DNA of 64,000 nt, taken from contig NZ_JARUMJ010000001.1 of assembly GCF_036898465.1 (NCBI RefSeq), forward strand, positions 1-64,000. Direction: 5' to 3'. Position numbers and translations under genes: made by a program. Source of the stretch: Streptomyces sp. B21-105. Lineage in GTDB: Bacteria > Actinomycetota > Actinomycetes > Streptomycetales > Streptomycetaceae. This document shows, piece by piece, positions 1-64,000 of this stretch. Positions within the stretch are counted from its first letter, which is position 1; each line of letters begins with the position of its first letter. Under the pieces are notes generated by a model. The model was not told the DNA's origin and made no database searches. It saw only the letters and a list, made by a program, of their open reading frames with translations.

Positions 1-2072
1 TGAACGAGGAGCCGCACCTGCCGCCACCGGCGGAGCGTGCCCGGCTGCGTGAGGCCGCCGGCATCACGCAGGCCCGCCTGGCGGCCGCGTTGAAGACCAC
101 GACCCAGTCGGTGAAGAACTGGGAGAACGGCCGCAGCGAGCCGAAGTCGCCGCGCCTGGACGCCTACCAGCGGCTGCTGAACGGGTGGGCGGCGAAGTAC
201 CCCGCCCCCGGCACAGCTCCGACAGTTCCGGTTGCCGCGACCGTGCCTGCGGCGTCTGCCGAACCGGGTGCGTCCAGGGCGGAGACGGCAGATGCCGCGG
301 CCCCTCAGGCTTCCGCCGTTCCGGCTGCGGCGCTGGCACGCCCTGCCGTCCGGCCTGCTGCGCCGTCGCGGCGTCCGGCCACGAAGAGGGCGGCGCAGCC
401 GGCAGCCGACCCGCGCTTCCCGCACGGCCCGCTCGCGGTCCTGGACGGTGACGGCTGCGCGTACGGCACGGGCGGGATCGTGCTGGACTGCCCGGCGACC
501 ACCGTTCCGGAGTTGGTGGAGTGGACGCTGCGCGAGTCCGGCCTCGGCGCGCCGAAGCTCAACCGCTACGGCAAGGACTCCGACCCGCTGATCGTCCTCA
601 CCGCCGCAGCCGCCGTGAAACTCGGACTGCCCGAGCGCCTGGAAGGCCACGAACAGCGCCGCTCCCTGCGCCTGCCCGAGGACCACCCGGTGGTCAAACA
701 GGTGGCGAAGGCGAAGTGGCGGCTCACTCAGCGCGGGTTCGGGCCGTGGGCAAGGATCTACCGCAAGGCACAGGGACGCGACCGGCAGTGCGTGCAGCTC
801 GCGATCCTGTCCTGGGACGCCCTCGACGAGCGGTCCTGGCCCGGGGTGGCGGAGATGGAGCCGGCCGACGTCGCCCGCGTCCTCGGCGTGTACGCGACCC
901 GGGTCATCACCCCGCGCGGCTCCACAGCCGTATCGGGCCTTGAGCTGATGACGGCGCTGCGCCCGCCCACCCGCGCGGTGCGCGACGAGGCGAGCGGGAA
1001 CTGGGTGCCCGGCCACAACCCCGGCAGCCTTGGCACCGAGCCGATGGCCCCCGCGCCGCCGGAGGCCACCCCCGAACACCCGGTCGTCGTGGACAGCGGC
1101 TGGAGCGGCGGGTTCTTGAACGAGGAGGCGTACCAGTGGGTGCGGCCGGTGGACCTGCTCAGCGATGAAGAGTGCACACTTCCGTACGCGGTCGGCCTGG
1201 ACCTGAACACCGCCTTCCTCGCCGCCGCGGCCCGCCTGGTCGTCGGCCTGTCCGGCCCCGACCACTTCCACGCCCCAACGTTCAACCCGAAGATCCCCGG
1301 GAGCTGGCTGGTCGACCTGTCCCACGTCGAGGTGGACCCGCGCCTGCCCTCACCGTTCACACCGACCGGGGAGCGGCCGACGGGACCTGCCTGGTATCAG
1401 ACGCACACCGTCGCCTACGCCCAGGAACTCGGCCACAACGTCGCCCCGCTCGAGGCGTACCTGCGCCGCGAGACCGGCGCCTACCTGGACCCGTGGCACG
1501 ACCGCCTCAAGGAGGCGTACATCGACACCCTCACCGACCTCGGCGTCACCAAGGAACTCACGGACGTTCAGTTCCTGGCGGCGATGGAGCGGCACAAAGA
1601 CGCCGACCCGGCCATGGCGGCTGTCCTGGCGGCTATCAAGGCCACCGTCAAGGGCGGCATCGGCAAGCTCCGCGAACGCCCCCAGGGCAGGAAATACAAG
1701 GAGGGCGAACGGTGGCCGGCCCTCCAACGCCCCACCTGGCGGCCCGACATCCGCGCCGCCGTCATCTCCAAGGCCCGCGTCAACATGCACCGCAAGATGC
1801 GCAACATGGCCACGATGACGGGCCTGTACCCGCTCGCCGTGCTCTCCGACTGCGTCGTCTACCCCAGCCCCGGGGACAGCCCGCTGGACTTCCTGCCCTA
1901 CGCCGCCTCCGGCAAGCCCCAGCCCGGCGGCTTCCGCCTCGGACCCACCCCCGGCCTAGCGAAGCTGGAGGGCGTCCAGTCGATGCTCTGGGCGGTCGAC
2001 CTCATGGAACAGGGCCACAACCCCGCCCGCCACATCAAAGGCGGCGACGCCGTCCTCGACGAAGGAGAGTAG
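1..2072 (+). CDS. tap: Telomere-associated protein Tap (5' end outside window)
   Basis: Tap binds the 3' overhang of Streptomyces telomeres and recruits the terminal protein Tpg for end patching. The reading frame is open from the window's first bases, so the start codon lies upstream and 690 codons are visible. A helix-turn-helix lies at visible residues 20-46 (ITQARLAAALKTTTQSVKNW), followed by an Ala/Pro-rich linker and a long conserved C-terminal half with the blocks GLDLNTAFLAAAARLVVGLS, FNPKIPGSWLVDLSH, ATVKGGIGKLRERPQG and AVLSDCVVYPSPGDSPLDFL. I recognise these as Tap family sequence. Known Tap proteins are about 740 residues, so only a few dozen residues are missing. The gene is followed by tpg on the same strand, the canonical pair. 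No internal frameshift is seen. Confidence 0.93.
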   Translation, partial: NEEPHLPPPAERARLREAAGITQARLAAALKTTTQSVKNWENGRSEPKSPRLDAYQRLLNGWAAKYPAPGTAPTVPVAATVPAASAEPGASRAETADAAAPQASAVPAAALARPAVRPAAPSRRPATKRAAQPAADPRFPHGPLAVLDGDGCAYGTGGIVLDCPATTVPELVEWTLRESGLGAPKLNRYGKDSDPLIVLTAAAAVKLGLPERLEGHEQRRSLRLPEDHPVVKQVAKAKWRLTQRGFGPWARIYRKAQGRDRQCVQLAILSWDALDERSWPGVAEMEPADVARVLGVYATRVITPRGSTAVSGLELMTALRPPTRAVRDEASGNWVPGHNPGSLGTEPMAPAPPEATPEHPVVVDSGWSGGFLNEEAYQWVRPVDLLSDEECTLPYAVGLDLNTAFLAAAARLVVGLSGPDHFHAPTFNPKIPGSWLVDLSHVEVDPRLPSPFTPTGERPTGPAWYQTHTVAYAQELGHNVAPLEAYLRRETGAYLDPWHDRLKEAYIDTLTDLGVTKELTDVQFLAAMERHKDADPAMAAVLAAIKATVKGGIGKLRERPQGRKYKEGERWPALQRPTWRPDIRAAVISKARVNMHRKMRNMATMTGLYPLAVLSDCVVYPSPGDSPLDFLPYAASGKPQPGGFRLGPTPGLAKLEGVQSMLWAVDLMEQGHNPARHIKGGDAVLDEGE

Positions 2073-2076
2073 GCCA

Positions 2077-2160
2077 GTGCCCGACACCGGATGGACGCAC
2101 ACGACGCGGACCCCGTCGGCCGACACCGGCGGCCAGGACCCCACCGTCGAGAAAGGCTGA
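2077..2160 (+). CDS. Possible 27-codon ORF between tap and tpg
   Basis: A GTG start preceded by GGAGAG opens a 27-residue frame (begins MPDTGWTHTTRTPSADTGGQ) that ends four bases before the tpg start codon. The tap stop lies only four bases upstream. If translated it would couple tap and tpg translation. I recognise no homologue, and the frame could simply be chance in GC-rich DNA. Confidence 0.3.
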   Translation: MPDTGWTHTTRTPSADTGGQDPTVEKG

Positions 2161-2163
2161 GCC

Positions 2164-2721
2164 GTGGCAGAAATCGAGGACGCCATCGAGCGGGCCGACA
2201 GGGAAGCGTTCACCCGCCAGCCCCCCAAGACCCTCAAAGGGCAGATCGGCTACCTGATCAAGCAGCTCAAGACGACCCGCGCTGTCGCCGAGGAGATCGG
2301 GGTCAGCCAGCGGTCGGTCGAGCGCTACCGCAAGGGCGAACGCAAACACCCGCCACAGGCGATCACGGACCGCATCGACGCCGCCGTACGGACCCGCTGG
2401 CAGCCCCAGGTCCGCAAACGCCGACAGAAACAGGCCGCCACCACCACGGGCATCACCGTAGAGACAAGGGCCCGCTTCGGATACACCGCACCCATCGGCA
2501 CCACCGACGACGGAAGATTCCGACGGCTTACCGTCCACCTCCCCCCGACCTACGCACAGCGCTTGTTCAACGCCCGCGACGCCGGAGCCAGCGACCAGCA
2601 GATGCGCCAGATCATCGCCGAAGGATTCAAAGACATCTACTTCCAAGACGGCGGAGCCCGCGCCATGGGCCTCTCCGACGTCACCCTCAACGACATCGAC
2701 TACCTCGACCTCGACTACTAA
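2164..2721 (+). CDS. tpg: Terminal protein Tpg of linear Streptomyces replicon
   Basis: Tpg is covalently attached to the 5' ends of Streptomyces linear chromosomes and plasmids and primes end patching during replication. The 185-residue product matches the usual 184-185 residues. Residues 1-25 contain the family-typical AFTRQPPKTLKGQIGYLIKQ. A helix-turn-helix follows (AEEIGVSQRSVERYRKGERK, about 42-61), then a basic stretch and the core TRARFGYTAPIGTTDDGRFR. The C-terminus is acidic (DIDYLDLDY). The GTG start is preceded by AAAGG. It sits 91 bases after tap, the classic tap-tpg order. An intact pair suggests that this end encodes a functional archetypal telomere-maintenance system. The last ten codons recur at 31119-31148. 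Confidence 0.93.
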   Translation: MAEIEDAIERADREAFTRQPPKTLKGQIGYLIKQLKTTRAVAEEIGVSQRSVERYRKGERKHPPQAITDRIDAAVRTRWQPQVRKRRQKQAATTTGITVETRARFGYTAPIGTTDDGRFRRLTVHLPPTYAQRLFNARDAGASDQQMRQIIAEGFKDIYFQDGGARAMGLSDVTLNDIDYLDLDY

Positions 2722-2788
2722 CCTCCAGACCCGCCGGGAGCCGGGAGTGTTCAATGATCGGCGGATCCGATGATCAAGGAGACGCCTG

Positions 2789-3380
2789 ATGAGCGACACC
2801 ACCATCGAGCAGATAGCGCGCGCGGATGTCGAGCCGGTGGCTGCGCCGGTGCTGGCGAGTGACGAGCAGTTGGTCGCGATGCTGGTGGACCGGGCCCGCA
2901 GCGAGGGTCTGCAGCTGACCGGGGAGGGCGGGCTGCTGCAGCAGTTGACCAAGCGGGTGCTGGAGTCCGCCCTGGAGGGCGAGATTACGGATCACCTCGG
3001 ATACGAGAAGCACGACGCCGAGGGCCGGGCAGCGGCAACTCCCGCAATGGCACCAGGGCGAAGACCGTGCTGACCGATGTCGGCCCGGTAAAGGTCAATG
3101 TACCCCGGGACGTGGCGGGCACGTTCGAGCCGGCCATCGTCAAAAAGCGCCAGCGCAGGCTGTCCGGCGTGGACGAGGTGGTGCTGTCGTTGTCCGCGAA
3201 GGGGCTCACCCACGGAGAGATCTCCGCGCACCTGGCTGAGGTCTACGGGGCGAGCGTGTCCAAGGCCACCATCTCCACGATCACCGACAAGGTGATGGAC
3301 GGCATGGCGGAATGGTCCAACCGCCCGCTGGACAGCGTCTACCCGGTCCTCTTCGTCGACGCCATCAACGTCAAGATCAG
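2789..3380 (+). pseudogene. IS256-family (mutator-type) transposase, frameshifted and truncated
   Basis: The first frame (2789 to about 3045) reads MSDTTIEQIARADVEPVAAP, then GLLQQLTKRVLESALEGEIT and DHLGYEKHDAEGR, the usual N-terminus of Streptomyces IS256-type transposases. A frameshift near 3035-3070 moves the reading to a frame with VGPVKVNVPRDVAGTFEPAI, VVLSLSAKGLTHGEISAHLA and ending VDAINVKIR at about 3380. The C-terminal half, with the rest of the DDE site, is absent. It is cut exactly where an ISL3-type end begins. The gene is dead and its missing half is not elsewhere in the window. Confidence 0.85.
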
Positions 3381-4424
3381 GGTTCTGTCGACGATCTTGT
3401 GATCCGGACCGTGCTGCTCATCGTGTGAGCAGGACGCGTTTGCGAAGGAGATCGAGGCTGGCCCGGCCGAACATCTGGCGCTTCAGCATCTTCAGCCGGT
3501 TGATGTTGCCCTCGACAGCGCCGGAGCTGTGGGGCAGGGACAGCCCGTTGCGGACAGCGTCGAAGTCGCGGCGGAGGTTGTGGGCGAAGCCTGCGAGTGG
3601 AGCCAGGTTGTCCTGTTCGACAGTGGCGATCCAGTCCTCGAGGCGGTCGCCGTGGCGTCCGGTCATCATCGCGGCGAACTTTCTGACGTGACCGGTGAGC
3701 CGGTCCAGCTCGGGATCGCGCTCACGCAGGCGGTGCAGCTCGTCGGCATCCCTGCCCCGCAGGTGTTCGGGGTGGGTCATGATCCAGGAAGTGACCTCGC
3801 GGACCGACGGGGGCTTGGGGCCCACGGCAGGTGCGTGTCCGCGCCCGGTGCGGTAGCGCCGCAGGTGTCGTTGGACGGCCAACTCCCCACCCGGGTAGCC
3901 AAGTTGTTGTATCTCGCGGTAGAGCTGTGCGGCGTTTCTGACGCCTTCGTTCCAACGCCGGTGCAGGTAGCCGACGTACGGGTCCACGATGTGCGCCCGC
4001 TGCAGGCTCTTGGCAACGACATCGTCCGCGGAGCGGGCACCCACCAGCTTGCGGACAGTGGCCTGGTGCAGCTCGAGTTTCCGGCCGATCGCCGCCTTCG
4101 ACATCCCCTGTTCCCACAGTTCGTGGGCGGCAGCATGCTGCTCACGCAGCCGGGTCACGATCTTCAGCTCTTTTGGTGGCTGGACCACCTCGGGCTTTGC
4201 CTCCAGGTGGTCGGGGTTGCCTTCCCGGCCGGGAGGCGGTTCAGCCAGGCGGGAGCGATAGGCGTTGACTGTCTTCTCGACCGCCTGGCCGAGGTTGGCC
4301 CACAGGTGGTAGCGGTCAGCGACCTGCTCGGCCTGCGGTGCCCCGGCCCGTGCTCCCTCGCCGTAACCGCTGGAACGGTCCCGGCAGATCACCTTCACCT
4401 CGGGGTGACGGGCCTTGACCCGGA
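3381..4424 (-). pseudogene. ISL3-family transposase, C-terminal part only
   Basis: On the minus strand, 3418-4398 encodes about 326 residues typical of ISL3 transposases: VICRDRSSGYGEGARAGAPQ and AEQVADRYHLWANLGQAVEK near the start, and the C-terminal SLPHSSGAVEGNINRLKMLK followed by RQMFGRASLDLLRKRVLL. Family members are about 500 residues or more, so the N-terminal zinc-finger/HTH part is missing. The plus-strand sequence from 3381 (GGTTCTGTCGACGATCTTGT) looks like the element's terminal inverted repeat and abuts the broken IS256 gene. The other end was replaced by the IS3 element at about 4425. Confidence 0.82.
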
Positions 4425-4438
4425 ATCTTGGACACGGG

Positions 4439-5338
4439 CTATGCGGCTTGGGCCAGGGTAGTTGATGTTGTGTCGAGTGCTGTCTCGTAGGCGATGGGAC
4501 TGCGTTGTCCGAGGCGGGAATGACGGCGTCGGGTGTTGTAGCGGTTGAGCCAGCGGAACGCGTCGAGACGGGCCTCGCGTTCGCTGGACCAGTGCTTTCG
4601 GCCCTGAAGCGTCTCGCGTTTGAACGTCGCGTTGAAGGACTCGGCGAGCGCGTTGTCCGCCGAGCTGCCGATCGCGCTCATGGACTGGCGGACGCCGGCC
4701 TGGCGGCAGGCGTCGGCGAAGGCCCGGCTGGTGTACTGGGCTCCGTGGTTGGTGTGCATGACCGCCCCGGAGAGGCTGCCGCGGGTCCGTTCGGCGGCGG
4801 ACAGGGCGTCGGTGACGAGGTCGGTGCGCATGTGGTCCGCGATCGCCCAGCCGGCCAGGCGGCGTGAGGCGAGGTCGATGACGGTGGCCAAATACAGGAA
4901 CTTCCCGCCGTCCAGCGGGAGATAGGTGATGTCACCGACGTACTTCGTGTTCGGCTCGCTTGCCGTGAAGTCGCGGCCGATGAGGTCCGGGGCCTTCGCC
5001 GCGGCCGGGTCCGCAACAGTGCTGCGGTGTCTGCGGCGCAAGCGCATGCCCGATAGACCGGCACCCCGCATCACCCGCGCGATCCGCTTGTGGTTGACGC
5101 GCTCGCCCGCCTCGCGGAGCTCGGCCGTGATTCTGGGGACGCCGTAGGCGCCGTCCGACTCGCGGTGCACGGCCCGTATCCGGGCGGCGAGGCGGGCGTC
5201 GGCCGCCTGCCGGGCGGCCCGGTCCGCGGCCGTCGCCCGCCAGTAGTAGAAGCTGGAGCGGGCGATGCCCAGGATGATGCACAGCCGCTTCACGCCGTAA
5301 CGGCGCTGATGGTCAGCGACGAACTGGAAGCGGTTCAC
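4439..5338 (-). CDS. IS3-family transposase OrfB (rve integrase core)
   Basis: A 299-residue IS3 OrfB. HTH_21 region about 40-100 (RIRAVHRESDGAYGVPRITA), then the rve core. Catalytic Asp in NTKYVGDITYLPLDGGKFLY, second Asp position in GAVMHTNHGAQYTSRAF (the usual HSDHG is HTNHG here, so the second catalytic Asp is replaced by Asn), and the Glu in SADNALAESFNATFKRE. The C-terminal RYNTRRRHSRLGQRSPIAYE is standard. The GTG start overlaps the end of orfA by four bases (GTGA), as expected for a programmed frameshift pair. With the Asp-to-Asn change and a broken orfA, transposition is doubtful. Confidence 0.85.
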   Translation of the reverse strand: MNRFQFVADHQRRYGVKRLCIILGIARSSFYYWRATAADRAARQAADARLAARIRAVHRESDGAYGVPRITAELREAGERVNHKRIARVMRGAGLSGMRLRRRHRSTVADPAAAKAPDLIGRDFTASEPNTKYVGDITYLPLDGGKFLYLATVIDLASRRLAGWAIADHMRTDLVTDALSAAERTRGSLSGAVMHTNHGAQYTSRAFADACRQAGVRQSMSAIGSSADNALAESFNATFKRETLQGRKHWSSEREARLDAFRWLNRYNTRRRHSRLGQRSPIAYETALDTTSTTLAQAA

Positions 5339-5635
5339 CAGCGCGTCTCCCCGGCGAAATACTTCGCCGCCTTCCGCAGGATCTCGCGCTCTTCCTCCAG
5401 CTCACGGACCTTCTTCCGCAGAGCGGCGTTCTCCGCCTCCAACAGCGTCGGCGGCTCGGTCGGCACCTCCGCCCGGCGCCCCCGGGGCCGGCTCGCACCG
5501 GCTGCCCGGACCCCGTTTGCGCAGGGTCTCGGGGTTGATCCCCAGATCGGCGGCGACCTGCCTGATCGTCGCCTCGGGCCGCGACTGGTACAGCGCGACC
5601 GCGTCCGCCTTGAACTGCGACGGATAGTTCTTCAT
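5335..5635 (-). pseudogene. IS3-family transposase OrfA, frameshifted
   Basis: It starts MKNYPSQFKADAVALYQSRP with the OrfA helix-turn-helix (ATIRQVAADLGINPETLRK). After LRK one extra base (AAACGGGG where family members read AACTGGG) shifts the frame. The original C-terminal leucine zipper (LEAENAALRKKVRELEEERE) can be read only in another frame, down to the stop at 5335. This gene normally supplies the DNA-binding half of the OrfAB fusion, so the copy is probably inactive. Confidence 0.78.
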
Positions 5636-5698
5636 GACCACGAGATGTCCGTTCTCAGATCCTCAGGATCAAGTGTCTCGTGTGTCCAGGATCAAGGG

Positions 5699-5833
5699 TC
5701 AAGGCCCGGCAATGCGGTCACCCGCCCGGCGTCGACCTCCGCCTTGGGAACGCTTCACCTCTGTAGGCGGCACAACGCGCCGGAACAGCACCCACAGCTC
5801 ATCCGGCACCAGCCGCTCAATCAAGTCAGCCAT
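5699..5833 (-). pseudogene. IS5-type transposase, N-terminal fragment
   Basis: Minus-strand reading gives 44 residues, beginning MADLIERLVPDELWVLFRRV and containing GGGRRRAGDR, the familiar N-terminus of Streptomyces IS5-family transposases. It ends at the junction with the IS3 element, so everything after residue 40 is missing. Too short to be functional. Confidence 0.7.
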
Positions 5834-5876
5834 GAACCGTAAACGACAAGCCGCCGCCATAAGAAACGATGTCTAA

Positions 5877-6741
5877 GACCGTGTCCTACGTGGTGAGGCG
5901 TCGTTGACCTCGGTATGGGGCGGGGTACGTGGAGTGGGATTGTTCCGGACGGGCTGTGGGAGATCGCGAAGCCGCTTATCCCGCCGTCGAGGGTGCGGCC
6001 GCAGGGCGGCGGAACGCAGGACACGCCTGATGAGACGCTGTTCGCGGCGATCATCTACGTGCTGGTCAGCGGATGTGCCTGGCGCCAACTACCGCCTTGC
6101 TTCGGCATATCGAAGTCGACCGCCCACCGCCGGTTCCTGATCTGGTCGAGAGCCGGCCTCTGGGGGCGGTTACACGAGGCCGTGCTGCACCGGCTCGACG
6201 ACGCCGGCCTTATCGACGTCACCCGCGTCCTCCTGGACACCGCTCACGTCCGGGCTAAAAAGGGGGCGAACACACAGGTCCGAGCCCCGTGGATCGGGGT
6301 AAGCCGGGTTCCAAGATGCACGTCCTGTCGGACGCGAACGGACTGCCCCTCCTCGTCGGCGTCTCGGCCGGCAACACCCACGACAGCGAAGGGCTGAAGC
6401 CCATGGTCGAGGGTCACCAAACGAGACACGACCCCCACCGCGGACGGTACTTCAAGCCCCAGCGCCTCCACGCGGACAAAGCCTACGACCGCGCCGACCT
6501 GCGGAAATGGTTACGTGGCAAACGCATCGGAGTACGGATCGCGCGCAAAGGCATCGAGTCCAGCGAACGATTGGGTCGCCGCCGCTGGGTCATCGAGCGG
6601 ACGATGTCCTGGCTGTCCGGCTACCGACGCCTGAGCCCTCGCTACGAGCGCGATCCCCGCAACTACCTGGCCTTTCTCGGACTGGCAGCCGCCCTGTGCT
6701 GCTACAAACGACTCGTCCGCCTCACCACGTAGGACACGGTC
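5877..6741 (+). mobile_element. IS5-family (IS427-like) insertion sequence with TAA target duplication
   Basis: The ends are perfect inverted repeats: GACCGTGTCCTACGTGGTGA at 5877 and its complement ending at 6741. Directly repeated TAA flanks it at 5874-5876 and 6742-6744, a typical 3-bp duplication. The 865-bp unit contains one transposase split by a frameshift. It has inserted at the TAA that also borders the next element to the right (6745-8583). Confidence 0.88.
5915..6732 (+). CDS. IS5-family (IS427-like) transposase, programmed -1 frameshift
   Basis: The first frame, from about 5915, has the DUF4096-type N-terminus (GIVPDGLWEIAKPLIPPSRV and TLFAAIIYVLVSGCAWRQLP) and the first catalytic Asp (VLLDTAHVRAKK). 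At 6257 the heptamer TAAAAAG followed by GGGG allows a -1 slip, which restores KKGGEHTGPSPVDRGKPGSK and the rest of the DDE domain (MHVLSDANGLPLLVGVSAGN, LHADKAYDRADLRKW, RRRWVIERTMSWLSGYRR). The fusion is about 272 residues, normal for the group. Frameshifting at this position is known in IS5/IS427 elements, so the gene may be functional. Confidence 0.82.
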
Positions 6742-6807
6742 TAAGAACTCCTAACGAAATGAGTAGCGGTGCTCGAGGCTTGGCGGAACCCGAGCAGCGC
6801 CACCCCC

Positions 6808-6833
6808 CATGTGCAACCAATCAGTTGCGCATG
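6808..6833. promoter_or_regulatory. Candidate ArsR operator upstream of the SRPBCC gene
   Basis: Arms CATGTGCAAC and GTTGCGCATG form a 10-bp inverted repeat with one mismatch around the spacer CAATCA. A related half site (ATGTGCAAC) recurs about 15 bases downstream. The position, 54 bases before the SRPBCC start, fits autoregulation by the ArsR protein of the same operon. This is inferred from symmetry only. Confidence 0.55.
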
Positions 6834-6886
6834 GGTTTCCAGATGTGCAACATTTGGGTAGCGCATCCGGATGAGATGAGGTTGCA

Positions 6887-7345
6887 ATGATCCCCAACAC
6901 GATCGAACGCGCCATCCTGATCAACGCCTCCAGGGAACGGGTCTGGTCCGTGCTGAGTGAGCCCGCTTTCCTCGGCCGCTGGTTCGGCAATGGAGAGCCG
7001 GTCAAGATCGACCTGCACCCCGGCGGTCTGCTGGTCTTCGACCACGGCATCCACGGCGTCATTCCCGCCCGTATCCAGACGGTCGAGCCGCCGCGCGTCC
7101 TGTCCTGGCGGTGGTCCCAAGGCGCCGCAGGCGAGGAGCCGGACGACTCCAACGCCACTCTCGTCGAGTTCACCCTGACCGAAGACGGCTCCACCGGAGG
7201 CACCCGGCTGACCATGGTCGAGAGCGGCTTCGCGCACCTCGGGCTGCCCACCGACGAGGCCACCGACCGGCATCGCGCCAACAGCCAGAACTGGCCCGGC
7301 AAGCTCGACCAACTGCGCGCGGCCTGCGAACAGACCACGGCATGA
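6887..7345 (+). CDS. SRPBCC / AHSA1-type domain protein
   Basis: A 152-residue single-domain protein of the START-like SRPBCC superfamily: ERAILINASRERVWSVLSEP and FLGRWFGNGEPVKIDLHPGG at the start, VEPPRVLSWRWSQG in the middle, and GGTRLTMVESGF before the long C-terminal helix (DRHRANSQNWPGKLDQLRAA). Such proteins have a deep hydrophobic pocket for a small ligand. Their stop codon often overlaps an ArsR gene, as here (ATGA). The pair may sense or handle a toxic hydrophobic compound, but the ligand cannot be read from sequence. It lies inside the IS5-like unit. Confidence 0.85.
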   Translation: MIPNTIERAILINASRERVWSVLSEPAFLGRWFGNGEPVKIDLHPGGLLVFDHGIHGVIPARIQTVEPPRVLSWRWSQGAAGEEPDDSNATLVEFTLTEDGSTGGTRLTMVESGFAHLGLPTDEATDRHRANSQNWPGKLDQLRAACEQTTA

Positions 7346-7686
7346 CCCGCACCACCGAGGGCGAACGGGCCCCCGAAGACGTCCTGGTGGCCCTGACCGA
7401 CCCGATCCGCCGAGAGATCCTGGCCGTCCTTGCCCGCGAAGGCGGCGCGACCTCGACGTCCCTCGCAGCAAGCCTCCCTGTCACCCGCCAGGCGGTGGCC
7501 AAGCATCTGGCCGTCCTCGACCGCGCCGGACTGGTGCGAGCCCACCGAGCCGGACGTGAGGTCCGCTACGAAGCCGACCTGCAACCACTGAGGCGGACGA
7601 CGCGATGGATGGACACCCTCGCCACCCAGTGGGAACACCGCCTCAACGTGATCAAGGATCTGGCGGAGGGGGTCACTGGCCCCTGA
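7342..7686 (+). CDS. ArsR-family winged-helix repressor
   Basis: 114 residues, starting at the ATG that overlaps the SRPBCC stop codon. The HTH_5/HTH_20 fold is clear: VALTDPIRREILAVLAREGG, recognition helix SLPVTRQAVAKHLAVLDRAG and beta-wing LVRAHRAGREVRYEADLQPL. No metal-binding ELCVCD motif is present, so it is a non-metal ArsR of the kind that usually pairs with SRPBCC proteins. The overlap implies translational coupling. It probably represses its own operon through the palindrome at 6808-6833. Confidence 0.87.
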   Translation: MTRTTEGERAPEDVLVALTDPIRREILAVLAREGGATSTSLAASLPVTRQAVAKHLAVLDRAGLVRAHRAGREVRYEADLQPLRRTTRWMDTLATQWEHRLNVIKDLAEGVTGP

Positions 7687-7696
7687 ACCTGCCGCC

Positions 7697-8534
7697 TCAA
7701 AGGCCCGTCGCAGTGCGGAGTCTTCTCCAGCAGATCAGTGCGCATCCCAGGGTGAGGAAGGCTTCGTGGATGTCGTCGCGGATCTCCCAACGGATCCGCA
7801 GGCGGCGGAACCAGTGCAGGTGGGCGAACGCGCGCTCGATGACCCAGCGTTGGGTGCCCAGGCCGGAGCCGTGCTCGGTGCCGCGGCGGGCGATCAGCGG
7901 CTTCACGCCGAGGTCCCAGACCAGGCGGCGGTACTTGTCGTGGTCGTAGCCGCGGTCGCCCAGCACTACATCCGGGCGGCGCCGGGGCCGGCCGCGCTTG
8001 CCCCGCACTGGCGGCACGGCTTGGAGGAGCGGGATCAGCTGGGTGACGTCGTTGCGGTTGCCGCCGGTCAGGGTGGCGGCGAGCGGGATGCCGGTGGCGT
8101 CGGTGATCAGGTGGTGTTTGCTGCCCGTCCTGCCCCGGTCGACGGGGCTTCGTCCCGTCTTGGACCCCCCTTTAATGCCCGGATGTGGGAGCCGTCGACG
8201 GCCGCCCGGGAGAAGTCCAGGGCGTTCGCGCCGCGCAGCTTGGCAAGGAGGACCTCGTGCAACCGGGGCCATACCCGGCCTCGGTCCACTCAGCCAGACG
8301 GCGCCAGCAGGTCATGCCCGAGCCGAAGCCGAGTTCCTGCGGCAGGTGTTCCCACGCGGTCCCCGTGTGCAGCACAAACAGGATGCCCTGGAACACCAGC
8401 CGATCTGGATGCCGCTTGCGCCCAGGATGCCGACTTCGGCGTTCCACCTTCGGCAACAGCGGCTCGATCACCGCCCACAGCTTGTCGTCGACCTCCCACG
8501 GCTTCGGCCGCGCCACCCCGCACCCCCAGATCAT
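7697..8534 (-). pseudogene. IS5-family transposase with an extra frameshift
   Basis: Read on the minus strand, the N-terminal frame (8534 to about 8275) has PWEVDDKLWAVIEPLLPKVE and GFGSGMTCWRRLAEWTEAG. A one-base deletion near 8272 (GGCCGGGTATGG) then breaks the frame. VWPRLHEVLLAKLRGANALD follows in a second frame. At GGTCC after AAAGGGG (about 8168) the element's normal programmed shift leads to SKTGRSPVDRGRTGSKHHLI and the DDE C-terminus (RYDHDKYRR-like block, QRWVIERAFAHLHWFRRLRI). The first shift is not programmed, so this copy is probably dead while its cargo genes remain intact. Confidence 0.8.
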
Positions 8535-8632
8535 CAGTCCGGGAGTGATCCAACCACCTCGAAGATCATTTCGTTAGGAGTTCTAAGGACCAATGGAAGG
8601 CTGGCACGCAGCGGCCCGACTAGGTTGAGCGC

Positions 8633-9993
8633 ATGACAAGCCTCGATCACCCCCAGATGTCCGGGCTGGGGCGGAACCCAACAGCCCCTCAGGACGTCCT
8701 GATACGCCTGGCCACACACAAGGCCGGCCGACACGGGATATCGCTGCGTCGCGGGCGGCTGGAGGACGCTGTTGTCGAGGCTCTGCTGACGCACGGCGAC
8801 GACAACACCGCGGTGCGCCTTCACGGAGACCGGGTCTCCCCGGCGATGCGCCGCAGGATCGCCGAGCATCCCAATCCGGCGATCCGTGACGCGTACGCAG
8901 ACTTTGTCCGCGGCATGGTGGATCGCAAGGTGCCGATCGGCATCGATGCCCTGGAGGAAGCCTACGGCCAGCCTCGGGCGGCACTCGTCAGCGCGACGAG
9001 TCCGAGCCTGCGCGCCGCGGTCGCGCGAGCCTGGTACGACCGGCCTCTCGCCGTGCAAGTGGAACTACTCGCCGACCCGGATCCGCAGGTCCGTGCAGCC
9101 GCCACCGAGCACAGGCAACCGGGTGTCCCGCCTGAGTGGAGGGAGCGTTGCCTTGCCGACGCTGCTGTGTGCGTCAACGTGGCGCGCTACGCCCCGCTCA
9201 CGTCGGAGCAGTTTGTGCAGCTCATGCGGAGCGAGGAAGAGAAGGTCCATCAGGCTGTCGCCGGGAACCCTCATCTATCGGCAGAGATGATTGCCCGGCT
9301 ACTGGACATCAACGACCCCCTCGTGCGGATCGCGGCTGCGCAGAGTCGCCATGTGGACGCCGAAACCCGGGACCGACTGTATGCGCTCGTAGAAGCCGAA
9401 CGCGCGGACGGAAGCATCGAGGCCGAGGTGGCTCTGAACTGGAACTTCGCCGAACCGGACTGGCTGCGCGAAGCGCCCTCAACGAGCAGATGACCTACCT
9501 GGACTGCCGGTACACAACATTCCGGCGCGTACTGGCCTCCTGTCACGACCTGCCTGAAGAGGCATGGCGTCGGCTGGACAACGACCCGGAACTCCTGGTC
9601 CGTCGTGCCGCCGCCCGTCGGCCAGACACACCACCGGAGGTCCTGGAAGGGCTGGTACGCGCACACGGCGACGTATTCCACATCCGACCGCTACTCGTCG
9701 ACCACCCCAACTTCCCCCGTCACATGCTGCGCACGTTCGTTGACGAACCAAGCCCGAACGTGCGCTACCTCGCCCTGCAAGACCCAGAACTACCAGTGCC
9801 AGAACTTCAGCAACTCGCCGCCGCTGCCGAGTCCTTCCTGCGCCGCGGGGTCGCCCGTCACCCCAACATCACGGACGCGTTGCTGGAGCATCTGCTCTCT
9901 GACCCAGACCCCCAGGTAGCCGACGATGCCGCTGCCAACTCCGTGCTGCGGCCGACCCAGATGTATCGAATGCTCACCGCTGCTGGCTTGTGA
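8633..9993 (+). pseudogene. HEAT/LRV-repeat protein split by one frameshift
   Basis: Frame 1 (8633-9493) and frame 2 (about 9478-9993) together encode about 453 residues of alpha-helical repeats with recurring signatures: LLADPDPQVRAAATEH, LLDINDPLVRIAAAQS, LDNDPELLVRRAAARRPDTP, FVDEPSPNVRYLALQDP and LLSDPDPQVADDAAANS. These resemble the leucine-rich-repeat-variant/HEAT proteins of actinomycetes, which are protein-binding scaffolds. The break is at 9470-9478, where GCGCCCTCAAC would read through if one C were added. It could be a homopolymer sequencing error; otherwise the second half is lost. No partner gene is evident. Confidence 0.72.
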
Positions 9994-10006
9994 CTCCACG
10001 AGAGCC

Positions 10007-12506
10007 TCAGGCCCGGGCCCCGTGTTCTCCCGGTTCTCGCGGACGCGGCGGTGCGGGGTCGGTGAAGACGGGCATGCCGAGGTCGACCAGTTGGGGTCGG
10101 CCGTCGACCGGGGCCCGGCTGAGGCTGTTGAGCTTGGCGGTGGCGGCGTCGAGACTGACCTGGAGTCCTTCGACTTCTCCGAGCCAGCCGTTGCCGCGGG
10201 CCTCGCGGATGCGGTCGCGAAGGTTCTGGATGATCTCGATGAGGCGGCCACGCTGGCGGGGGTCGATCTGGAGGACCGGGCAGCGAATGCAGGCGTGTTC
10301 GTGCTTGCAGGGGGTCCCGTAGGGCGTCCGCAGGTACCGAGGGAGACCTTGCGCAGCTCGAAGTGCTGCTGGAAGTCGCGCCACTCCTGCTCGGTGGGCT
10401 CGCGGTACTCCTCCTGGGGCCGGTCGGCCCGGCGCCGGTCCAGGAAGCTGCGGTAGGTCCGCACCAGGTCGTCTTGGAAGACGGCGAGGTATGCCTGGGT
10501 GGTGGCCAGCGTCTTGTGCCCGAGGATGCGGGCGGCGATGTGGACGGGCAGGCCCCCGGTGACGGCTTCGGTGGCGAACATTCGGCGAAAGTCGTGCGGG
10601 GTGTAGCGCAGGGGCTCTCCGGCAGCGTCGCGTAGACCGGTGGCCACGAGGGTGCGGTCGAGGAAACGTTTGATGCTGGTCTCGTTCAAGACCTGGGCCT
10701 GCCAGTAGGGCCGGCGCTGGAAGAGGCGGGGGAGCTGCGGGCCGGTGACGCGCTCGTGCTGGTCGTAACGGGCGACCAGGGGGATCTTGCCGTCGTTCGC
10801 ATCGCGCAGGCGCTTGACGATGGTGGCCAGGACGCTGGCCAGCTCGGGGCTGACGAGCAGGAGCCGCTCCTCGTTGCTCTTGGACGGCACAATCTGGAGC
10901 AGTGGGACGATCTCGCTGGTGTCGGGGAGCTTGTAGGAGACCAGGGCGAGGTGGGTCAGCTCGGTCAGTTCTTCAGCACGGACGCCGGTGTGTCGGAGGG
11001 TCTCGATGGCTGCCCAGGCCCAGAAGGCGTCGTCTTCGACGATGCTCTGGTTGATCCGGCGTCCGGTGCTGTAGACCTCCTTGATGTAGACGTGCTGGGA
11101 GCCGTGATCCAGACGGCTGGGGATCTGGTTGACCTTGGGCAGGATGCGCAGGTAGCGGGTGCCCTCGTGCTCGAAGACCTCTTCGAAGGGGGTGGCTCGG
11201 GCGGCTTCCAGCAGCGCGGCTGCCTCGCTGCGGACGCGCTCTGCGGTTTCCAGCAGGACTGGCAGACGGGGCAGGCGTTCACGGACGCGCTGGTGCATCC
11301 GGGAGTGGACCTGGGCGACGATCTTGTGGTTGCCCGCGCCGTCGCCGCGGGTGATCGGGCTGGGGACTGCCCACTGAGCCCAGAACGGGTCGTCGTGGGC
11401 CCATTCTTGGATGTCCAGGTAGAAGCCGCGGACACGCATCAGCGGTGGCCACCAGCACACGCCGCCGCTCGACACCGTCGAGCCTGCCGACCGGAACCCA
11501 CCGGCCCGCCATCCGCACTGCCGGCCGGGAGGGGTCCTCCACCAGCAGCGATCGCCGGGTCGGGGTGTAGAAGCCGCGCGTACGGCCATAGTCGAGCATC
11601 TCGCGCCGGTCCCACTCCATATAGTCGCGCACGTCCCGCAAGGCCGACACCGGCCAGTACACCGCCCGCCCCGAGGAGCCCTTGGCGATCGCCTGCGGCA
11701 AGACCGCACGGGCGTTGACAATCCCCGACCCGGCCGGAGGCATCTCCGGCAGCTCGAACACCGTCAGCACCGACTGCTCACACAGCCGCAGCCCCGTGCG
11801 GACCATCGAATCGGCGTACGCCGCGTTCCGCGCAGCCCACCGTCCACGGAACCCCGACCGTGGCAGCTCTCCCGCATCGAAGCCGCACAGCCCAACGTTG
11901 CCACAGCCGATACGAGGCCGGCGGCAGCCACTTCACCTCCTGGCGCGGCCCCGTATGGGACGCCTCCGCCGGCACGTGCCGCACCTCTCCCCGGCCGGGT
12001 CCACGCGTCCACGGCGACCACGCAGCTGCCACGCGCTGCCGAATCGGATTCGCCCGAACGAGGTCCTGCTCGATCGCCCACAGGTAGAACTGGTTGACCG
12101 TCGAGACCTCCCGGTCCCACGAGGTGTCCTCCACCCGCGGCCCGCGCTCATCCCGTCGACGCCACCACTCGTACGCCGCGCGATCGTCCACCGTGGCTCC
12201 ACGCCAGTTGTGCACTCCGCGCGCGAACCACAGGAAGTCGAAGAACGTACGCAGGTCACGGGCATGGGCGGCCTGCGTATTCCACGGAGAGGACGCCAGC
12301 CACACCGAGAAGTACCGGGTTAACGCGATGTCGTACTCGCCCTCCGGGCTGATCAGGAACGGCTGCCCTTCGGGCACTCCCAACTCGTCCAGACGCTGTT
12401 CGAGCCCAGCGAACACGGTACTGAACTCCCGCATGAATGCCGTCGCCTCGCGTGGCCACGGCCGCTCACGGCGAGTGAAGTGAACCCGCCATCCCGTGAT
12501 CGACAT
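10007..12506 (-). pseudogene. Tyrosine recombinase (phage-type integrase) with several frameshifts
   Basis: The ATG at 12506 starts MSITGWRVHFTRRERPWPRE. The SAM-like core-binding domain follows (YFSVWLASSPWNTQAAHARD). Frames change near 11880, near 11400 and near 10335. The catalytic domain is recognisable: TLRHTGVRAEELTELTHLAL with the first Arg, then RYTPHDFRRMFATEAVTGGL (H-x-x-R), ARILGHKTLATTQAYLAVFQ (H and Tyr nucleophile). A Cys/His-rich C-terminus follows (CGRPYGTPCKHEHACIRCP). The order and length (about 830 codons) match large actinobacterial site-specific integrases. Three shifts make activity unlikely. Its stop converges on the HEAT gene. Confidence 0.8.
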
Positions 12507-12550
12507 GGCGCTGGACGATATCCGCGAACAGCTCAACAGGCGCATAACCC

Positions 12551-12706
12551 AAGTGGGACGGCTACCGCGCCCAGCTCGCCCGCTACGCAGACGGCCGCGT
12601 CCTGCTGCGCTCCCGCCGCGGCACCGACATGACGCCCTCGTTCCCCGAGATCCGGGCAGCGGCCGCGCAGCTGCCCGGGGACACCGGCCTGGACGGGGTT
12701 ATGTGA
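12551..12706 (+). pseudogene. ATP-dependent DNA ligase, active-site fragment
   Basis: A 51-codon open stretch reads KWDGYRAQLARYADGRVLLR then SRRGTDMTPSFPEIRAAA and QLPGDTGLDG. This is the nucleotidyltransferase core of LigC/LigD-type ATP-dependent ligases: motif I with the adenylated lysine (KWDGYR) and the RSRRG motif. Nothing of the N-terminus or of the later motifs III-V is present, and the frame stops at 12704. It is a remnant of a deleted gene. Confidence 0.72.
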
Positions 12707-12770
12707 CCTGTATGGGTGTCTCACACCCAGAGTGTCTCGGTCGGCGCGCCTCCGTAGACGAGAGGCGCAG

Positions 12771-12940
12771 ATGCCCGCCCGGCCCGCCACCGAACGCGAC
12801 GAAGAAGCGATCACCGCATGGCGGGATGTGAACCGGCAGGAGGTAAACCCTCCGGGCGGCGACCGGCGCGTTCATCTGCTTCGAAGACGAAGCGGGCGTG
12901 ACCGGCCGTCCGCCCAAGGGCCGCACCTGGGCCGACGCGG
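12771..12940 (+). pseudogene. IS630-family transposase fragment
   Basis: PARPATERDEEAITAWRD in one frame is followed, after a small indel, by AFICFEDEAGVTGRPPKGRT in another. The FEDEAG motif with a catalytic Asp/Glu pair also occurs in the IS630 copy at 32537-33655 (WLCFEDEAGF). Only about 55 residues survive. From here to 13036 nothing else is recognisable. Confidence 0.62.
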
Positions 12941-13036
12941 CAACTTCCTACGGGTGGGGCGCCCTTCGCCCACGAGCCCGGACGAGCCCTTCGTTCCCGA
13001 TGCCACGGCCGGGTGACAGTTTGGAGCGGAGGGCCG

Positions 13037-14131
13037 TCACCCGTTCGCGGACGCCCTTCGGGCGCCGCCCTCACGCCCCGCCTGGTTCGCGGCGTGCCGG
13101 TGCGGCATCGCAGGGTCACGCCGTGCCGCCGGCGGGGCGGTGGAGTTGCGCACCACGAGTTCGGTGCCCACCTCCATGTGCTCCATGAGTAGCCTCTGCC
13201 CGTCGATGAGGGAGAGCAGCGCGCGGGCCGCCTTCTGGCCCATGTCGTGCAGCGGCTGACGCACGGTGGTCAGGCCGGGGAAGCTCTGCGCCGCCTGCGG
13301 GAGGTCGTCGAAGCCGACGACCGAGAAGTCGGCGGGCACGCTGAGGCCGCGCGCCCGGGCGGCGTCGACGGCGCCGAGCGCCATCAGGTCGGCGCCGGCG
13401 ACGATCGCCGTCGGACTGTGCTCGTCGATCAGACGAGCCGTGGTGCGGAAGCCGCAGGCGTAGGAGAAGTCGCACGTGGCGACCAGCCGCTCGTCGACCT
13501 CCAGTCCGGCGAGCCGCATCGCGTCCTCGTAGCCCTGGAAGCGGATGGACGTGCTTTCCAGGTCCTCCTCACCGCGGAGGTAGGCGATGCGGGTGTGCCC
13601 CAGGTCGATGAGGTGCTGCGTGCCCTGACGCATGCCGTGGTAGTTGTCGACGCTCAGGCGGGGCAGCGGTACGTCCAGCCGCCGGGGGTCGATGATGACG
13701 CAGGGCAGCTTCTGACGGCGCAGCAGTTCGACGGTCTCGTCCTCGAGGACCGGCGCGATCATGAGCACACCGTCGACGAGGCCACGGGCCAGGAACTCGA
13801 TGCGGTCCTTTTCCCGCACCGCGTCGTGGTAGGTGGCGTTGACGAGCAGTTCCTGCTCGGCACTGGCCAGTTCGTCGGCGACGCCGCGCAGAATCTCCAG
13901 GCCGTACTGACTGGTCAGGTCCAGCGCTATGAGGCCGACGAGCCCGCTACGGCCGGCCTTGAGGTTGCGGGCCGAGACGTTCGGCCGGTAGCCGAGTCGT
14001 CCGGCCACCTCCATGACACGGCGTCGGGTCTCATCGGAGGCCCCCGGCTTGCCGTTGATGACATTGGACACGGTCATCGCGGAGACGCCGGCCTCCTCGG
14101 CCACCTGCGCGATGGTCGCCCGTCCTGCCAC
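13037..14131 (-). CDS. LacI-family transcriptional regulator of the carbohydrate locus
   Basis: 364 residues from the GTG at 14131, which has AAGGAG six bases upstream. The N-terminal HTH is canonical ([20 protein letters not shown], then hinge [17 protein letters not shown]). The periplasmic-binding-like effector domain follows: [65 protein letters not shown] and [12 protein letters not shown]. It is divergent from the ABC importer genes that start at 14560, so it is probably their repressor, with a sugar from the substrate polysaccharide as inducer. The C-terminus has an unusual basic tail (residues 345-364). Confidence 0.92.
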
Positions 14132-14225
14132 CCGAACTCCTTCTGTCTGCCGACTTCGGCGAAGCGGCTCCGTTCGTCCAAGCGGAGCCGGAAGGGCTTC
14201 CCTCACCCATGAACACACGCTGGAA

Positions 14226-14255
14226 AGTGTAACGATAAGGCGGCGGGACCGTCAA
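14226..14255 (-). promoter_or_regulatory. Candidate promoter of the LacI gene
   Basis: On the minus strand, TTGACG (14255-14250) and TACACT (14231-14226) are separated by 18 bases, close to the sigma-70/HrdB consensus. Transcription would begin about 14219, giving a leader of roughly 88 bases before the GTG at 14131. Confidence 0.55.
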
Positions 14256-14559
14256 CGACACCCCTCATCGACGCAGGGTTCAAACCTGAAAAAAACGGTC
14301 TTAACTGGCCATTTGGCCTACCCTTCAAGGCTTGGCGACCACGCTGACCGCGCTGACCGGCGACAGAAAGTTACGTATAGATGTCGCTTAAGTTTTGCGT
14401 TACAGTCCCCGCAATCGGCATGAACGATCGCCGCAAAGGCGGGTGGAACGATCCCTTTCCGCATGTGTCAGTACTTCCCCGGCACGGAAACGGACCAGCC
14501 CGTTCAAACCCCTTCAGAGATGACAAGTCGGTCCGTACCGACGATGGGTGAGGTGTGCA
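14256..14559. promoter_or_regulatory. Intergenic control region of the divergent LacI / ABC importer genes
   Basis: No gene is present. The region is less GC-rich around 14280-14410. The segment GCGTTACAGT at 14397-14406 matches, in transcription orientation, the CGTTACACT of the LacI promoter and may be the -10 of the importer promoter, though no convincing -35 is visible. Operators for the LacI protein are expected here, but I cannot pick a clear palindrome. Confidence 0.4.
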
Positions 14560-15828
14560 ATGAAGCGCTCTGGGAGACGTCTCGCGGTCGCCACCACGGT
14601 CGCCGCCATGGCGATGTCGCTGGCAGCGTGCGGAGGCGGGTCGTCCGGTGCCTCCAAGGACGGCAAGGTGACCCTCCACGTACAGGCGTGGAAGGGCGGC
14701 GGCGCGGAGCCCGCCAACGTCGCCGAGATCAACAAGGCGTTCGAGAAGGCCCACCCCGACATCAAGGTCGACTTCGAGTACATCACCGCGAACGACACCT
14801 ACGTGCAGAAGCTCCAGCCCGAGCTGCTCGGTGGCAAGGCCGGCGACGTGATCATGGTCGACACGGACAAGATGAAGAAGTGGGGCGCCTCCGGCTACCT
14901 CGCCGACCTGTCCGGGGAGTCGTGGGCGAGCCGGATAGCCCCCGATGCCAAGCCCTACGCGCAGGCCGACGGCAAGACCCTCGCGATGCCGATGGAGCTG
15001 ATCGGCATCGGCCTGTACGCCAACATGGACCTGCTGAAGAAGGCGGGCATCACCGAGGTCCCTGCCGACTGGCCGACTTTCCTCGCGGACCTCGCCAAGG
15101 TCAAGAAGGCCGGCATCGACCCCATCGCGCTGCCCGACAAGAGCGGCTGGACCGGCAGTTCCGTCTTCCAGGCGAGCGGTTCGACCACCGTCTACCAGAA
15201 GAACAAGCAGTGGGACGCCGACTTCCTCGACGGCAAGGCGTCGTTCGACCCGGACTGGAAGTCGTCGCTGGAGCAGTTGAAGACCCTGGAGGACAAGGGG
15301 TACATCAGCTGGAAGAACGAACTCGGCGTCGACGAGTGGGCACAGGGCCCGCAGGACTTCAGCGCCGGCAAGAGCGCCTTCTGGTACCAGGGCGCATGGC
15401 AGGTCTCCAACATCAAGAAGGCCGGTTTCCCGGTCTCCTTCGCCCCCTGGCCGGGCGGCGCCGAGGGCACCAAGCCCAACAGCATGCTGTTCGCCGGCAC
15501 GATGTGGGGCGTCAACTCCCAGTCGCAGCAAGGTGACGCGGCCCGCGAGTACGTCAAGTTCTGGTCGCAGAACGAGAACCTCGCCAAGTACCTGGGGGCC
15601 GAGAACGCGGAGTCTCCGTTCACGGACGGCATCACGCCGGAATCCGCCGAGACCACGACCTTCACCACGGCCTTCAGGGAGGGCCGTTACCGGATCCTCC
15701 CGTCCAACTCCTGGTACGCCGCGGCCGCCGAGACCGAGACCGGCTCCAGGATCCAGGCCTACCTGCTGGGCAAGGAATCCGCCGCGCAGACCCTCAAGGA
15801 CATCCAGACCGCGGCGTCCGCCAAGTAA
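14560..15828 (+). CDS. ABC sugar-transporter substrate-binding lipoprotein
   Basis: The ATG at 14560 follows GGTGAGG. The N-terminus is a lipoprotein signal (KRSGRRLAVATTVAAMAMSL, then AACGGG with the lipidated Cys at residue 23). The body is a family-1 extracellular solute-binding protein: VTLHVQAWKGGG, INKAFEKAHPDIKVDFEYIT, GDVIMVDTDKMKKWGASGYL, PMELIGIGLYANMDLLKKAG, GKSAFWYQGAWQVSNIKKAG and AGTMWGVNSQSQQGDAAREY. Such proteins bind oligosaccharides outside the membrane and deliver them to two permeases, which follow directly. No ATPase gene is in the cluster, so a shared MsiK-like ATPase elsewhere is likely, as is common in Streptomyces. Confidence 0.93.
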   Translation: MKRSGRRLAVATTVAAMAMSLAACGGGSSGASKDGKVTLHVQAWKGGGAEPANVAEINKAFEKAHPDIKVDFEYITANDTYVQKLQPELLGGKAGDVIMVDTDKMKKWGASGYLADLSGESWASRIAPDAKPYAQADGKTLAMPMELIGIGLYANMDLLKKAGITEVPADWPTFLADLAKVKKAGIDPIALPDKSGWTGSSVFQASGSTTVYQKNKQWDADFLDGKASFDPDWKSSLEQLKTLEDKGYISWKNELGVDEWAQGPQDFSAGKSAFWYQGAWQVSNIKKAGFPVSFAPWPGGAEGTKPNSMLFAGTMWGVNSQSQQGDAAREYVKFWSQNENLAKYLGAENAESPFTDGITPESAETTTFTTAFREGRYRILPSNSWYAAAAETETGSRIQAYLLGKESAAQTLKDIQTAASAK

Positions 15829-15917
15829 CCGGCCACCCCTGGTCAGCCGTGGTGGGAGCACGATCGGCGGCTCCGACCGCCCCCACCACGGCCCGTCCGG
15901 GCATGAGGAGGACCCCC

Positions 15918-16790
15918 GTGTTCCACCGACGGCGTGCCACCATGGCCGCCTTCCTGCTTCCGGCGATCGTCATATACGGCGTGTTCATGCTGTATCCACT
16001 GGCCCGCGGCGTGTATCTGAGCATGACCGACAGCCTCGGCGGACCGATCGCCAACTTCGTCGGCACGGAGCAGTACCGTGCCATGGCCGACGACCCGAAG
16101 GTCACCGCGGCCCTGTGGCATACCGTGCTGTACGCGGCGGTCGTCGTGGTCGCGCAGAACGGACTCGGTCTGCTCTTCGCGAGCCTGCTCTTCCGCCGGC
16201 CCAGGGTGCGCAAGACGCTCAGCGTGGTGCTGCTGACCCCCACGCTCGTCTCCCCGGTGATGGCGGCCTTCATCTGGTCGTACCTGTTCGCCCCGGAGGG
16301 CGGCATCAACGCGCTGCTCGGCCTGTTCGGGCTCGACTCATTGCAGCACGTCTGGCTCGGGGACACCTCCACCGCCCTGTACGCGGTCGCCGCCGTCAAC
16401 GTCTGGATGTTCGCGGGCTACTCCTGCGCCATCTTCCTCGCCGGCTACATGAGTGTGCCCCCCGAGCTGCTCGACGCGGCCGCGGTGGACGGCGCGAGCG
16501 GCTGGCAGCGGTTCCGCAGCGTGGAGTGGCCGATGCTGGCTCCCGCGCTGACCGTGAACGTCACGCTCAGCCTCATCGGCTCGCTCAAGGTCTTCGAGTT
16601 TCCTCTCGTGCTCACCAACGGCGGCCCGGCCGGTGCCACGGACACCCTGACCATGCTCGTCTACCGCAACGTCTTCGGCGGCGGGAAGTTCGCCTTCGGC
16701 ATCGCGGTCTCGGTCCTGCTCCTGGTCACCGTGGTTGTCCTGTCCAGCGCCACCTCTTCCCTGCTCCGGCTTCGCGAGCGACGAATCTGA
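15918..16790 (+). CDS. ABC sugar permease (MalF type)
   Basis: About 290 residues and six predicted membrane helices (TMAAFLLPAIVIYGVFMLYP is the first). The EAA loop is clear: ELLDAAAVDGASGWQRFRSV followed by WPMLAP. The GTG at 15918 is chosen because GAGGAGGA lies about six bases upstream; an in-frame ATG at 15903 and a GTG at 15849 would lengthen the N-terminus. It sits between the binding protein and the second permease and would form the translocation pore with it. Confidence 0.9.
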   Translation: MFHRRRATMAAFLLPAIVIYGVFMLYPLARGVYLSMTDSLGGPIANFVGTEQYRAMADDPKVTAALWHTVLYAAVVVVAQNGLGLLFASLLFRRPRVRKTLSVVLLTPTLVSPVMAAFIWSYLFAPEGGINALLGLFGLDSLQHVWLGDTSTALYAVAAVNVWMFAGYSCAIFLAGYMSVPPELLDAAAVDGASGWQRFRSVEWPMLAPALTVNVTLSLIGSLKVFEFPLVLTNGGPAGATDTLTMLVYRNVFGGGKFAFGIAVSVLLLVTVVVLSSATSSLLRLRERRI

Positions 16791-16802
16791 CGGACGGCAA
16801 CC

Positions 16803-17639
16803 ATGATCTCCACCCTCTGGCGCCGGACCTCCGGCACCCTCGGCACTGTGCTGCTGTGCCTCGGCACGCTGATGTTCGTCCTGCCGTTCCTCTTCACCGT
16901 CGTCACCTCGCTGCGCACCGCGGCGGATGTGGCGAGGTCCCCGCTGGGCTTCCCGCACTCCCTGACCCTGCACAACTTCACCGAGGCCTTCGGGCAGATC
17001 CACTACGGGCGCAGCGCGCTCAACACACTGCTCATCACGGCTCTGTCGTGTCTCGGCATCACCGTGGTCGGCTCCCTGGCCAGCTACCCGCTGGCCCGCA
17101 TCACCCAGAACTGGTCGACCTGGGTGTACCGGTTGTTCATCCTGGGCACCTCGGTACCGATCTTCGTAGTTGTGGCGCCCCTGTACCTGCTGATGCGGGA
17201 CCTGGACCTGCTCGACAGCTACGCGGGAGTGGTCATCATCTACACGGCCATCAACCTCCCGGTCGCCGTGTTCTTCTACACCAGCTTCGTCCGCTCGATC
17301 CCCGTGGACCTGGAGGAGGCCGCCGCCCTGGACGGCTGCGGAGCGTTCCGCACCTTCTTCACCATCATCCTGCCGCTGCTGCGCCCGATCACCAGCACGC
17401 TGCTGACCTTCGTCGCCCTCCAGGTCTGGAACGACCTCCTGGTTCCGCTGGTCTTCCTGCAGGACCCCGGCAAACGCACCGTCATGGTGAACGCCTACTC
17501 CTTCATCGACCCGCACACCGTGCAGCCGACGACCCTGTTCCCGGCCGCCCTGCTCGGCGTGCTCCCGCTGCTGCTGATCTTCGTCTTCCTGCAGCGGCAC
17601 GTGGTCGCCGGGATGTCGGCCGGCGCCGTCAAGTCGTAG
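16803..17639 (+). CDS. ABC sugar permease (MalG type)
   Basis: 278 residues with six predicted membrane segments (LGTVLLCLGTLMFVLPFLFT is the first). The cytoplasmic EAA loop is EEAAALDGCGAFRTFFTIIL then PLLRP, the docking site for the ATPase. It starts 12 bases after the first permease, so the two are cotranscribed. A Gly-rich C-terminus (VVAGMSAGAVKS) is typical of MalG-like permeases of carbohydrate importers. Confidence 0.91.
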   Translation: MISTLWRRTSGTLGTVLLCLGTLMFVLPFLFTVVTSLRTAADVARSPLGFPHSLTLHNFTEAFGQIHYGRSALNTLLITALSCLGITVVGSLASYPLARITQNWSTWVYRLFILGTSVPIFVVVAPLYLLMRDLDLLDSYAGVVIIYTAINLPVAVFFYTSFVRSIPVDLEEAAALDGCGAFRTFFTIILPLLRPITSTLLTFVALQVWNDLLVPLVFLQDPGKRTVMVNAYSFIDPHTVQPTTLFPAALLGVLPLLLIFVFLQRHVVAGMSAGAVKS

Positions 17640-17754
17640 AGCCCGGCCCGGCCGCCGAGGCCTGAACACGAACACCGTCACCGTCGAGGGCGCCCCCATG
17701 CCCCGACGCCCGGCATCCCCGCCGTCCCGAACATCCCGGAAGGACCAACCACCG

Positions 17755-18612
17755 ATGTACGTGGTCTCATACTTCACCGACACCGACGAGGCGCTCCACC
17801 TCGCCTACAGCCACGACGGTGCGGAGTTCTCGGTGGTGAACGGCGGCCGGCCCGTCCTACGGGGCACGGTCGGCACCGGCAGGCTGCGGGATCCGTTCAT
17901 CGGGACGGGCCCCGACGGGCTGTTCCATCTGCTGGCCACCGACGGCTGGACGAGCCCGTGCATCGTCCACGCCACCTCGGCCGACCTGCTCACCTGGTCG
18001 GACCAGGAACTGGTCCCGGTCATGGCCGGGGTGGACGGCGCCCACAACGCCTGGGCTCCGGAGTTCTTCCTGGACCGCGCAACCGGGCTGTACCACCTCA
18101 TCTGGTCGTCGGTCGTCGAGTCCGGGAGCACGGCCGAGGGCCGCGACTACGAACATGTCGGCCAGGACCACCGCATCTGGCACTGCACCACCGAGGACTT
18201 CAGCACGTTCTCGGCCCCCGACGTCTTCTTCGACCCCGGTCACTCGGTCATCGACGCCACGGTGCGGCAGCTGGACGAGGGCGGGTTCCTCATGGCCTTC
18301 AAGGACGAGCGCGGCACCAACGACCTCGCCACCGCGCACAAGGACATCCACCTGACCGCCTTCGAGACCCCCGGCGGTCCGTACACCACCGGCACGGGAC
18401 CGGTCACCCCCTCGGTGGTGGAGGGGCCGTCGATCTTCCGGCGCGGAGACGAGCTGGTCATGATCTTCGACCACTACCTCGAAGGGCGATACGGGGCGGC
18501 TCGCAGCAAGGACGGCGTGGACTGGGAGCCCGTCTCCCTGGCGCTGCCGCCGGGCATGCGCCACGCCTCCGTCCTCGAAACGCCGCTGCCGGTCTCGATC
18601 CCGCCGCGCTGA
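17755..18612 (+). CDS. GH43-like five-bladed beta-propeller glycosidase
   Basis: 285 residues from the ATG at 17755 (GGAAGGA upstream; an in-frame ATG at 17698 gives a poorer N-terminus). Features of GH43-type enzymes: LHLAYSHDGAEFSVVNGGRP, the conserved RDPFIGTGPDGLFHLLATDG, then AHNAWAPEFFLDRATGLYHL, SVIDATVRQLDEGGFLMAFK and SVVEGPSIFRRGDELVMIFD, where VEGPS carries the expected catalytic Glu. There is no signal peptide, so it probably acts inside the cell on imported oligosaccharides, removing arabinose or xylose side groups. The exact substrate is unknown. Confidence 0.75.
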   Translation: MYVVSYFTDTDEALHLAYSHDGAEFSVVNGGRPVLRGTVGTGRLRDPFIGTGPDGLFHLLATDGWTSPCIVHATSADLLTWSDQELVPVMAGVDGAHNAWAPEFFLDRATGLYHLIWSSVVESGSTAEGRDYEHVGQDHRIWHCTTEDFSTFSAPDVFFDPGHSVIDATVRQLDEGGFLMAFKDERGTNDLATAHKDIHLTAFETPGGPYTTGTGPVTPSVVEGPSIFRRGDELVMIFDHYLEGRYGAARSKDGVDWEPVSLALPPGMRHASVLETPLPVSIPPR

Positions 18613-18733
18613 AGCCCTCCGCCCCCGCCACAGATTCCGGACGTGCCCGCTTCGGCCGACCCGCCCGGTGCAGGAAGCCCCGCGTCGCATCCCGCGACGC
18701 GGAGGACACACCCACCCAGCAAGGAGCGTCGCA

Positions 18734-21208
18734 ATGAAGCGTCGCAGATCGGACCGCCCAGGCCTCAGGGCGTCCCGCGTCCTCACCCTGCTCGCCACGC
18801 TGGCGGGCGCCCTCCTCCTCCCGGCCCCTGCCGCCATGGCGGCAGGCAGCACCTACTACGTCAACTGCTCGGCCGCCACGAACGGCAACGGCACCCAGGC
18901 CAGCCCCTGGAACTCCGTCACCAGCGTCAACAACACCACCTTCGGCGCGGGCGACAACATCCTCTTCGCCACCGGCACGACGTGTTCCGGCCAGCTCGCT
19001 CCGCAGGGCTCCGGCGCTTCCGGCAGCCCCGTCACCATGGGGTCGTACGGCACCGGAGCCAAGCCGGTCATCGACGCGAAGGGCGCCACCGGCCCCGTCA
19101 TCCACCTGCTCAACCAGCAGTACTGGGAGATAGGCGGCCTGGAACTCACCAACGCGGCCTCCTCGCCCGCCTACCGCTCCGGCGTCCTCGCCGAGAACAG
19201 CTCCGGCGGCGTCCTGCACCACATCCGGGTGCACGACATGAACATCCACCACATCAGCGGCTGGTCGGGCGGCTGGTACGCCACCAACGCGGGCGTCGGC
19301 GTCCAGACCGACCACACCACACCCGTCTCCACCTGGGACGACGTGGTGGTCGAGAACAACACCTTCGACCACGTCGACCGCATCGCCGTCGCCGTCACCC
19401 CGGACGGGGACGGCCAGGGCACCGGCCAGACCACGGGCACGGTCATCCGTGACAACACGATGACCTACGACGGCGCGGACGACATCCTCGTCGTCAAGAA
19501 CGACGGCGCCGTCATCGACGGCAACAAGGCCGGCTACGGCGGCGCGAAGCACACCTGCCCGCCCTCCGGGCAGTACTGCAACGGCGCCTCCGCCGGCATC
19601 TGGATGTCCGGCAGCAACGACACCGTCGTCCAGAACAACGAGGTCTACTGCCACGTCAACGGCGCCGACGGCACCGGCTACGACGTGGACTGGGGCAACC
19701 ACAACACCACGTTCCAGTACAACTACAGCCACCAGAACCTCGGCGGCTTCATGCTGATCATGCCGCCGTTCTCGATCGCCAACGAGCCCACCTCGACCGT
19801 CCCCAGTGACGGCACGGTGATCCGCTACAACATCAGCGAGAACGACGGCACCAACGTCGGCTGCCCCGCCGCCGGCACCCCGACCCACGGCACGGGTGTC
19901 TTCCACTTCGTCGGCAACATCCCGAACAGGAGCGGCAGTTCGGTCGCCGTCCCGCTCATCTACAACAACAGCATCTACATCAACCAGAGCGGCCTGAACA
20001 CCCCGATCCTGTACTCGCGCCGGGGCACCAGCGTCACCGGCACCCTCTCCTTCCGCAACAATGCGGTGTTCAACTACGGCACCGGCGGCTACTTCACCAC
20101 CAGCGCAGGATCCGTCTACTCCAACAACCTCTTCTACGGCACCCACCCGTCCTCCGAGCCGGCCGACTCGGCGAAGGTCGTCAGCGACCCCGAGTTCCGC
20201 AACCCCGGCAACGCGGACACCTCCTCCTCGTTCACCGGCACGGATGCCTACCAGGTCCACCCCTCGTCCCCGGTGATCCGGGCCGGGGCGGTCATCAGCG
20301 GCAACGGTGGCAAGGACGCCTTCGGCAACACCGTCTCCGCCACGGCCGCGCCCAACATCGGCGCCTACAACGGCACCGGCGGCAACCTCGTCGCCAACGC
20401 CGGTTTCGAGACCGGCGCGATGAGCCCGTGGACCAACAGCGGCGCCGCCCCCTCGGTCACCTCCTCGGACCCCCGCACCGGCGGGTACGCCCTGACGACC
20501 CAGGCGAGCGGCAGCGGCGCCAACCAGAACCTGACCGGGCTGACCCCCAACACCGCCTACTTGCTCACCGGCTGGGCCAAGGTGACGAACGCCGGGGAGA
20601 CTCTCGCCATAGGCGTCAAGAACTACGGCGGCACCGAAACCTTCACCAACATCGCCACAACCTCGTACTCCGAGGCCGCCGTTCTGTTCACCACCGGCTC
20701 CACCAACACCACGGCCACGCTGTACTGCTGGAAGAACTCCGGCGGCACCGCTGCAGGGAACTGCGACGACATCGCGGTGGAACGCGTGTCCACCCCTGCA
20801 AACCTCCTGACGAACGCCGGCTTCGAGACGGGCTCGCTCAGCCCGTGGACCCTCAGCGGCAGCGGATCCTCCGTGGTCACCTCGAACGCCCGCACCGGCA
20901 CTCACTCCCTGCAGACCGGAGCCTCCAGCAGCGGCGTGGACCAGGCCACCGGCGGTCTGTCGCCCAGCGCCACCTACCTGCTGACCGGCTGGGCCAAGGC
21001 CGCAGGCGGCAGCGAGCAGGTCGCCGTCGGCGTGAAGAACTTCGGCGGCACCGAAAGCTTCTCGAAGACCACCGGTACCGCCTACGCCCAGCAGCCGATC
21101 TTCCTCACCACGGGAAGCGGCAACACCTCCGCCACCGTCTACTGCTACAAGAACTCCGGCACCTCCGCCGGATACTGCGACGACTACACGCTGATCAAAC
21201 TCTCCTGA
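18734..21208 (+). CDS. Secreted right-handed beta-helix protein with two C-terminal modules
   Basis: 824 residues, ATG preceded by AAGGAG. A signal peptide ends near residue 36 (LLATLAGALLLPAPAAMAAG). Residues 40-540 form a parallel beta-helix of the pectate-lyase/polysaccharide-lyase or glycosidase type, rich in Asn and Gly turns (VLAENSSGGVLHHIRVHDMN, TVVQNNEVYCHVNGADG). Two tandem modules of about 135 residues follow. They begin NLVANAGFETGAMSPWTNSG and NLLTNAGFETGSLSPWTLSG, and each ends near a paired-Cys CDD (NCDDIAVER, YCDDYTLIK), as in CBM4_9/CBM6-like galactose-binding folds. It would depolymerise an extracellular polysaccharide and feed the importer. A terminator follows. Confidence 0.85.
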   Translation: MKRRRSDRPGLRASRVLTLLATLAGALLLPAPAAMAAGSTYYVNCSAATNGNGTQASPWNSVTSVNNTTFGAGDNILFATGTTCSGQLAPQGSGASGSPVTMGSYGTGAKPVIDAKGATGPVIHLLNQQYWEIGGLELTNAASSPAYRSGVLAENSSGGVLHHIRVHDMNIHHISGWSGGWYATNAGVGVQTDHTTPVSTWDDVVVENNTFDHVDRIAVAVTPDGDGQGTGQTTGTVIRDNTMTYDGADDILVVKNDGAVIDGNKAGYGGAKHTCPPSGQYCNGASAGIWMSGSNDTVVQNNEVYCHVNGADGTGYDVDWGNHNTTFQYNYSHQNLGGFMLIMPPFSIANEPTSTVPSDGTVIRYNISENDGTNVGCPAAGTPTHGTGVFHFVGNIPNRSGSSVAVPLIYNNSIYINQSGLNTPILYSRRGTSVTGTLSFRNNAVFNYGTGGYFTTSAGSVYSNNLFYGTHPSSEPADSAKVVSDPEFRNPGNADTSSSFTGTDAYQVHPSSPVIRAGAVISGNGGKDAFGNTVSATAAPNIGAYNGTGGNLVANAGFETGAMSPWTNSGAAPSVTSSDPRTGGYALTTQASGSGANQNLTGLTPNTAYLLTGWAKVTNAGETLAIGVKNYGGTETFTNIATTSYSEAAVLFTTGSTNTTATLYCWKNSGGTAAGNCDDIAVERVSTPANLLTNAGFETGSLSPWTLSGSGSSVVTSNARTGTHSLQTGASSSGVDQATGGLSPSATYLLTGWAKAAGGSEQVAVGVKNFGGTESFSKTTGTAYAQQPIFLTTGSGNTSATVYCYKNSGTSAGYCDDYTLIKLS

Positions 21209-21242
21209 CCGTCACCGGCACACCAGGAAAAAATCACCCCCT

Positions 21243-21278
21243 CCCTCAGGCGGGCCGGCTCGCCCGGCCCGCCCGAGG
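21243..21278 (+). terminator. Hairpin terminator after the beta-helix gene
   Basis: GGCGGGCCGG (21249-21258) pairs perfectly with CCGGCCCGCC (21264-21273) around a 5-base loop, and the outer CCTC/GAGG can extend it. No T-run follows, as is usual for Streptomyces terminators. Confidence 0.65.
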
Positions 21279-21463
21279 GCTCCTCGGTCACAGGGCCTCC
21301 CAGACGCTGTCGAGGACTGCTTGCTGAAGGGGGAGCGCCGCGAGGTTCGTACCCACCGCAATACCTTCCGACCTGTCGATTTCCCAGGTCGCCGCATCCG
21401 GCGCGCCCCCCCAGTGTTCACGGTTCCTCGCGTAACAAATGCGATGTAGCGGGAGTTTCAAGC

Positions 21464-22789
21464 ATGAACGAGTTCCCTCTGAGCGGTCGGCTGGTCCCTG
21501 AGTGGTTCACCGACGCCAAATTCGGCATCTTCATCCACTGGGGCGCGTACTCGGTGCCGGCCTGGGCCGAGCCCATCGGCGCCCTCGGCGACGTCGACCC
21601 CGATGTGTGGTTCAAGCACAACCCGTACGCCGAGTGGTACTGGAGCACCATCCGGATCGAGGGCAGCCCCGCCCAGGAACACCATCGCACCATGCACGGC
21701 GGACGCCCCTACGACGAGTTCCTCGACGTCTGGAAGGCCGAGCTCTTCGACCCCGCGGACTGGGTGGAGCTGTTCGCCCGGGCGGGTGCGCGCTACGTCG
21801 TCCCCACGACCAAGCACCACGATGGAATAGCCCTGTGGGACGCCCCGGGCACCGGTACCCGCAACACCGTCCATCGCGGTCCACGCCGAGACCTGATCGC
21901 CGACCTCGCCGACGCCGTCCGGGCCCGCGACCTGCGGTTCGGCGTGTACTACTCCGGCGGCATCGACTGGTACGCCGGACGCCGGGACCCCGTTCTCCAC
22001 GAGGACCGGATGGACGATGGGAGGCCCCATGAGGCCGCCTACGCCGCCTACGCGCACCGGCAGGTCCTCGACCTGATCGAGCGGTATCACCCCGCGGTGC
22101 TGTGGAACGACATGGGCTGGCCCCGAGCGGGCCGGGCCGAACTGCCGGAGTTGTTCTCGCACTACTACGCCACCGTGCCGGAAGGCGTGGTGAACGACCG
22201 CTGGGACAGCGCCCACGCCGACTACCTCACCAGCGAGTACGAGCTGGACCGGGCCAACGAGCGGGCAGCCTGCTGGGAGAACACCCGGGGAATCGGATTC
22301 TCCTTCGGCTACAACCAAGTGGAAAGCGCCGAGCACATGCTGGATCCGGCATGCGCCGTCCGCCTGCTGGTCGACGTTGTTTCACGCGGCGGGAACCTGC
22401 TGCTCAACGTCGGTCCGAAGGCCGACGGCACCCTCCCGCAGGAGCAACGCGCCGTTCTGGAGGGCATGGCGTCATGGATGGCCTGCCACTCCGAGGCCGT
22501 GCACGCCACCACGCCACTGGAACCAGGTTCCGCCGACCCGCAGAACGGCGGCCCCTGGGTGCGTTGGACCCGCGACGAGCGCCACGTCTACGCCTTCGTG
22601 GCCGACGTTCCTGACGGGGCCGGCGGGCATATCGTGCTGAAGGCGCGTCCGGGCCTGCTGGATCCGGATACGGCAGAACGCCTGGACGGCCAACCCGTCA
22701 AGGCCGAATCGGGACCGGAGGGTGTCCACGTCACGTCCGACGGTCTCGACACGCCGCTGCCCACCGCGATCCGCTTCGCCGCGCGGTGA
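21464..22789 (+). CDS. Alpha-L-fucosidase, GH29
   Basis: 441 residues with the GH29 TIM-barrel signature: PEWFTDAKFGIFIHWGAYSV, ARYVVPTTKHHDGIALWDAP, FGVYYSGGIDWYAG and the nucleophile strand PAVLWNDMGWP (Asp in WND). The C-terminal part has RGGNLLLNVGPKADGTLPQE, conserved in this family. The protein hydrolyses terminal alpha-L-fucose from glycans. There is no signal peptide, so it is likely cytoplasmic and acts after import. It follows the beta-helix gene by about 250 bases, past a terminator, so it may have its own promoter. The extra C-terminal domain (about 350-441) is beta-rich. Confidence 0.9.
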   Translation: MNEFPLSGRLVPEWFTDAKFGIFIHWGAYSVPAWAEPIGALGDVDPDVWFKHNPYAEWYWSTIRIEGSPAQEHHRTMHGGRPYDEFLDVWKAELFDPADWVELFARAGARYVVPTTKHHDGIALWDAPGTGTRNTVHRGPRRDLIADLADAVRARDLRFGVYYSGGIDWYAGRRDPVLHEDRMDDGRPHEAAYAAYAHRQVLDLIERYHPAVLWNDMGWPRAGRAELPELFSHYYATVPEGVVNDRWDSAHADYLTSEYELDRANERAACWENTRGIGFSFGYNQVESAEHMLDPACAVRLLVDVVSRGGNLLLNVGPKADGTLPQEQRAVLEGMASWMACHSEAVHATTPLEPGSADPQNGGPWVRWTRDERHVYAFVADVPDGAGGHIVLKARPGLLDPDTAERLDGQPVKAESGPEGVHVTSDGLDTPLPTAIRFAAR

Positions 22790-22818
22790 CCGACCGCTGA
22801 CCCGGTCGTTCGCTGGGC

Positions 22819-23284
22819 GTGGGCAACTTCTGGCTGGACGCCTGCGAACCCGACCCGAGCCCGGAGGCCGCCGAACGCGCCGTCTACGCGGCCGGGCCGG
22901 CAGCCGAGGCCGCGAACCTCTACCCCCTGCTGCACACCCGCGCGGTGGCCGGCGGGCTGCGCGCGGCGGGCGACGACCGGCCGCTGTCCCTGGTCCGGTC
23001 CGCATGGGCGGGCAGCCAGATGTACGGGGCCGCGCTGTGGTCCTGCGACATCCCGCCCATCTTCGACGCCGTCGCCCGCCAGATCAGGGCCGGGCAGAAC
23101 GTCGCCAAGAGCGGTATCCCCTGGTGGAACACCCGACATCGGCGGCTTCGCCGGCGGCCGCCCGGGCGGTCCGGGGTACCGCGAGGTGCTGATCCGTTGG
23201 CTGCAGTACGGCACCTTCAGCCCCCTCATGCGGCTGCATGGCAACCGCCTGTCGCACGATCAGGACTTCTGCACGGAGGCGACC
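22819..23284 (+). pseudogene. GH31-type glycosidase, internal fragment
   Basis: The reading FWLDACEPDPSPEAAERAVY, NLYPLLHTRAVAGGLRAAGD and SLVRSAWAGSQMYGAALWSC is the catalytic-core part of GH31 alpha-glucosidase/alpha-xylosidase enzymes (nucleophile Asp in WLDACEP). After IPWWNT one extra C shifts the frame, and DIGGFAGGRPGGPGYREVLI then RWLQYGTFSPLMRLHGNR follow. About 400 N-terminal residues and the whole C-terminus are missing. The right break is the left end of an IS6 element. It suggests that the locus once encoded an alpha-xylosidase or similar enzyme, for example for xyloglucan. Confidence 0.78.
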
Positions 23285-23288
23285 GGCG

Positions 23289-24146
23289 GGCACTGTCACG
23301 TTGGCTGACCGGTGGGATGATCTTCTGGTTGATGAGCCTGGGAAGGGTCGTCCGTGGGGAGCGCGTCGCTGTCGTACAAGGGCACCGGTACCCGGTCGAG
23401 GTCATCTCCCACTGTGTGGGGCTGTACCACCGCTTCCCGCTCAGCTTCCGCGAGGTCGAGGAGCTCATGCTCGAGCGCGGCGTGACCGTCTCCTACGAGA
23501 TGATCCGCCGCTGGTGCGCCAAGTTCGGGCAGGCCTACGCCAACGCGCTGCGCCGCCGGCAGCCCCGGCCCGGTGACAAGTGGCACCTGGACGAGGTCTT
23601 CATCAAGATCAACGGGCGGTTGCAGTACCTATGGCGGGCCGTCGACCAAAACGGCAACGTCCTGGACATCCTGGGCAGAACCGGCGGGACAAGGCCGCGG
23701 CCAGGCGGTTCTTCCGCCGCCTGATGAAGAGGACGGGTGCGGTGCCACGGGTGGTCGTCACGACAAGCTCCGCTCCTACGGCGCCGCCCACCGCGAGGTC
23801 ATGCCCTGCGTCGAGCACCGCCAGTCGAAGTACCTGAACAACCGGGCGGAGAACAGCCACCAGCCAACAAGGCAGCGCGAACGGGCGATGAAGGGCTTCC
23901 GCTCCGTGGGCGGAGCACAGCGGTTCCTCTCCGCGTTCAGCGGTATCTCGCCCCCACTTCCGACCCCGCCGCCACCTGATGCCCGCACACCACTACCGCG
24001 CCGAGATGACCGTCCGCTTCGCCATCTGGGAGCAGATCACCGGCGTCGCCGGCCTTGCCACCGCGGCCTGAGCACAGGCCCGGCTCCCAAGCCCACCCTG
24101 CCCCGACGCGCCGTCAGGCAGTCACAGCCGACAACGTGACAACGCC
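23289..24146 (+). mobile_element. IS6-family insertion sequence, copy 1
   Basis: Ends: GGCACTGTCACGTTG at 23289 and CAACGTGACAACGCC ending 24146, near-perfect inverted repeats. About 858 bp. The eight bases on either side (GACCGGCG and CTCACGGG) do not match, so there is no target duplication. That fits the adjacent-deletion behaviour known for IS6/IS26 elements, and it truncates a GH31 gene on the left and an IS5 transposase on the right. Confidence 0.82.
23332..24071 (+). pseudogene. IS6-family transposase, copy 1, multiply frameshifted
   Basis: The N-terminal frame runs GHRYPVEVISHCVGLYHRFP, LSFREVEELMLERGVTVSYE, WHLDEVFIKINGRLQYLWRA (first catalytic Asp). It breaks near 23680 (ILGRTGGT in place of ILVQNRRDT). 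The second Asp motif has lost a base at 23758 (GTCACGACAAGC), and near 23945 an extra C changes the C-terminus (ISPPLPTPPPP instead of ISPHFRPRRH). Three indels make it inactive. It is almost identical to copy 2 in its last 300 bases. Confidence 0.82.
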
Positions 24147-24423
24147 CTCACGGGCCATCCGCTCCGGCTTACGTCGGCGCGGCATCCGGGCGGTCATCCC
24201 TGAACGGGCCGACCAGGTCGCGGGCCGACGGCGTCGTGGATCGGCTGGCGGACGACCGCCCACGTTCGACTCCGAGCAGTACAAGACCCGCAACGTCGTC
24301 GTGCGCTGCTTCAGCAGGCTCAAGCAGTTCCGGGCCATCGCCACCCGTTTCGACGAGCTGGCCGCCCGCTACCTCGCCGGCATCCGCATCGCCTCACTCA
24401 TCCTCTGGCTCCGCGAACCGTGA
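24147..24423 (+). pseudogene. IS5-family transposase, C-terminal fragment
   Basis: The reading AIRSGLRRRGIRAVIPERAD, GGRPPTFDSEQYKTRNVVVR, CFSRLKQFRAIATRFDELAA and RYLAGIRIASLILWL is the C-terminal half of a common Streptomyces IS5 transposase (the catalytic Glu position is replaced: the usual NVVER reads NVVVR). The 5' part is cut by IS6 copy 1. Confidence 0.75.
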
Positions 24424-25017
24424 TCATTTGTCAGACAGAAAGTAGCCCTGGTCCGGCTCGGCGTTCCGGCACCACGGCCGAGCGCCGTTCCGCGACCGGT
24501 GATCGCCATTTGTTGTAGCGGCCTTGAATCGCGTCTCCCACACGATGGCCGCGAGAACGCCCAGGCAGAGCACGGCGGAGATCTTCCACTCCTGCGCGAA
24601 GCTCGCGAAGTGGCACCCGCCGAGCACCAGCCCGCCCTCGGCGCCGGCCCTCAACCGGATGACGCGTGTCCAACAGCACATGCGACCGGCGCCGGGAGCG
24701 GCTCCTCGCCCGGCTGCCGGAGGGGCGCGGCATGAACCTGTCCGTGCGAGCCCGGCCGACGTGCTGTTGGAGTGGGTCGCGCAGCCTCCGACACAGGGAC
24801 ATACTCCGCCTTCGGGAAAAGGACAGGGCATGACGTTCTTCCACCGGTGGCGGACACGAGAGACGTGAGTTCTTGGTGGTGGCCCCTCATGGCTATGCAT
24901 GCGACAACGGGAGACGTCTGTCGACGGCTTCGGGAGTCATCTCGCCGTACGCCAATGCGTGACAGATAAGCGGTATCGGCGAGTGTGTTCACGAGGTCAC
25001 GAGCCTTGCACGACCTG
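24424..25017. other. No recognisable gene; one weak minus-strand frame
   Basis: A minus-strand frame (24424 to about 24700) contains a plausible membrane helix (KISAVLCLGVLAAIVWETRF), but there is no clear start or ribosome binding site and no family I recognise. Both ends border IS-derived or unrelated DNA. It may be the remnant of a small membrane protein. Confidence 0.3.
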
Positions 25018-25722
25018 CTACTTATCCCAGACCGTGATTTCCGCCTGAGCGCTGTCCTCGTTCGGATCATCAGTGCCGCCGAAGAGAACCTTCTTCAGCT
25101 TCACAAGAGCTGTTCGATCACGACCAGTGATGAGACACAATGACTCTCCGGCGGTGGCCTCCACCACGTCCCTGCCTTGAGTGTGCACCAGGTTCGCGCA
25201 TTCGCTCTGTGTCGGCGGCTTCTGATCAGCCTCGACCAACGCCATCCTGATATCCGCGAAGCGGGCGATGCCGTCTGACAGCGTTTCAGGCAACAGGATG
25301 TCCCCGCCGACCGCCAGGCCTTCGCTGGGTGGATTCGTGTCCAACTCGAAGTATCCCTCCAGGCGGACGGTGCCGTGATAGAACACGGCTGTTGTGGCGT
25401 CTGAGGAAGCCGTCGGTGCGGGAGTCCCCTGGTCCCCGCCTTTGTCCTGTAGAGGCTTGTCGCTTGCTGCGGTCACCGTCGCTGTTACGGTGACCGTAGG
25501 TTGTGCCGCGCCGGTCGGCGACCTCAAGCCCGTGGCTGGAAGGCCGAAGAAACCGGCAACGATGCCGAGTACGGCGACCACTGCCATGACGACCGCTGCC
25601 CAACCCTGCATCCTGGCCGAGCGCGGCTGTGTCGGTCCGAGGGTGCCACCTGGGGATGAGGGGCGGACCGGGCCGCTCCCCGTCCGTGGCGGGGACGGTC
25701 GTACCCATAAGGTGACCCCCAT
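25018..25722 (-). CDS. Membrane-anchored protein of unknown function
   Basis: Reads as a short Pro/Gly/Ser-rich cytoplasmic head, one transmembrane helix (GWAAVVMAVVAVLGIVAGFF), a Thr-rich linker (VTVTATVTAAS) and an extracytoplasmic domain of about 130 residues (TTAVFYHGTVRLEGYFELDT, GESLCLITGRDRTALVKLKK). Two Cys (CANL, SLCL) could form a disulfide. The ATG at 25722 overlaps the start codon of the divergent gene in the tetramer CATG; an ATG at 25611, just before the helix, is an alternative. I do not recognise the domain. Many Streptomyces sensor-type exported proteins share this layout. Confidence 0.6.
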   Translation of the reverse strand: MGVTLWVRPSPPRTGSGPVRPSSPGGTLGPTQPRSARMQGWAAVVMAVVAVLGIVAGFFGLPATGLRSPTGAAQPTVTVTATVTAASDKPLQDKGGDQGTPAPTASSDATTAVFYHGTVRLEGYFELDTNPPSEGLAVGGDILLPETLSDGIARFADIRMALVEADQKPPTQSECANLVHTQGRDVVEATAGESLCLITGRDRTALVKLKKVLFGGTDDPNEDSAQAEITVWDK

Positions 25723-26836
25723 GTCTGCCACCTTGAGTTCCACGAAGACACGTGCCGCACTGCGCACATTGGCGCGCGTCTCGGTCGAGTTGCTGCTGGT
25801 GCTGGTGATGGCCGCCACGGTCATCTGGTTGCTCGGACGCATGTGGTCGGTCGTCTGGCCGTTCATAGTCGGTCTATTCATCACGACGCTGACGTGGCCC
25901 CTGACGCGCTTCCTGCGCAACCGCGGCTGGCGCCCGGCCCTGGCCGCGTCGGTCGTGACCGTGCTGTTCCTCGTCGTGGCGGCGGGCACCGTGGCGCTGA
26001 TCGCGGTGCCGGTGGCGTCCCAGTCCGGCGAACTGACCGATGGTGTCGTCGACGGCATCCAGAAGCTGCGCGAGTGGGCGGCCGGACCGCCGCTGAACAT
26101 CGGTGAGGATCAGATCACCGGGGCCTCGGACGCCGCGGTCGAGCGCATCCGCAACAGCGCGGGCAGCATGGTCACCGCGGTCTTCACGGGCGTGAGCACC
26201 GTGGTGAACGGCGTCGTCACCGCCGTCCTAGCCGTCTTCCTGATGTTCTTCTTCCTCAAGGACGGCCCGCGGTTCCTGCCCTGGCTCACCCGGCAGCTGC
26301 CCGGCCGGCTCGCGACCGACATCCCGACGGTGGCCGCCCGCGGATGGGACACGCTCGGAGCGTTCGTACGCTCCCAGGCGATCGTCGGTCTGCTCGACGC
26401 GGTCTTCATCGGCATCGGACTCTGGGTGCTGGGCGTCCCGTTGGTGCTTCCGCTGGCGGTGCTCACCTTCGTGTCCGCCTTCGTGCCGATCGTGGGCGCG
26501 CTGTTCGCCGGTTTCGTGGCGGTCCTGATCGCCCTGGTGTCGAACGACCTTACTGACGCCCTGATCGTGCTGGCGATCATCGTCGTGGTGCAGCAGCTCG
26601 AAGGCAATGTGTTCCAGCCCATCATCCAGAGCCGCGGACTGGGTCTGCACGCCGCGGTGGTCCTCCTGGCAGTCACCCTTGGCGGCAGCCTGGCCGGCGT
26701 CGTAGGCAGCCTGCTCGCGGTTCCGGTCGCCGCCCTCATCGCCGTGGTGTGGAACTACGTGCGCGAACAACTCACCGACCCGACGCGGGAGTCGGACGCC
26801 GAAGGCTCGCCGGACGGTGCGGTCGTCCCGTCGTAG
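25721..26836 (+). CDS. AI-2E family transporter (PerM/UPF0118)
   Basis: 371 residues, ATG at 25721 with AAGGTG upstream. About eight hydrophobic segments arranged as in the family: two at the start (LLLVLVMAATVIWLLGRMWS), a soluble stretch at 120-155, then FLMFFFLKDGPRFLPWLTRQ with the family's conserved FLKDG, and the C-terminal block SAFVPIVGALFAGFVAVLIA, DALIVLAIIVVVQQLEGNVF, QPIIQSRGLGLHAAVVLLAV. Members export varied solutes (AI-2, Na+/H+ exchange); the substrate here is unknown. A strong hairpin follows. The gene lies between IS6 copies 1 and 2. Confidence 0.9.
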   Translation: MSATLSSTKTRAALRTLARVSVELLLVLVMAATVIWLLGRMWSVVWPFIVGLFITTLTWPLTRFLRNRGWRPALAASVVTVLFLVVAAGTVALIAVPVASQSGELTDGVVDGIQKLREWAAGPPLNIGEDQITGASDAAVERIRNSAGSMVTAVFTGVSTVVNGVVTAVLAVFLMFFFLKDGPRFLPWLTRQLPGRLATDIPTVAARGWDTLGAFVRSQAIVGLLDAVFIGIGLWVLGVPLVLPLAVLTFVSAFVPIVGALFAGFVAVLIALVSNDLTDALIVLAIIVVVQQLEGNVFQPIIQSRGLGLHAAVVLLAVTLGGSLAGVVGSLLAVPVAALIAVVWNYVREQLTDPTRESDAEGSPDGAVVPS

Positions 26837-26846
26837 GCCGCGGTCA

Positions 26847-26884
26847 GCGGCGGACTGTCGCCCGTGCGGGGAGCAGTCCGCCGC
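26847..26884 (+). terminator. Hairpin terminator after the AI-2E gene
   Basis: GCGGCGGACTG (26847-26857) pairs perfectly with CAGTCCGCCGC (26874-26884) around a 16-base loop, 10 bases after the stop codon. Confidence 0.68.
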
Positions 26885-26925
26885 GCCCTGTCGCCGACCT
26901 CACACCGGACAGGCGTCCAGAGGTT

Positions 26926-26982
26926 TTGAACACGTTCAAGTCCAGACGTACTGTCCTGTCATGAACGACAGAGCCGCCCTGC
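26926..26982 (+). pseudogene. Promoter, operator and first codons of a TetR-like gene cut by IS6
   Basis: TTGAAC (26926-26931), a 17-base spacer and TACTGT (26949-26954) form a good promoter. The -35 is half of the palindrome TTGAACACGTTCAA (26926-26939), an operator type I associate with autoregulated TetR regulators. Transcription would start at the ATG at 26961, so the message would be leaderless. Only MNDRAAL survives before IS6 copy 2 begins at 26983. The TetR call rests on the promoter arrangement, not on a domain. Confidence 0.5.
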
Positions 26983-27841
26983 GGCACTGTCACGTTGGCT
27001 GGCCGGCGGGATGATCTTCGGTCGATCAGGCTGGGAGGGGTGGTCCGTGGGGAGTGCGTCGCTGTCGTACAAGGGCACCGGTATCCGGTCGAGGTGATCT
27101 CCCACTGTGTGGGGCTGTACTTCCGCTTCCCGCTGTCGTTCCGCGAGGTCGAGGAGCTCATGCTCGAGCGAGGGATCGTCGTCTCCTACGAGACGGTGCG
27201 CCGCTGGTGCGCCAAATTCGGGCAGACCTACGCCAACGCGCTGCGCCGCCGGCAGCCCCGGCCCGGTGACAAGTGGCACCTGGACGAGGTCTTCATCAAG
27301 ACCAATGGAGACCAGAAGTACCTGTGGCGGGCCGTCGACCAGGACGGCAACGTCCTGGACATCCTGGTACAGAACCGCCGGGACACCGCTGCGGCCAGGC
27401 GCTTCTTCAGCAGGCTGATGAAGAAGACCCGCACGGTGCCACGGGTGGTCGTCACCGACAAGCTCCGCTCCTACGGCGCCGCCCACCGCGAGGTCATGCC
27501 CTGCGTCGAGCACCGCCAGTCGAAGTACCTGAACAACCGGGCGGAGAACAGCCACCAGCCAACAAGGCAGCGCGAACGGGCGATGAAGGGCTTCCGCTCC
27601 GTGGGCGGAGCACAGCGGTTCCTCTCCGCGTTCAGCGGTATCTCGCCCCCACTTCCGACCCCGCCGCCACCTGATGCCCGCACACCACTACCGCGCCGAG
27701 ATGACCGTCCGCTTCGCCATCTGGGAGCAGATCACCGGCGTCGCCGGGCTCGCCACCGCGGCCTGACCACAGGCCGGAACCGGGCTCCACCACGCCACGA
27801 CGTGCGACAGACGCCTATCCACCCAACAACGTGACAGCGCC
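26983..27841 (+). mobile_element. IS6-family insertion sequence, copy 2
   Basis: 859 bp between GGCACTGTCACGTTG (26983) and CAACGTGACAGCGCC (ending 27841), which are reverse complements with one mismatch. Flanking octamers CGCCCTGC and CTCCGTCG differ, so no target duplication. It lies in the same orientation as copies 1 and 3. Confidence 0.85.
27040..27834 (+). CDS. IS6-family transposase, copy 2 (best preserved)
   Basis: From the GTG at 27040: GHRYPVEVISHCVGLYFRFP, LSFREVEELMLERGIVVSYE, then the DDE residues in GDKWHLDEVFIKTNG, VVVTDKLRSYGAAHREVMP and YLNNRAENSHQPTRQRERAM. The triad is complete in one frame. An extra C at about 27650 replaces the normal C-terminus (PHFRPRRHLMPAHHYRAEMT, readable in the next frame to a stop at 27766) by a longer Pro/Arg-rich tail. 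The N-terminus also appears to have lost a G in the run after CAAG compared with copy 3. It may retain activity, but this is uncertain. Confidence 0.78.
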   Translation: MVRGECVAVVQGHRYPVEVISHCVGLYFRFPLSFREVEELMLERGIVVSYETVRRWCAKFGQTYANALRRRQPRPGDKWHLDEVFIKTNGDQKYLWRAVDQDGNVLDILVQNRRDTAAARRFFSRLMKKTRTVPRVVVTDKLRSYGAAHREVMPCVEHRQSKYLNNRAENSHQPTRQRERAMKGFRSVGGAQRFLSAFSGISPPLPTPPPPDARTPLPRRDDRPLRHLGADHRRRRARHRGLTTGRNRAPPRHDVRQTPIHPTT

Positions 27842-28092
27842 CTCCGTCGGGCAGGTGCACCCAGATCCCAGCGAGGCCAGTACCGAGGCATCTTTCGACA
27901 GCAGGCGGCGGCAGCGCTTGAATGCGCAGCGTCGCCGTTTCGTCGTCCCTCCGGCCGTGATGCCCATCGTCACCACCAGCTCCAGCGTGGCGCCGACCGG
28001 GACGGCGGGGAAGGGCGTGCCACGCGAGCCGTTAACGAGCGGTGACTTCAGCGTTCGTTCGGAGCGCCTGCCCTGCAGAGACGGAAGGAAGG
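27842..28092. other. No recognisable gene between IS6 copy 2 and the next operon
   Basis: Short frames exist on both strands but none has a convincing start signal or family resemblance. GTTAACGAGC near 28031 is the only AT-richer spot. It may hold the 3' end of a lost gene or the terminator region of the 28093-29666 operon. Confidence 0.4.
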
Positions 28093-29295
28093 TCACAGCG
28101 GCGGGCCGACAGAGCGCACCCAGCAGCCGTCCTCGTAGCTCCAGATCACATTAACGCTCCTCCCTTGCGAATTTGGCCTGACAAGCCATTCCAATGCGGT
28201 TTCATCCCGACTGCGGAGCGACCAGAGCACCGACGGGGGCAAATCGCCGGGCATATACCAGGAGACACAGCGCTCAAAGTCCCTGAAAATCATGAGCGAT
28301 ACGGGACTACCTCCCCGACCACGGTGGAAAGTCGCCCGGATCGTGTGGCGCGCGGCTTTATCTGAGCACCTAAGCTCCTGGAAGATCGCTTGGAGGAACG
28401 ACAGGAACCCTGCAGCACGGATTCCCTGGATGAGCGACGCGCGGGGGATCGCGCGACGGACAGTTTTCAGGATCTTGGCGCGTGCAGCGTCGTCTGGCTT
28501 ACACCTGGCCTGTTCGGCGACCGATCGGAGGAACGGTAGGAGCCCGTCGGGCTCGACCCATACCGTGATGTCGCCTTCGGACTCCGGAGGCAGTTTGGCC
28601 GGCACAGAGATCACCGGTGCCATGAACAGCGGATGAAAGAGCATCTGATTCCATGGCTCGCCTGTCTGCGCGGCAAGCTTCACAAGGCAGACTGCTACGT
28701 GACCGACTGCATGGGCGAACATCTTTTCTTCGTGCCGACTGGAGCGCGGCCGTTGCGCCTCTGCCGTGTCCAACCATGCCTGTAACAGCTCCGGCGTCAG
28801 CCGAACCGGCACACTACCTTGCTCCCGCCCCGCTCGCGCCGGCCGAGCCACCAACTCCAGCACGGTGCTGATGGCAGCGATGTCTCCCTGCGCAGCTCGC
28901 GCCTGTAAGTCCTCAGCAAAAACTGACCCTTCCTCCCCTTCCTCCGGCCAGGGACCGGATCGGGGCTCCAGCGGCTCAGACACCACGGGGGCCGTGAACA
29001 GCGGATGGGTGAGCAGGGCGTTCCAGGGCTCGCCCGTCTGAACGGCAACTCCCACAAGCCGGCCGATGACGTTACCGACCGCGTTGGCGAACATCTCTTC
29101 TTCGCGCCGGCTGGAGCGCGGCCGTTGCGCCTCTGCCGTGTCCAACCATGCCTGTAACAGCTCCGGCGTCAGCACCACAGCCGTATTGGCACTTCGCCAC
29201 AACACCAATGTTATGGGGTCGATCCTCGCGCCCAGCAGTGTGCTGATTGCTTCGATTTCGCCCTGCGCAGCGCGCCCAGGTAAGTCCTCAGGCAT
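28093..29295 (-). CDS. Unknown protein with a tandemly duplicated N-terminal module
   Basis: About 400 residues from the ATG at 29295 (GGGGAG upstream). Residues 1-110 and 125-235 are two copies of one module. Both begin LPGRAAQGEIEAISTLL / LQARAAQGDIAAISTVL, share LTPELLQAWLDTAEAQRPRS and end TGEPWNALLTHPLFTAPVVS / TGEPWNQMLFHPLFMAPVIS. DNA identity in the centre is nearly complete over about 70 bases, so the duplication is recent. The C-terminal 165 residues differ (GDITVWVEPDGLLPFLRSVA, FHRGRGGSPVSLMIFRDFER, WYMPGDLPPSVLWSLRSRDE). No signal peptide or membrane segment. I recognise no family. It follows the 29331-29666 gene by 35 bases and is likely cotranscribed. Confidence 0.68.
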   Translation of the reverse strand: MPEDLPGRAAQGEIEAISTLLGARIDPITLVLWRSANTAVVLTPELLQAWLDTAEAQRPRSSRREEEMFANAVGNVIGRLVGVAVQTGEPWNALLTHPLFTAPVVSEPLEPRSGPWPEEGEEGSVFAEDLQARAAQGDIAAISTVLELVARPARAGREQGSVPVRLTPELLQAWLDTAEAQRPRSSRHEEKMFAHAVGHVAVCLVKLAAQTGEPWNQMLFHPLFMAPVISVPAKLPPESEGDITVWVEPDGLLPFLRSVAEQARCKPDDAARAKILKTVRRAIPRASLIQGIRAAGFLSFLQAIFQELRCSDKAARHTIRATFHRGRGGSPVSLMIFRDFERCVSWYMPGDLPPSVLWSLRSRDETALEWLVRPNSQGRSVNVIWSYEDGCWVRSVGPPL

Positions 29296-29330
29296 CAAGT
29301 TATTCTCCCCTACCTATTTCTGTCTGGCCG

Positions 29331-29666
29331 TCATGGCATACCCGGCTCGGGCCTCGTTTTGACCGCCGCGCCGAAGGCGGCTGTGCCCAGCTGTGCGCCC
29401 GCACGTGTAGGGCGAGAGCGAGAGCGGTACGGACGAATCCTTCCTGCAGCCGTACCGAGCGGCGGGCGGCAGGTCTGGCCCGAGCATCGCCTGTGCCCGA
29501 CCTGCCAGTTTGCCGAGGGCCCACGTCTGCCGATCCGGGTCCGGAGGTTCCGCCGCAGTTCCCGGGCCGCGTCACGGGCGGCCCGCAACACGCCACGGGC
29601 TAGCTGGTCGAGATGCTTAGGCGACGTGATCGACGCCCCACCCGGCTCCTGGTCGTCGGTGCCCAT
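29331..29666 (-). CDS. Small basic protein of unknown function
   Basis: 111 residues from the ATG at 29666, which has a strong GGAGGGGGAAAAG ribosome site. Residues 17-45 form a charged amphipathic helix (HLDQLARGVLRAARDAAREL), followed by an Arg-rich tail with two Cys (RRCSGQTCRPPLG). No membrane segment. It is upstream of, and probably cotranscribed with, the duplicated-module gene. The pair lies between IS6 copies 2 and 3. Function unknown. Confidence 0.5.
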   Translation of the reverse strand: MGTDDQEPGGASITSPKHLDQLARGVLRAARDAARELRRNLRTRIGRRGPSANWQVGHRRCSGQTCRPPLGTAAGRIRPYRSRSRPTRAGAQLGTAAFGAAVKTRPEPGMP

Positions 29667-29903
29667 CTTTTCCCCCTCCCCGGCCGGCCCGGCGGCACGA
29701 GTTGGATAGGGCCGGTAGGCCCAGGGTGCCCCGCATGATGCAGTTGTTCCAGACCCAATGCCGAACGTGGCAGATTGCACGAGCGGTAACCGGGTGGCTG
29801 GTTGCAACCCTCACAGTCTCGGGAGTGGGAGCCGGTGGGCCCGGCGCCGCCGAAGGCCACCGTGGAGCACCGGTTGTCATGAACTCAGGTCGGGCCGGCG
29901 GCT

Positions 29904-30763
29904 GGCGCTGTCACGTTGGCTGAGCGGGTGGGATGATCTTCTGGTTGATCGTGTTGGAGGGGGCTGCTTCCGTGGGGGCCGTGGCTCCGTCGTACGAGGG
30001 GCACCGATACCCGGTCGAGGTCATCTCCCACTGCGTATGGCTGTACCACCGCTTCCCCTCAGCTTCCGCGAGGTCGAGGAACTGATGCTCGAGCGCGGGA
30101 TCGTCCTCTCCTACGAGACGGTGCGCCGCTGGTGCGCCAAGTTCGGGCAGCGGTACGCCGATTCGCTGCGCCGTCGCCGGCCCCGGCCTGGTGACAAGTG
30201 GCACTTGGACGAGGTCTTCATCGAGATCAGTGGGGAACAGAAGTATCTGTGGCGGGCGGTCGACCAGGACGGCAACGTCCTGGACATCCTGGTACAGAAC
30301 CGCCGGGACACCGCTGCGGCCAGGCGCTTCTTCAGCAGGCTGATGAAGAAGACCCGCACGGTGCCGCGGGTGATCGTCACTGACAAGCTCCGCTCCTACG
30401 GCGCCGCCCACCGCGAGGTCATGCCCTGCGTCGAGCACCGGCAGTCGAAGTACGAACAACCGGGCGGAGAACAGCCACCAGCCAACAAGGCAGCGCGAAC
30501 GGGCGATGAAAGGCTTCCGCGGCACCGGCGCAGCCCAGCGGTTCCTGTCCTCGTTCAGCGGCATCTCACCCCACTTCCGGCCCCGACGCCACCGGCTGTC
30601 CGCACACCACTACCGAGCCGAGATGGCCGTCCGCTTCGCCATCTGGGAGCAGATCACCGGCGCCGCCTACCCCTCCACACGGCCTGAGCACAGCCCGGAA
30701 CCGGGCTCCACCACGCCACGACGCACCATCAGACACCTACCCACCCAACAACGTGACAGCCCC
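29904..30763 (+). mobile_element. IS6-family insertion sequence, copy 3
   Basis: Ends GGCGCTGTCACGTTG at 29904 and CAACGTGACAGCCCC ending 30763. Same orientation as copies 1 and 2 and about 860 bp. Flanking octamers (CGGCGGCT, CCGTTATG) do not match. Copy 3 is more divergent than copies 1 and 2, which resemble each other closely. Confidence 0.82.
29972..30690 (+). pseudogene. IS6-family transposase, copy 3, frameshifted
   Basis: The start region is the correct one for the family (PSYEGHRYPVEVISHCVWLY). A base is lost in CGCTTCCCCTCAGC near 30057, and a 2-bp deletion at about 30453 turns SKYLNNRAEN into SKYEQPGGEQ, removing the catalytic Glu from the main frame. The first two Asp motifs (WHLDEVFIEIS, VIVTDKLRSYG) and the normal C-terminus (ISPHFRPRRHRLSAHHYRAE) are readable. 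Each of the three copies therefore carries different lesions. Confidence 0.8.
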
Positions 30764-30907
30764 CCGTTATGTTCTTCGCGGTCCTGCAATAGGGCCGCTG
30801 GCCTCCGGGCCCGGCATGACTGTGTCCCCCTGTCGAAGGCATGACCTGGGGGGGTGTCACCGGGCTCGGGAGGTGCCGTCGGAGACGCTGATGAGTGCCT
30901 CTGTGTG

Positions 30908-31121
30908 TCAAGCGGCCGAAGCAAGAGTCGTGTGGCGGTCGCGTTTGAGTGTGCGGTAGACGACGTTCGACAGGCGTCGTTTGAGGGCCCTGCGGGCCTC
31001 TGCAGGCGTCTTGCCTTCGGCGATTTTCCGCAGGTAGTAGTCCTGGCCTCGGCCGCCGTCGCGGATCTGGCAGACCGCGATGATGTGCAGCACGGAGTTC
31101 AGCGCGCGGTTGCCTCCGGAC
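30908..31121 (-). pseudogene. IS110-family transposase, C-terminal fragment
   Basis: The minus-strand reading SGGNRALNSVLHIIAVCQIR, GQDYYLRKIAEGKTPAEARR and ALKRRLSNVVYRTLKRDR is the C-terminal transposase_20 domain of IS110 elements. The N-terminal DEDD catalytic domain is missing. The break is at about 31118-31121, directly fused to the tail of a second tpg gene. Confidence 0.8.
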
Positions 31122-31148
31122 ATCGACTACCTCGACCTCGACTACTGA
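31119..31148 (+). pseudogene. tpg: Last ten codons of a second tpg gene
   Basis: The 27 bases at 31119-31145 are identical to 2692-2718 and encode DIDYLDLDY in frame, followed by TGA where tpg has TAA. The flanks differ from those of the intact tpg. This is the truncated 3' end of another terminal-protein gene, joined to an IS110 fragment. Confidence 0.7.
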
Positions 31149-31321
31149 CCTTTCATCTTCGCGTCGGTGGCTGCCTCGGTGCTGAGCCGAAGCACGATGG
31201 TTGTCAAATAGGCAGGCTGGTTGTCACCGTGGCCGGGGTTGGTGGGCGTTGTGGCCAGTTGAGCGGTGACGCGGGTTGAGGCGGCAGGGGACTGTCGGTG
31301 GCTGGTGGCAGGATCACCGGC

Positions 31322-32398
31322 ATGGTTTTCGTACGTACTACTCCTCCGCGGCCCGTCCAGGTGACCGCGGTCTTCCCCGAGTTGGCCCCGTTGGCGCGAC
31401 CTGCCATCCGGTTGCATCCACGTCCGGGGTCGCCTTCGGTCAGGGACAGCTCGGTCGGCGGGCTGTTGCTGTGGCCGGCAGGGGAGCCGTGGCCGCACTG
31501 CGAGGACGTGCATCTGCACGTGGACACTGGATTCCGTGAGTCACTGACCGATGTGCGGCTCCAGAGACGCTTGCAGTCCCGGTGGCGCCCTGATGACCGG
31601 CCTCCCGCGTACACGCCCGAAGAGGAAGCGTTCAAGGAACGCGCTGCCGCACGACTCGCTGAACGGCTCGACGCCGGCCCTCCCTGGCCCGCTGAGTGCC
31701 CGATCCCGCTGTTGCCCGTGGCTCAGCTGTTCCTGCGTGACATACCCCTGTTGCGGCCGCCCGGGCAGGCCGATCTGCTTCAGATTCTCTGGTGCCCGTA
31801 CGAACACGAACCGGACTACAAGCCGTCGACCGCACTGTTCTGGCGGTCGGCCGCGGAGGTCGGCGACATCCTCGCCACCCCACCGGAACCGTACGAGGCG
31901 GACTATCCGGGTTACGTGCCAGAGCCGTGCGTGCTGGCGCCAGAAGCGATCACCGAGTACCCCAACAGCCTGGATCTGAGCCCGGAGCTGCAGCGGATGC
32001 TGGATGACTGGAGCAGGTGGCAGGCAGCCGGTGCCGGCGTGGACAGCTCCTACGGGCAGTATCCGCGCGAGTTCTACCACGTTCACCTGGGCAACGCACC
32101 CGGCTGGAAGGTCGGCGGCTGGCCCCCTTGGGGCCGCACCGACCCGAACCCCCGGTACTGCGCTGTGTGCGAGGTGCAGATGGTCCCGCTGCTGACGATT
32201 GCTTCCCGGGAGTGGGACGGCGGTGAAGGTCGCAGCTGGGCGCCGCAGGAAGAGCAGGCTACCGCCCTCGCTGGCTCTCGCCGCCCGGGCCGGTACCCCT
32301 CGCAGCCGACGAGGGTAGAAGTGGGCAGCACGGACAACATGCAGATCTACGTCTGCCCGGCCTCCCCCGAACATCCACACACAGACCTGATCCAATGA
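31322..32398 (+). CDS. DUF1963 (YwqG-like) protein
   Basis: 358 residues from the ATG at 31322 (AGGA eight bases upstream). The middle and C-terminal parts match the DUF1963 layout seen in Streptomyces: PIPLLPVAQLFLRDIPLLRP, DLLQILWCPYEHEPDYKPST, WKVGGWPPWGRTDPNPRYCA, CEVQMVPLLTIASREWDGG and MQIYVCPASPEHPH at the end. The C-x-V-C pair (YCAVCEVQ) may bind metal. Family function is unknown. No signal peptide. It starts about 170 bases after the tpg tail and has no operon partner. Confidence 0.8.
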   Translation: MVFVRTTPPRPVQVTAVFPELAPLARPAIRLHPRPGSPSVRDSSVGGLLLWPAGEPWPHCEDVHLHVDTGFRESLTDVRLQRRLQSRWRPDDRPPAYTPEEEAFKERAAARLAERLDAGPPWPAECPIPLLPVAQLFLRDIPLLRPPGQADLLQILWCPYEHEPDYKPSTALFWRSAAEVGDILATPPEPYEADYPGYVPEPCVLAPEAITEYPNSLDLSPELQRMLDDWSRWQAAGAGVDSSYGQYPREFYHVHLGNAPGWKVGGWPPWGRTDPNPRYCAVCEVQMVPLLTIASREWDGGEGRSWAPQEEQATALAGSRRPGRYPSQPTRVEVGSTDNMQIYVCPASPEHPHTDLIQ

Positions 32399-32536
32399 AC
32401 TGTCGGCCTGTCACACACCCTCCCGTAGACGGGGACAGGAATGCTGCCGAGTCAGGGCGTGTGACGAACCGCTTGCCTCACCGGTGACAACCAGGCTGCT
32501 TCGTCCGGTTGAAACCTCAGGTCACGGAGGCCGTTG

Positions 32537-33655
32537 ATGACAACTACCGTGCTTCGGCTCAATGCGTGGTCCTCGCGTTATGCCGGTCGATATCCGCAGG
32601 GTGGTGGGCTGACGCCTGAACGGCAGGCGTTTCGCGAGCGGATCCGGCTGGAGGCCGCGGAGCGATTCGCTGCGGGCGCCTCCAACGCCGAGGTCGCCAA
32701 GGACTTACGGGTGAGTGTGAGCTCGGTGCAGCGCTGGCACCGAGCCTGGCACGATGCCGGCGCCGAGGGCCTGCGTTCTGCCGGGCCGGTGTCCCGGCCC
32801 AGGCTGAGTGAGGCCTTGTTCTGCGTGCTCGAGCAGGAGCTGGCCAAGGGGCCGGTCGGGCACGGCTGGCCGGACCAGACGTGGACGCTGGCGCGAATCA
32901 AGACGCTGATCGGGCGCCGGTTCCACACGAGCATGACGCTGTCGGCGATCGCGCGGATGCTGCACCGGCACGGCTTCAGCCACCAGGCCCCGGCCCGCCG
33001 CGCGGTCGAGCGTGACCAGGAGGCCGTGGCGGGCTGGGTGAAGGAGACCTGGCCGCAGGTGGAAGGTCCGTGGCGGCGCTCGACGCCTGGCTGTGCTTCG
33101 AAGACGAAGCCGGCTTCTCGATGACGCCGCCCACCGCACGGCCCTGGGCCCGGCGCAGACGCACACCCGTCATCCGGGTCCGGGGACGCTCCCAGCGCCG
33201 CTTTGGCCTGCTACAAGCACGGTGAACGCTCACGGCTGGTCTACCGGCCCAAGCGGCATCTCGATCACAAGCGGGGCGGCAGACGCAGTTTCACCTGGAC
33301 CGACTACCGCGACCTGCTCATCGCCGCACACCAGCAGCTCGGCGCATCCATTGTCCTCGAGTGGGACAACCTCAACGTCCACAAGGACCGCCGACTGCGG
33401 GAGTTCATCGACACCCACGACTGGATCACCTGCTACTTCCTGCCGGCCTACGCACCCGACCTCAACCCCGTCGAGCGCGTCTGGTCCCTGCTGCGACGCA
33501 GCAGCCAGGCCAACACCGCCTTCACCGACCCCGACCACCTCATGAGCGCGCTTCGACACGGTCTCCGCCAGATCCAGTACCGCAGCAACCTCATCGACGG
33601 ATGCCTCGCCGAAACCGAACTCACCTTCACGACATCACGGCGACAACGTCAGTAG
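32537..33655 (+). pseudogene. IS630-family transposase with two frameshifts
   Basis: The N-terminal HTH (ERQAFRERIRLEAAERFAAG, SNAEVAKDLRVSVSSVQRWH) and winged part (GWPDQTWTLARIKTLIGRRF) run to about 33075. The frame then shifts to read WLCFEDEAGFSMTPPTARPW (first Asp), and again at about 33203 to LACYKHGERSRLVYRPKRHL, IVLEWDNLNVHKDRRLREF (second Asp) and AYAPDLNPVERVWSLLRRSS (Glu). All three catalytic residues are present but in three frames. IS630 members use programmed shifts, but two are not expected. Confidence 0.8.
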
Positions 33656-33778
33656 TCAGCCCTCCTCCTTGGGGCCCCAGCAGTCGCCGTACGCCTCGTC
33701 GTTCCGGTCGTTGGCCATGTCCTGGCGGAACTGGTCCGAGGCCGTCGCGTCAGTGTTCTGAGGGATGGTGTCGCTCAC
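33656..33778 (-). CDS. 40-residue acidic small protein
   Basis: GTG start with GGAGG seven bases upstream. The product is short and polar (starts MSDTIPQNTDATASDQFRQD, ends GDCWGPKEEG) with a single Cys-Trp near the C-terminus. It lies between IS630 and the hydrolase gene. A large inverted repeat sits in its leader (33803-33863). I recognise no family. A leader peptide or a modified-peptide precursor is conceivable, but no modification gene is adjacent. Confidence 0.4.
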   Translation of the reverse strand: MSDTIPQNTDATASDQFRQDMANDRNDEAYGDCWGPKEEG

Positions 33779-33802
33779 GAGAGTGCCTCCTGGGCTCGGG
33801 GT

Positions 33803-33863
33803 CGTTGTCCTGGTGGGCGCCATCCCCCCAAGGTTCGTGGCGCCCTTGGGCACCAGGACAACG
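33803..33863. repeat. Long inverted repeat upstream of the 40-residue ORF
   Basis: CGTTGTCCTGGTG (33803-33815) pairs exactly with CACCAGGACAACG (33851-33863). Inside, GGCGCCA and TGGCGCC can extend the stem. It may be a structured leader or terminator. Confidence 0.6.
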
Positions 33864-34031
33864 GCGTCGAGCCCCACGGCCTCAGCCACACGCCACCACG
33901 GCGACGGCTGGCACCCGCCCTGTGGCCAACCCCCGGCGGGTCTGGCGTGGAACCCGCGCAGGGAGAGACGGCCCCGGTGACCAGCAACACCGCCCGCGCC
34001 CGTGCACCAGGCGATGGACGGTGCGGGCGCC

Positions 34032-35408
34032 TCAGCCGATGAATCGCACGTCAGGGTGGAGCGGCGAGGGGCCGTCGAGCAGCGGCTGGTGGCGGCCGCG
34101 TAGATGCTGGTCGAAGAAGGCGGTGAGGTAGGCCCGTCGGCTCACGGTGAACCGGGCCGGGTCGACGGTACCGGTCATCCGGGTCGGTAGCCCCTTCGGC
34201 AGCGTGAGCCGCTCGGCGAGGCCCGGGAGGATCGTCTGGTAGTCGGTGAACGAGTTGTGCTCGGCCGCCTCCGTCCACAGATCGCGCTTCCAGGCGGTGG
34301 AGTTCCGCCACATCGCCCGCCAGGACGGGGAGTTCTCATGGGTGTGTGGCAGCCTGCCGGACGGGACTTCGAGCCAGGCCCCCATCTGCAGAAACGGCCG
34401 GTCCAGCCCGGTGCGGGCGACCGGCAGCAGCAGTTCGGGGTCAGTCCAGTCGTAACCGAGCGGGCCGTCGAGGTTGACCCCGGCGCGGATGCGGCGGTCC
34501 ACGCGCATCGCCTCTGCGGTCGTCATCCCGCCGAGTGAATGCCCGAACATGCCGGTGCGCGCGAGGTCCAGGCTCTCCCCGAGACCGCGCGGCAGCGGCC
34601 GCCTCCCGGCGTCGGGGTTACCGCCGCGGGCGAGCACGGCGAGCTGGTCGAGGACGAACGGGATGTCGGCGACCCGGACCTCCAGCGCCGCCCTGGACCG
34701 GTCGGCGCCCGCCTCGATGGCGCCGAGCCCGGGTGCCGGCTCGATGACGCGACCGTCCGGGAACTCGACCGCGTGTGCCTCGTGGACGGGGTCGACGGTG
34801 ACCACCACATAGCCGTGGCTCGCCAACTCCTCCACGGCGGTGGTGTCGAGCGTGCGCTCGTTGTACATGCCCGGCGAGTACAGCACCACGGGTCTCCGCA
34901 CGGCCCCGGGCACCGGGGCCACCCCGATGCGGGCGTGGGTACCGAAAGCGGACCAGTCGATGGCCCCTTGGTCGACGCCGAGAATCTTCGCCGCGCCCGC
35001 CCCGAAGACCGCGCCCGCGCCCGCACGCATGTAGGACGCCCGAGGCCCGTCTTCCGCCGCGGCACGGTCGGCCGGATACCAGACGCTCACCATGAGCTCC
35101 CGGAACTCCCCGGCCGCGTCGCCCGCCCACCAGGGGCCACGGCGCGTCCGGTCCACCAGACGCAGTTCGGTGACGCCGAGCGGACATGGTCCGGTGGGGC
35201 GGGGGAGTTCGAGCCGTACAGGCCCTTCGAGGGCCGTCGGCGCAGCGGACGCGCGAGCGGCCGGCGCCAGAGCCGAGGCGGCGCCCAGTGCGGCTAAACC
35301 GCCGGCGCGGGCCAGCAGTCGCCGCCGCGTCACGGACATGGCCGAAGAGTCAGCAGGGGCGGAGGAGCCTGAGAAGCCGGACGAGCCGGAAGCGCTTGTG
35401 AATCGCAT
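34032..35408 (-). CDS. Tat-exported alpha/beta hydrolase (PAF-acetylhydrolase-like)
   Basis: 458 residues. A twin-arginine signal lies at about residues 26-54 (TRRRLLARAGGLAALGAASA, then LAPAARASA). The alpha/beta hydrolase core follows: PVVLYSPGMYNERTLDTTAV, ASHGYVVVTVDPVHEAHAVE, the nucleophile elbow GMFGHSLGGMTTAEAM (Ser in GHSLGG), AGVNLDGPLGYDW and a late catalytic His region (EAAEHNSFTDYQTILPG). This layout fits PAF-acetylhydrolase/chlorophyllase-type esterases. The start at 35408 is preceded by AGGAT; the ATG at 35339, just before the RR motif, is an alternative. Likely an extracellular lipase or esterase. Confidence 0.82.
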   Translation of the reverse strand: MRFTSASGSSGFSGSSAPADSSAMSVTRRRLLARAGGLAALGAASALAPAARASAAPTALEGPVRLELPRPTGPCPLGVTELRLVDRTRRGPWWAGDAAGEFRELMVSVWYPADRAAAEDGPRASYMRAGAGAVFGAGAAKILGVDQGAIDWSAFGTHARIGVAPVPGAVRRPVVLYSPGMYNERTLDTTAVEELASHGYVVVTVDPVHEAHAVEFPDGRVIEPAPGLGAIEAGADRSRAALEVRVADIPFVLDQLAVLARGGNPDAGRRPLPRGLGESLDLARTGMFGHSLGGMTTAEAMRVDRRIRAGVNLDGPLGYDWTDPELLLPVARTGLDRPFLQMGAWLEVPSGRLPHTHENSPSWRAMWRNSTAWKRDLWTEAAEHNSFTDYQTILPGLAERLTLPKGLPTRMTGTVDPARFTVSRRAYLTAFFDQHLRGRHQPLLDGPSPLHPDVRFIG

Positions 35409-35482
35409 GACGCGATCCTGGTCGCGCTCCGCGCCCGGGTCCATGGGGCCAGCCGGATGGTGTCCGTCGCCCAACAGACCTA

Positions 35483-35675
35483 GGGCGTGTTTCGAAAGTC
35501 CCGTCTGTCCGGCGAGGCCTGGCACGCACTCCCCCAGAGGGGGGACCCCCAGCCGCGTTGTCGGGATCACCCCGGTACAACCAGTATCGGGGCGACCCTC
35601 CGCCTTGCGATCGCACGCACCAGACGCCGCCGGGCCTGCCCTTCGGGCAGACGACGCCACTTTCGAAACACGCCC
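35483..35675. repeat. MITE-like non-coding repeat with 17-bp perfect terminal inverted repeats
   Basis: GGGCGTGTTTCGAAAGT at 35483 and its exact complement ACTTTCGAAACACGCCC ending 35675 bound a 193-bp sequence with no ORF. TA flanks both sides. The ends resemble those of Streptomyces IS5-type elements, so it is probably mobilised in trans. It contains a hairpin (CTGCCCTTCGGGCAG). Confidence 0.8.
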
Positions 35676-36226
35676 TAGGAGGGGGAAGGGCTCCGTGCTG
35701 GCGCGGTGGCCGATTCCCTCGTCCTGTCGCGTCGCGGCAGGAGCTGCCCACGGCGGATGAGTGTGTGCACCAGCACGGTGACTTGCAGGAAGGCCAGTTG
35801 ACCGTCGATGCAGGCGTGCGTGTCAGCACCGAAAGGCAGCCAGGCGCCACGAGGAGGCCGGTTCCCCAGGAACCGTTCGGGACGGAACTCCTCCGGATCG
35901 GGGTACAGATCGGGGTTTCGGTGCAGATCCCATAGGCTCGCTACGGCGAATGTCCCGGCCGGCACGTGGTATCCGCCGATGTCGCATGGCCGCGCAGCAG
36001 CCAGGGGATGGCTGTGACCGGCGGTCGCAAACGCAGTGCTTCCCGGATGACTGCGTCTGTATAAGGAGCGCTGCCATCCTGTCCGGATGCCTCATCGACC
36101 AGCCGTTGCCACACGTGCGGTGTGCTCGTGGCGCGCTCGATGATCCAGGCCGCTATCAGGGCGGGAGCCTGGGCAGCCAACAAGTAGAAGGCGATCTGGT
36201 CGCACAGCACCGCGTCGGTCAGTAGT
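35675..36226 (-). pseudogene. Cytochrome P450, C-terminal half, frameshifted
   Basis: The minus-strand reading QIAFYLLAAQAPALIAAWII (I-helix region), YTDAVIREALRLRPPVTAIP (K-helix ExxR), a frameshift near 35965, then PAGTFAVASLWDLHRNPDLY, PDPEEFRPERFLGNRPPRGA and WLPFGADTHACIDGQLAF (heme Cys loop, atypical FGADTHACID). The N-terminal half is replaced by an IS3 fragment at 36227. The frame runs into the MITE end, whose TAG supplies the stop. Not functional. Confidence 0.8.
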
Positions 36227-36504
36227 CCATGGGCCGGGTCGGCTCGTGTTTCGACAACGCCGTCAGCGAGGCGTTCAACAGCGTGCTGAAGGTCGAGTAC
36301 GTCCACCGGCACACCTTCGCCACCCGCGCCGCGGCCCGGATCAGCATCGCGACCTGGATCACCCACTTCTACAACACCCGTCGGCTACACAGCGTGTGCC
36401 ATTGGAAGAGCCCGATCGACTACGAACACGACTACTGGGCCGGCTTCACCGAGGAGCTGGCTGCATAGGAAGGTCTCCACAGTTCGAGGGGATTGACAGG
36501 GCGA
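36227..36504 (+). pseudogene. IS3-family element, 3' end fragment (orfB C-terminus)
   Basis: 36229-36468 encodes MGRVGSCFDNAVSEAFNSVL, KVEYVHRHTFATRAAARISI and YEHDYWAGFTEELAA, the last 79 residues of an IS3 OrfB including the catalytic Glu (SEAFNS). With the following 36 bases (to GGGGATTGACAGG), it is nearly identical to the end of the IS3 at 44908-45180, in opposite orientation. It lacks a 5' part. Confidence 0.85.
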
Positions 36505-36835
36505 CGGCCGTGGGCGTGACCGGCGTAGCGGTCGGTGCAACGGTGGGCGGTGTCGGCCTTCGGGGCGTGCTGGGCGGCATCGCCATGATGGTCTTCGGAC
36601 TGCTTCTGACCCTCACGATCATCGGCGCCACTATCGGAATCCCCATGATCGCGACAGGGGCGGCCGGCCCCCTTCACCGGAGGCACCGCGGCCGCCACGG
36701 TCGGCACGGCGGTCGGGATCACGCAGGCCCGGCCGAGGGCGGTCGCCGAGGAAACCGTGCCGAGCGGCAGCGAGTCGGAGGTCGCCGCCGCCCGGCATCG
36801 CACTACGTCAGACTGGATGAGGGCGTCGCGTAGGC
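36505..36835 (+). pseudogene. Small membrane protein remnant
   Basis: Directly after the IS3 end the frame reads VGATVGGVGLRGVLGGIAMM, VFGLLLTLTIIGATIGIPMI, two hydrophobic helices. A shift near 36665 leads to GGTAAATVGTAVGITQARPR and VAEETVPSGSESEVAA. The start is cut by the IS3 fragment, so this is the tail of a lost small membrane protein, with no family assigned. Confidence 0.45.
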
Positions 36836-36906
36836 GGACATACCGTGCTTTGAGCTTCTGCCCGGCCTGCCTCCAGGGCAGGGCGAGGCTTGTCGAGCGA
36901 ACGGAT

Positions 36907-37215
36907 TCAGGCGATGTGGCGTAGAAGGGTGACCCGAAGCTCGCCGTCGAGGAGATCGTCCAGCCGGGCCACGAAGTCCTGCAGGTGGGCGGTCTGGAGG
37001 TTGGCGGCGTGCTCGTCGCGGCTGCGCCAGATCTCGTAGAGGCAGAACGAGGCGGGGTCGTCCACACCGACGTGCAGGTCGTAGGTGACGCAGCCCGGCT
37101 CACGCGACGTGGGCGCCACGAGCGCAGTGAGCGCCTGGCTCAGAACCTGCTCCTTGCCGGGCTTGGCTCGCAACTGGGCGACGACTGTCAATGCGGCAGA
37201 TTCGATGTTCGTCAT
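36907..37215 (-). CDS. Antibiotic biosynthesis monooxygenase (ABM) domain protein
   Basis: 102 residues. An ABM ferredoxin-like fold: LTVVAQLRAKPGKEQVLSQA, LTALVAPTSREPGCVTYDLH, SFCLYEIWRSRDEHAANLQT and AHLQDFVARLDDLL. This is the YgiN/quinol-monooxygenase type, a small cofactor-free oxygenase acting on quinols or aromatic intermediates, or a detoxifying enzyme. It is transcribed divergently from the MocR regulator 98 bases away, which probably controls it. Confidence 0.85.
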   Translation of the reverse strand: MTNIESAALTVVAQLRAKPGKEQVLSQALTALVAPTSREPGCVTYDLHVGVDDPASFCLYEIWRSRDEHAANLQTAHLQDFVARLDDLLDGELRVTLLRHIA

Positions 37216-37313
37216 CAGGGATGGGTGTTCCTGTTCGTGGCGCGGCGGCCTGTTGCCACCAACTGCGTAGAACGACGGTAAAGAAGAATGGTCCGGCTAT
37301 ACAGTCCTCTTTT

Positions 37314-38735
37314 GTGGATATTCACCGAACCAATCGAGCCAGCGGCCTCCTCATCGAACTGTCCGAGGACGGCGGGTCGCTGTACGAGCGCCTGACGAGT
37401 GGGATCAGGGCCGCGATCGTGGCGGGCCGCCTGGCACCGGGCCACCTGTTGCCCCCGAGCCGCGTGCTGGCCGCCGAACTCGGCTGCTCCCGGTGGGTCG
37501 TCAACGAGGCGTACACCCAGCTCGCCGCCGAGGGGCAACTGCAGACGCGGCAGGGCTCCGGCACGCGCGTCACGACCCATCCCGCCACGCGCGACCCGGA
37601 CCGGACACCAGAGACCGGGCGAGCTCCTGCCCCGCCGCCGGTGGTGGCCGACCTTCGGCCGGGCGCCCCGGATGTGGCGGCTTTCCCCGCACCCGCGTGG
37701 ACCCGGTCCCTGCAGCACGTCCTCACCACCATCGAATGGGAACCGTCGCTCTTCCCGCCGCCGGCAGGAGCGCGGCGGTTGCGGGAGGTCGTAGCCGCCT
37801 ATCTGAGCCGGGTGCGCGGACTGACCGTCGAGGCTGACGAGGTACTCATCACCTGCGGTACCTCCCATGGGGTCTCCCTCGTGGCGCGGGTCCTGGCCGC
37901 GCGAGGAGTGTCGCACCTGGCCGTCGAGGATCCCGGCTGGTCCCGTCTGCACCAGGTCGCGGTCGCCGCCGGCCTGCCCACCGAGCCGGTCGCCGTGGAC
38001 GCCGAGGGCCTCGACGTCGAGGCGCTGCGTCGAACAGGCGCCCAGGCGGTGCTGTGCGCGCCGGCCCATCAGTTCCCCACAGGCACGGCCCTGTCGCCCA
38101 CACGCCGATTGGCTCTGCTCGCCTGGGCCACGCAGCGCACCTCCGTGATCATCGAAGACGATTACGACGCCGAGTTCCGCTACGACCGCAGACCCATTGG
38201 CGCCCTGGCCGGCCTCGACCGTAGCCGTGTGGTCTACCTGGGCTCGGTCAGCAAGACCCTGCATCCAGGACTGCGGCTGGGCTGGATGGTCCCGCCACCG
38301 GCGTTGCGCCAACCGCTGCTTGACGCTCTCGATTCCGCAGGCGCCGGCCCCAGCACCCTGGATCAGCTCACCTTCGCCAGGCTCGCTGCCACCGGCGGCT
38401 ACGACAGGCACCTACGCCGTGTGCGCAAGGTTTACCGGGCCCGCCGCGACGCCCTCGTGACTGCGCTGGGCAGTCACGCCGTCATCCGCGACTGCGGCCC
38501 GGTCCACGGCATCGCCGCGGGTCTGCATCTGCTGGTTCCGCTGCCCCCCGGACTCCACGATCACATGATCGCCGAACACCTCGCAGGCCGCGGAATCGCC
38601 GCCATGGCCCTTTCCGGATACGCCACCCGGCGCCACGCGCCGGCCCTGGTCATCGGCTACGGCCGCCTTACCGCGACCCGCGCGCAGTGGGCGGCCGAGC
38701 AGCTCGCGGAGGTCCTCCTCGACCTTCGCCCCTGA
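37314..38735 (+). CDS. MocR-type regulator (GntR HTH + aminotransferase-like domain)
   Basis: 473 residues from the GTG at 37314. A TATACAGT at 37298-37305 only nine bases upstream suggests a leaderless message. The winged HTH lies at residues 18-85 (SLYERLTSGIRAAIVAGRLA, LPPSRVLAAELGCSRWVVNE). The type-I aminotransferase domain from about 120 has EVLITCGTSHGVSLVARVLA, VIIEDDYDAEFRYD and the PLP lysine in LGSVSKTLHPGLRLGW. These proteins bind PLP-linked effectors and usually regulate a neighbour, here most likely the divergent ABM gene. Confidence 0.9.
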   Translation: MDIHRTNRASGLLIELSEDGGSLYERLTSGIRAAIVAGRLAPGHLLPPSRVLAAELGCSRWVVNEAYTQLAAEGQLQTRQGSGTRVTTHPATRDPDRTPETGRAPAPPPVVADLRPGAPDVAAFPAPAWTRSLQHVLTTIEWEPSLFPPPAGARRLREVVAAYLSRVRGLTVEADEVLITCGTSHGVSLVARVLAARGVSHLAVEDPGWSRLHQVAVAAGLPTEPVAVDAEGLDVEALRRTGAQAVLCAPAHQFPTGTALSPTRRLALLAWATQRTSVIIEDDYDAEFRYDRRPIGALAGLDRSRVVYLGSVSKTLHPGLRLGWMVPPPALRQPLLDALDSAGAGPSTLDQLTFARLAATGGYDRHLRRVRKVYRARRDALVTALGSHAVIRDCGPVHGIAAGLHLLVPLPPGLHDHMIAEHLAGRGIAAMALSGYATRRHAPALVIGYGRLTATRAQWAAEQLAEVLLDLRP

Positions 38736-38780
38736 GCAGAAGGCCCGCCATGAGCAGAGGTCCCGCGCCAGCGCACTGGC

Positions 38781-39095
38781 TCAGTCTTCGCGGCTGATCG
38801 TCGACACCGCACGGCCCAGCAGGCCAGCGATCGCCCGGTAGGAATCGCCAGCACAAAGCCCGCGTGAGATCTTCTCCCGCTCGCCCATGGTCAAGCTTCT
38901 GGCGCGCCCTTTGCGGAGTCCGGGAGCGATTCCTCCGTGGTGCTTGAGGACGGTGAACACCGACCCGGGCGGCTTACCGGTCTGCCTGGATATGACGCTG
39001 ATCGACTCCCCGGACCTCCACCGCCGCCACAAGTCGGCCTTCATCTCGTCCGACATCCCCGGCCGACCCAGTCTCTCCACGTAAACCGTCCTCAA
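38781..39095 (-). pseudogene. IS30-family transposase, N-terminal fragment
   Basis: GRPGMSDEMKADLWRRWRSG, ESISVISRQTGKPPGSVFTV and LTMGEREKISRGLCAGDSYR then AIAGLLGRAVSTISR: two helix-turn-helix units of an IS30 transposase. The frame stops after SRED at 38781, without the catalytic domain. The deletion removed about three quarters of the gene. Confidence 0.78.
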
Positions 39096-39154
39096 CCAGC
39101 ACTGTTGCTCCGACCGGTTGAATCTAAGACGGCTTTCTTCGCGAAGGAGACCCG

Positions 39155-39745
39155 GTGACGGTGCACCCGTTCATCGAGGCGGAGAAGCGTGCAGGTCACA
39201 GCGTCAAACGAGCGTGTGAGCTGCTGAAGGTCTCCTGGACCGCCTTCTACGCCCGCCGCGCTGCCAAGCCTGGTCCCCGCGCGGTCCGTGACGCCGAGCT
39301 GGCGGAACAGATCGCCGACGTCCACACGAGATCGCGGGGAACCTACGGCGCCCCGCGCGTCCATGCCGTGCTCAAGCGGGCAGGCGCCGGATGTGGCCGC
39401 CGACGTGTCGCGCGGCTGATGCGGGCTGCCGGCCTGCAGGGCCGACACCGCAGACGACGGCACCTGACGACGATCCCCGATCCACGAGCTGCCCTGCGGC
39501 CCGATCTCGTCGTCCGGGACTTCCAGCCCGACCCCGCCGGCCTGGATGCCCGTTGGTGTGGCGACATCACCTACATCGCCATGGAGGAGGGCTGGCTGGC
39601 TCTATCTGGCCACCGTCATCGACATCGCCTCCCGTCGCGTGGTCGGTTGGGCGACGGCCGACCACCTGCGGACCGATCTGGTCGCCGATGCCCTCACGGC
39701 CGCCTGCCGCCAAAGCGGAACAAGCTCAGTGCGGCTCATGTCGCT
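39155..39745 (+). pseudogene. IS3-family OrfB, frameshifted and 3' truncated
   Basis: GTG/ATG-type start region MTVHPFIEAEKRAGHSVKRA, RGTYGAPRVHAVLKRAGAGC, LVVRDFQPDPAGLDARWCGD (first catalytic Asp in CGDITYI). Near 39595 an extra base shifts the frame; LYLATVIDIASRRVVGWATA and DHLRTDLVADALTAACRQ continue in the next. It ends before the second Asp and the Glu, about 10 bases before the adjacent MocR gene. Confidence 0.8.
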
Positions 39746-39753
39746 GTTGACGC

Positions 39754-41145
39754 TCATGCAGTGGGTGCAGGTGTGTGCGTCCCCGTAGCGCCGCGCGCGA
39801 GCGCCTGCTCGGTTTCTGCGAGTCTGCGGATCGCTCGGGTCAGTTGGCTCGGAGGGAGCGTGTACGGCAGTCGGATGTTGCGTTCGAACGCGCCTCCGAC
39901 GCCGAATCGCGGTCCGGCCGCGATGGTCACTCCATGGTCAGGAGCCATGGCTGCCAGCCGTGAGCTGATGGGCTCGGGGAAGGTCGCCCAGAGCGTCACA
40001 CCGCCGACTGGTCGCAGGATGTCGACGTCAGGTAGATGCTCGCTGATGGCTTGCCGCAGGGCCTCACGTTGTGATCTGAGTTGCTGCAGCGTTTCGGGTT
40101 GCCGGGTCTGGTGCTTGTCCAGGAGGACGGCTGTGGCGAGCTGCTCGACGACGGGGGTGCCAAGGTCTGTGGTGGGACGGACTTGTTCGACGCGTTCCAA
40201 GAGAGAGGGAAGTGCGCGGATCCAGCCCGTGCGCAGGCCTCCCCAAATGCTCTTGGACACTGAGCCGATGCTGATGACTGCCGGCATGTGCAGCGCGAGG
40301 GGCTGAGGACTCGGAACGTCCAGAGCCAGATCAGTCATGGTCTCGTCGACGACTGTCGGACACGCAAGTCTGAGCCGTTGGCGCACGCTCGTAGGCATGC
40401 ACATGCCGGTGGGGTTGTGAAAGTCGGGTATCAGGTAGGCCAGACTCGCGGCTCGCACTGCTGCTTGAAGCTGCTCGGTGTCCCACCCCGAAGACGTCAC
40501 GGCGACGGGCAGAAGCCGGGCGCGCGCTTGAGTGAAGGTCGTGATCGCGTGTGGGTAGGTGGGATGGTCGATGAGGACTTGGTCGCGTGGCGACACGAGT
40601 GTCCGCGTCAGAAGAGCGAGCGCGTGCTGTGCACCGTTGGTGATCAGGATGTGATCTGGCCGGGTGGGAAGCCCTCTCCGCTGATACCACCGGGCGACTG
40701 CTTCGCGCAGCTCCGCAGTGCCGTAGCGGTCGTAGCCGTGCCGTTCGAAATGCCGTGGCAGTTGTTCAAGGGCGGCCGCGAACGCGGCATGGAGGATTTC
40801 GACGGGTGCAGCCGGCGCGGCAATGGATAGGTCGATGGTCTCCGCATCCGTACCGACTGGGGCTGCCGACGTAGTCCCATCGGGCAGCCGTACCGTCGCC
40901 CTGGTACGTGCCTGTGTGGCGAGGTACCCGTGGTCGACCAGGGTGCGGAATGCGGTACCGACGGTGGTTCTGCTCGTGCCGAGGGCGATGGCCAGGTCAC
41001 GCTCGCTCGGCAGGGTCGCCCCTAGGGAGATGCGCCCATCGAGGATGAGCAGGCGCAGCCTGTCGGAGAGGCGTTGATGTGCCGGTCCTGGCCCCTCCTG
41101 CCATGTCCCCAACATACGCACTACCGCGTGCGAACCGATCTTCAC
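39754..41145 (-). CDS. MocR-type regulator of the YczR kind
   Basis: 463 residues from the GTG at 41145. The GntR winged helix lies at residues 20-85 (AHQRLSDRLRLLILDGRISL, LPSERDLAIALGTSRTTVGT). The aminotransferase-like domain has DHILITNGAQHALALLTRTL, AYLIPDFHNPTGMCMPTSVR and the PLP lysine in ISIGSVSKSIWGGLRTGW. It is divergent from a YczE-like membrane protein gene; this pairing is known for YczR/YczE, where the regulator controls yczE. A perfect palindrome lies between them. An upstream in-frame start at 41253 would overlap the divergent gene and is less likely. Confidence 0.88.
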   Translation of the reverse strand: MKIGSHAVVRMLGTWQEGPGPAHQRLSDRLRLLILDGRISLGATLPSERDLAIALGTSRTTVGTAFRTLVDHGYLATQARTRATVRLPDGTTSAAPVGTDAETIDLSIAAPAAPVEILHAAFAAALEQLPRHFERHGYDRYGTAELREAVARWYQRRGLPTRPDHILITNGAQHALALLTRTLVSPRDQVLIDHPTYPHAITTFTQARARLLPVAVTSSGWDTEQLQAAVRAASLAYLIPDFHNPTGMCMPTSVRQRLRLACPTVVDETMTDLALDVPSPQPLALHMPAVISIGSVSKSIWGGLRTGWIRALPSLLERVEQVRPTTDLGTPVVEQLATAVLLDKHQTRQPETLQQLRSQREALRQAISEHLPDVDILRPVGGVTLWATFPEPISSRLAAMAPDHGVTIAAGPRFGVGGAFERNIRLPYTLPPSQLTRAIRRLAETEQALARGATGTHTPAPTA

Positions 41146-41154
41146 CGAACCAGG

Positions 41155-41171
41155 ATAGCCAATCTGGCTAT
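41155..41171. promoter_or_regulatory. Palindromic operator between the yczR- and yczE-like genes
   Basis: ATAGCCA (41155-41161) and TGGCTAT (41165-41171) form perfect 7-bp arms around ATC, ten bases from the regulator's GTG and 35 bases before the yczE-like ATG. A MocR dimer site is the natural reading. Confidence 0.6.
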
Positions 41172-41205
41172 GGAATGCAGGTCCAGACGGCATCAGACTC
41201 GCCGC

Positions 41206-41904
41206 ATGGCATCTCGCGCTTCCACGGCACACACCCTCGTCCCGGCTCGTCACGACGCACCCGTGCTACCGCGCATGGACGCAGCTGCCCAGGTTCGGGC
41301 TGCCCGAAAAGCACGTCGGATCCCCCAGCTCCTGCTCGGCTTGGCCGGGTACGGGGCTGCCGTGATGGTGCTCGTCCACTCCGGACTGGGCGCGGCCAGT
41401 TGGAACGTGCTCACAGAAGGCACCGCCAAAGCCCTTGGCATCTCGTTCGGCTGGGCGACGAACCTGATCTCACTGCTGGTCCTCTTCGCATGGATCCCAC
41501 TGCGCGAACTGCCGGGGCTCGGCACGCTCCTCAACGTTGCGATCGTCGGCTTCGCCGCCGATGCCACCGCGGCTGTACTTCCCGATCCGCAGGGGTCACT
41601 CGCGCAGATCGGATACCTCGCTCTCGGTCTTGTCGCACTCGCATTCTTCGATGCCCTCTACCTCGGTGCGCAGTTCGGGTCTGGACCACGCGACGGCATC
41701 ATGACGGGACTCGTTCGGCTCACCCGCCTACCCGTCGCCCTTGTGCGCACCGGCATCGAAGTCACCGTCGCCGGCGTCGGCTGGCTCCTGGGTGGAACCA
41801 TCGGCGTCGGAACCGTGCTGATCGCACTGTGCATGGGGCCGCTCGTCGGTTACTTCCTGCCCCTGGTAGCGGTTCGCCTCCCTGCCGTCTCCGCAGCCAC
41901 ATGA
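41206..41904 (+). CDS. YczE/YyaS-type integral membrane protein
   Basis: 232 residues from the ATG at 41206 (an ATG at 41170 or the one at 41269 are alternatives). Five or six hydrophobic segments, with the family's first-helix pattern PQLLLGLAGYGAAVMVLVHS followed by GLGAASWNVLTEGTAKALGI. Later segments are ATNLISLLVLFAWIPL, GTLLNVAIVGFAADATAAVL and the C-terminal VGWLLGGTIGVGTVLIALCM. Family function is unclear; it is always a membrane protein near a MocR regulator. Confidence 0.85.
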   Translation: MASRASTAHTLVPARHDAPVLPRMDAAAQVRAARKARRIPQLLLGLAGYGAAVMVLVHSGLGAASWNVLTEGTAKALGISFGWATNLISLLVLFAWIPLRELPGLGTLLNVAIVGFAADATAAVLPDPQGSLAQIGYLALGLVALAFFDALYLGAQFGSGPRDGIMTGLVRLTRLPVALVRTGIEVTVAGVGWLLGGTIGVGTVLIALCMGPLVGYFLPLVAVRLPAVSAAT

Positions 41905-42419
41905 CACACCCGGCGACCACGAGGAGACCATCACTTCACCTTTGCGCCGAAGGGTTGCCACATGGGCAGGTTTGCTGGCACCGAGCGGGCGGTCTTGGAC
42001 ACAGCGAGGACGTTGCGTCGTCGCAGGCGGCGACCTCCACCACGGCCAAGCTCGCTCCGCGCCACGTGTGTCGCTGATGGGTCTCATGCGTGCCATCACA
42101 CACGGCCGCACGCAGGGAGATGACCGCGGACGGACCGGTCCGCCCGGTCGAGTCCGTTGCCCCGTTAGGCACGTGCGCTGAAGGCCCGAGTCCGCGCTTC
42201 GCGGGCTTGGTCACCGAGATGGTGATCATGCGCCAGTGCCACGGCTCAGACTTCGATATCACCACGGGCTTTGTGCCGACGGATCCCGTGTGCCGGCAGC
42301 GCACAGGGAGTCGCCCGAAACGCCTGGCGCCAGCAGGCCACCGGCCCTCGGTTGGCCCTCGCACCGGAACGGCGTGCCGGGAAGACTATGGAGCCGGTGC
42401 CGTACTTCAGGGAGTTGTG
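41905..42419. other. Intergenic stretch without a supported gene
   Basis: Open frames exist on both strands, but none has a good start signal or recognised motif. The in-frame extension upstream of the DJ-1 gene (from about 42090) is Pro/Arg-rich and is not credible coding sequence. It may hold a promoter for 42420, with AGGGA at 42408. Confidence 0.4.
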
Positions 42420-43028
42420 GTGCAGGTAGCAGTCGTCACCTTCGACGGATTCAACGAACTCGACAGCTTCATCTCTTCCGCGCTGATCAACCGAGGCCGC
42501 AAGGACGGCCTGGAGGCGTTCATCACGACACCGACGCCGGTGGTCACGTCGATGAACGGCGTCCAAGTGACCGGGCAACGCCCGATGGGTTTCGTCACCG
42601 AAGCCGAGGTCGTACTGATCGGCAGCGGCGTGAAGGCGCACGAAGTGGCGGCGGACGACCGGATGCTCTCCCGCTTGCAACTCGACCCGTCACGCCAGCT
42701 GATCGGCGCGCAGTGCTCCGGCGCGCTGGTGCTCGCCCGGCTGGGGTTGCTGAACGGCATGCCGGTCTGCACGGACGTGAAGACCCGGGCCTTGCTGGAG
42801 GCCCTCGGCGTCACCGTGCTGGACGCCCCTTTCCACACTGAGGGAGACATCGCTACTGCGGGCGGCTGCCTGGCGTCCCAGTACCTGGCCGCCTGGGTGA
42901 TCACGCGAACGCTGGGGGAGGAGGCGGCGCGCAATGTCATCGACTACGTGGCCCCGGTCGGCGAGAACCAGGAAGCGGTGGAGCGGGCGATGCGGGCCGT
43001 GCACGCGGGCAAGGCCACATTGCACTGA
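42420..43028 (+). CDS. DJ-1/PfpI family protein
   Basis: 202 residues from the GTG at 42420, with AGGGA eight bases upstream. The flavodoxin-like DJ-1/PfpI fold starts QVAVVTFDGFNELDSFISSA. The nucleophile elbow is LIGAQCSGALVLARLGLL, with the reactive Cys in CSG, and DAPFHTEGDIATAGGCLASQ follows before the C-terminal helix. Members act as stress-response hydrolases, glyoxalases or chaperones; substrate unknown. It appears monocistronic. Confidence 0.85.
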   Translation: MQVAVVTFDGFNELDSFISSALINRGRKDGLEAFITTPTPVVTSMNGVQVTGQRPMGFVTEAEVVLIGSGVKAHEVAADDRMLSRLQLDPSRQLIGAQCSGALVLARLGLLNGMPVCTDVKTRALLEALGVTVLDAPFHTEGDIATAGGCLASQYLAAWVITRTLGEEAARNVIDYVAPVGENQEAVERAMRAVHAGKATLH

Positions 43029-43580
43029 GGCTGTCGTGATCATTCTTTTGAGGCATTCATAAGGTGGGTCCGCTGGATCTGCCGGATCTGAGATCGTGGT
43101 CAAAACGGTTCCCTGCCGTAGCCGCCCGCCCACGGCTCCTCGTCTTGTTCGTCAGGCAGCGAACCTGTGTCTTCGCCCCAGGACTTGAGACCATCGAACA
43201 GCGCATGCGCTCCCGCCACGCCCGCGCCGCCAAGGCCCTGGACGTACGAGTCGAGCCGGGCGGGGAGTTCTCTTTCGCTCTGGGGGAAGAACTGGTGACT
43301 GGACGTGAGAGTGGCTGGCCCGTAGATCGTCGGCGTGACGTGATCATTCCTCGGCCGCAACGACCTCTCTTTTCTCCCGGCGATCTTGATGTGAGCGTCC
43401 TTTGCCCGTGTCTTTACGGACCCGCTGACCGCCGTGGCAACCCCTTTGCCCGCCCCGCTGTAGCCACTTAACAGAACCAGGCGTCTCTGCCGCCTGGATA
43501 CACTGCCCCGTCGGGTGGGATCTTTTCCTCTGCCCGTGCCAGTAGGGTCGGCAGGTGGCTTGATGTGAAGGAGTCCGAGC
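43029..43580. other. Region with one unassigned minus-strand frame
   Basis: The minus-strand frame that ends at 43100 carries a plausible protein-like stretch (TSSHQFFPQSERELPARLDS, GAGVAGAHALFDGLKSWGED), but its upstream part runs through the STAS gene and no start is evident. A plus-strand frame at 43064-43471 is equally long. I cannot tell which, if either, is real. Confidence 0.3.
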
Positions 43581-43931
43581 GTGGATGCCCCACATGTGGT
43601 GGGCGGGCCCGCCCAGGTGCCCAGGAGGGCGGCGTTGGAGGTGAGCCCGTTGCCAGGTCGTTCCGGGATACGTGCCCGCGGTGAGATCAGCGTCCTCACG
43701 CGTCCGTCTTGGGAGCAGGCCCTGTCCGAGCTGGCCCGGCGCCACGCTGGCGTATCGTACGTGGAGCTGTCGGATGTGGCGTTTGTTGACGTGGCCGGGG
43801 TGAGCGCGCTGGCGGTCACCGCCATGAACCTGCCCGACGGGAGGGTTGTGGTCGAGAATCCCCCGCCGCAGCTGCCGCGGGTTTTGGAGATGTTCTGGCC
43901 GGGCCTGGACCGGATCGAGGTGGCTCTGTGA
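43581..43931 (+). CDS. STAS-domain protein (anti-sigma-factor-antagonist-like)
   Basis: 116 residues; GTG with AAGGAG seven bases upstream. The STAS fold is visible from about residue 27: SGIRARGEISVLTRPSWEQA, AGVSYVELSDVAFVDVAGVS, ALAVTAMNLPDGRVVVENPP. At the position where SpoIIAA/RsbV proteins carry the phosphorylated Ser (DSSG), this protein reads DVAG, so it cannot be switched by the usual Ser phosphorylation. Its stop overlaps the start of the next gene (GTGATG), so it is coupled with the MEDS/ATPase protein. Confidence 0.83.
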   Translation: MDAPHVVGGPAQVPRRAALEVSPLPGRSGIRARGEISVLTRPSWEQALSELARRHAGVSYVELSDVAFVDVAGVSALAVTAMNLPDGRVVVENPPPQLPRVLEMFWPGLDRIEVAL

Positions 43932-44863
43932 TGAGCACGGTGACCACCCACGAGGCGTTCGTGCACCCTGCCCTTTTCTACTGCACCGAGCAGGAGTACA
44001 CGCAGCAGACGGTGGCCTTCCTGCGTGAGGGCCTGACCAACGGCGAGCCGATGGCTGTGGCGGTGCCCGGCCCCAACCTGGAGCTGATCAAGGCAGGTCT
44101 GGGCGGGGACGCCGAGGGCATCCTGTTCCTGGACATGACCGAGGCCGGCCGCAACCCGGGGCGGATCATCCCCAAGGTGCTGCGCGGATTCGCCGACGCC
44201 CACCCCAATGGGCGTGTGCGGATCATCGGTGAGCCGATCTGGGCCGGGCGCAGCGCGGTGGAGTACCCGGCCTGCGCGCAGCACGAGGCGCTGATCAACG
44301 CCGCGTTCGAGGGCCGGGCGGTGACGATCCTGTGCCCCTACGACGAGGTGCGGCTGGATCCGCAGGTGATCGCCGATGCACGGGTTACCCACCCGACCCT
44401 CCTCAGCGGGGAGGGCCGTGAGTCGGTCAGCGACGTCTACGACTGGCAGGCGGTCGTCTCCCGCTACAACCAGGAGCTGCCGACGGTGCCGGACGCCGCG
44501 GCCTTCCCCTACGGCGAGGGGGACCTTCCGGCGGTCCGCCAGTTCGCTCTCGCTGAGGCGATGCGGCTGGGCCTGGCCGGGGAGCGGCTGATGGATGTGG
44601 AGCTGGCGGTCGCGGAGTTGACGACCAACAGTGTGGTGCACGGCGGAGGCCGCGGGACACTCGCGGTCTGGGCCGAGCAGGGGCAGCTGGTGTGTGAGGT
44701 CCGTGATGCGGGCCGGCTGACCGATCCGCTGGCCGGCCGCCGGCCGCCGGAGCGCGGCCAGCTAGGCGGCCGGGGCCTGATGCTGGTCCACTACGTGGCC
44801 GACCTGGTGCGGCTGCACACCGGCGACGACGGCACGACCGTGCGCTTCTACCTCAGCTTGTGA
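43931..44863 (+). CDS. MEDS-domain plus HATPase (RsbW-like) signalling protein
   Basis: 310 residues. Residues 1-165 are a MEDS (DcmR-type sensory) domain: HPALFYCTEQEYTQQTVAFL, EPMAVAVPGPNLELIKAGLG, RIIPKVLRGFADAHPNGRVR and HEALINAAFEGRAVTILCPY. Residues 190-310 form an RsbW-like HATPase_c_2 domain with the N-box VELAVAELTTNSVVHGGGRG and the G-box GQLGGRGLMLVHYVADLVRL. No His-kinase dimerisation domain is present. This architecture is common in Streptomyces next to STAS genes and suggests a partner-switching module controlling a sigma factor or output elsewhere. A terminator follows. Confidence 0.88.
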   Translation: MSTVTTHEAFVHPALFYCTEQEYTQQTVAFLREGLTNGEPMAVAVPGPNLELIKAGLGGDAEGILFLDMTEAGRNPGRIIPKVLRGFADAHPNGRVRIIGEPIWAGRSAVEYPACAQHEALINAAFEGRAVTILCPYDEVRLDPQVIADARVTHPTLLSGEGRESVSDVYDWQAVVSRYNQELPTVPDAAAFPYGEGDLPAVRQFALAEAMRLGLAGERLMDVELAVAELTTNSVVHGGGRGTLAVWAEQGQLVCEVRDAGRLTDPLAGRRPPERGQLGGRGLMLVHYVADLVRLHTGDDGTTVRFYLSL

Positions 44864-44873
44864 CAGCACGCGT

Positions 44874-44902
44874 GGGCAGCCACCCTGTGCGGGTGGATGC
44901 CC
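44874..44902 (+). terminator. Hairpin terminator after the STAS/ATPase operon
   Basis: GGGCAGCCACCC (44874-44885) pairs with GGGTGGATGCCC (44891-44902) with one mismatch around a 5-base loop, 10 bases after the stop codon. It lies just before the left end of the IS3 element. Confidence 0.65.
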
Positions 44903-45229
44903 GCCCTGTCAATCCCCTCGAACTGTGGAGACCTTCCTATGCAGCCAGCTCCTCGGTGAAGCCGGCCCAGTAGTCGTGTTCGTAGTCGATCGGGCTCTTC
45001 CAATGGCAGCTGTGTAGCCGACGGGTGTTGTAGAAGTCGGTGATCCAGGTCGCGATGCTGATCCGGGCCGCGGCGCGGGTGGCGAAGGTGTGCCGGTGGA
45101 CGTACTCGACCTTCAGCACGCTGTTGAACGCCTCGCTGACGGCGTTGTCGAAACACGAGCCGACCCGGCCCATGGACTGGAAAACGCCCAGCCGGCGGCA
45201 GGCCCGGCGGAACCTCCGAGAGCCGTACT

Positions 45230-46721
45230 GGGCGAGTTCAACCAGTCGTTGCAACACAGGGCTGTTGCAGCGAGCGTAGCTGCTCTTCGAAGACCTCGGC
45301 CGGTGTCCGCCAACCGAGTACCTTGCGGGGCCGGTTGTTGATCGCCATGGCGACGGCTTCGAGGTCCGTGGACGACCAACGGGAGAGATCAGTGCCCTTC
45401 GGGAAGTACTGACGCAGCAGCCCGTTCGTGTTCTCGTTTGTCGGTCGTTGCCAGGGCGAGTGCGGATCGGCGAAGAACACCTTTGTCCCGGTATCGAGAG
45501 CGAACTGGGCATGACCGGAGAGTTCCTTCCCGCGGTCCCAGGTGAGGGTCTTGCGTAACTGCTCGGGCAGCGGTGCCATCGACGTGGTGAGCGCCGCGTT
45601 CATCGCGATCGCGCCATAGCCCCCGAGCGAGGGGCCGTTCTTCACGGGCGGCCTCTCGCCCCAGCCCTCAAGCCGGGGCAGGTGCACCAGGAGCGTGGAG
45701 CGGCTGCTGCGCTCGACAAGCGTGCCGATCGCGGAGCGGCCCGTCCCGATGATCAAATCGCCTTCCCAGTGTCCGGGGACCGCGCGGTCCCCGGCCTCGG
45801 CGGGGCGTTCACTGAGGATGACGTCCGCGGTGACATGCCCCTGCGGCTTGTTCTGCGACCGTGCACGGGGAACCCGCAGCGCCCGGCCGGTGCGCAGACA
45901 CATGACCAGTTCCCGCTTGAGCGCGCCACGGCCCTCGATGAACAGCGCCTGGTAGATCGCTTCGTGGCTGATGCGCATGGACTCATCATCGGGGAAGTCG
46001 ACACGGAGCCGGTGCGAGATCTGCTCCGGGCTCCATGCCGTCGCCCAACGCCTGTCCTGCCGATGCGGCTTGTTCAGCCCCTTCCACCCAGGCGTCTCAG
46101 GCCCGGTGACGATCATGCCGTCGGGGCGACGGACGCTGCCGGCGAGCCGCTCCTGCACGTACTCTCGCAACCTGTCGTCGCCTGCGAGCTTCGCGGTCTT
46201 CGGGCGCTTCGCAGCCTGCTGCGCTTTCCACTGCGCCACCAGAGCCCGGTAGACCGGTTTGCCGCCCCGGGTCGCCGCGTTGCGGCGCAGCTCGCGTGAG
46301 ATCGTGCCCGCGTCGCGGCCGATCCTGCGAGCGATCTCCCGCACGCCGAACTCCTGGGCGCGCAGCAGCGCGATCTCCTCACGCTCGGCGAACGACAGAT
46401 AGCGGCCGGTGGGCTCGTCCAGGCTGATCGGCGGCATCCCGCCAGCGTGACGGAACCACCGGGTTGCGACCGGCCATGAAACGCCAACAGCCACCGCGGC
46501 CTCTGCCGTCGTCACTCCCGACGCGATCCGCCGCCAGAAGTGGCGCTGCACCGCACGAGACGGCTCCGGCCGACCCGGTGAACGCATCGGCGGTCGCATC
46601 GCCCGATCCGCCGCCCACTGCCGTCGCGCTCCCGCAGGCGCCTTTGGCACCTTCTGCTTCCGGTCTCGTCCCATCGCATACCTCCGTGATCAAGGTGTTG
46701 CGACGACCAGTTGAATCCGCC
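45230..46721 (-). mobile_element. IS30-family insertion sequence with 2-bp target duplication
   Basis: Ends GGCGAGTTCAACCAGTCGTT and, on the other side, the complement of GGCGGATTCAACTGGTCGTC: imperfect terminal repeats of about 28 bp. CT is duplicated at 45228-45229 and 46722-46723. One intact transposase fills the element. Confidence 0.82.
45238..46674 (-). CDS. IS30-family transposase, full length
   Basis: 478 residues, no frameshift. N-terminal HTH units: TAEAAVAVGVSWPVATRWFR and LSFAEREEIALLRAQEFGVR then EIARRIGRDAGTISRELRRN. The rve domain carries the DDE residues in GDRAVPGHWEGDLIIGTGRS, TLTWDRGKELSGHAQFALD and HSPWQRPTNENTNGLLRQYF. The C-terminal NNRPRKVLGWRTPAEVFEEQ is standard. It appears functional and is the least damaged transposase in the window. 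Confidence 0.9.
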   Translation of the reverse strand: MGRDRKQKVPKAPAGARRQWAADRAMRPPMRSPGRPEPSRAVQRHFWRRIASGVTTAEAAVAVGVSWPVATRWFRHAGGMPPISLDEPTGRYLSFAEREEIALLRAQEFGVREIARRIGRDAGTISRELRRNAATRGGKPVYRALVAQWKAQQAAKRPKTAKLAGDDRLREYVQERLAGSVRRPDGMIVTGPETPGWKGLNKPHRQDRRWATAWSPEQISHRLRVDFPDDESMRISHEAIYQALFIEGRGALKRELVMCLRTGRALRVPRARSQNKPQGHVTADVILSERPAEAGDRAVPGHWEGDLIIGTGRSAIGTLVERSSRSTLLVHLPRLEGWGERPPVKNGPSLGGYGAIAMNAALTTSMAPLPEQLRKTLTWDRGKELSGHAQFALDTGTKVFFADPHSPWQRPTNENTNGLLRQYFPKGTDLSRWSSTDLEAVAMAINNRPRKVLGWRTPAEVFEEQLRSLQQPCVATTG

Positions 46722-47332
46722 CTCGCTGCCGCGGTCCGTGTGGAAAATGACACCGCACACGTCCCCGCCGCGGGTCGCCGCGGCCATGCGCAGGGCGGCG
46801 ACGACCAGCCCAGCATCGTGGCGTGCCCCCATCGCGTAGCCCAGACGCCGGGAGAAGAGGTCGATGACCGTGGCCAGGTACAGCTTGCCCTCGCCGGTTT
46901 CGATCTCCGTCATGTCCCCGCACCAGACCAGGTCGGGTGCCTCGGCGGTGAAGTCGCGGCGCACGAAGTCCGGGGCCGTCGGCCGCTTCCCCGGGCGGGT
47001 CAGCCCCCGCCGTCTGCGCACCTTCCGGGCGACCAAGCCCAGCTCGGCCATGATCTTCGCGATGGTGTTCACCGAGACCCGCCAGCCCTGCCGGACCAGC
47101 CTGATCCAGATCCTCGGCGAGCCGTAGGTGCCGCCGGAGTCGTCGAACTCCCCCTTCACCGCCTCAATCAGATACTGTCTGCGCAGCTCGCGTCGGGTGG
47201 GCTGGTAGGTGCGGCGCTTGTAGAACCACGACTCGCTCACGCCCAGGGCGCGGCAGGAGACGCGGTGCGAAATGCCGTGCTCGGTCCTGAAGTCGCTGAT
47301 CACCCCGACGACGGACGCCGGGTCCGCCACGG

Positions 47333-47620
47333 CTACTTCACCCACAGGACCATGCAGCGTTTGAGTACATCACGCTCCATGGCCAGCTCCTTGTTGTTCC
47401 GCCTGAGCCGGGCATTCTCCCTCCTCAGACGCTCCAGCTCGTCAGCACCACCAGCCGGTGCGGCCTCCGTCCGGCGGGCACGGGAGACCCAGCTCGCCAG
47501 CGTGGTCTCGTTGATCCCCAGGTCTTCGGCGACCTCCGCGATCGTCTTGCCGGTCTCCATGACGATCCGTACAGCTCCCTCACGGAACTCCGGGTCGAAC
47601 TTCCGTCGCTTCTCCGCCAT
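47333..47620 (-). CDS. IS3 OrfA (HTH_Tnp_1)
   Basis: 95 residues from MAEKRRKFDPEFREGAVRIV. The HTH is KTIAEVAEDLGINETTLASW and the leucine zipper that mediates OrfA/OrfAB contacts is ELERLRRENARLRRNNKELA. It ends MVLWVK, overlapping orfB. It would normally join OrfB through a programmed frameshift, but OrfB is interrupted here. Confidence 0.88.
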   Translation of the reverse strand: MAEKRRKFDPEFREGAVRIVMETGKTIAEVAEDLGINETTLASWVSRARRTEAAPAGGADELERLRRENARLRRNNKELAMERDVLKRCMVLWVK

Positions 47621-47804
47621 GACTCCCAACTTCCCCTGCAGTCATGGTCTCTACGCTACGAGGGGAGGGTCACAGCGACGAGAGGTACGGGAACCCTAGG
47701 AGTGCCTGCAACCGGGGGCACTGGTTCCGAAACACGAGAAGGCGCGTGGTGCCTGTGCGAGGTCAGGACCCGGTCGGTCGGGACTGGTGAGGGCCTGGTG
47801 TGAC

Positions 47805-48818
47805 TCAGGGCTTGAGGATCAGACGTAGCGGGTTGCCCTCCTTCGTGCGCAGGCGCTCTACGGCGACGCTCGCCTTCTCCAGCGGCAGTACGTCGGTGAT
47901 GGACCGGGAGAAGTCGAGCCGTCCGCCGCCCACGAGTTCCACGAGCTGCGGTACGGCGTCGAGCTTGGTGCCGAAGTGCCCGCGGACCTCCTGCTTCAAG
48001 TAGCTGAACATGGCACTGTCGTTCACGACGAGCGGCCGGCCGGACAGTCCGGCCAGGATCAGGCGGCCTCCTGGCGCCAGGACGGTCAAGGCCTGCTCGT
48101 GCACGGTGCTGACGCCGGCGAAGTCGAACGCCGCGTTCAGAGCCCGTCCCTTGGTGACGGACAGCACCTGCTCCCTGAACGTTTGGATGCCGGAGTCGAG
48201 GGCAACGTCCGCACCTAGGTCCAACGCCCGCCCTCGCGCGGCGGCAACCGGGTCGACCGCGATGATCGGGAAAACGCCGACGGCCCGCAGCAACTGCACG
48301 GCGTGGGCTCCCAGACCAGCCACGCCCCAGACACCGGCCGCCTCCGCCCGGCCGGACGGCGCCGGTACGTGCGATGGCGTCCCACGGGGTCGACACGGCG
48401 TCGGGGATGATCGCCGCCTGCTCGAACGGAAGGGAGTCGGGCAGGGGGAACACGGACTCGACGCTCGCCAGGGTGTATTCGGCCCAACCGCCGTCGAAAT
48501 CCACTCCGCGGGTATGCATCTGACCACCCCTGGTGTCACCGCCTGCAGGACCACCCGCTGGCCGAGGGTGAACTGAGTGACGTCGTCGCCGAGTTCGGCG
48601 ATCGTGCCGGAGACCTCGTGGCCGACGGTGACGTTGTCGCCCTGGAGGTGCGGAGGACGGCCGAGGGTGCCGTCGATGAGGTGGACGTCGGACATGCACA
48701 CTCCGGCCGCCGCAACCTCGATGAGCACATGGCCGGGGCCGGCCGTCGGCCGGGGTGCCTCCTCGATCGTCAGCGTATGGGTGGGCAGGTGCAGGCGCGC
48801 GGCTCGCATGAGGGTCAT
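47805..48818 (-). pseudogene. Zn-type alcohol dehydrogenase with two compensating frameshifts
   Basis: The ATG at 48818 starts the medium-chain dehydrogenase: AAAGVCMSDVHLIDGTLGRP (catalytic Cys), NVTVGHEVSGTIAELGDDVT (GHE motif). After RVVLQAVTP the frame shifts near 48527 to GGQMHTRGVDFDGGWAEYTL and LPFEQAAIIPDAVSTPWDAI, and near 48350 back to VWGVAGLGAHAVQLLRAVGV (Rossmann GxGxxG variant), ending PLEKASVAVERLRTKEGNPL. Without shifts it would be about 340 residues. The gene starts directly after a broken AMP-ligase gene on the same strand, with no spacer for a C-terminus. Confidence 0.75.
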
Positions 48819-48825
48819 GGATGTG

Positions 48826-49598
48826 TCACTCTTCTGAAGGGCTTCCTCGGATCTCCACGCGTACCAGCGGAGCGGGGCGGCCTGCCGCCGACAGCCGGGA
48901 GTCGTCGGCGATCCTGCCGTCGGTGAAGTGCTCCTCGGGCCGCAGGAAGGCGATCGCGGCCGGTGCCTCCGTCTGCCCGTAACCCTGGAACATGACAGGG
49001 CCGAAGAACCCTGGAACATGACAGGGCCGAAGACCTCGATGGCTCGGCGCAGTTTCTCCGTCGACATGGGCGCGGAGCCGTACATGAGGTACTTCGGTGA
49101 GGAGCAGTCCCGCTGCTCGATGCCCTGGATCTCCAGCAGCCGGTAGATCACGGTCGGGGGCAGAAAAAGCTCGGTGACGCGGTGCTTCTCCATCAGGTCG
49201 AGCAGCTGCACCGGATCCGGCCGGCTCATCACTACGACCGTGCCGCCGCGCGCCGTGCAGGGCAGCGTGAGGGTGCCCACCGTGTGCGTCATCGGTGCGG
49301 CGACGAGGTTCACGACGGGGTCGTCCCGGTGGGTCGACGGCGAACAGGGCCACGCACTCATCCGGCAGATCGCCTTCGCCGAGCGGACGAATCCGCCTGC
49401 CTCCAGCACGGCCCGGGTGACCGTGTCGCTCTCGTCCGGTGCCGCGTCGACCCGGCGGCAGCGCGGGTCGGTGACGCATGGTCGTGCCGTACGGGCGGCC
49501 GGCGGGTGGTGCGCGGCGCGGTGGACGTACAGCACCACGCCGCACCGCCGACCCCCGTCCGCCGAGGTCACCGGCCGTGTTACCCGTGCGAGGGTCAC
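48826..49598 (-). pseudogene. AMP-dependent acyl ligase, middle fragment with a 26-bp tandem duplication
   Basis: The minus-strand reading PVVNLVAAPMTHTVGTLTLP, CTARGGTVVVMSRPDPVQLL, DLMEKHRVTELFLPPTVIYR and KYLMYGSAPMSTEKLRRAIE is the central part of acyl-CoA synthetases. FGPVMFQG is then repeated because 48981-49006 is duplicated at 49007-49032, which shifts the frame. GYGQTEAPAAIAFLRPEEHF (the A5-type motif) follows in the new frame. Both ends are missing; the C-terminal domain is absent before the dehydrogenase starts. Confidence 0.78.
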
Positions 49599-50089
49599 GG
49601 TGACTCGTTGTCCAGCTGTTCGAGGATGCGGTTAGAGAGCCGCGCGAAGGTGGCGAGTTCGTCCGTGCCGAGGGCGTCGATGACCAGGCGGCGGACCGTG
49701 GCTACATGGTGGGGTGCGGCGGCCTCGATGGTTTTGCGGCCGGCCGGTGTGATGGCGACGAAGGCACCGCGTCCGTCCTCGGCGCAATCTTCCCGGGCCA
49801 CCAGGCCGCGTTTGGTCATCCTGGCGATCTGGTGGGACAGGCGGCTCTGTTCCCACTCGATGGTGTTGGCGAGGTCCTGGAATCGTTGCCGGCCGTCGGG
49901 GGTGTCGGTGAGGGCAACGAGGATCTGGAAGTCGGCGCCGGACAGTTTGTGCGCCTTCAGGTCACGCTCCAGTGTGGCCGAGAGTTTCTGGTGCAGGCGG
50001 ATGAAGGCGCGCCAGGCGTCCTGCTCGGCGGGGCTCAGCCATGCGGGTGTGTCGTTCATGTGCAGCGAGTTTACCTGGGTGCTTGACAT
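49595..50089 (-). CDS. MarR-family regulator
   Basis: 164 residues from the ATG at 50089, with GGAGG eight bases upstream. The winged HTH is typical: HKLSGADFQILVALTDTPDG, FQDLANTIEWEQSRLSHQIA (recognition helix), RMTKRGLVAREDCAEDGRGA (wing), then ITPAGRKTIEAAAPHHVATV. It is divergent from the NmrA-like gene and overlaps the palindrome TGACATGTCA, so it is probably autoregulated and controls that gene. The ATG at 50059 is an alternative. Confidence 0.88.
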   Translation of the reverse strand: MSSTQVNSLHMNDTPAWLSPAEQDAWRAFIRLHQKLSATLERDLKAHKLSGADFQILVALTDTPDGRQRFQDLANTIEWEQSRLSHQIARMTKRGLVAREDCAEDGRGAFVAITPAGRKTIEAAAPHHVATVRRLVIDALGTDELATFARLSNRILEQLDNESP

Positions 50090-50135
50090 GTCATACACCT
50101 CCGCCCTAACGTACATGACACATCATCTGACACGT
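50084..50135. promoter_or_regulatory. Operator region between the MarR and NmrA genes
   Basis: A perfect 10-bp palindrome TGACATGTCA lies at 50084-50093. Related half sites (CATGACACATCAT, CTGACACG) follow within 50 bases. This arrangement is typical of MarR binding sites in divergent promoters. Confidence 0.5.
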
Positions 50136-50217
50136 CGTGCACCTTTGGGCGCCGAGTTGGATGACGTGACATGCAGTAGGGGTGTGTCGCCCCCGACCCA
50201 ACAAGAAGGAGAAGGCC

Positions 50218-51162
50218 GTGGCGGAGAAGAAGGTCATCGCGGTGGTCGGCGCGACCGGTTCCCAGGGCGGCGGGCTGGCCAGGACGATCCTGGCCGACGC
50301 CGGTGGCGGGTTCGCGGTACGTGCGCTGACCCGCAACCCCGACGCGGACACCGCACGCGAGCTCGCGGCCCTGGGTGCCGAGGTGGTGAAGGCCGACCTC
50401 GGCGACCTGCGGAGCCTGACGCAGGCGTTCGACGGGGCGCACGGGGCGTTCCTTGTGACCAACTTCTGGGCGGACATGTCGCCCGAGAGGGAGAAGCAGG
50501 AGGCGGCAACCATGGCCCGGGCCGCCAAGGACGCGGGCGTGGCCCATGTGATCTGGTCGACGCTGGAGGACACCCGCGACTACATCCCGCTCGACGACGA
50601 GCGCATGCCGACGCTGATGGGCGGCTACAAGGTGCCGCACTTCGACGCCAAGGCCGAGGCCAACCAGTTCTTCACCGACGCCGGAGTGCCGACCACCTTC
50701 CTGCAGACCACCTTCTACTGGGAGAACCTGCTCGGCCCGATGGCGCCGCGACGGGGAGACGACGGCCGGCTCGTGCTGGCCATGCCGATGGCCGACAGCC
50801 TGCTCGCCGGCATCGCCGCCGAAGACATCGGCAAGACCGCCTACGGCATCTTCCGCCGCGGCGGCGACCTCATCGGCCGCACCGTGTCTATCGCGGGCGA
50901 GCACCTGACCGGCAAGCAGATGGCCGAGCAGCTCAGCGTGGCCCTGGGTGAAGACGTGGCGTACGTGCCGGTGCCCTTCGACGTGATGCGGGCGCAGCCG
51001 TTCCCCGCCGCGGCCGAGTCGGGCAACATGTTCCAGTTCTATGCGGAAGTGCCCCAGTTCAACGCGGTCCGCGACCTCGACGTCGTCCGCGACCTGAACC
51101 CGCAGCTGCAGACGTTCCAGGAGTGGCTGAACGCACACAAGCCCGCCTTCACCGACGCCTGA
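50218..51162 (+). CDS. NmrA-like NAD(P)-binding oxidoreductase
   Basis: 314 residues; GTG with AAGGAG upstream. The Rossmann motif is VIAVVGATGSQGGGLARTIL, followed by VRALTRNPDADTARELAALG, GAFLVTNFWADMSPEREKQE and HFDAKAEANQFFTDAGVPTT, the NmrA/HSCARG pattern. The SDR YxxxK is absent (as in NmrA proteins), so it may sense the NADP(H)/NAD(H) state or reduce quinones. The divergent MarR repressor is the likely regulator. Confidence 0.88.
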   Translation: MAEKKVIAVVGATGSQGGGLARTILADAGGGFAVRALTRNPDADTARELAALGAEVVKADLGDLRSLTQAFDGAHGAFLVTNFWADMSPEREKQEAATMARAAKDAGVAHVIWSTLEDTRDYIPLDDERMPTLMGGYKVPHFDAKAEANQFFTDAGVPTTFLQTTFYWENLLGPMAPRRGDDGRLVLAMPMADSLLAGIAAEDIGKTAYGIFRRGGDLIGRTVSIAGEHLTGKQMAEQLSVALGEDVAYVPVPFDVMRAQPFPAAAESGNMFQFYAEVPQFNAVRDLDVVRDLNPQLQTFQEWLNAHKPAFTDA

Positions 51163-51380
51163 CGGGCGACCCGGCGGACCTCGTTCCCCGCACCTAACCC
51201 TCCAGGGCCAGGCGTTCCCGCTGAACGCCGCTCTCGTCCCGTCGCGACGGCTGCGGCTGCGGCTCACCCGACCTCGTAGCTGATCACGGCTGTTGGAGCC
51301 GAGGTCGCACCACCGGAGCACATCGGGACGCATCACGAGAAACGTCGTGGCCCTGTCTGATACCCCCTGATTGGTAACTC

Positions 51381-51761
51381 ATGAACATCGTTTTGTGGAT
51401 TCTGGCCGGCCTGCTCGCCGCGATCTTCCTGGGCGCCGGCGGCGCGAAGCTGGCCCAGCCGAAGGACAAGCTCGTCGCCTCGCCGAACATGGCGTGGGCC
51501 GAGGACTTCTCTCCGGGCATGCTCAAGCTGATCGGCGCCCTGGAGGTGCTGGCCGCGATCGGGTTGATCCTGCCCGCCGCGCTGGACATCATCCCCGTCC
51601 TGGTTCCGGTGGCCGCCTTCGGCCTCGTGCTGGTGATGGCCGGGGCGGCGATAACCCATGCCAGACGCAAGGAGTCCAGCGCAATCGTGCCGAACCTCGT
51701 GCTGATCGTACTGGCCGGTGCGGTGGCATGGGGCCGTTTCGGCCCGTACTCCTTCGCCTGA
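51381..51761 (+). CDS. DoxX-family membrane protein
   Basis: 126 residues, four predicted helices: MNIVLWILAGLLAAIFLGAG (with the conserved GAGGAKL), PGMLKLIGALEVLAAIGLIL, IIPVLVPVAAFGLVLVMAGA and PNLVLIVLAGAVAWGRFGPY. DoxX proteins are small quinone-interacting or stress-related membrane proteins. It follows the NmrA gene by 218 bases with no clear promoter between. Co-regulation is possible. Confidence 0.85.
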   Translation: MNIVLWILAGLLAAIFLGAGGAKLAQPKDKLVASPNMAWAEDFSPGMLKLIGALEVLAAIGLILPAALDIIPVLVPVAAFGLVLVMAGAAITHARRKESSAIVPNLVLIVLAGAVAWGRFGPYSFA

Positions 51762-52072
51762 TCGCCACAGCGTGCGTACAGGAGTGCGCGCACTGCCCGC
51801 CATCACCCTCGAGGACGTCCTCGGCCTGCTCCGGCTGCCCACGCTCGCCCCTGTCAGGACCAGGATCCCCGCTGGCACCGGTGAGCCTGGGAACGCACTG
51901 GATCGCGGGTCGACCGAGGGTGTCGCACACCGTGCTGAACACGATGACGGCTTGTGCGGCTCCGCACCCGGCCGGAGGGGGCGCCGATGCCGCGGTGGCG
52001 CGCGGGCGAGCGGGGGCGTCGTGGAGCCGGCCGAATACCGAGAACCTCGTAGTCGGTCCGCGTCCAGGAACG
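51762..52072. other. No supported gene
   Basis: Frames on both strands lack start signals and motifs. A plus-strand stretch near 51790 (RALPAITLEDVLGLLRLPTL) has a protein-like feel but has no clear beginning or end. It may be degraded coding sequence. Confidence 0.35.
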
Positions 52073-52073
52073 T

Positions 52074-52225
52074 CAGCGAACTGGCTGAACGCGACATCGC
52101 CTACGGCCGCCTCGAGGGCATGGTTCCGCACAAGTGCCGATCACACTGGGCCGGGACTTCGCCGGGATCGTCGAGGCCGTCGGTGAAGGCATCAGCGAGG
52201 TGGAGGTCGGCTGCCGGCCGTCTTC
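52074..52225 (+). pseudogene. Zn-independent quinone oxidoreductase (MDR), short remnant
   Basis: RDIAYGRLEGMVPHK in one frame continues, after a frameshift at about 52135, as PITLGRDFAGIVEAVGEGIS and EVEVG in another. This is the GroES-like N-terminal region of MDR/zeta-crystallin-type oxidoreductases. Only about 50 residues survive. Confidence 0.62.
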
Positions 52226-52402
52226 GGGGCCGCGCCGGCGGCCCCGAAGACAGGTTATGGCCCAGGCCGCACCGACGTCGTGCACCGGCCGTGCCCCGAG
52301 ATCCTTGGGCGCGCGGCGAGGTCGCCCCGCAAGTCGCCTGAACCCGGCCCATCCCCCCTTCGTCACTCCGTCTCCTTTCGAGCCGGGCACCAGGGAGCAA
52401 CC

Positions 52403-53311
52403 ATGACCGAACAGTTGACGGGTGACCGCACACTGACCCGCATCACCACCAAGCAGCAGCTGGGCCCCGACGCGCAGGTCGACGACAAGGCACTCGTCTT
52501 CGTGCCGACCGACCCGGCCCTGACCGACCCCTTCCTCGCCCTGGTCGAGGACTGGTTCTCCACCCCCGGCTTCGAGTGGCACCCCCACCGCGGCCTGGAG
52601 ACCGTCACCACCGTCGTGGACGGCGTCCTGGAACACGGCGACAACCTCGGCCACGCCGGGGCGCTGCAGGCAGGTGAGGTGCAGTGGATGACCGCCGGGC
52701 GCGGCATCATCCACCGTGAGCTCGCCTACCGCGACGAGCACGCGCACGTGCTGCAGATGTGGCTCAATCTGCCCGCCGGGAAGAAGCTGACGCCGTCCCG
52801 CTACCAGGACCTGACCACGGCCGCCATGCCGCGCGTACGCGCGCCGGGTGTGACGATCGACGTCCACGCCGGCACCGTCGGCGGCGTCACCGGCGCAACC
52901 GACACTTATCACCCGGTGCAGGGCGTCGTCGCCACCCTTGACCCCGATGCCCTCTACGTCCTGCAAGTCCCCGCCGAACACCGGCTGTTCGCCCACGTCA
53001 TGAACGGGCGCCTGCTGATCGGCGGCCGGGAACTGCACGGCGGGCAGACCGGCTGGTCCGACCCCGTCACGGGGAGGAGCGGGGACGACGGCGGTGCTCC
53101 GGCGGCCACCTCGCTGCACCTGGCGGCCGTCGACCCCGAACAGCCCGCCCGCGTCATGGTCTACAGCGGCACGCCCATCCACGAACCCGTCGCCATGGGC
53201 GGCCCGTTCGTCATGAACACCAAGCTGGAGATCACCAAGGCATTCGCCGACTTCCACGCCGGCGCCTTCGGCCCGGTGCCCCGCCAAACCCGCCTCGCCT
53301 ACGACCGATGA
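52403..53311 (+). CDS. Pirin-family bicupin protein
   Basis: 302 residues from the ATG at 52403 (AGGGAG upstream). The metal ligands of the first cupin are in PGFEWHPHRGLETVTTVVDG (His-x-His) with the later H...E pair in GRGIIHRELAYRDEHAHVLQ. MWLNLPAGKKLTPSRYQDL is typical of pirins. A second cupin-like domain ends with VMVYSGTPIHEPVAMGGPFV and MNTKLEITKAFADFHAGAFG. Bacterial pirins are Fe/Ni-binding proteins, some with quercetinase activity and some regulatory. No obvious partner. Confidence 0.9.
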   Translation: MTEQLTGDRTLTRITTKQQLGPDAQVDDKALVFVPTDPALTDPFLALVEDWFSTPGFEWHPHRGLETVTTVVDGVLEHGDNLGHAGALQAGEVQWMTAGRGIIHRELAYRDEHAHVLQMWLNLPAGKKLTPSRYQDLTTAAMPRVRAPGVTIDVHAGTVGGVTGATDTYHPVQGVVATLDPDALYVLQVPAEHRLFAHVMNGRLLIGGRELHGGQTGWSDPVTGRSGDDGGAPAATSLHLAAVDPEQPARVMVYSGTPIHEPVAMGGPFVMNTKLEITKAFADFHAGAFGPVPRQTRLAYDR

Positions 53312-53712
53312 CCGGACATGTGCGATAGCGGGGGCGCAGCTCCGCCACTTCGCAAGTCGTCACCCACCGCCGTCTCCGGCTTGAGCGCGAGGAAGACATT
53401 GCGGCCGAAGAGCAGTGTGTCGCCGACGGCGGACGATGCTGCGCGGGACGCGGTTGTGCTCGGTGCGCAGCCGCTCGGTGCTCGTCAGCTCCAGCGAGGT
53501 GGAGCCGATCTCCTCGGTTCGGCGGGCGGCCGTCGCCAGGCGGCCGCCCGGTGTGCTCACCTCCGACCGAGCGGTGCTCCGGCATCGTTGCCGCAGCACG
53601 CTTTGCGACAATGTCGCTGTGCGCGCCGACACACCTCTGCCGTCCAGCAAACGGTCGATCGGGTTCTTCCTGACGGTACGGCGGCGGGCGGAGACCGAGG
53701 CGGCGGTCCGGT
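53312..53712. other. No supported gene; degraded stretch
   Basis: A minus-strand frame (53360-53650) is open and reads GGRLATAARRTEEIGSTSLE, LTSTERLRTEHNRVPRSIVR; it has no start signal I trust. It may be a frameshifted remnant. The other strand's frames are antisense to it. Confidence 0.3.
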
Positions 53713-54950
53713 TCAGTCGAGCCGCACGTTCAGCCAGTGCATCGCGTCCAGCGCCAGACCCACGTTGGTGCCGTGCCGCTCGAGTGTCGTCGGGAGGAGC
53801 TGTTCGGCGCGGCGGACACGCTGCAGAACGGTCTTTCGATGCGTGTACAGCAGACGAGCCGTCTGTGAGGCGTTGTAGCGCTCCCGGATGAACACCCTCA
53901 GCGTCTGTCGCAGTTCGGCCGGGCCCGCGGCCAGGGGGCCGAGCGTGGTGTGGACGAATTCCCGAAGCCGGTCGCTCTCCGCGGCCAGAAGGAGCACGGC
54001 GGCGACGTCGTCGTAGAAGACGATCCGCTGCTCGCCGTGGTCGCGGACCAGACGCTGTGCTTCCAGTGCCCTGTGGTGGCTGCGTCTGAAGCCGTCCACC
54101 CCCTCGTCCCGCGGCCCGACGACGAGCCTCACATCGGGATGCTGTGCAGTGGCGGTTTCAAGGTCGTCCGGGGTCATGAGCGCCCGTGGCGTCACCCACA
54201 GCCAGAGCGACGACGTGCTGGCGTGGACGAGAAGCTGATGCGCCGACTGGGTGAGTCGGCCGACGATGCTCGCGGCCTGCACGAGACGTGCGCCGTCCGC
54301 GAGTCGCTGCGGTGCGGAGGCGCCCAGGTGGGAGGCCGACAGCGGGTATCCGAGGGCCTGCTCCAGGTTGTCCGTCGGCGCGGAGGAGCCGCCGAGTACG
54401 AGATTGACCAGTTCGAGTCGTCGAACCTGTGCGTCACCCGACAGAGCCGTGCGTTCCCTCTCGAGGAGTTCCAGCAGCGCGGCGGAGGTGTCCTCGACCC
54501 AGCGGGCGAGCGAACGGGAGACGTGGTCGAGAGCGGGCAGCAGGACCTCGGGATCGTCGTGCAGTGAGAAGGCCAGCCGCATCCAGAGGGACCACATCGC
54601 CTGCTCACCGGCGCGATATGCCGTGCGGAGAGTCTTCTCTTCTCCGTACCCCAGCGGAACCCTTCTCCGGCGATGCCGACGACCTGGCTGCTCAAGGTGG
54701 GTGCGCCCCTCAGCCGGGGGTGCTCGTACATCGACCGCGTCCAGTGGAGCGCGTTCTCCCGGGTCGCCTCGCCGAGCGCCTCGACAATGGACGGATCGGC
54801 AGCGAACGGGCCTCCCGCGGCGTCGACGACCGTCGCGTGCACCGGCATGAGAATGCCCGGATCGGCGAGTATCGCTCTCGAGACGCCTCGGATGAGCTCC
54901 TCGGAGTCACCTCCGACGTGGTGGCAGTCACCGGGCCTACTGTACTGGCG
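53713..54950 (-). pseudogene. PucR-family regulator with a frameshift
   Basis: The N-terminal part (about 54930-54640) has DSEELIRGVSRAILADPGIL and MPVHATVVDAAGGPFAADPS. A 2-base insertion (AGAAGAGAAG) near 54640 shifts the frame. The next frame starts TLRTAYRAGEQAMWSLWMRL and carries the GGDEF-like middle and the PucR C-terminal HTH (AELRQTLRVFIRERYNASQT, ARLLYTHRKTVLQRVRRAEQ). If the shift is a sequencing error this is an intact regulator of about 400 residues. I did not find a convincing first start codon, so the N-terminus is uncertain. Confidence 0.75.
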
Positions 54951-55198
54951 TGTGTCGCACCGCCCCGTTCGCTGTCGATCCTGCGTGCAGACCACCATTG
55001 ACCTCGCGAACCACGCCCGGTTCCGGTAGACAGCCCCACACCATCTCGCCACCTTCGAGCAGCAGCCGGACAACACCGGGCAACGGACCCCACTGCAACC
55101 CGGCACTGCACCGTACGGCTCACGCAGCAATGCCCCGGACCAAGGAAGTCCGGGGCGCTGCTGCGGGGCTCTCGGGAGGCACTGCGCCTCAGCGTTCT
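54951..55198. other. Short intergenic stretch between PucR and ThuA genes
   Basis: No gene supported. Both flanking genes are on the minus strand. No strong hairpin was seen. Confidence 0.35.
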
Positions 55199-55981
55199 CT
55201 AGCCGTTCTCCGGCCGACAGTCCGCCTCGACGGCGCCGGTGGCCCACTGGATTCCGCCCAACAGGTGCTGACGGACGGCGGGTTCGGCGAAGGACTCCTT
55301 GCTGTGGCCGACGCCGGTGTAGAAGGAGCGGCCGCCCTGGTAGTTCTGGCACCAGGCGATCGGATGGTCGCCGTTCATGTTGCCGCCCCAGTACGAGGAC
55401 TCGTCGAGGGAGGCAAGGACGCGGACCCGTTCCCGGGGGTTCGAGCGGAAGTTGTACCACTCGTCGGTGCGGTTCCAGGTGGTGGGCAGGCTGGCGGTCG
55501 CCGGGTGGGCGCGGTCCTCGACGTGCACCGTGGCACGCATCGGCCACCACGGATGCGACTCGAAGTAGGCACCGACGAGCCCGCCGTAGAACGCCCAGTC
55601 GTACTCGGTGTCGGCGGCCGCGTGGATGCCGACGTAGCCTCCGCCACTGCGGATGTAGCCCTCGAAGGCCGTCTCCTGGGCGGCGTTCAGGACGTCACCG
55701 GTCGTCGACAGGAACACGACCGCGTCGTAGCGGCCGAGGTTGTCGGCCGTGAAGGCTCCGGCGTCCTCAGTCGCGTCGACCGTGAAGCCGTTCGTCTCGC
55801 CGAGCTGTTTCACCGCCGCGATGCCGCTGGAGATCGAGCCGTGGCGGAAGCCGGCCGACTTGGAGAACACCAGCACCCGTGTGCCGTCCTGCTTCGCCTG
55901 TGACACGGCCGGTCCCGAGACGCAGCCCAGGAGAACGGCCGCTCCGACGACTGATGTTGTCAGTCGGTTGATCGATCGCAT
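55199..55981 (-). CDS. Secreted ThuA-like domain protein
   Basis: 260 residues. A signal peptide at the start (TTSVVGAAVLLGCVSGPAVS) contains LLGC, possibly a lipobox. The ThuA/type-1 glutamine-amidotransferase-like fold follows: GTRVLVFSKSAGFRHGSISS, YDAVVFLSTTGDVLNAAQET, GGGYVGIHAAADTEYDWAFY and YTGVGHSKESFAEPAVRQHL. ThuA domains occur with sugar-binding or oxidoreductase partners and are thought to act on carbohydrates. The upstream gene on the same strand survives only as a tail (55998-56090). Confidence 0.88.
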   Translation of the reverse strand: MRSINRLTTSVVGAAVLLGCVSGPAVSQAKQDGTRVLVFSKSAGFRHGSISSGIAAVKQLGETNGFTVDATEDAGAFTADNLGRYDAVVFLSTTGDVLNAAQETAFEGYIRSGGGYVGIHAAADTEYDWAFYGGLVGAYFESHPWWPMRATVHVEDRAHPATASLPTTWNRTDEWYNFRSNPRERVRVLASLDESSYWGGNMNGDHPIAWCQNYQGGRSFYTGVGHSKESFAEPAVRQHLLGGIQWATGAVEADCRPENG

Positions 55982-55997
55982 GCTGTGTATGTCCCTC

Positions 55998-56090
55998 TCA
56001 TCGGGTGGTGAATGTGAAGTCGTCCACGTCGTACAACGCGCCGGTGCCGCGCCCCTTCAAGATCCGGCTCATCGCCGTCACCGCTGGCCA
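55998..56090 (-). pseudogene. C-terminal tail of a secreted carbohydrate-type protein
   Basis: The minus-strand reading PAVTAMSRILKGRGTGALYD then VDDFTFTTR ends at a stop just before the ThuA gene. GALYDVDDFTF resembles the end of a galactose-binding-like or CBM module. Nothing upstream fits. Confidence 0.45.
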
Positions 56091-56736
56091 TGACGGCCGA
56101 TCACCCGCCCGAAATCTGAAAACAGGCGCTCAGGTACGTACGGCGAGCTGGGTCGAGGCGGGCGGGTCAGGCCGGGGTCATTGGTCGGCCTGCGACAGGC
56201 CTTCCGCGACCTGGGTGGTGACGACGTCACGATCACGCCCGGGCCTCCTACCAGGCCACAACTGCCCTGCGAACACCGCACGTTCACTGCGGTGTTCTTG
56301 TGTAGCGCGAAGTGACCAAGAGCGCGCCGGGGTTGACGGGGGTTGGCGAAAAGCGGCCCTCCTGGCTTGATTGCGCAGGTCAGGGACGCGGCTGTCCCGG
56401 GCCGCGTCCATCGCCGCCCGCTGCCGGGCGAGTTGCGCGGCTGTCCCGTCTCATTGGATCTTGCGGATATGGGGCCGTTGACCTGCGGAGTGACAGGTTG
56501 GAGTGGGATTCGCGGCGGGGTTGGCGGGGCCTCGTGGAGGCCGTGTCACTGGCGCCGAGCGTGAGTCTCTTCGATCATGGCGAGGCCGATGTGTCCTGAG
56601 CTGGTCTGTGTCAGGACGGTGGACTGACTGCTTCCAGAGTTCTCACCGAAGGTGGCCGGTTCCGTGTCAGAACCTGCTGCTGAACCTGACAACTCAATTG
56701 CGGGTGCAGCCGATGCGTACGGGCCTGAGTTCGGGT
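56091..56736. other. No supported gene
   Basis: Many short frames on both strands, none with a family match or ribosome site. The region lies between the secreted-protein tail and an inverted repeat, and is probably decayed DNA. Confidence 0.4.
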
Positions 56737-56804
56737 GCTCAGTAGGGTCGGGAACTGGTGCGGTGGCTGAACACTCCGTTGCCAGTCCCCCGACCCTACT
56801 GAGC
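56737..56804. repeat. Imperfect inverted repeat, 22-23 bp arms
   Basis: GCTCAGTAGGGTCGGGAACTGG (given here as its two ends GCTCAGTAGGGTCGG and AACTGG) at 56737 pairs with CCAGTCCCCCGACCCTACTG onward at 56782-56804, with one indel, around a 23-base loop. It may be a transposon end pair or terminator. Confidence 0.55.
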
Positions 56805-56865
56805 TCGCCGTTGCGACTTGGCGGACTCAGCGCCGGCGAACGATCACAGCCGATCGGTTGTGCAA

Positions 56866-56886
56866 GCCCGGGACTTTCAGTCCCGG
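56866..56886. mobile_element. IS200/IS605-type right-end hairpin remnant
   Basis: CCCGGGAC and GTCCCGGG form a perfect stem around TTTCA, followed by TCGTTGAC. This arrangement resembles the hairpin right ends of IS200/IS605 elements carrying tnpB. Upstream bases can be read as a possible TnpB tail (RLGGLSAGERSQPIGC). No tnpA or tnpB body remains. Confidence 0.5.
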
Positions 56887-56942
56887 GTCGTTGACAGGAG
56901 ATCCGCGGCCGTGACGCGATGGAGGTGTGTCAGCACGTACCC

Positions 56943-57989
56943 GGCGATCCTGATGTTCACCTCCGGCACCACCGGCACGCCCAAGGGTGTCGTCCTCACC
57001 CATGGAAACCTCTGGTGGAACTCCGTGAATGTCGAGCTCCGTCTCGACACACGTCGTGGCGACGTCACCTATGCCGCCGCTCCGCTGTTCCACATCGGCG
57101 CCCTGAACAGCTTCGTGCTCCGCACGACGGTGCGTGGGGGCACGGTGGTGATCAGACGCGGGTTCGACCCGCAGACGTGTCTCGAAGACCTGGTCACCCA
57201 CCGGGTCAACTCCATGTTCGGCGTCGCCCAGATGTTCGCCGCCCTCGCGAGACAACCCGGCCTGTTCGACGAGGACCTGAGCCACCTGCGGTCGATCGTG
57301 GTCGCGGGCGCGCCGGTGCCGCCTCACTCATCGAGCTCTACGCCAAGCACGGCGTGTTGCTCCAGCAGGCCTGGGGCCTGACGGAGACGGCACCCTTCGC
57401 CACGCATCTGCCCATCGAGCGCACCCTGGACAAGATCGGTTCCGCGGGCATCCCCATCCCGTTCACCGAAGTCCGGGTTGTCGACGCGGCCACCAACACG
57501 CCCCTCCGGCCCGGGGAGCCGGGAGAGATCGTCGTCCGCGGCCCCAACGTCACCGCCGGCTACTGGAACACCCTGGAGGCGAACCGGGCGGCCTTCGACG
57601 AGGAGGGCTGGTTCCACTCGGGCGACATCGGTTACCTCGACGAGGAGGGTTACCTGTACATCGTCGACCGGCTCAAGCAGATGATCATCAGCGGGGGTGA
57701 GAACGTCTACCCGGCGGAGGTCGAACGCGTGCTGGCCTCCATGCCGGGTGTGGTCGATGTCGCCGTCGTGGGGATTCCCGACGCACAGTGGGGCGAGACC
57801 GTACAGGCCGTCATGAGCGTGGACGACACGGCGGCGATCACCCTGGAGGCCGTACACGAGTACGCGGCCGGACAGCTCGCCCGCTACAAGCTGCCCCGAC
57901 GCCTGAAGATCGTGCCGGCTGTGCCCAGGAACGCCTCCGGAAAGCCGGACAAGGCCGGCGTCCGGCGACTGGCCGACGAGGGGAACTGA
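56943..57989 (+). pseudogene. AMP-dependent acyl-CoA ligase, N-terminally truncated and frameshifted
   Basis: The P-loop motif ILMFTSGTTGTPKGVVLTHG comes first, so about 150 N-terminal residues are missing. RGDVTYAAAPLFHIGALNSF and HLRSIVVAGAPVPP follow. A shift near 57321 leads to LIELYAKHGVLLQQAWGLTE, then FDEEGWFHSGDIGYLDEEGY, LYIVDRLKQMIISGGENVYP and the C-terminal lysine loop VPRNASGKPDKAGVRRLADE. The right part appears intact. The 5' break coincides with the IS605-type hairpin. The next gene begins three bases after the stop. Confidence 0.82.
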
Positions 57990-57991
57990 CG

Positions 57992-58450
57992 ATGCTCACC
58001 GTGCCGGCCCTGCCCGCGCTCGACGTCCCCGGCCCCTGGCGGACCACCGTGGAGTCGTGGACGCGCTTCACGGGCAGTCTGCGCCTGCGCGGGCCGAGCG
58101 GCGAGGCCGTCGTCGCAGTGGAACGCTGCGCGGCCGGCCGGCTCCGCGACGCCTATCCGGTCGGTGCCCGGGACGTGGAACTGCTGATCCACACCGGCCT
58201 GCGGGCCGAGAACCTGCCGGAAATCCTCCGGCCGCTGGTACGTGCCGTCCGGGCAGCGGATCCCGGCTGCCGCCGGGTGGTCTATGCCGTCACGGAGGGC
58301 GACCGGGCCGGTGTCAGGGCCGCAGAGGCGACCGGCTTCCGGTACGCGGTCGACGTCGATCTCCAGGACGAGCAGCTGAGCCTGCTGGTGGCCGAACCCG
58401 ACTGGGTCACCATCACGGACATGGACCTGGATCACGTACCGGGAACCTGA
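57992..58450 (+). CDS. Small GNAT-like acyltransferase domain protein
   Basis: 152 residues from the ATG at 57992. The second half resembles a GNAT fold: PGCRRVVYAVTEGDRAGVRA and AEATGFRYAVDVDLQDEQLS (the GF-R-Y pattern typical of the acetyl-CoA-site region), ending SLLVAEPDWVTITDMDLDHV. The start lies two bases after the AMP-ligase stop, so the two were once cotranscribed. This pairing suggests acyl transfer to an amine or protein, but the call is tentative. Confidence 0.6.
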   Translation: MLTVPALPALDVPGPWRTTVESWTRFTGSLRLRGPSGEAVVAVERCAAGRLRDAYPVGARDVELLIHTGLRAENLPEILRPLVRAVRAADPGCRRVVYAVTEGDRAGVRAAEATGFRYAVDVDLQDEQLSLLVAEPDWVTITDMDLDHVPGT

Positions 58451-58912
58451 CGAGCCGGGACTCGGCCGTGCCCTGTCATCCCCCCGCTCCCCCGCCCGGG
58501 CGACCGTTTCGACCAGCTGCGGCTCACCGAGCTTCTTGCACAGCTCCACACGTGACCCGGACGGTGATGGTGAAGGGGTCGATGTCCTCGTCCCGTTCCT
58601 TCTCCGGCAGCTGTTCGGCCGAAAACCACCTGCGGCAAGGAGCAGCTCAATGAGGACGGCCGGCCTGCCTGACGGTGAGTGCGTCAGTGGCCTCGGTGTC
58701 GGGCGCGTCCGTCCTCGTGGCGAGCGCACCGGCACCGACGCCGGCAGGACCTCGTGCAGCCGCTGCCACCGGCCGACCTCGTTCCAGTCCCGCCGGCCGA
58801 CGCCAGCACGTCATGCCCGACCGCCAGCTGAGGTCCGCCCCCAGACCACCCAGCATCAGGATTCCCGCGGCGCTTCCGTGAAGGCGGCCGGTCGCATGGG
58901 ATCCCCAGTGCG
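58451..58912. other. Gap with an IS5 transposase scrap
   Basis: Between about 58740 and 58880 the minus strand reads LGADLSWRSGMTCWRRPAGL in one frame and WNEVGRWQRLHEVLPA in another, the GMTCWRRL...WQRLHEVL motif of IS5 transposases. The rest holds nothing recognisable. Confidence 0.5.
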
Positions 58913-60451
58913 TCAGGTTGGCGGGGTGGGCCAGAGGGCGGTGACGTCGTCGGCCGGAGGTTCGGTGATCATGCGGTCGGCGTCGGCCGGGGAGCCGCCG
59001 ATGGCCCGGGAGTTGCCCGCGGTTTCCGGGGCGTACGCCGGCCAGCCCGGGGAGCCGGTGGCGGCGAAGGCGGCCCAGGCGCCGACGAGGGTGTCGCGGG
59101 CGGTGCGGTGTTCGGGCGTGTCGGCGCCGACGAGGGACAGTTTGTCGAAGACGTGGAGCAGGTCGGCGCCGTGGAAGGCGCCCATGGCCGGTCCGCACGG
59201 TTCGTCGACCAGAAGGTAGTGGTAGGCACGGCCTCCCGCCTCTGCCTGGGCCCGGGCCAGACGCGTGGCCGGGATCCGGTAGAGGGCGTCGGTGAGGAAG
59301 GCACCGCGCAGGGCTGACAGGTCGTCGGGGTCAGCGATGCGGATCCGGTAGGCGTTGAGGAGCTTCTCCGGGTCTGTGACACCGGCCCGCCGCATCTCGG
59401 TGTACAGGGCTGTTTCGTCCTCGGGGCGAAAGGAGTCACCGCCGATCATCTGGAAGACGCGGACTTCGTCGCGGGTGGCGCCGACGAGCAGGGGGATGCC
59501 GGCGGTGGCGCCAGCGGCGACGGCTTGCTGCGGGGCGAGGGGCAGCACGCTGCCGTCGAGTACGGCACCCCAGGACCGGCCGCCGGGCAGGTTGCGCTGT
59601 CCGATGTCGCCGGTGACGACGGTGCTCTGCGCGTCCAGGATCCGCCGGCAGGTGACGGTGAGCAGGTCCTCGGGGCCGTCGAGGTGGAGTGCGGTGATCA
59701 GGTCCTCGGCCATGGTGGTGGCGGTGTCCCGGTCGAAGAGTCGGGACGTGCTGCCGCTCTGCAGGATCGCCTTGTGGACGAGGCCGGCGGCCGCGGGTGC
59801 GGCCAGCAGGGCTCCGATGGAGAAGGCACCGGCGGACTGCCCCGCCACGGTGATGTTGCCGGGGTCACCGCCGAAGGAGGCGATGTTGTCCCGCACCCAG
59901 CGCAGAGCGGCCATCTTGTCCTGCAGGGCGAGATTGGTGGACCCGGCCCACTGGCTGCCGAGGTCGGCCAGGTGCAGGAAGCCGAGGGCTCCCAGTCGGT
60001 AGTTGGCGGTGACGACGACCGCGCCGGTCTGCCGGGCGAGCGCGGCCCCGTCGCTGTAGGGGGGTGCGGCGGAGCCGGCGTCGTATCCGCCGCCGTAGAT
60101 CCACACGATGACGGGGCGGACAGCGTCCTCGGCCGTCGTCGTGGGGGTCCAGACGTTGAGATACAGGCAGTCCTCGGACGTCTCCCGGATCTCCGCCGTG
60201 GGGAAGGTGGGGAAGGACGACTTCTGGCTCGCCCCCGGCACCAGGGAAGACGCGCCCTGCGCGGGCGCCGGTGCGAAGCGGTCGGCCCGGCGGACACCCT
60301 GCCACGGCCGGGGCGGCTGGGGCGGGCGGAACCGCAGCTCGCCCACCGGGGGTTCCGCGAAGGGGATACCGGCGAAGAGACGACCCCCGCCGGGACGTGC
60401 GCATCCGCGAACGGTTCCCGCGGCGGTATCAGCCAAAAGTGTGTCGGTCAT
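58913..60451 (-). CDS. Type-B carboxylesterase
   Basis: 512 residues from the ATG at 60451. Full-length carboxylesterase/lipase family: RLFAGIPFAEPPVGELRFRP, SEDCLYLNVWTPTTTAEDAV, PVIVWIYGGGYDAGSAAPPY (oxyanion GGG), the nucleophile NITVAGQSAGAFSIGALLAA (Ser in GQSAG), and the later Glu (LVGATRDEVRVFQMIGG) and His (FHGADLLHVF) positions. No signal peptide, so it is probably intracellular and promiscuous. It is divergent from the WYL-domain regulator 99 bases away. Confidence 0.92.
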   Translation of the reverse strand: MTDTLLADTAAGTVRGCARPGGGRLFAGIPFAEPPVGELRFRPPQPPRPWQGVRRADRFAPAPAQGASSLVPGASQKSSFPTFPTAEIRETSEDCLYLNVWTPTTTAEDAVRPVIVWIYGGGYDAGSAAPPYSDGAALARQTGAVVVTANYRLGALGFLHLADLGSQWAGSTNLALQDKMAALRWVRDNIASFGGDPGNITVAGQSAGAFSIGALLAAPAAAGLVHKAILQSGSTSRLFDRDTATTMAEDLITALHLDGPEDLLTVTCRRILDAQSTVVTGDIGQRNLPGGRSWGAVLDGSVLPLAPQQAVAAGATAGIPLLVGATRDEVRVFQMIGGDSFRPEDETALYTEMRRAGVTDPEKLLNAYRIRIADPDDLSALRGAFLTDALYRIPATRLARAQAEAGGRAYHYLLVDEPCGPAMGAFHGADLLHVFDKLSLVGADTPEHRTARDTLVGAWAAFAATGSPGWPAYAPETAGNSRAIGGSPADADRMITEPPADDVTALWPTPPT

Positions 60452-60549
60452 GGGCGTGAGCCGCCTTCCCAAGGATGCGAGGTCAGGTGGGCGGAGGTGA
60501 GCATTCCACCCCTACGTGACATCGCCCGTCAGGATTTACGCTCGTTTTC

Positions 60550-61518
60550 GTGAAAGCCGACCGACTGCTGTCCATCCTGCTGCTCCTCCAGACCCGCGAG
60601 CGGATCTCCCACGTCGAGCTCGCCGAACGCCTGGAGGTCTCGGTCCGCACCGTCTACAGGGACGTCGAAGCACTGTCCGCCGCCGGTGTCCCGGTGTGGA
60701 CGGAGCGCGGACGCAGCGGCGGCGTGCGGCTGCTGCCCGGCTACCGCACCGACGTCACCGGGCTGACCAACGACGAAGCACGCGCCCTGTTCGTCCTCGC
60801 CACCGAGGGCACGCACGACGCGCTCGGCCTGGGCGAGGCGATCCGCTCCGCGCTGCGCAAGGTCATGGCCGCGCTGCCCGCACCGCACCGCGGCGAGGCC
60901 GAGCGCACGAGCGAGCGCATCCTCGTCGACCCCGTCCGCTGGATGCACGGCATCGAAACGGCCACCGACGCCCATCTCGCAGAGCTGCAGCGCGCCGCCT
61001 TCACCGACCGCCGGCTCCAGCTGACCTATCGCAGCGGCGACGCCCGCGAACCGCGCGGTTATACCGTGGACCCGTACGGGCTGGTCAGCAAGGCAGGCGT
61101 CTGGTACCTGGTCGCCGACCGGGACGGTGAGCCCCGGCTGTTCCGCGCCGACCGCGTCCTTGCCGCCGCGGTCACCGACGAACCCGTCCACCGTCGTCCG
61201 GGCCAGAACCTCGCCACCGTCTGGGCCCTGCTGCGCGAACGCTTCGAGAGCCTGCCGGACGGCCTCCGCGTCCACTGCCGGGTACACCGCGAGCAACTGG
61301 AGCTCTTCCAGCGCCTGTTCGCCTCCCAGCTGGTCGCGCCGCCCCACCCCACGGACGGCGGTTGGGCACGCGCCGAACTTGCCTTCCGCGAACTTCCCGA
61401 CGTACGCGGCCTACTGTCCCTGGGCGCCACCGTCGAGGTCCTCGATCCGCCCGAGGCCCGCGCCGAACTCGCCGCCGTGGTCGCCGAGCTCGCCACCCTC
61501 TACAGTGCACCCGCCTGA
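60550..61518 (+). CDS. YafY-type HTH/WYL-domain regulator
   Basis: 322 residues from the GTG at 60550. The DeoR-like HTH is MKADRLLSILLLLQTRERIS, LEVSVRTVYRDVEALSAAGV. The WYL domain lies at about 135-215 (LAELQRAAFTDRRLQLTYRS, GYTVDPYGLVSKAGVWYLVA) and the WCX extension follows to the C-terminus. WYL domains sense nucleic-acid or small ligands. It probably regulates the divergent carboxylesterase gene. Confidence 0.9.
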   Translation: MKADRLLSILLLLQTRERISHVELAERLEVSVRTVYRDVEALSAAGVPVWTERGRSGGVRLLPGYRTDVTGLTNDEARALFVLATEGTHDALGLGEAIRSALRKVMAALPAPHRGEAERTSERILVDPVRWMHGIETATDAHLAELQRAAFTDRRLQLTYRSGDAREPRGYTVDPYGLVSKAGVWYLVADRDGEPRLFRADRVLAAAVTDEPVHRRPGQNLATVWALLRERFESLPDGLRVHCRVHREQLELFQRLFASQLVAPPHPTDGGWARAELAFRELPDVRGLLSLGATVEVLDPPEARAELAAVVAELATLYSAPA

Positions 61519-62310
61519 CGCCGCCGACCGACCCGCACAAAACGGCACGTCGGCATCGAGACCACCACCGCATGCGTCGCGCTGCGCCAACCGGTCCCGC
61601 CGCCCCTGCACCGGTGCGGCCGTCCTGTCCACGGCAATCAGCGCCGGCCCGGCCCCTCCCCGCCTGCGGCCGGACCGGCCGCAGGCCTGGGACCAGGCCG
61701 GTAGACGACCGTAATCCGACGGCGGACAACCTCGTTCTCCTCCGGCTCGTCGACCAGAGGGGCGGCGTAGTCCTCGGCGCTGATGAGGCTGCGGCCGGTC
61801 GCGTCTCCCGAATCGGGCAGAGACGTGCCAGTCGAGTGCGCCCCGCGTCCGCCCAGGAGTTCGTCCCCTGGAGCCTGCGTGGCTCCACGACCGCTAACCA
61901 GAGCGCGCCCACCACACCGTCGAGCCCCGAGTCGGTTTCAGGCCGTCGGCGCCACCAGCGACGACCAGACATCGCATGCCGCCCGTGCGCGACCCCTCGA
62001 CGAGGAGCGGTAGAACGCCGCGAACGGGGCGGTCGGGTCGGGGCCGTCCCGGGGCGGGAAGACGGCAGACACCGTGTCATGCTCGACGGCAACCTCGGCC
62101 ACCGCGCCGGGCACAGACATGGCGAGGGCCGGCGGGGCCGGGACCGGATGCTCGGGCAGGGCGCGACGGTCGCCGAGGCGGTTGGCGGCGGTCCCTCGTG
62201 GCCGCGGCTCGGCCGTCCGTCGCGACGTGGGAGCCGCCTCATGCCGATGGCGCCGGTCAAGAGGGCCTTCCCAGCGGCGAGCTGGAGGGCTGCAGGGAAA
62301 GGCTCGCCGG
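61519..62310. other. No supported gene in about 790 bases
   Basis: Frames on both strands have Arg/Pro-rich composition typical of non-coding high-GC DNA. A minus-strand stretch near 61960-62115 (VAVEHDTVSAVFPPRDGPDP) and one near 61700-61790 (SLISAEDYAAPLVDEPEENE) look protein-like and may be scraps of one decayed gene. No start or RBS. Confidence 0.4.
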
Positions 62311-62787
62311 TTACGACCGTGCGGGCCCCTGCACCGGGCCGCGTGCGGAGTGGGCCAACAGCTTGGTCACCAGCTCGCGCAGGACCAGCCGCTCGACCGG
62401 GGTGAGCGGCTCCACGAGGTCGGCGGTGACCTGCGGGCCATGCGCGGCGAGGGCGCGTTCCAGCAGTTCACGCCCTTTCGGGGTGGCTTCCAGGAGCGCG
62501 GCCCGGCGGTCATCGGGGTGGGGGTGGCGAGCGAGCAGCCCGGCCCCCTCCATGCGGGCGATCAGCCGGGTCAGCCCGCCCGAGGTGAACGACAGGTCAT
62601 CGGCCAGGCGCGCGCTGGTGGTCCGGTTCTCCGGGTGGCGGGCCAGACGCAGGAGCACCTCGAACTCGGAACCGCCCAGCCCAGTGGCCTCGCGGATGGT
62701 GCGCTCGGCCTGTCCGCCGATCGCGTCCGTCAGTCGCAGGATGTCGCCGTACAGGACGACGGCCTCATCGTTCAGCAGCTCACCCAT
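62311..62787 (-). CDS. MarR-family regulator
   Basis: 158 residues from the ATG at 62787. Winged HTH: GLGGSEFEVLLRLARHPENR, TTSARLADDLSFTSGGLTRL (recognition helix), ARMEGAGLLARHPHPDDRRA (wing) and LLEATPKGRELLERALAAHG. It is divergent from the solute-binding protein gene at 62944. The AT-richer sequence AACTTGAAAATTGAAATAAA at 62859-62878 lies between them and is a possible binding site. Confidence 0.88.
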   Translation of the reverse strand: MGELLNDEAVVLYGDILRLTDAIGGQAERTIREATGLGGSEFEVLLRLARHPENRTTSARLADDLSFTSGGLTRLIARMEGAGLLARHPHPDDRRAALLEATPKGRELLERALAAHGPQVTADLVEPLTPVERLVLRELVTKLLAHSARGPVQGPARS

Positions 62788-62943
62788 AAAGCTGACGATA
62801 CAGCAATCCAGCAGACGTGCTGGGCACCAAGTCACCGCGCCACCGGGAGACATGACTAACTTGAAAATTGAAATAAAGCTGCGCAGGAAGGTATCTTCCT
62901 CACCGTCCATCGCACTGCAGCACCACACGGAAGGGGAACGTCC

Positions 62944-64000
62944 ATGTCGGTCGGACGACGTCAGGTACTCGCCGCAGGTTCACTCACGGCCGCCGGGGTC
63001 GCATTGGGCGCCGGAACGGGATACGCCGCGAAGCCCGGTGAGGAGGCCAAGAGCCTGAAACAGCTGTACCGCGAGGCGAAGGCGGAGGGCGGCACCCTCA
63101 CCGTCTACGCCGGCGGCGACACCGCCACCCAGCAGGACGGCAACAAGGCCGCCTTCGAGAAGGCGTTCCCCGGCATCACGCTGAACATCGTCGTGGATTA
63201 CAGCAAGTTCCACGACGCCCGCGTCGACAACCAGCTCGCCACCGGCTCCCTCGTCCCGGATGTCGTACAACTGCAGACCCTGCAGGACTTCCCCCGCTGG
63301 AAGCACGAAGGCGCCCTGCTCCCCTACAAGCCGGCCGGCTCCTCCCGCGTCCACCCGGCGTTCAAGGACCCCGACGGCGCGTGGACCGGCATCTTCGTCG
63401 ACGCCTTCTCCACCATCTACAACGTCGACAAGGCCGGCGGCACGACACCCGCCTCGGCCCGGGACCTCCTCGACCCACGCTGGAAGGGGAAGATCGTCTC
63501 GACCTATCCGAACGACGACGACGCGGTGCTGTACCTGTACAGCCTCGTCGTCGACAAGTACGGCTGGGAGTGGCTGCGGCGGTTCGTCGCCCAGGACGTG
63601 GCCTGGGTGCGAGGTACGCAGGAACCCGCGGACCGGGTCGAGGCGGGCAGCGCGGCCGTCGCACTGGGCACGGACGGCATGCTGACCCCGGCAGCGGGCG
63701 TGAAAACCCGCTTCGTCGTCCCGAAACACGACCCGTTCATGGCATGGGCCCAGCGCGCCGCCATCTTCAGGCACGCGAAGCACCCCGCCGCCGCGAAGCT
63801 GTACCTGAACTGGTGGCTGTCGAAACAAACGCAGTCCGACTTCTACATGTGGTCGGTGCGCACCGACGTCCAGCCCCATGCGGGCTACCGCCCCATCTGG
63901 GAGTACCGCAACGCCCACCTCGACGGTTTCGAGGACTTCATGGCCGATCGGGCTCTCGTCGAGCAGTTCAGGCAACAGCTCACGCTCTACGTCGGCGAGG
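62944..64000 (+). CDS. ABC transporter substrate-binding protein (3' end outside window)
   Basis: 352 codons are visible and the frame is still open at the window edge. A Tat-type signal (MSVGRRQVLAAGSLTAAGVA, cleavage near residue 29) precedes a type-2 periplasmic-binding fold of the iron/polyamine kind: GGTLTVYAGGDTATQQDGNK, FEKAFPGITLNIVVDYSKFH, VPDVVQLQTLQDFPRWKHEG, AFSTIYNVDKAGGTTPASAR, LLDPRWKGKIVSTYPNDDDA and AVALGTDGMLTPAAGVKTRF. The ligand is unknown. It is divergent from the MarR gene. Permease genes, if any, lie beyond the window. Confidence 0.85.
   Translation, partial: MSVGRRQVLAAGSLTAAGVALGAGTGYAAKPGEEAKSLKQLYREAKAEGGTLTVYAGGDTATQQDGNKAAFEKAFPGITLNIVVDYSKFHDARVDNQLATGSLVPDVVQLQTLQDFPRWKHEGALLPYKPAGSSRVHPAFKDPDGAWTGIFVDAFSTIYNVDKAGGTTPASARDLLDPRWKGKIVSTYPNDDDAVLYLYSLVVDKYGWEWLRRFVAQDVAWVRGTQEPADRVEAGSAAVALGTDGMLTPAAGVKTRFVVPKHDPFMAWAQRAAIFRHAKHPAAAKLYLNWWLSKQTQSDFYMWSVRTDVQPHAGYRPIWEYRNAHLDGFEDFMADRALVEQFRQQLTLYVGE

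Follow-up and report, generated by a model that had tools for sequence, protein, structure and literature searches.

The window, the whole 64-kb stretch of DNA analysed here, which forms the start of its contig, contains a 1839-bp IS5-type element at positions 6745-8583. The element is delimited by perfect 18-bp terminal inverted repeats, with the sequence GAACTCCTAACGAAATGA at its left, distal end (6745..6762, + strand) and the exact inverse at its right, transposase-proximal end (8566..8583, - strand). A TAA target duplication flanks it on the left (6742..6744) and on the right (8584..8586). Two cargo genes are found on the + strand. The first (6887..7345) is intact and codes for an SRPBCC protein of 152 residues with a Pfam match to AHSA1 (E 2.6e-17). 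The second (7342..7686) codes for an ArsR-type winged-helix regulator of 114 residues that matches HTH_20 and HTH_5, and its start overlaps the end of the SRPBCC gene by 4 nt. Padloc yielded only generic HTH matches for ArsR and no match for the other five proteins analysed.

The sequence-only reading had described perfect 18-bp ends, TAA at both sides, an IS5-type transposase and two cargo genes within one unit devoid of an inner end repeat, and our analyses confirmed this description. We scanned the 64-kb window for the 17-base core of the end, allowing up to 3 mismatches. The only matches are the two element ends (shuffle control: mean of 0.02 matches, and two matches in 0 of 100 shuffles), and no second, inner end was found near 7690. 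The stretch 6745-8583 is one element, with the cargo between its ends.

The transposase matches DUF4096 (E 1.1e-23) and DDE_Tnp_1 (E 5.4e-20). It is coded on the - strand by an upstream DUF4096 ORF that ends early in this copy (8172..8534) and a downstream DDE_Tnp_1 ORF (7697..8272). A slip motif, AAAGGGGGG, lies at positions 411-419 of the transposase strand (8165..8173, - strand). In a survey of 59 elements, 48 belong to the same subgroup, and the other 11, from other subgroups, are devoid of the motif. An A/G slip motif is present at positions 395-413 of the transposase strand in 47 of the 48 subgroup elements, and a two-ORF -1 arrangement in 30 of the 48; the window copy has the motif and lacks the arrangement. 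Judging from these sequences, the split into two overlapping ORFs is in part a regular trait of the family, and the transposase would be made by a -1 slip between them. Compared with the Streptomyces sp. MMG1121 element, that of the window lacks one base in its upstream ORF and therefore carries a real lesion besides the programmed slip, for which reason its transposase is probably inactive. Intact-looking transposase copies exist in other elements.

A second IS5-like element, of 865 bp with perfect 24-bp ends and TAA at both sides, directly abuts the first (5877-6741), and the left TAA of the cargo element is common to both. This neighbour harbours a AAAAAGGGGG slip motif at 6257. This IS end also forms the left flank of two other elements, L060 (identical over 22 bp) and L065 (one mismatch), and landing at that IS end thus recurs. 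The region is crowded with IS: inspection by eye revealed an IS3-like transposase pair at 4439-5641, and ~5740-5875 appears to be a remnant of another IS5 transposase.

Movement of the element in related genomes

The full element was searched against 392 genomes of the genus, including that of the window, and the figures given here are drawn from the matches listed. Most of these matches covered the transposase only, which gave the first impression of a short IS. Scanning the transposase matches for the 18-bp end placed the second end at very different distances. Sixty high-ranking loci were fetched, and both ends were found in 50 of them, which makes 51 elements with that of the window (the loci without both ends are L035, L051, L069, L084, L086, L087, L089 and L091-L093). 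The genome of the window itself, of 9.2 Mb, has one full copy of the window element.

The sequence-only reading had proposed to look for the SRPBCC-arsR pair flanked by the same ends elsewhere. It is present between such ends in Streptomyces sp. MMG1121, S. olivochromogenes and genome G292, and twice in genome G253. Matching TTA or TAA triplets flank the full SRPBCC-ArsR elements L097, L099, L038 (= L104), L036 and L037. The two G253 copies (L036 and L037) show no difference over their 1837 bp; their flanks are only 30-34% alike, and one lies in TTA/TTA, the other in TAA/TAA. Genome G258 similarly harbours identical copies at two sites (L063 and L064), with another passenger. The same 3 bp are present at both sides of 38 of the 51 elements and not in the remaining 13; the count becomes 33/46 without two exact duplicates and three elements whose left end was accepted partly for this match.

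Empty sites had also been suggested as a check. For the S. olivochromogenes insertion, the joined flanks are unbroken in G370 (88%) and G236 (80%), with a single CTTAG, i.e. one TTA, at the junction. No empty site was found for the window copy among 41 genomes searched, because another IS borders it on the left, and the DNA on its right occurs in other genomes only as scraps of 29-41 bp. The evidence of movement for the window copy itself is thus TAA/TAA only.

The matching duplications, the identical two-site copies and the empty site show that SRPBCC-ArsR and the transposase move as one unit in relatives. The transposase would act on both 18-bp ends, so that everything between them would move, and the unit would land at C-TWA-G sites with a 3-bp duplication, as the relatives that moved did. 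The cargo might instead be ordinary chromosomal DNA lying between two IS ends, such as those of the abutting IS and of a normal short IS; the element does abut another IS with a TAA in common, and passenger-free relatives of 888 bp exist. However, no inner end is found near 7690, and the whole unit occurs elsewhere with matching duplications, as identical two-site copies and with the empty site of a relative. In view of the identical G253 copies and the relative's empty site, we reject chance placement between two IS as very unlikely.

Passengers between the ends

Among 47 relatives with both ends, picked by transposase similarity, 40 carry a passenger and 7 are passenger-free (34 and 7, respectively, of the 41 that remain after removal of near-duplicates). 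Relatives ending right after the transposase had been named as an observation that would count against cargo. These 7 elements do so, but the finding is not fatal to the idea, since the other 40 hold a passenger in the slot. IS with passengers are uncommon among IS elements in general. The earlier statement to that effect thus stands for IS at large; it does not apply to the family studied here.

The slot contains 13 kinds of passengers including SRPBCC-ArsR, or none. The kinds were grouped by DNA similarity and took their names from one or two representatives of each, except that the three members of the DUF5959 kind were united by Pfam and tblastn rather than by DNA. They comprise DUF2750, DUF4265, DUF5959 and DUF218 proteins, a pentapeptide protein, a membrane-type protein whose pentapeptide match is weak and sub-threshold, VOC/glyoxalase proteins, methyltransferases, an F420-type reductase with an HxlR regulator and a TetR regulator with an SDR protein. 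The last two kinds are the orphan families p111 and p134, which have 160 and 271 relatives, respectively; the best 120 relatives of each are mostly hypothetical proteins of Streptomyces and Kitasatospora. L053 harbours an additional lectin gene, and L068 an additional gene that matches HAD weakly and below threshold, as well as a further transposase, identified by eye. L118 and L126, of another subgroup, carry a phosphotransferase (APH) family gene. The slot DNA of L045 and L082 is of the DUF2750 kind, with no long ORF passing our filter. In L041/L042, the element lies centrally between the two 22-bp arms of a perfect inverted repeat, which looks terminator-like by eye.

Eleven further genomes yielded seven elements with both ends and four without the left end. 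Known kinds of passengers are present in six of the seven resolvable loci, and only three of the seven have identical 3-bp flanks. Searching plasmid records with the transposase part gave 501 records with some match, 224 of them from Streptomyces. Six plasmid loci were examined: five have a passenger (DUF2750 twice, p134, and DUF5959 twice), one is a passenger-free 888-bp form, and matching 3-bp sides were found in five of the six. The annotation of all six reads 'IS5 family transposase', and in the five with a passenger it lists the passengers as separate genes. The same DUF2750 passenger accession is found on two plasmids of Streptomyces sp. SAT1 (L159 and L163), with unrelated flanks.

We determined where the similarity between elements ends using 17 representatives across the passenger kinds. 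Identity per 30-column bin is 0.81-0.96 up to the last transposase codons, with the exception of the first bin (0.78) and of one gapped bin (0.34), and the values for the bins after these codons are 0.17, 0.42 and 0.14. Four of the seven passenger-free forms (L040, L048, L088 and L090) have their transposase stop within the distal end. Passengers thus replace the transposase tail and the end that overlaps it. Passenger-free forms are 876-907 bp long, and elements with cargo reach 2.8 kb. We regard the stretch between the 3' end of the transposase and the distal end as a slot in which one content has repeatedly given way to another. In such a replacement, the end overlapping the transposase stop would be lost, and transposition would use a farther end, taking along the genes between.

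Two loci provide hints of this capture route. The far end of L059 repeats the transposase-side end over 33 of 34 bases, and L117 has an outer end resembling the transposase side 3298 bp away, with TAA at both sides. Both fit capture via a second copy of the end, and elements of this sort may represent composites that have collapsed. The far end of the window element resembles the transposase side over the 18-bp repeat alone.

The SRPBCC-ArsR operon and its carriers

An operator-like palindrome, TGTGCAACC-N4-AGTTGCGCA, lies ahead of the SRPBCC gene (6810..6831, + strand), and its core is kept in IS-borne and chromosomal copies alike. A second, imperfect one is located 34 nt downstream of the first (6844..6865, + strand). 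In an alignment of 19 loci, the palindrome core columns ahead of SRPBCC are at least 90% kept. The passenger is predicted to be a self-contained operon in which ArsR would occupy the two palindromes upstream of the SRPBCC gene until some signal releases it. We found no literature on SRPBCC-ArsR operons, judging by title and abstract.

The palindrome pattern occurs in the window only ahead of SRPBCC, and a pattern search of the window did not find it at the transposase promoter. This bears on the view that ArsR and SRPBCC take part in transposition, ArsR as a regulator of the transposase, and are not a cargo that serves the host. Although the operon accompanies the transposase in each of six full elements, that view is at odds with the lack of a palindrome at the transposase promoter, with the 47 sister elements, 40 of which have unrelated passengers and 7 none, and with the persistence of the operon where no transposase was found (L102 and others). 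We thus regard a role in transposition as very unlikely and retain the reading of the pair as cargo.

SRPBCC searches identified 13 named relatives, all of them Streptomyces. Of 20 distinct cargo loci, five are full elements (L036 also standing for its identical copy), five lack the right end but retain the left one together with some or most of the transposase, two have the left end only, and eight have no detectable end. SRPBCC is full length (151-152 codons) at 19 of the 20. In a midpoint-rooted cargo tree, the IS-linked copies and two end-less ones (L089 and L101) form one 99/97 clade, and six end-less copies lie at the base. Rows L093, L102 and L107 of this tree rest mainly on SRPBCC, because overlong ArsR frames were chosen there. 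A single cargo clade of the five full IS rows was rejected by the AU test (p 0.0009), which we read as remnants and the two end-less copies being nested among full elements, not as proof of separate captures.

Occurrence of the pair without the ends was the second observation held to count against cargo. It applies to the eight end-less loci: the six basal ones are placed as a chromosomal source would be, and L089 and L101, inside the IS-linked clade, are read as decayed copies. The simplest reading of the tree would be that a chromosomal operon was picked up by the IS, spread with it and was sometimes left behind. The end-less copies L091, L103 and L105 have ~90% identical upstream DNA in common, and the operon of L091 lies ~800 bases farther from that DNA than those of L103 and L105. 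Overall, the cargo idea is supported, having survived both of these partly realized objections.

The intact cargo beside a frameshifted transposase had been taken as a hint of selection. That argument is weaker than proposed, because part of the frameshift is programmed, but the hint itself receives support from dN/dS values near 0.2. The median is 0.23 for SRPBCC (range 0.13-0.44, 55 pairs) and 0.20 for ArsR (range 0.12-0.52, 45 pairs, the ArsR of L102 being left out). The window copy would be one whose transposase is decaying while its cargo is still intact.

We also investigated the associations between passengers and transposases. On a transposase tree of 51 rows, the 14 passenger states need 22 changes, compared with 36.1 in shuffles. 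One-clade AU tests on this first tree rejected DUF4265 (p 0.0007) and did not reject p111 (p 0.20), p134 (0.066), DUF2750 (0.43) or DUF5959 (0.18). For SRPBCC-ArsR, p was 0.44 before sister rows were added, and one clade was rejected (p 7e-49) after addition of eight passenger-free sister rows; the result therefore depends on the sampling of the sister subgroup. The sister rows come from 20 fetched loci, of which eight have usable passenger-free ends (including L117, with mismatched flanks), two carry the phosphotransferase gene and ten, with unclear ends, were left out. In the tree with the sister rows, the transposases of L036-L038 are placed among 899-bp passenger-free elements. By this tree-based criterion, the SRPBCC-ArsR operon is borne by two transposase lineages.

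Alternatively, a single capture might underlie each kind of passenger, which would then have diverged together with its transposase, and poor tree resolution would mimic swapping. The clustering of passenger labels on the tree, the absence of rejection for four of six kinds and for SRPBCC-ArsR before the sister rows, and bootstraps that had not settled are all compatible with this. However, one clade is rejected for SRPBCC-ArsR and DUF4265. Furthermore, between the window element and L097 there are 8 substitutions in 849 transposase columns, 14 in 459 of SRPBCC and 24 in 345 of ArsR; a cargo more substituted than its transposase is odd for strict co-inheritance. Single capture is thus unlikely, though less so than the alternatives discussed above, and we favour exchange of passengers between transposase lineages.

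Place of the element among known systems

The window element is a real transporter IS of the IS5 family; the concept is known, and the modularity of this element's family is unusual. The DUF4096/DDE_Tnp_1-type DDE transposase and the short inverted repeats (18 bp) with a short target duplication (TAA or TTA) are those of the IS5 family. Passengers unrelated to transposition lie between the ends, and joint movement was found in relatives, with TAA/TAA only for the window copy. IS elements are usually treated as carrying their own transposase only. Transporter IS (tIS) are IS with passenger genes unrelated to transposition, and our elements resemble them in that one transposase and two short ends enclose passengers, which may be regulators (PMC3129680, PMC9330008, PMC5009743). 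They differ in the number of passenger kinds, at least 13 within one transposase subgroup and the lineage sister to it, in the 40/47 proportion with a passenger and in the presence of one operon on two transposase lineages. What is unusual is how densely a single IS5 subgroup is loaded with passengers and how readily these turn over, and our searches of the open-licence literature revealed no description of a comparable modular IS5-family passenger carrier.

A 3-bp TNA target repeat is the pattern of the IS1031 group, and the empty-site comparison revealed a 3-bp TTA duplication. IS427-group elements have a DDE transposase coded by two overlapping ORFs with a frameshift motif, and short ends; the members described are 832-865 bp long, with 2-bp repeats in 10 of 11 (PMC3281130). 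Our subgroup shares the overlapping ORFs with a slip motif (the window copy having the motif only), the short ends and passenger-free forms of a similar size, 876-907 bp. In contrast to what is described for that group, it has 3-bp TWA duplications rather than mostly 2-bp ones and reaches 2.8 kb with cargo.

Composite transposons also have genes between two IS-type ends, but here there is one IS copy only, with one transposase of its kind and one end pair, and a composite transposon with two full IS copies was discarded. Integron cassettes are different genes exchanged at a fixed position beside a recombination gene; the likeness is one of analogy only, and no integrase gene was detected in the element.

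Taken together, the data make it very probable that the element is a tIS of the IS5 family whose slip-made transposase moves all that lies between its ends, namely a self-contained operon in a repeatedly replaced slot. With somewhat better than even confidence, we propose that this IS5 subgroup is a minimal cassette carrier in Streptomyces, consisting of a ~870-bp transposase module with a fixed slot after the transposase stop. The slot would capture small operons, many of unclear role (p111 and p134 being orphan), which would pass from one transposase lineage to another and spread to chromosomes and plasmids alike; the host would then retain them while the transposase degenerates. If the subgroup routinely carries and swaps passengers, it would represent a gene-sharing route in Streptomyces, and element boundaries would reveal by sequence alone which small genes are moved and kept. 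With passenger-free forms of 888 and 899 bp existing beside forms with passengers, how an IS gains cargo becomes directly testable.
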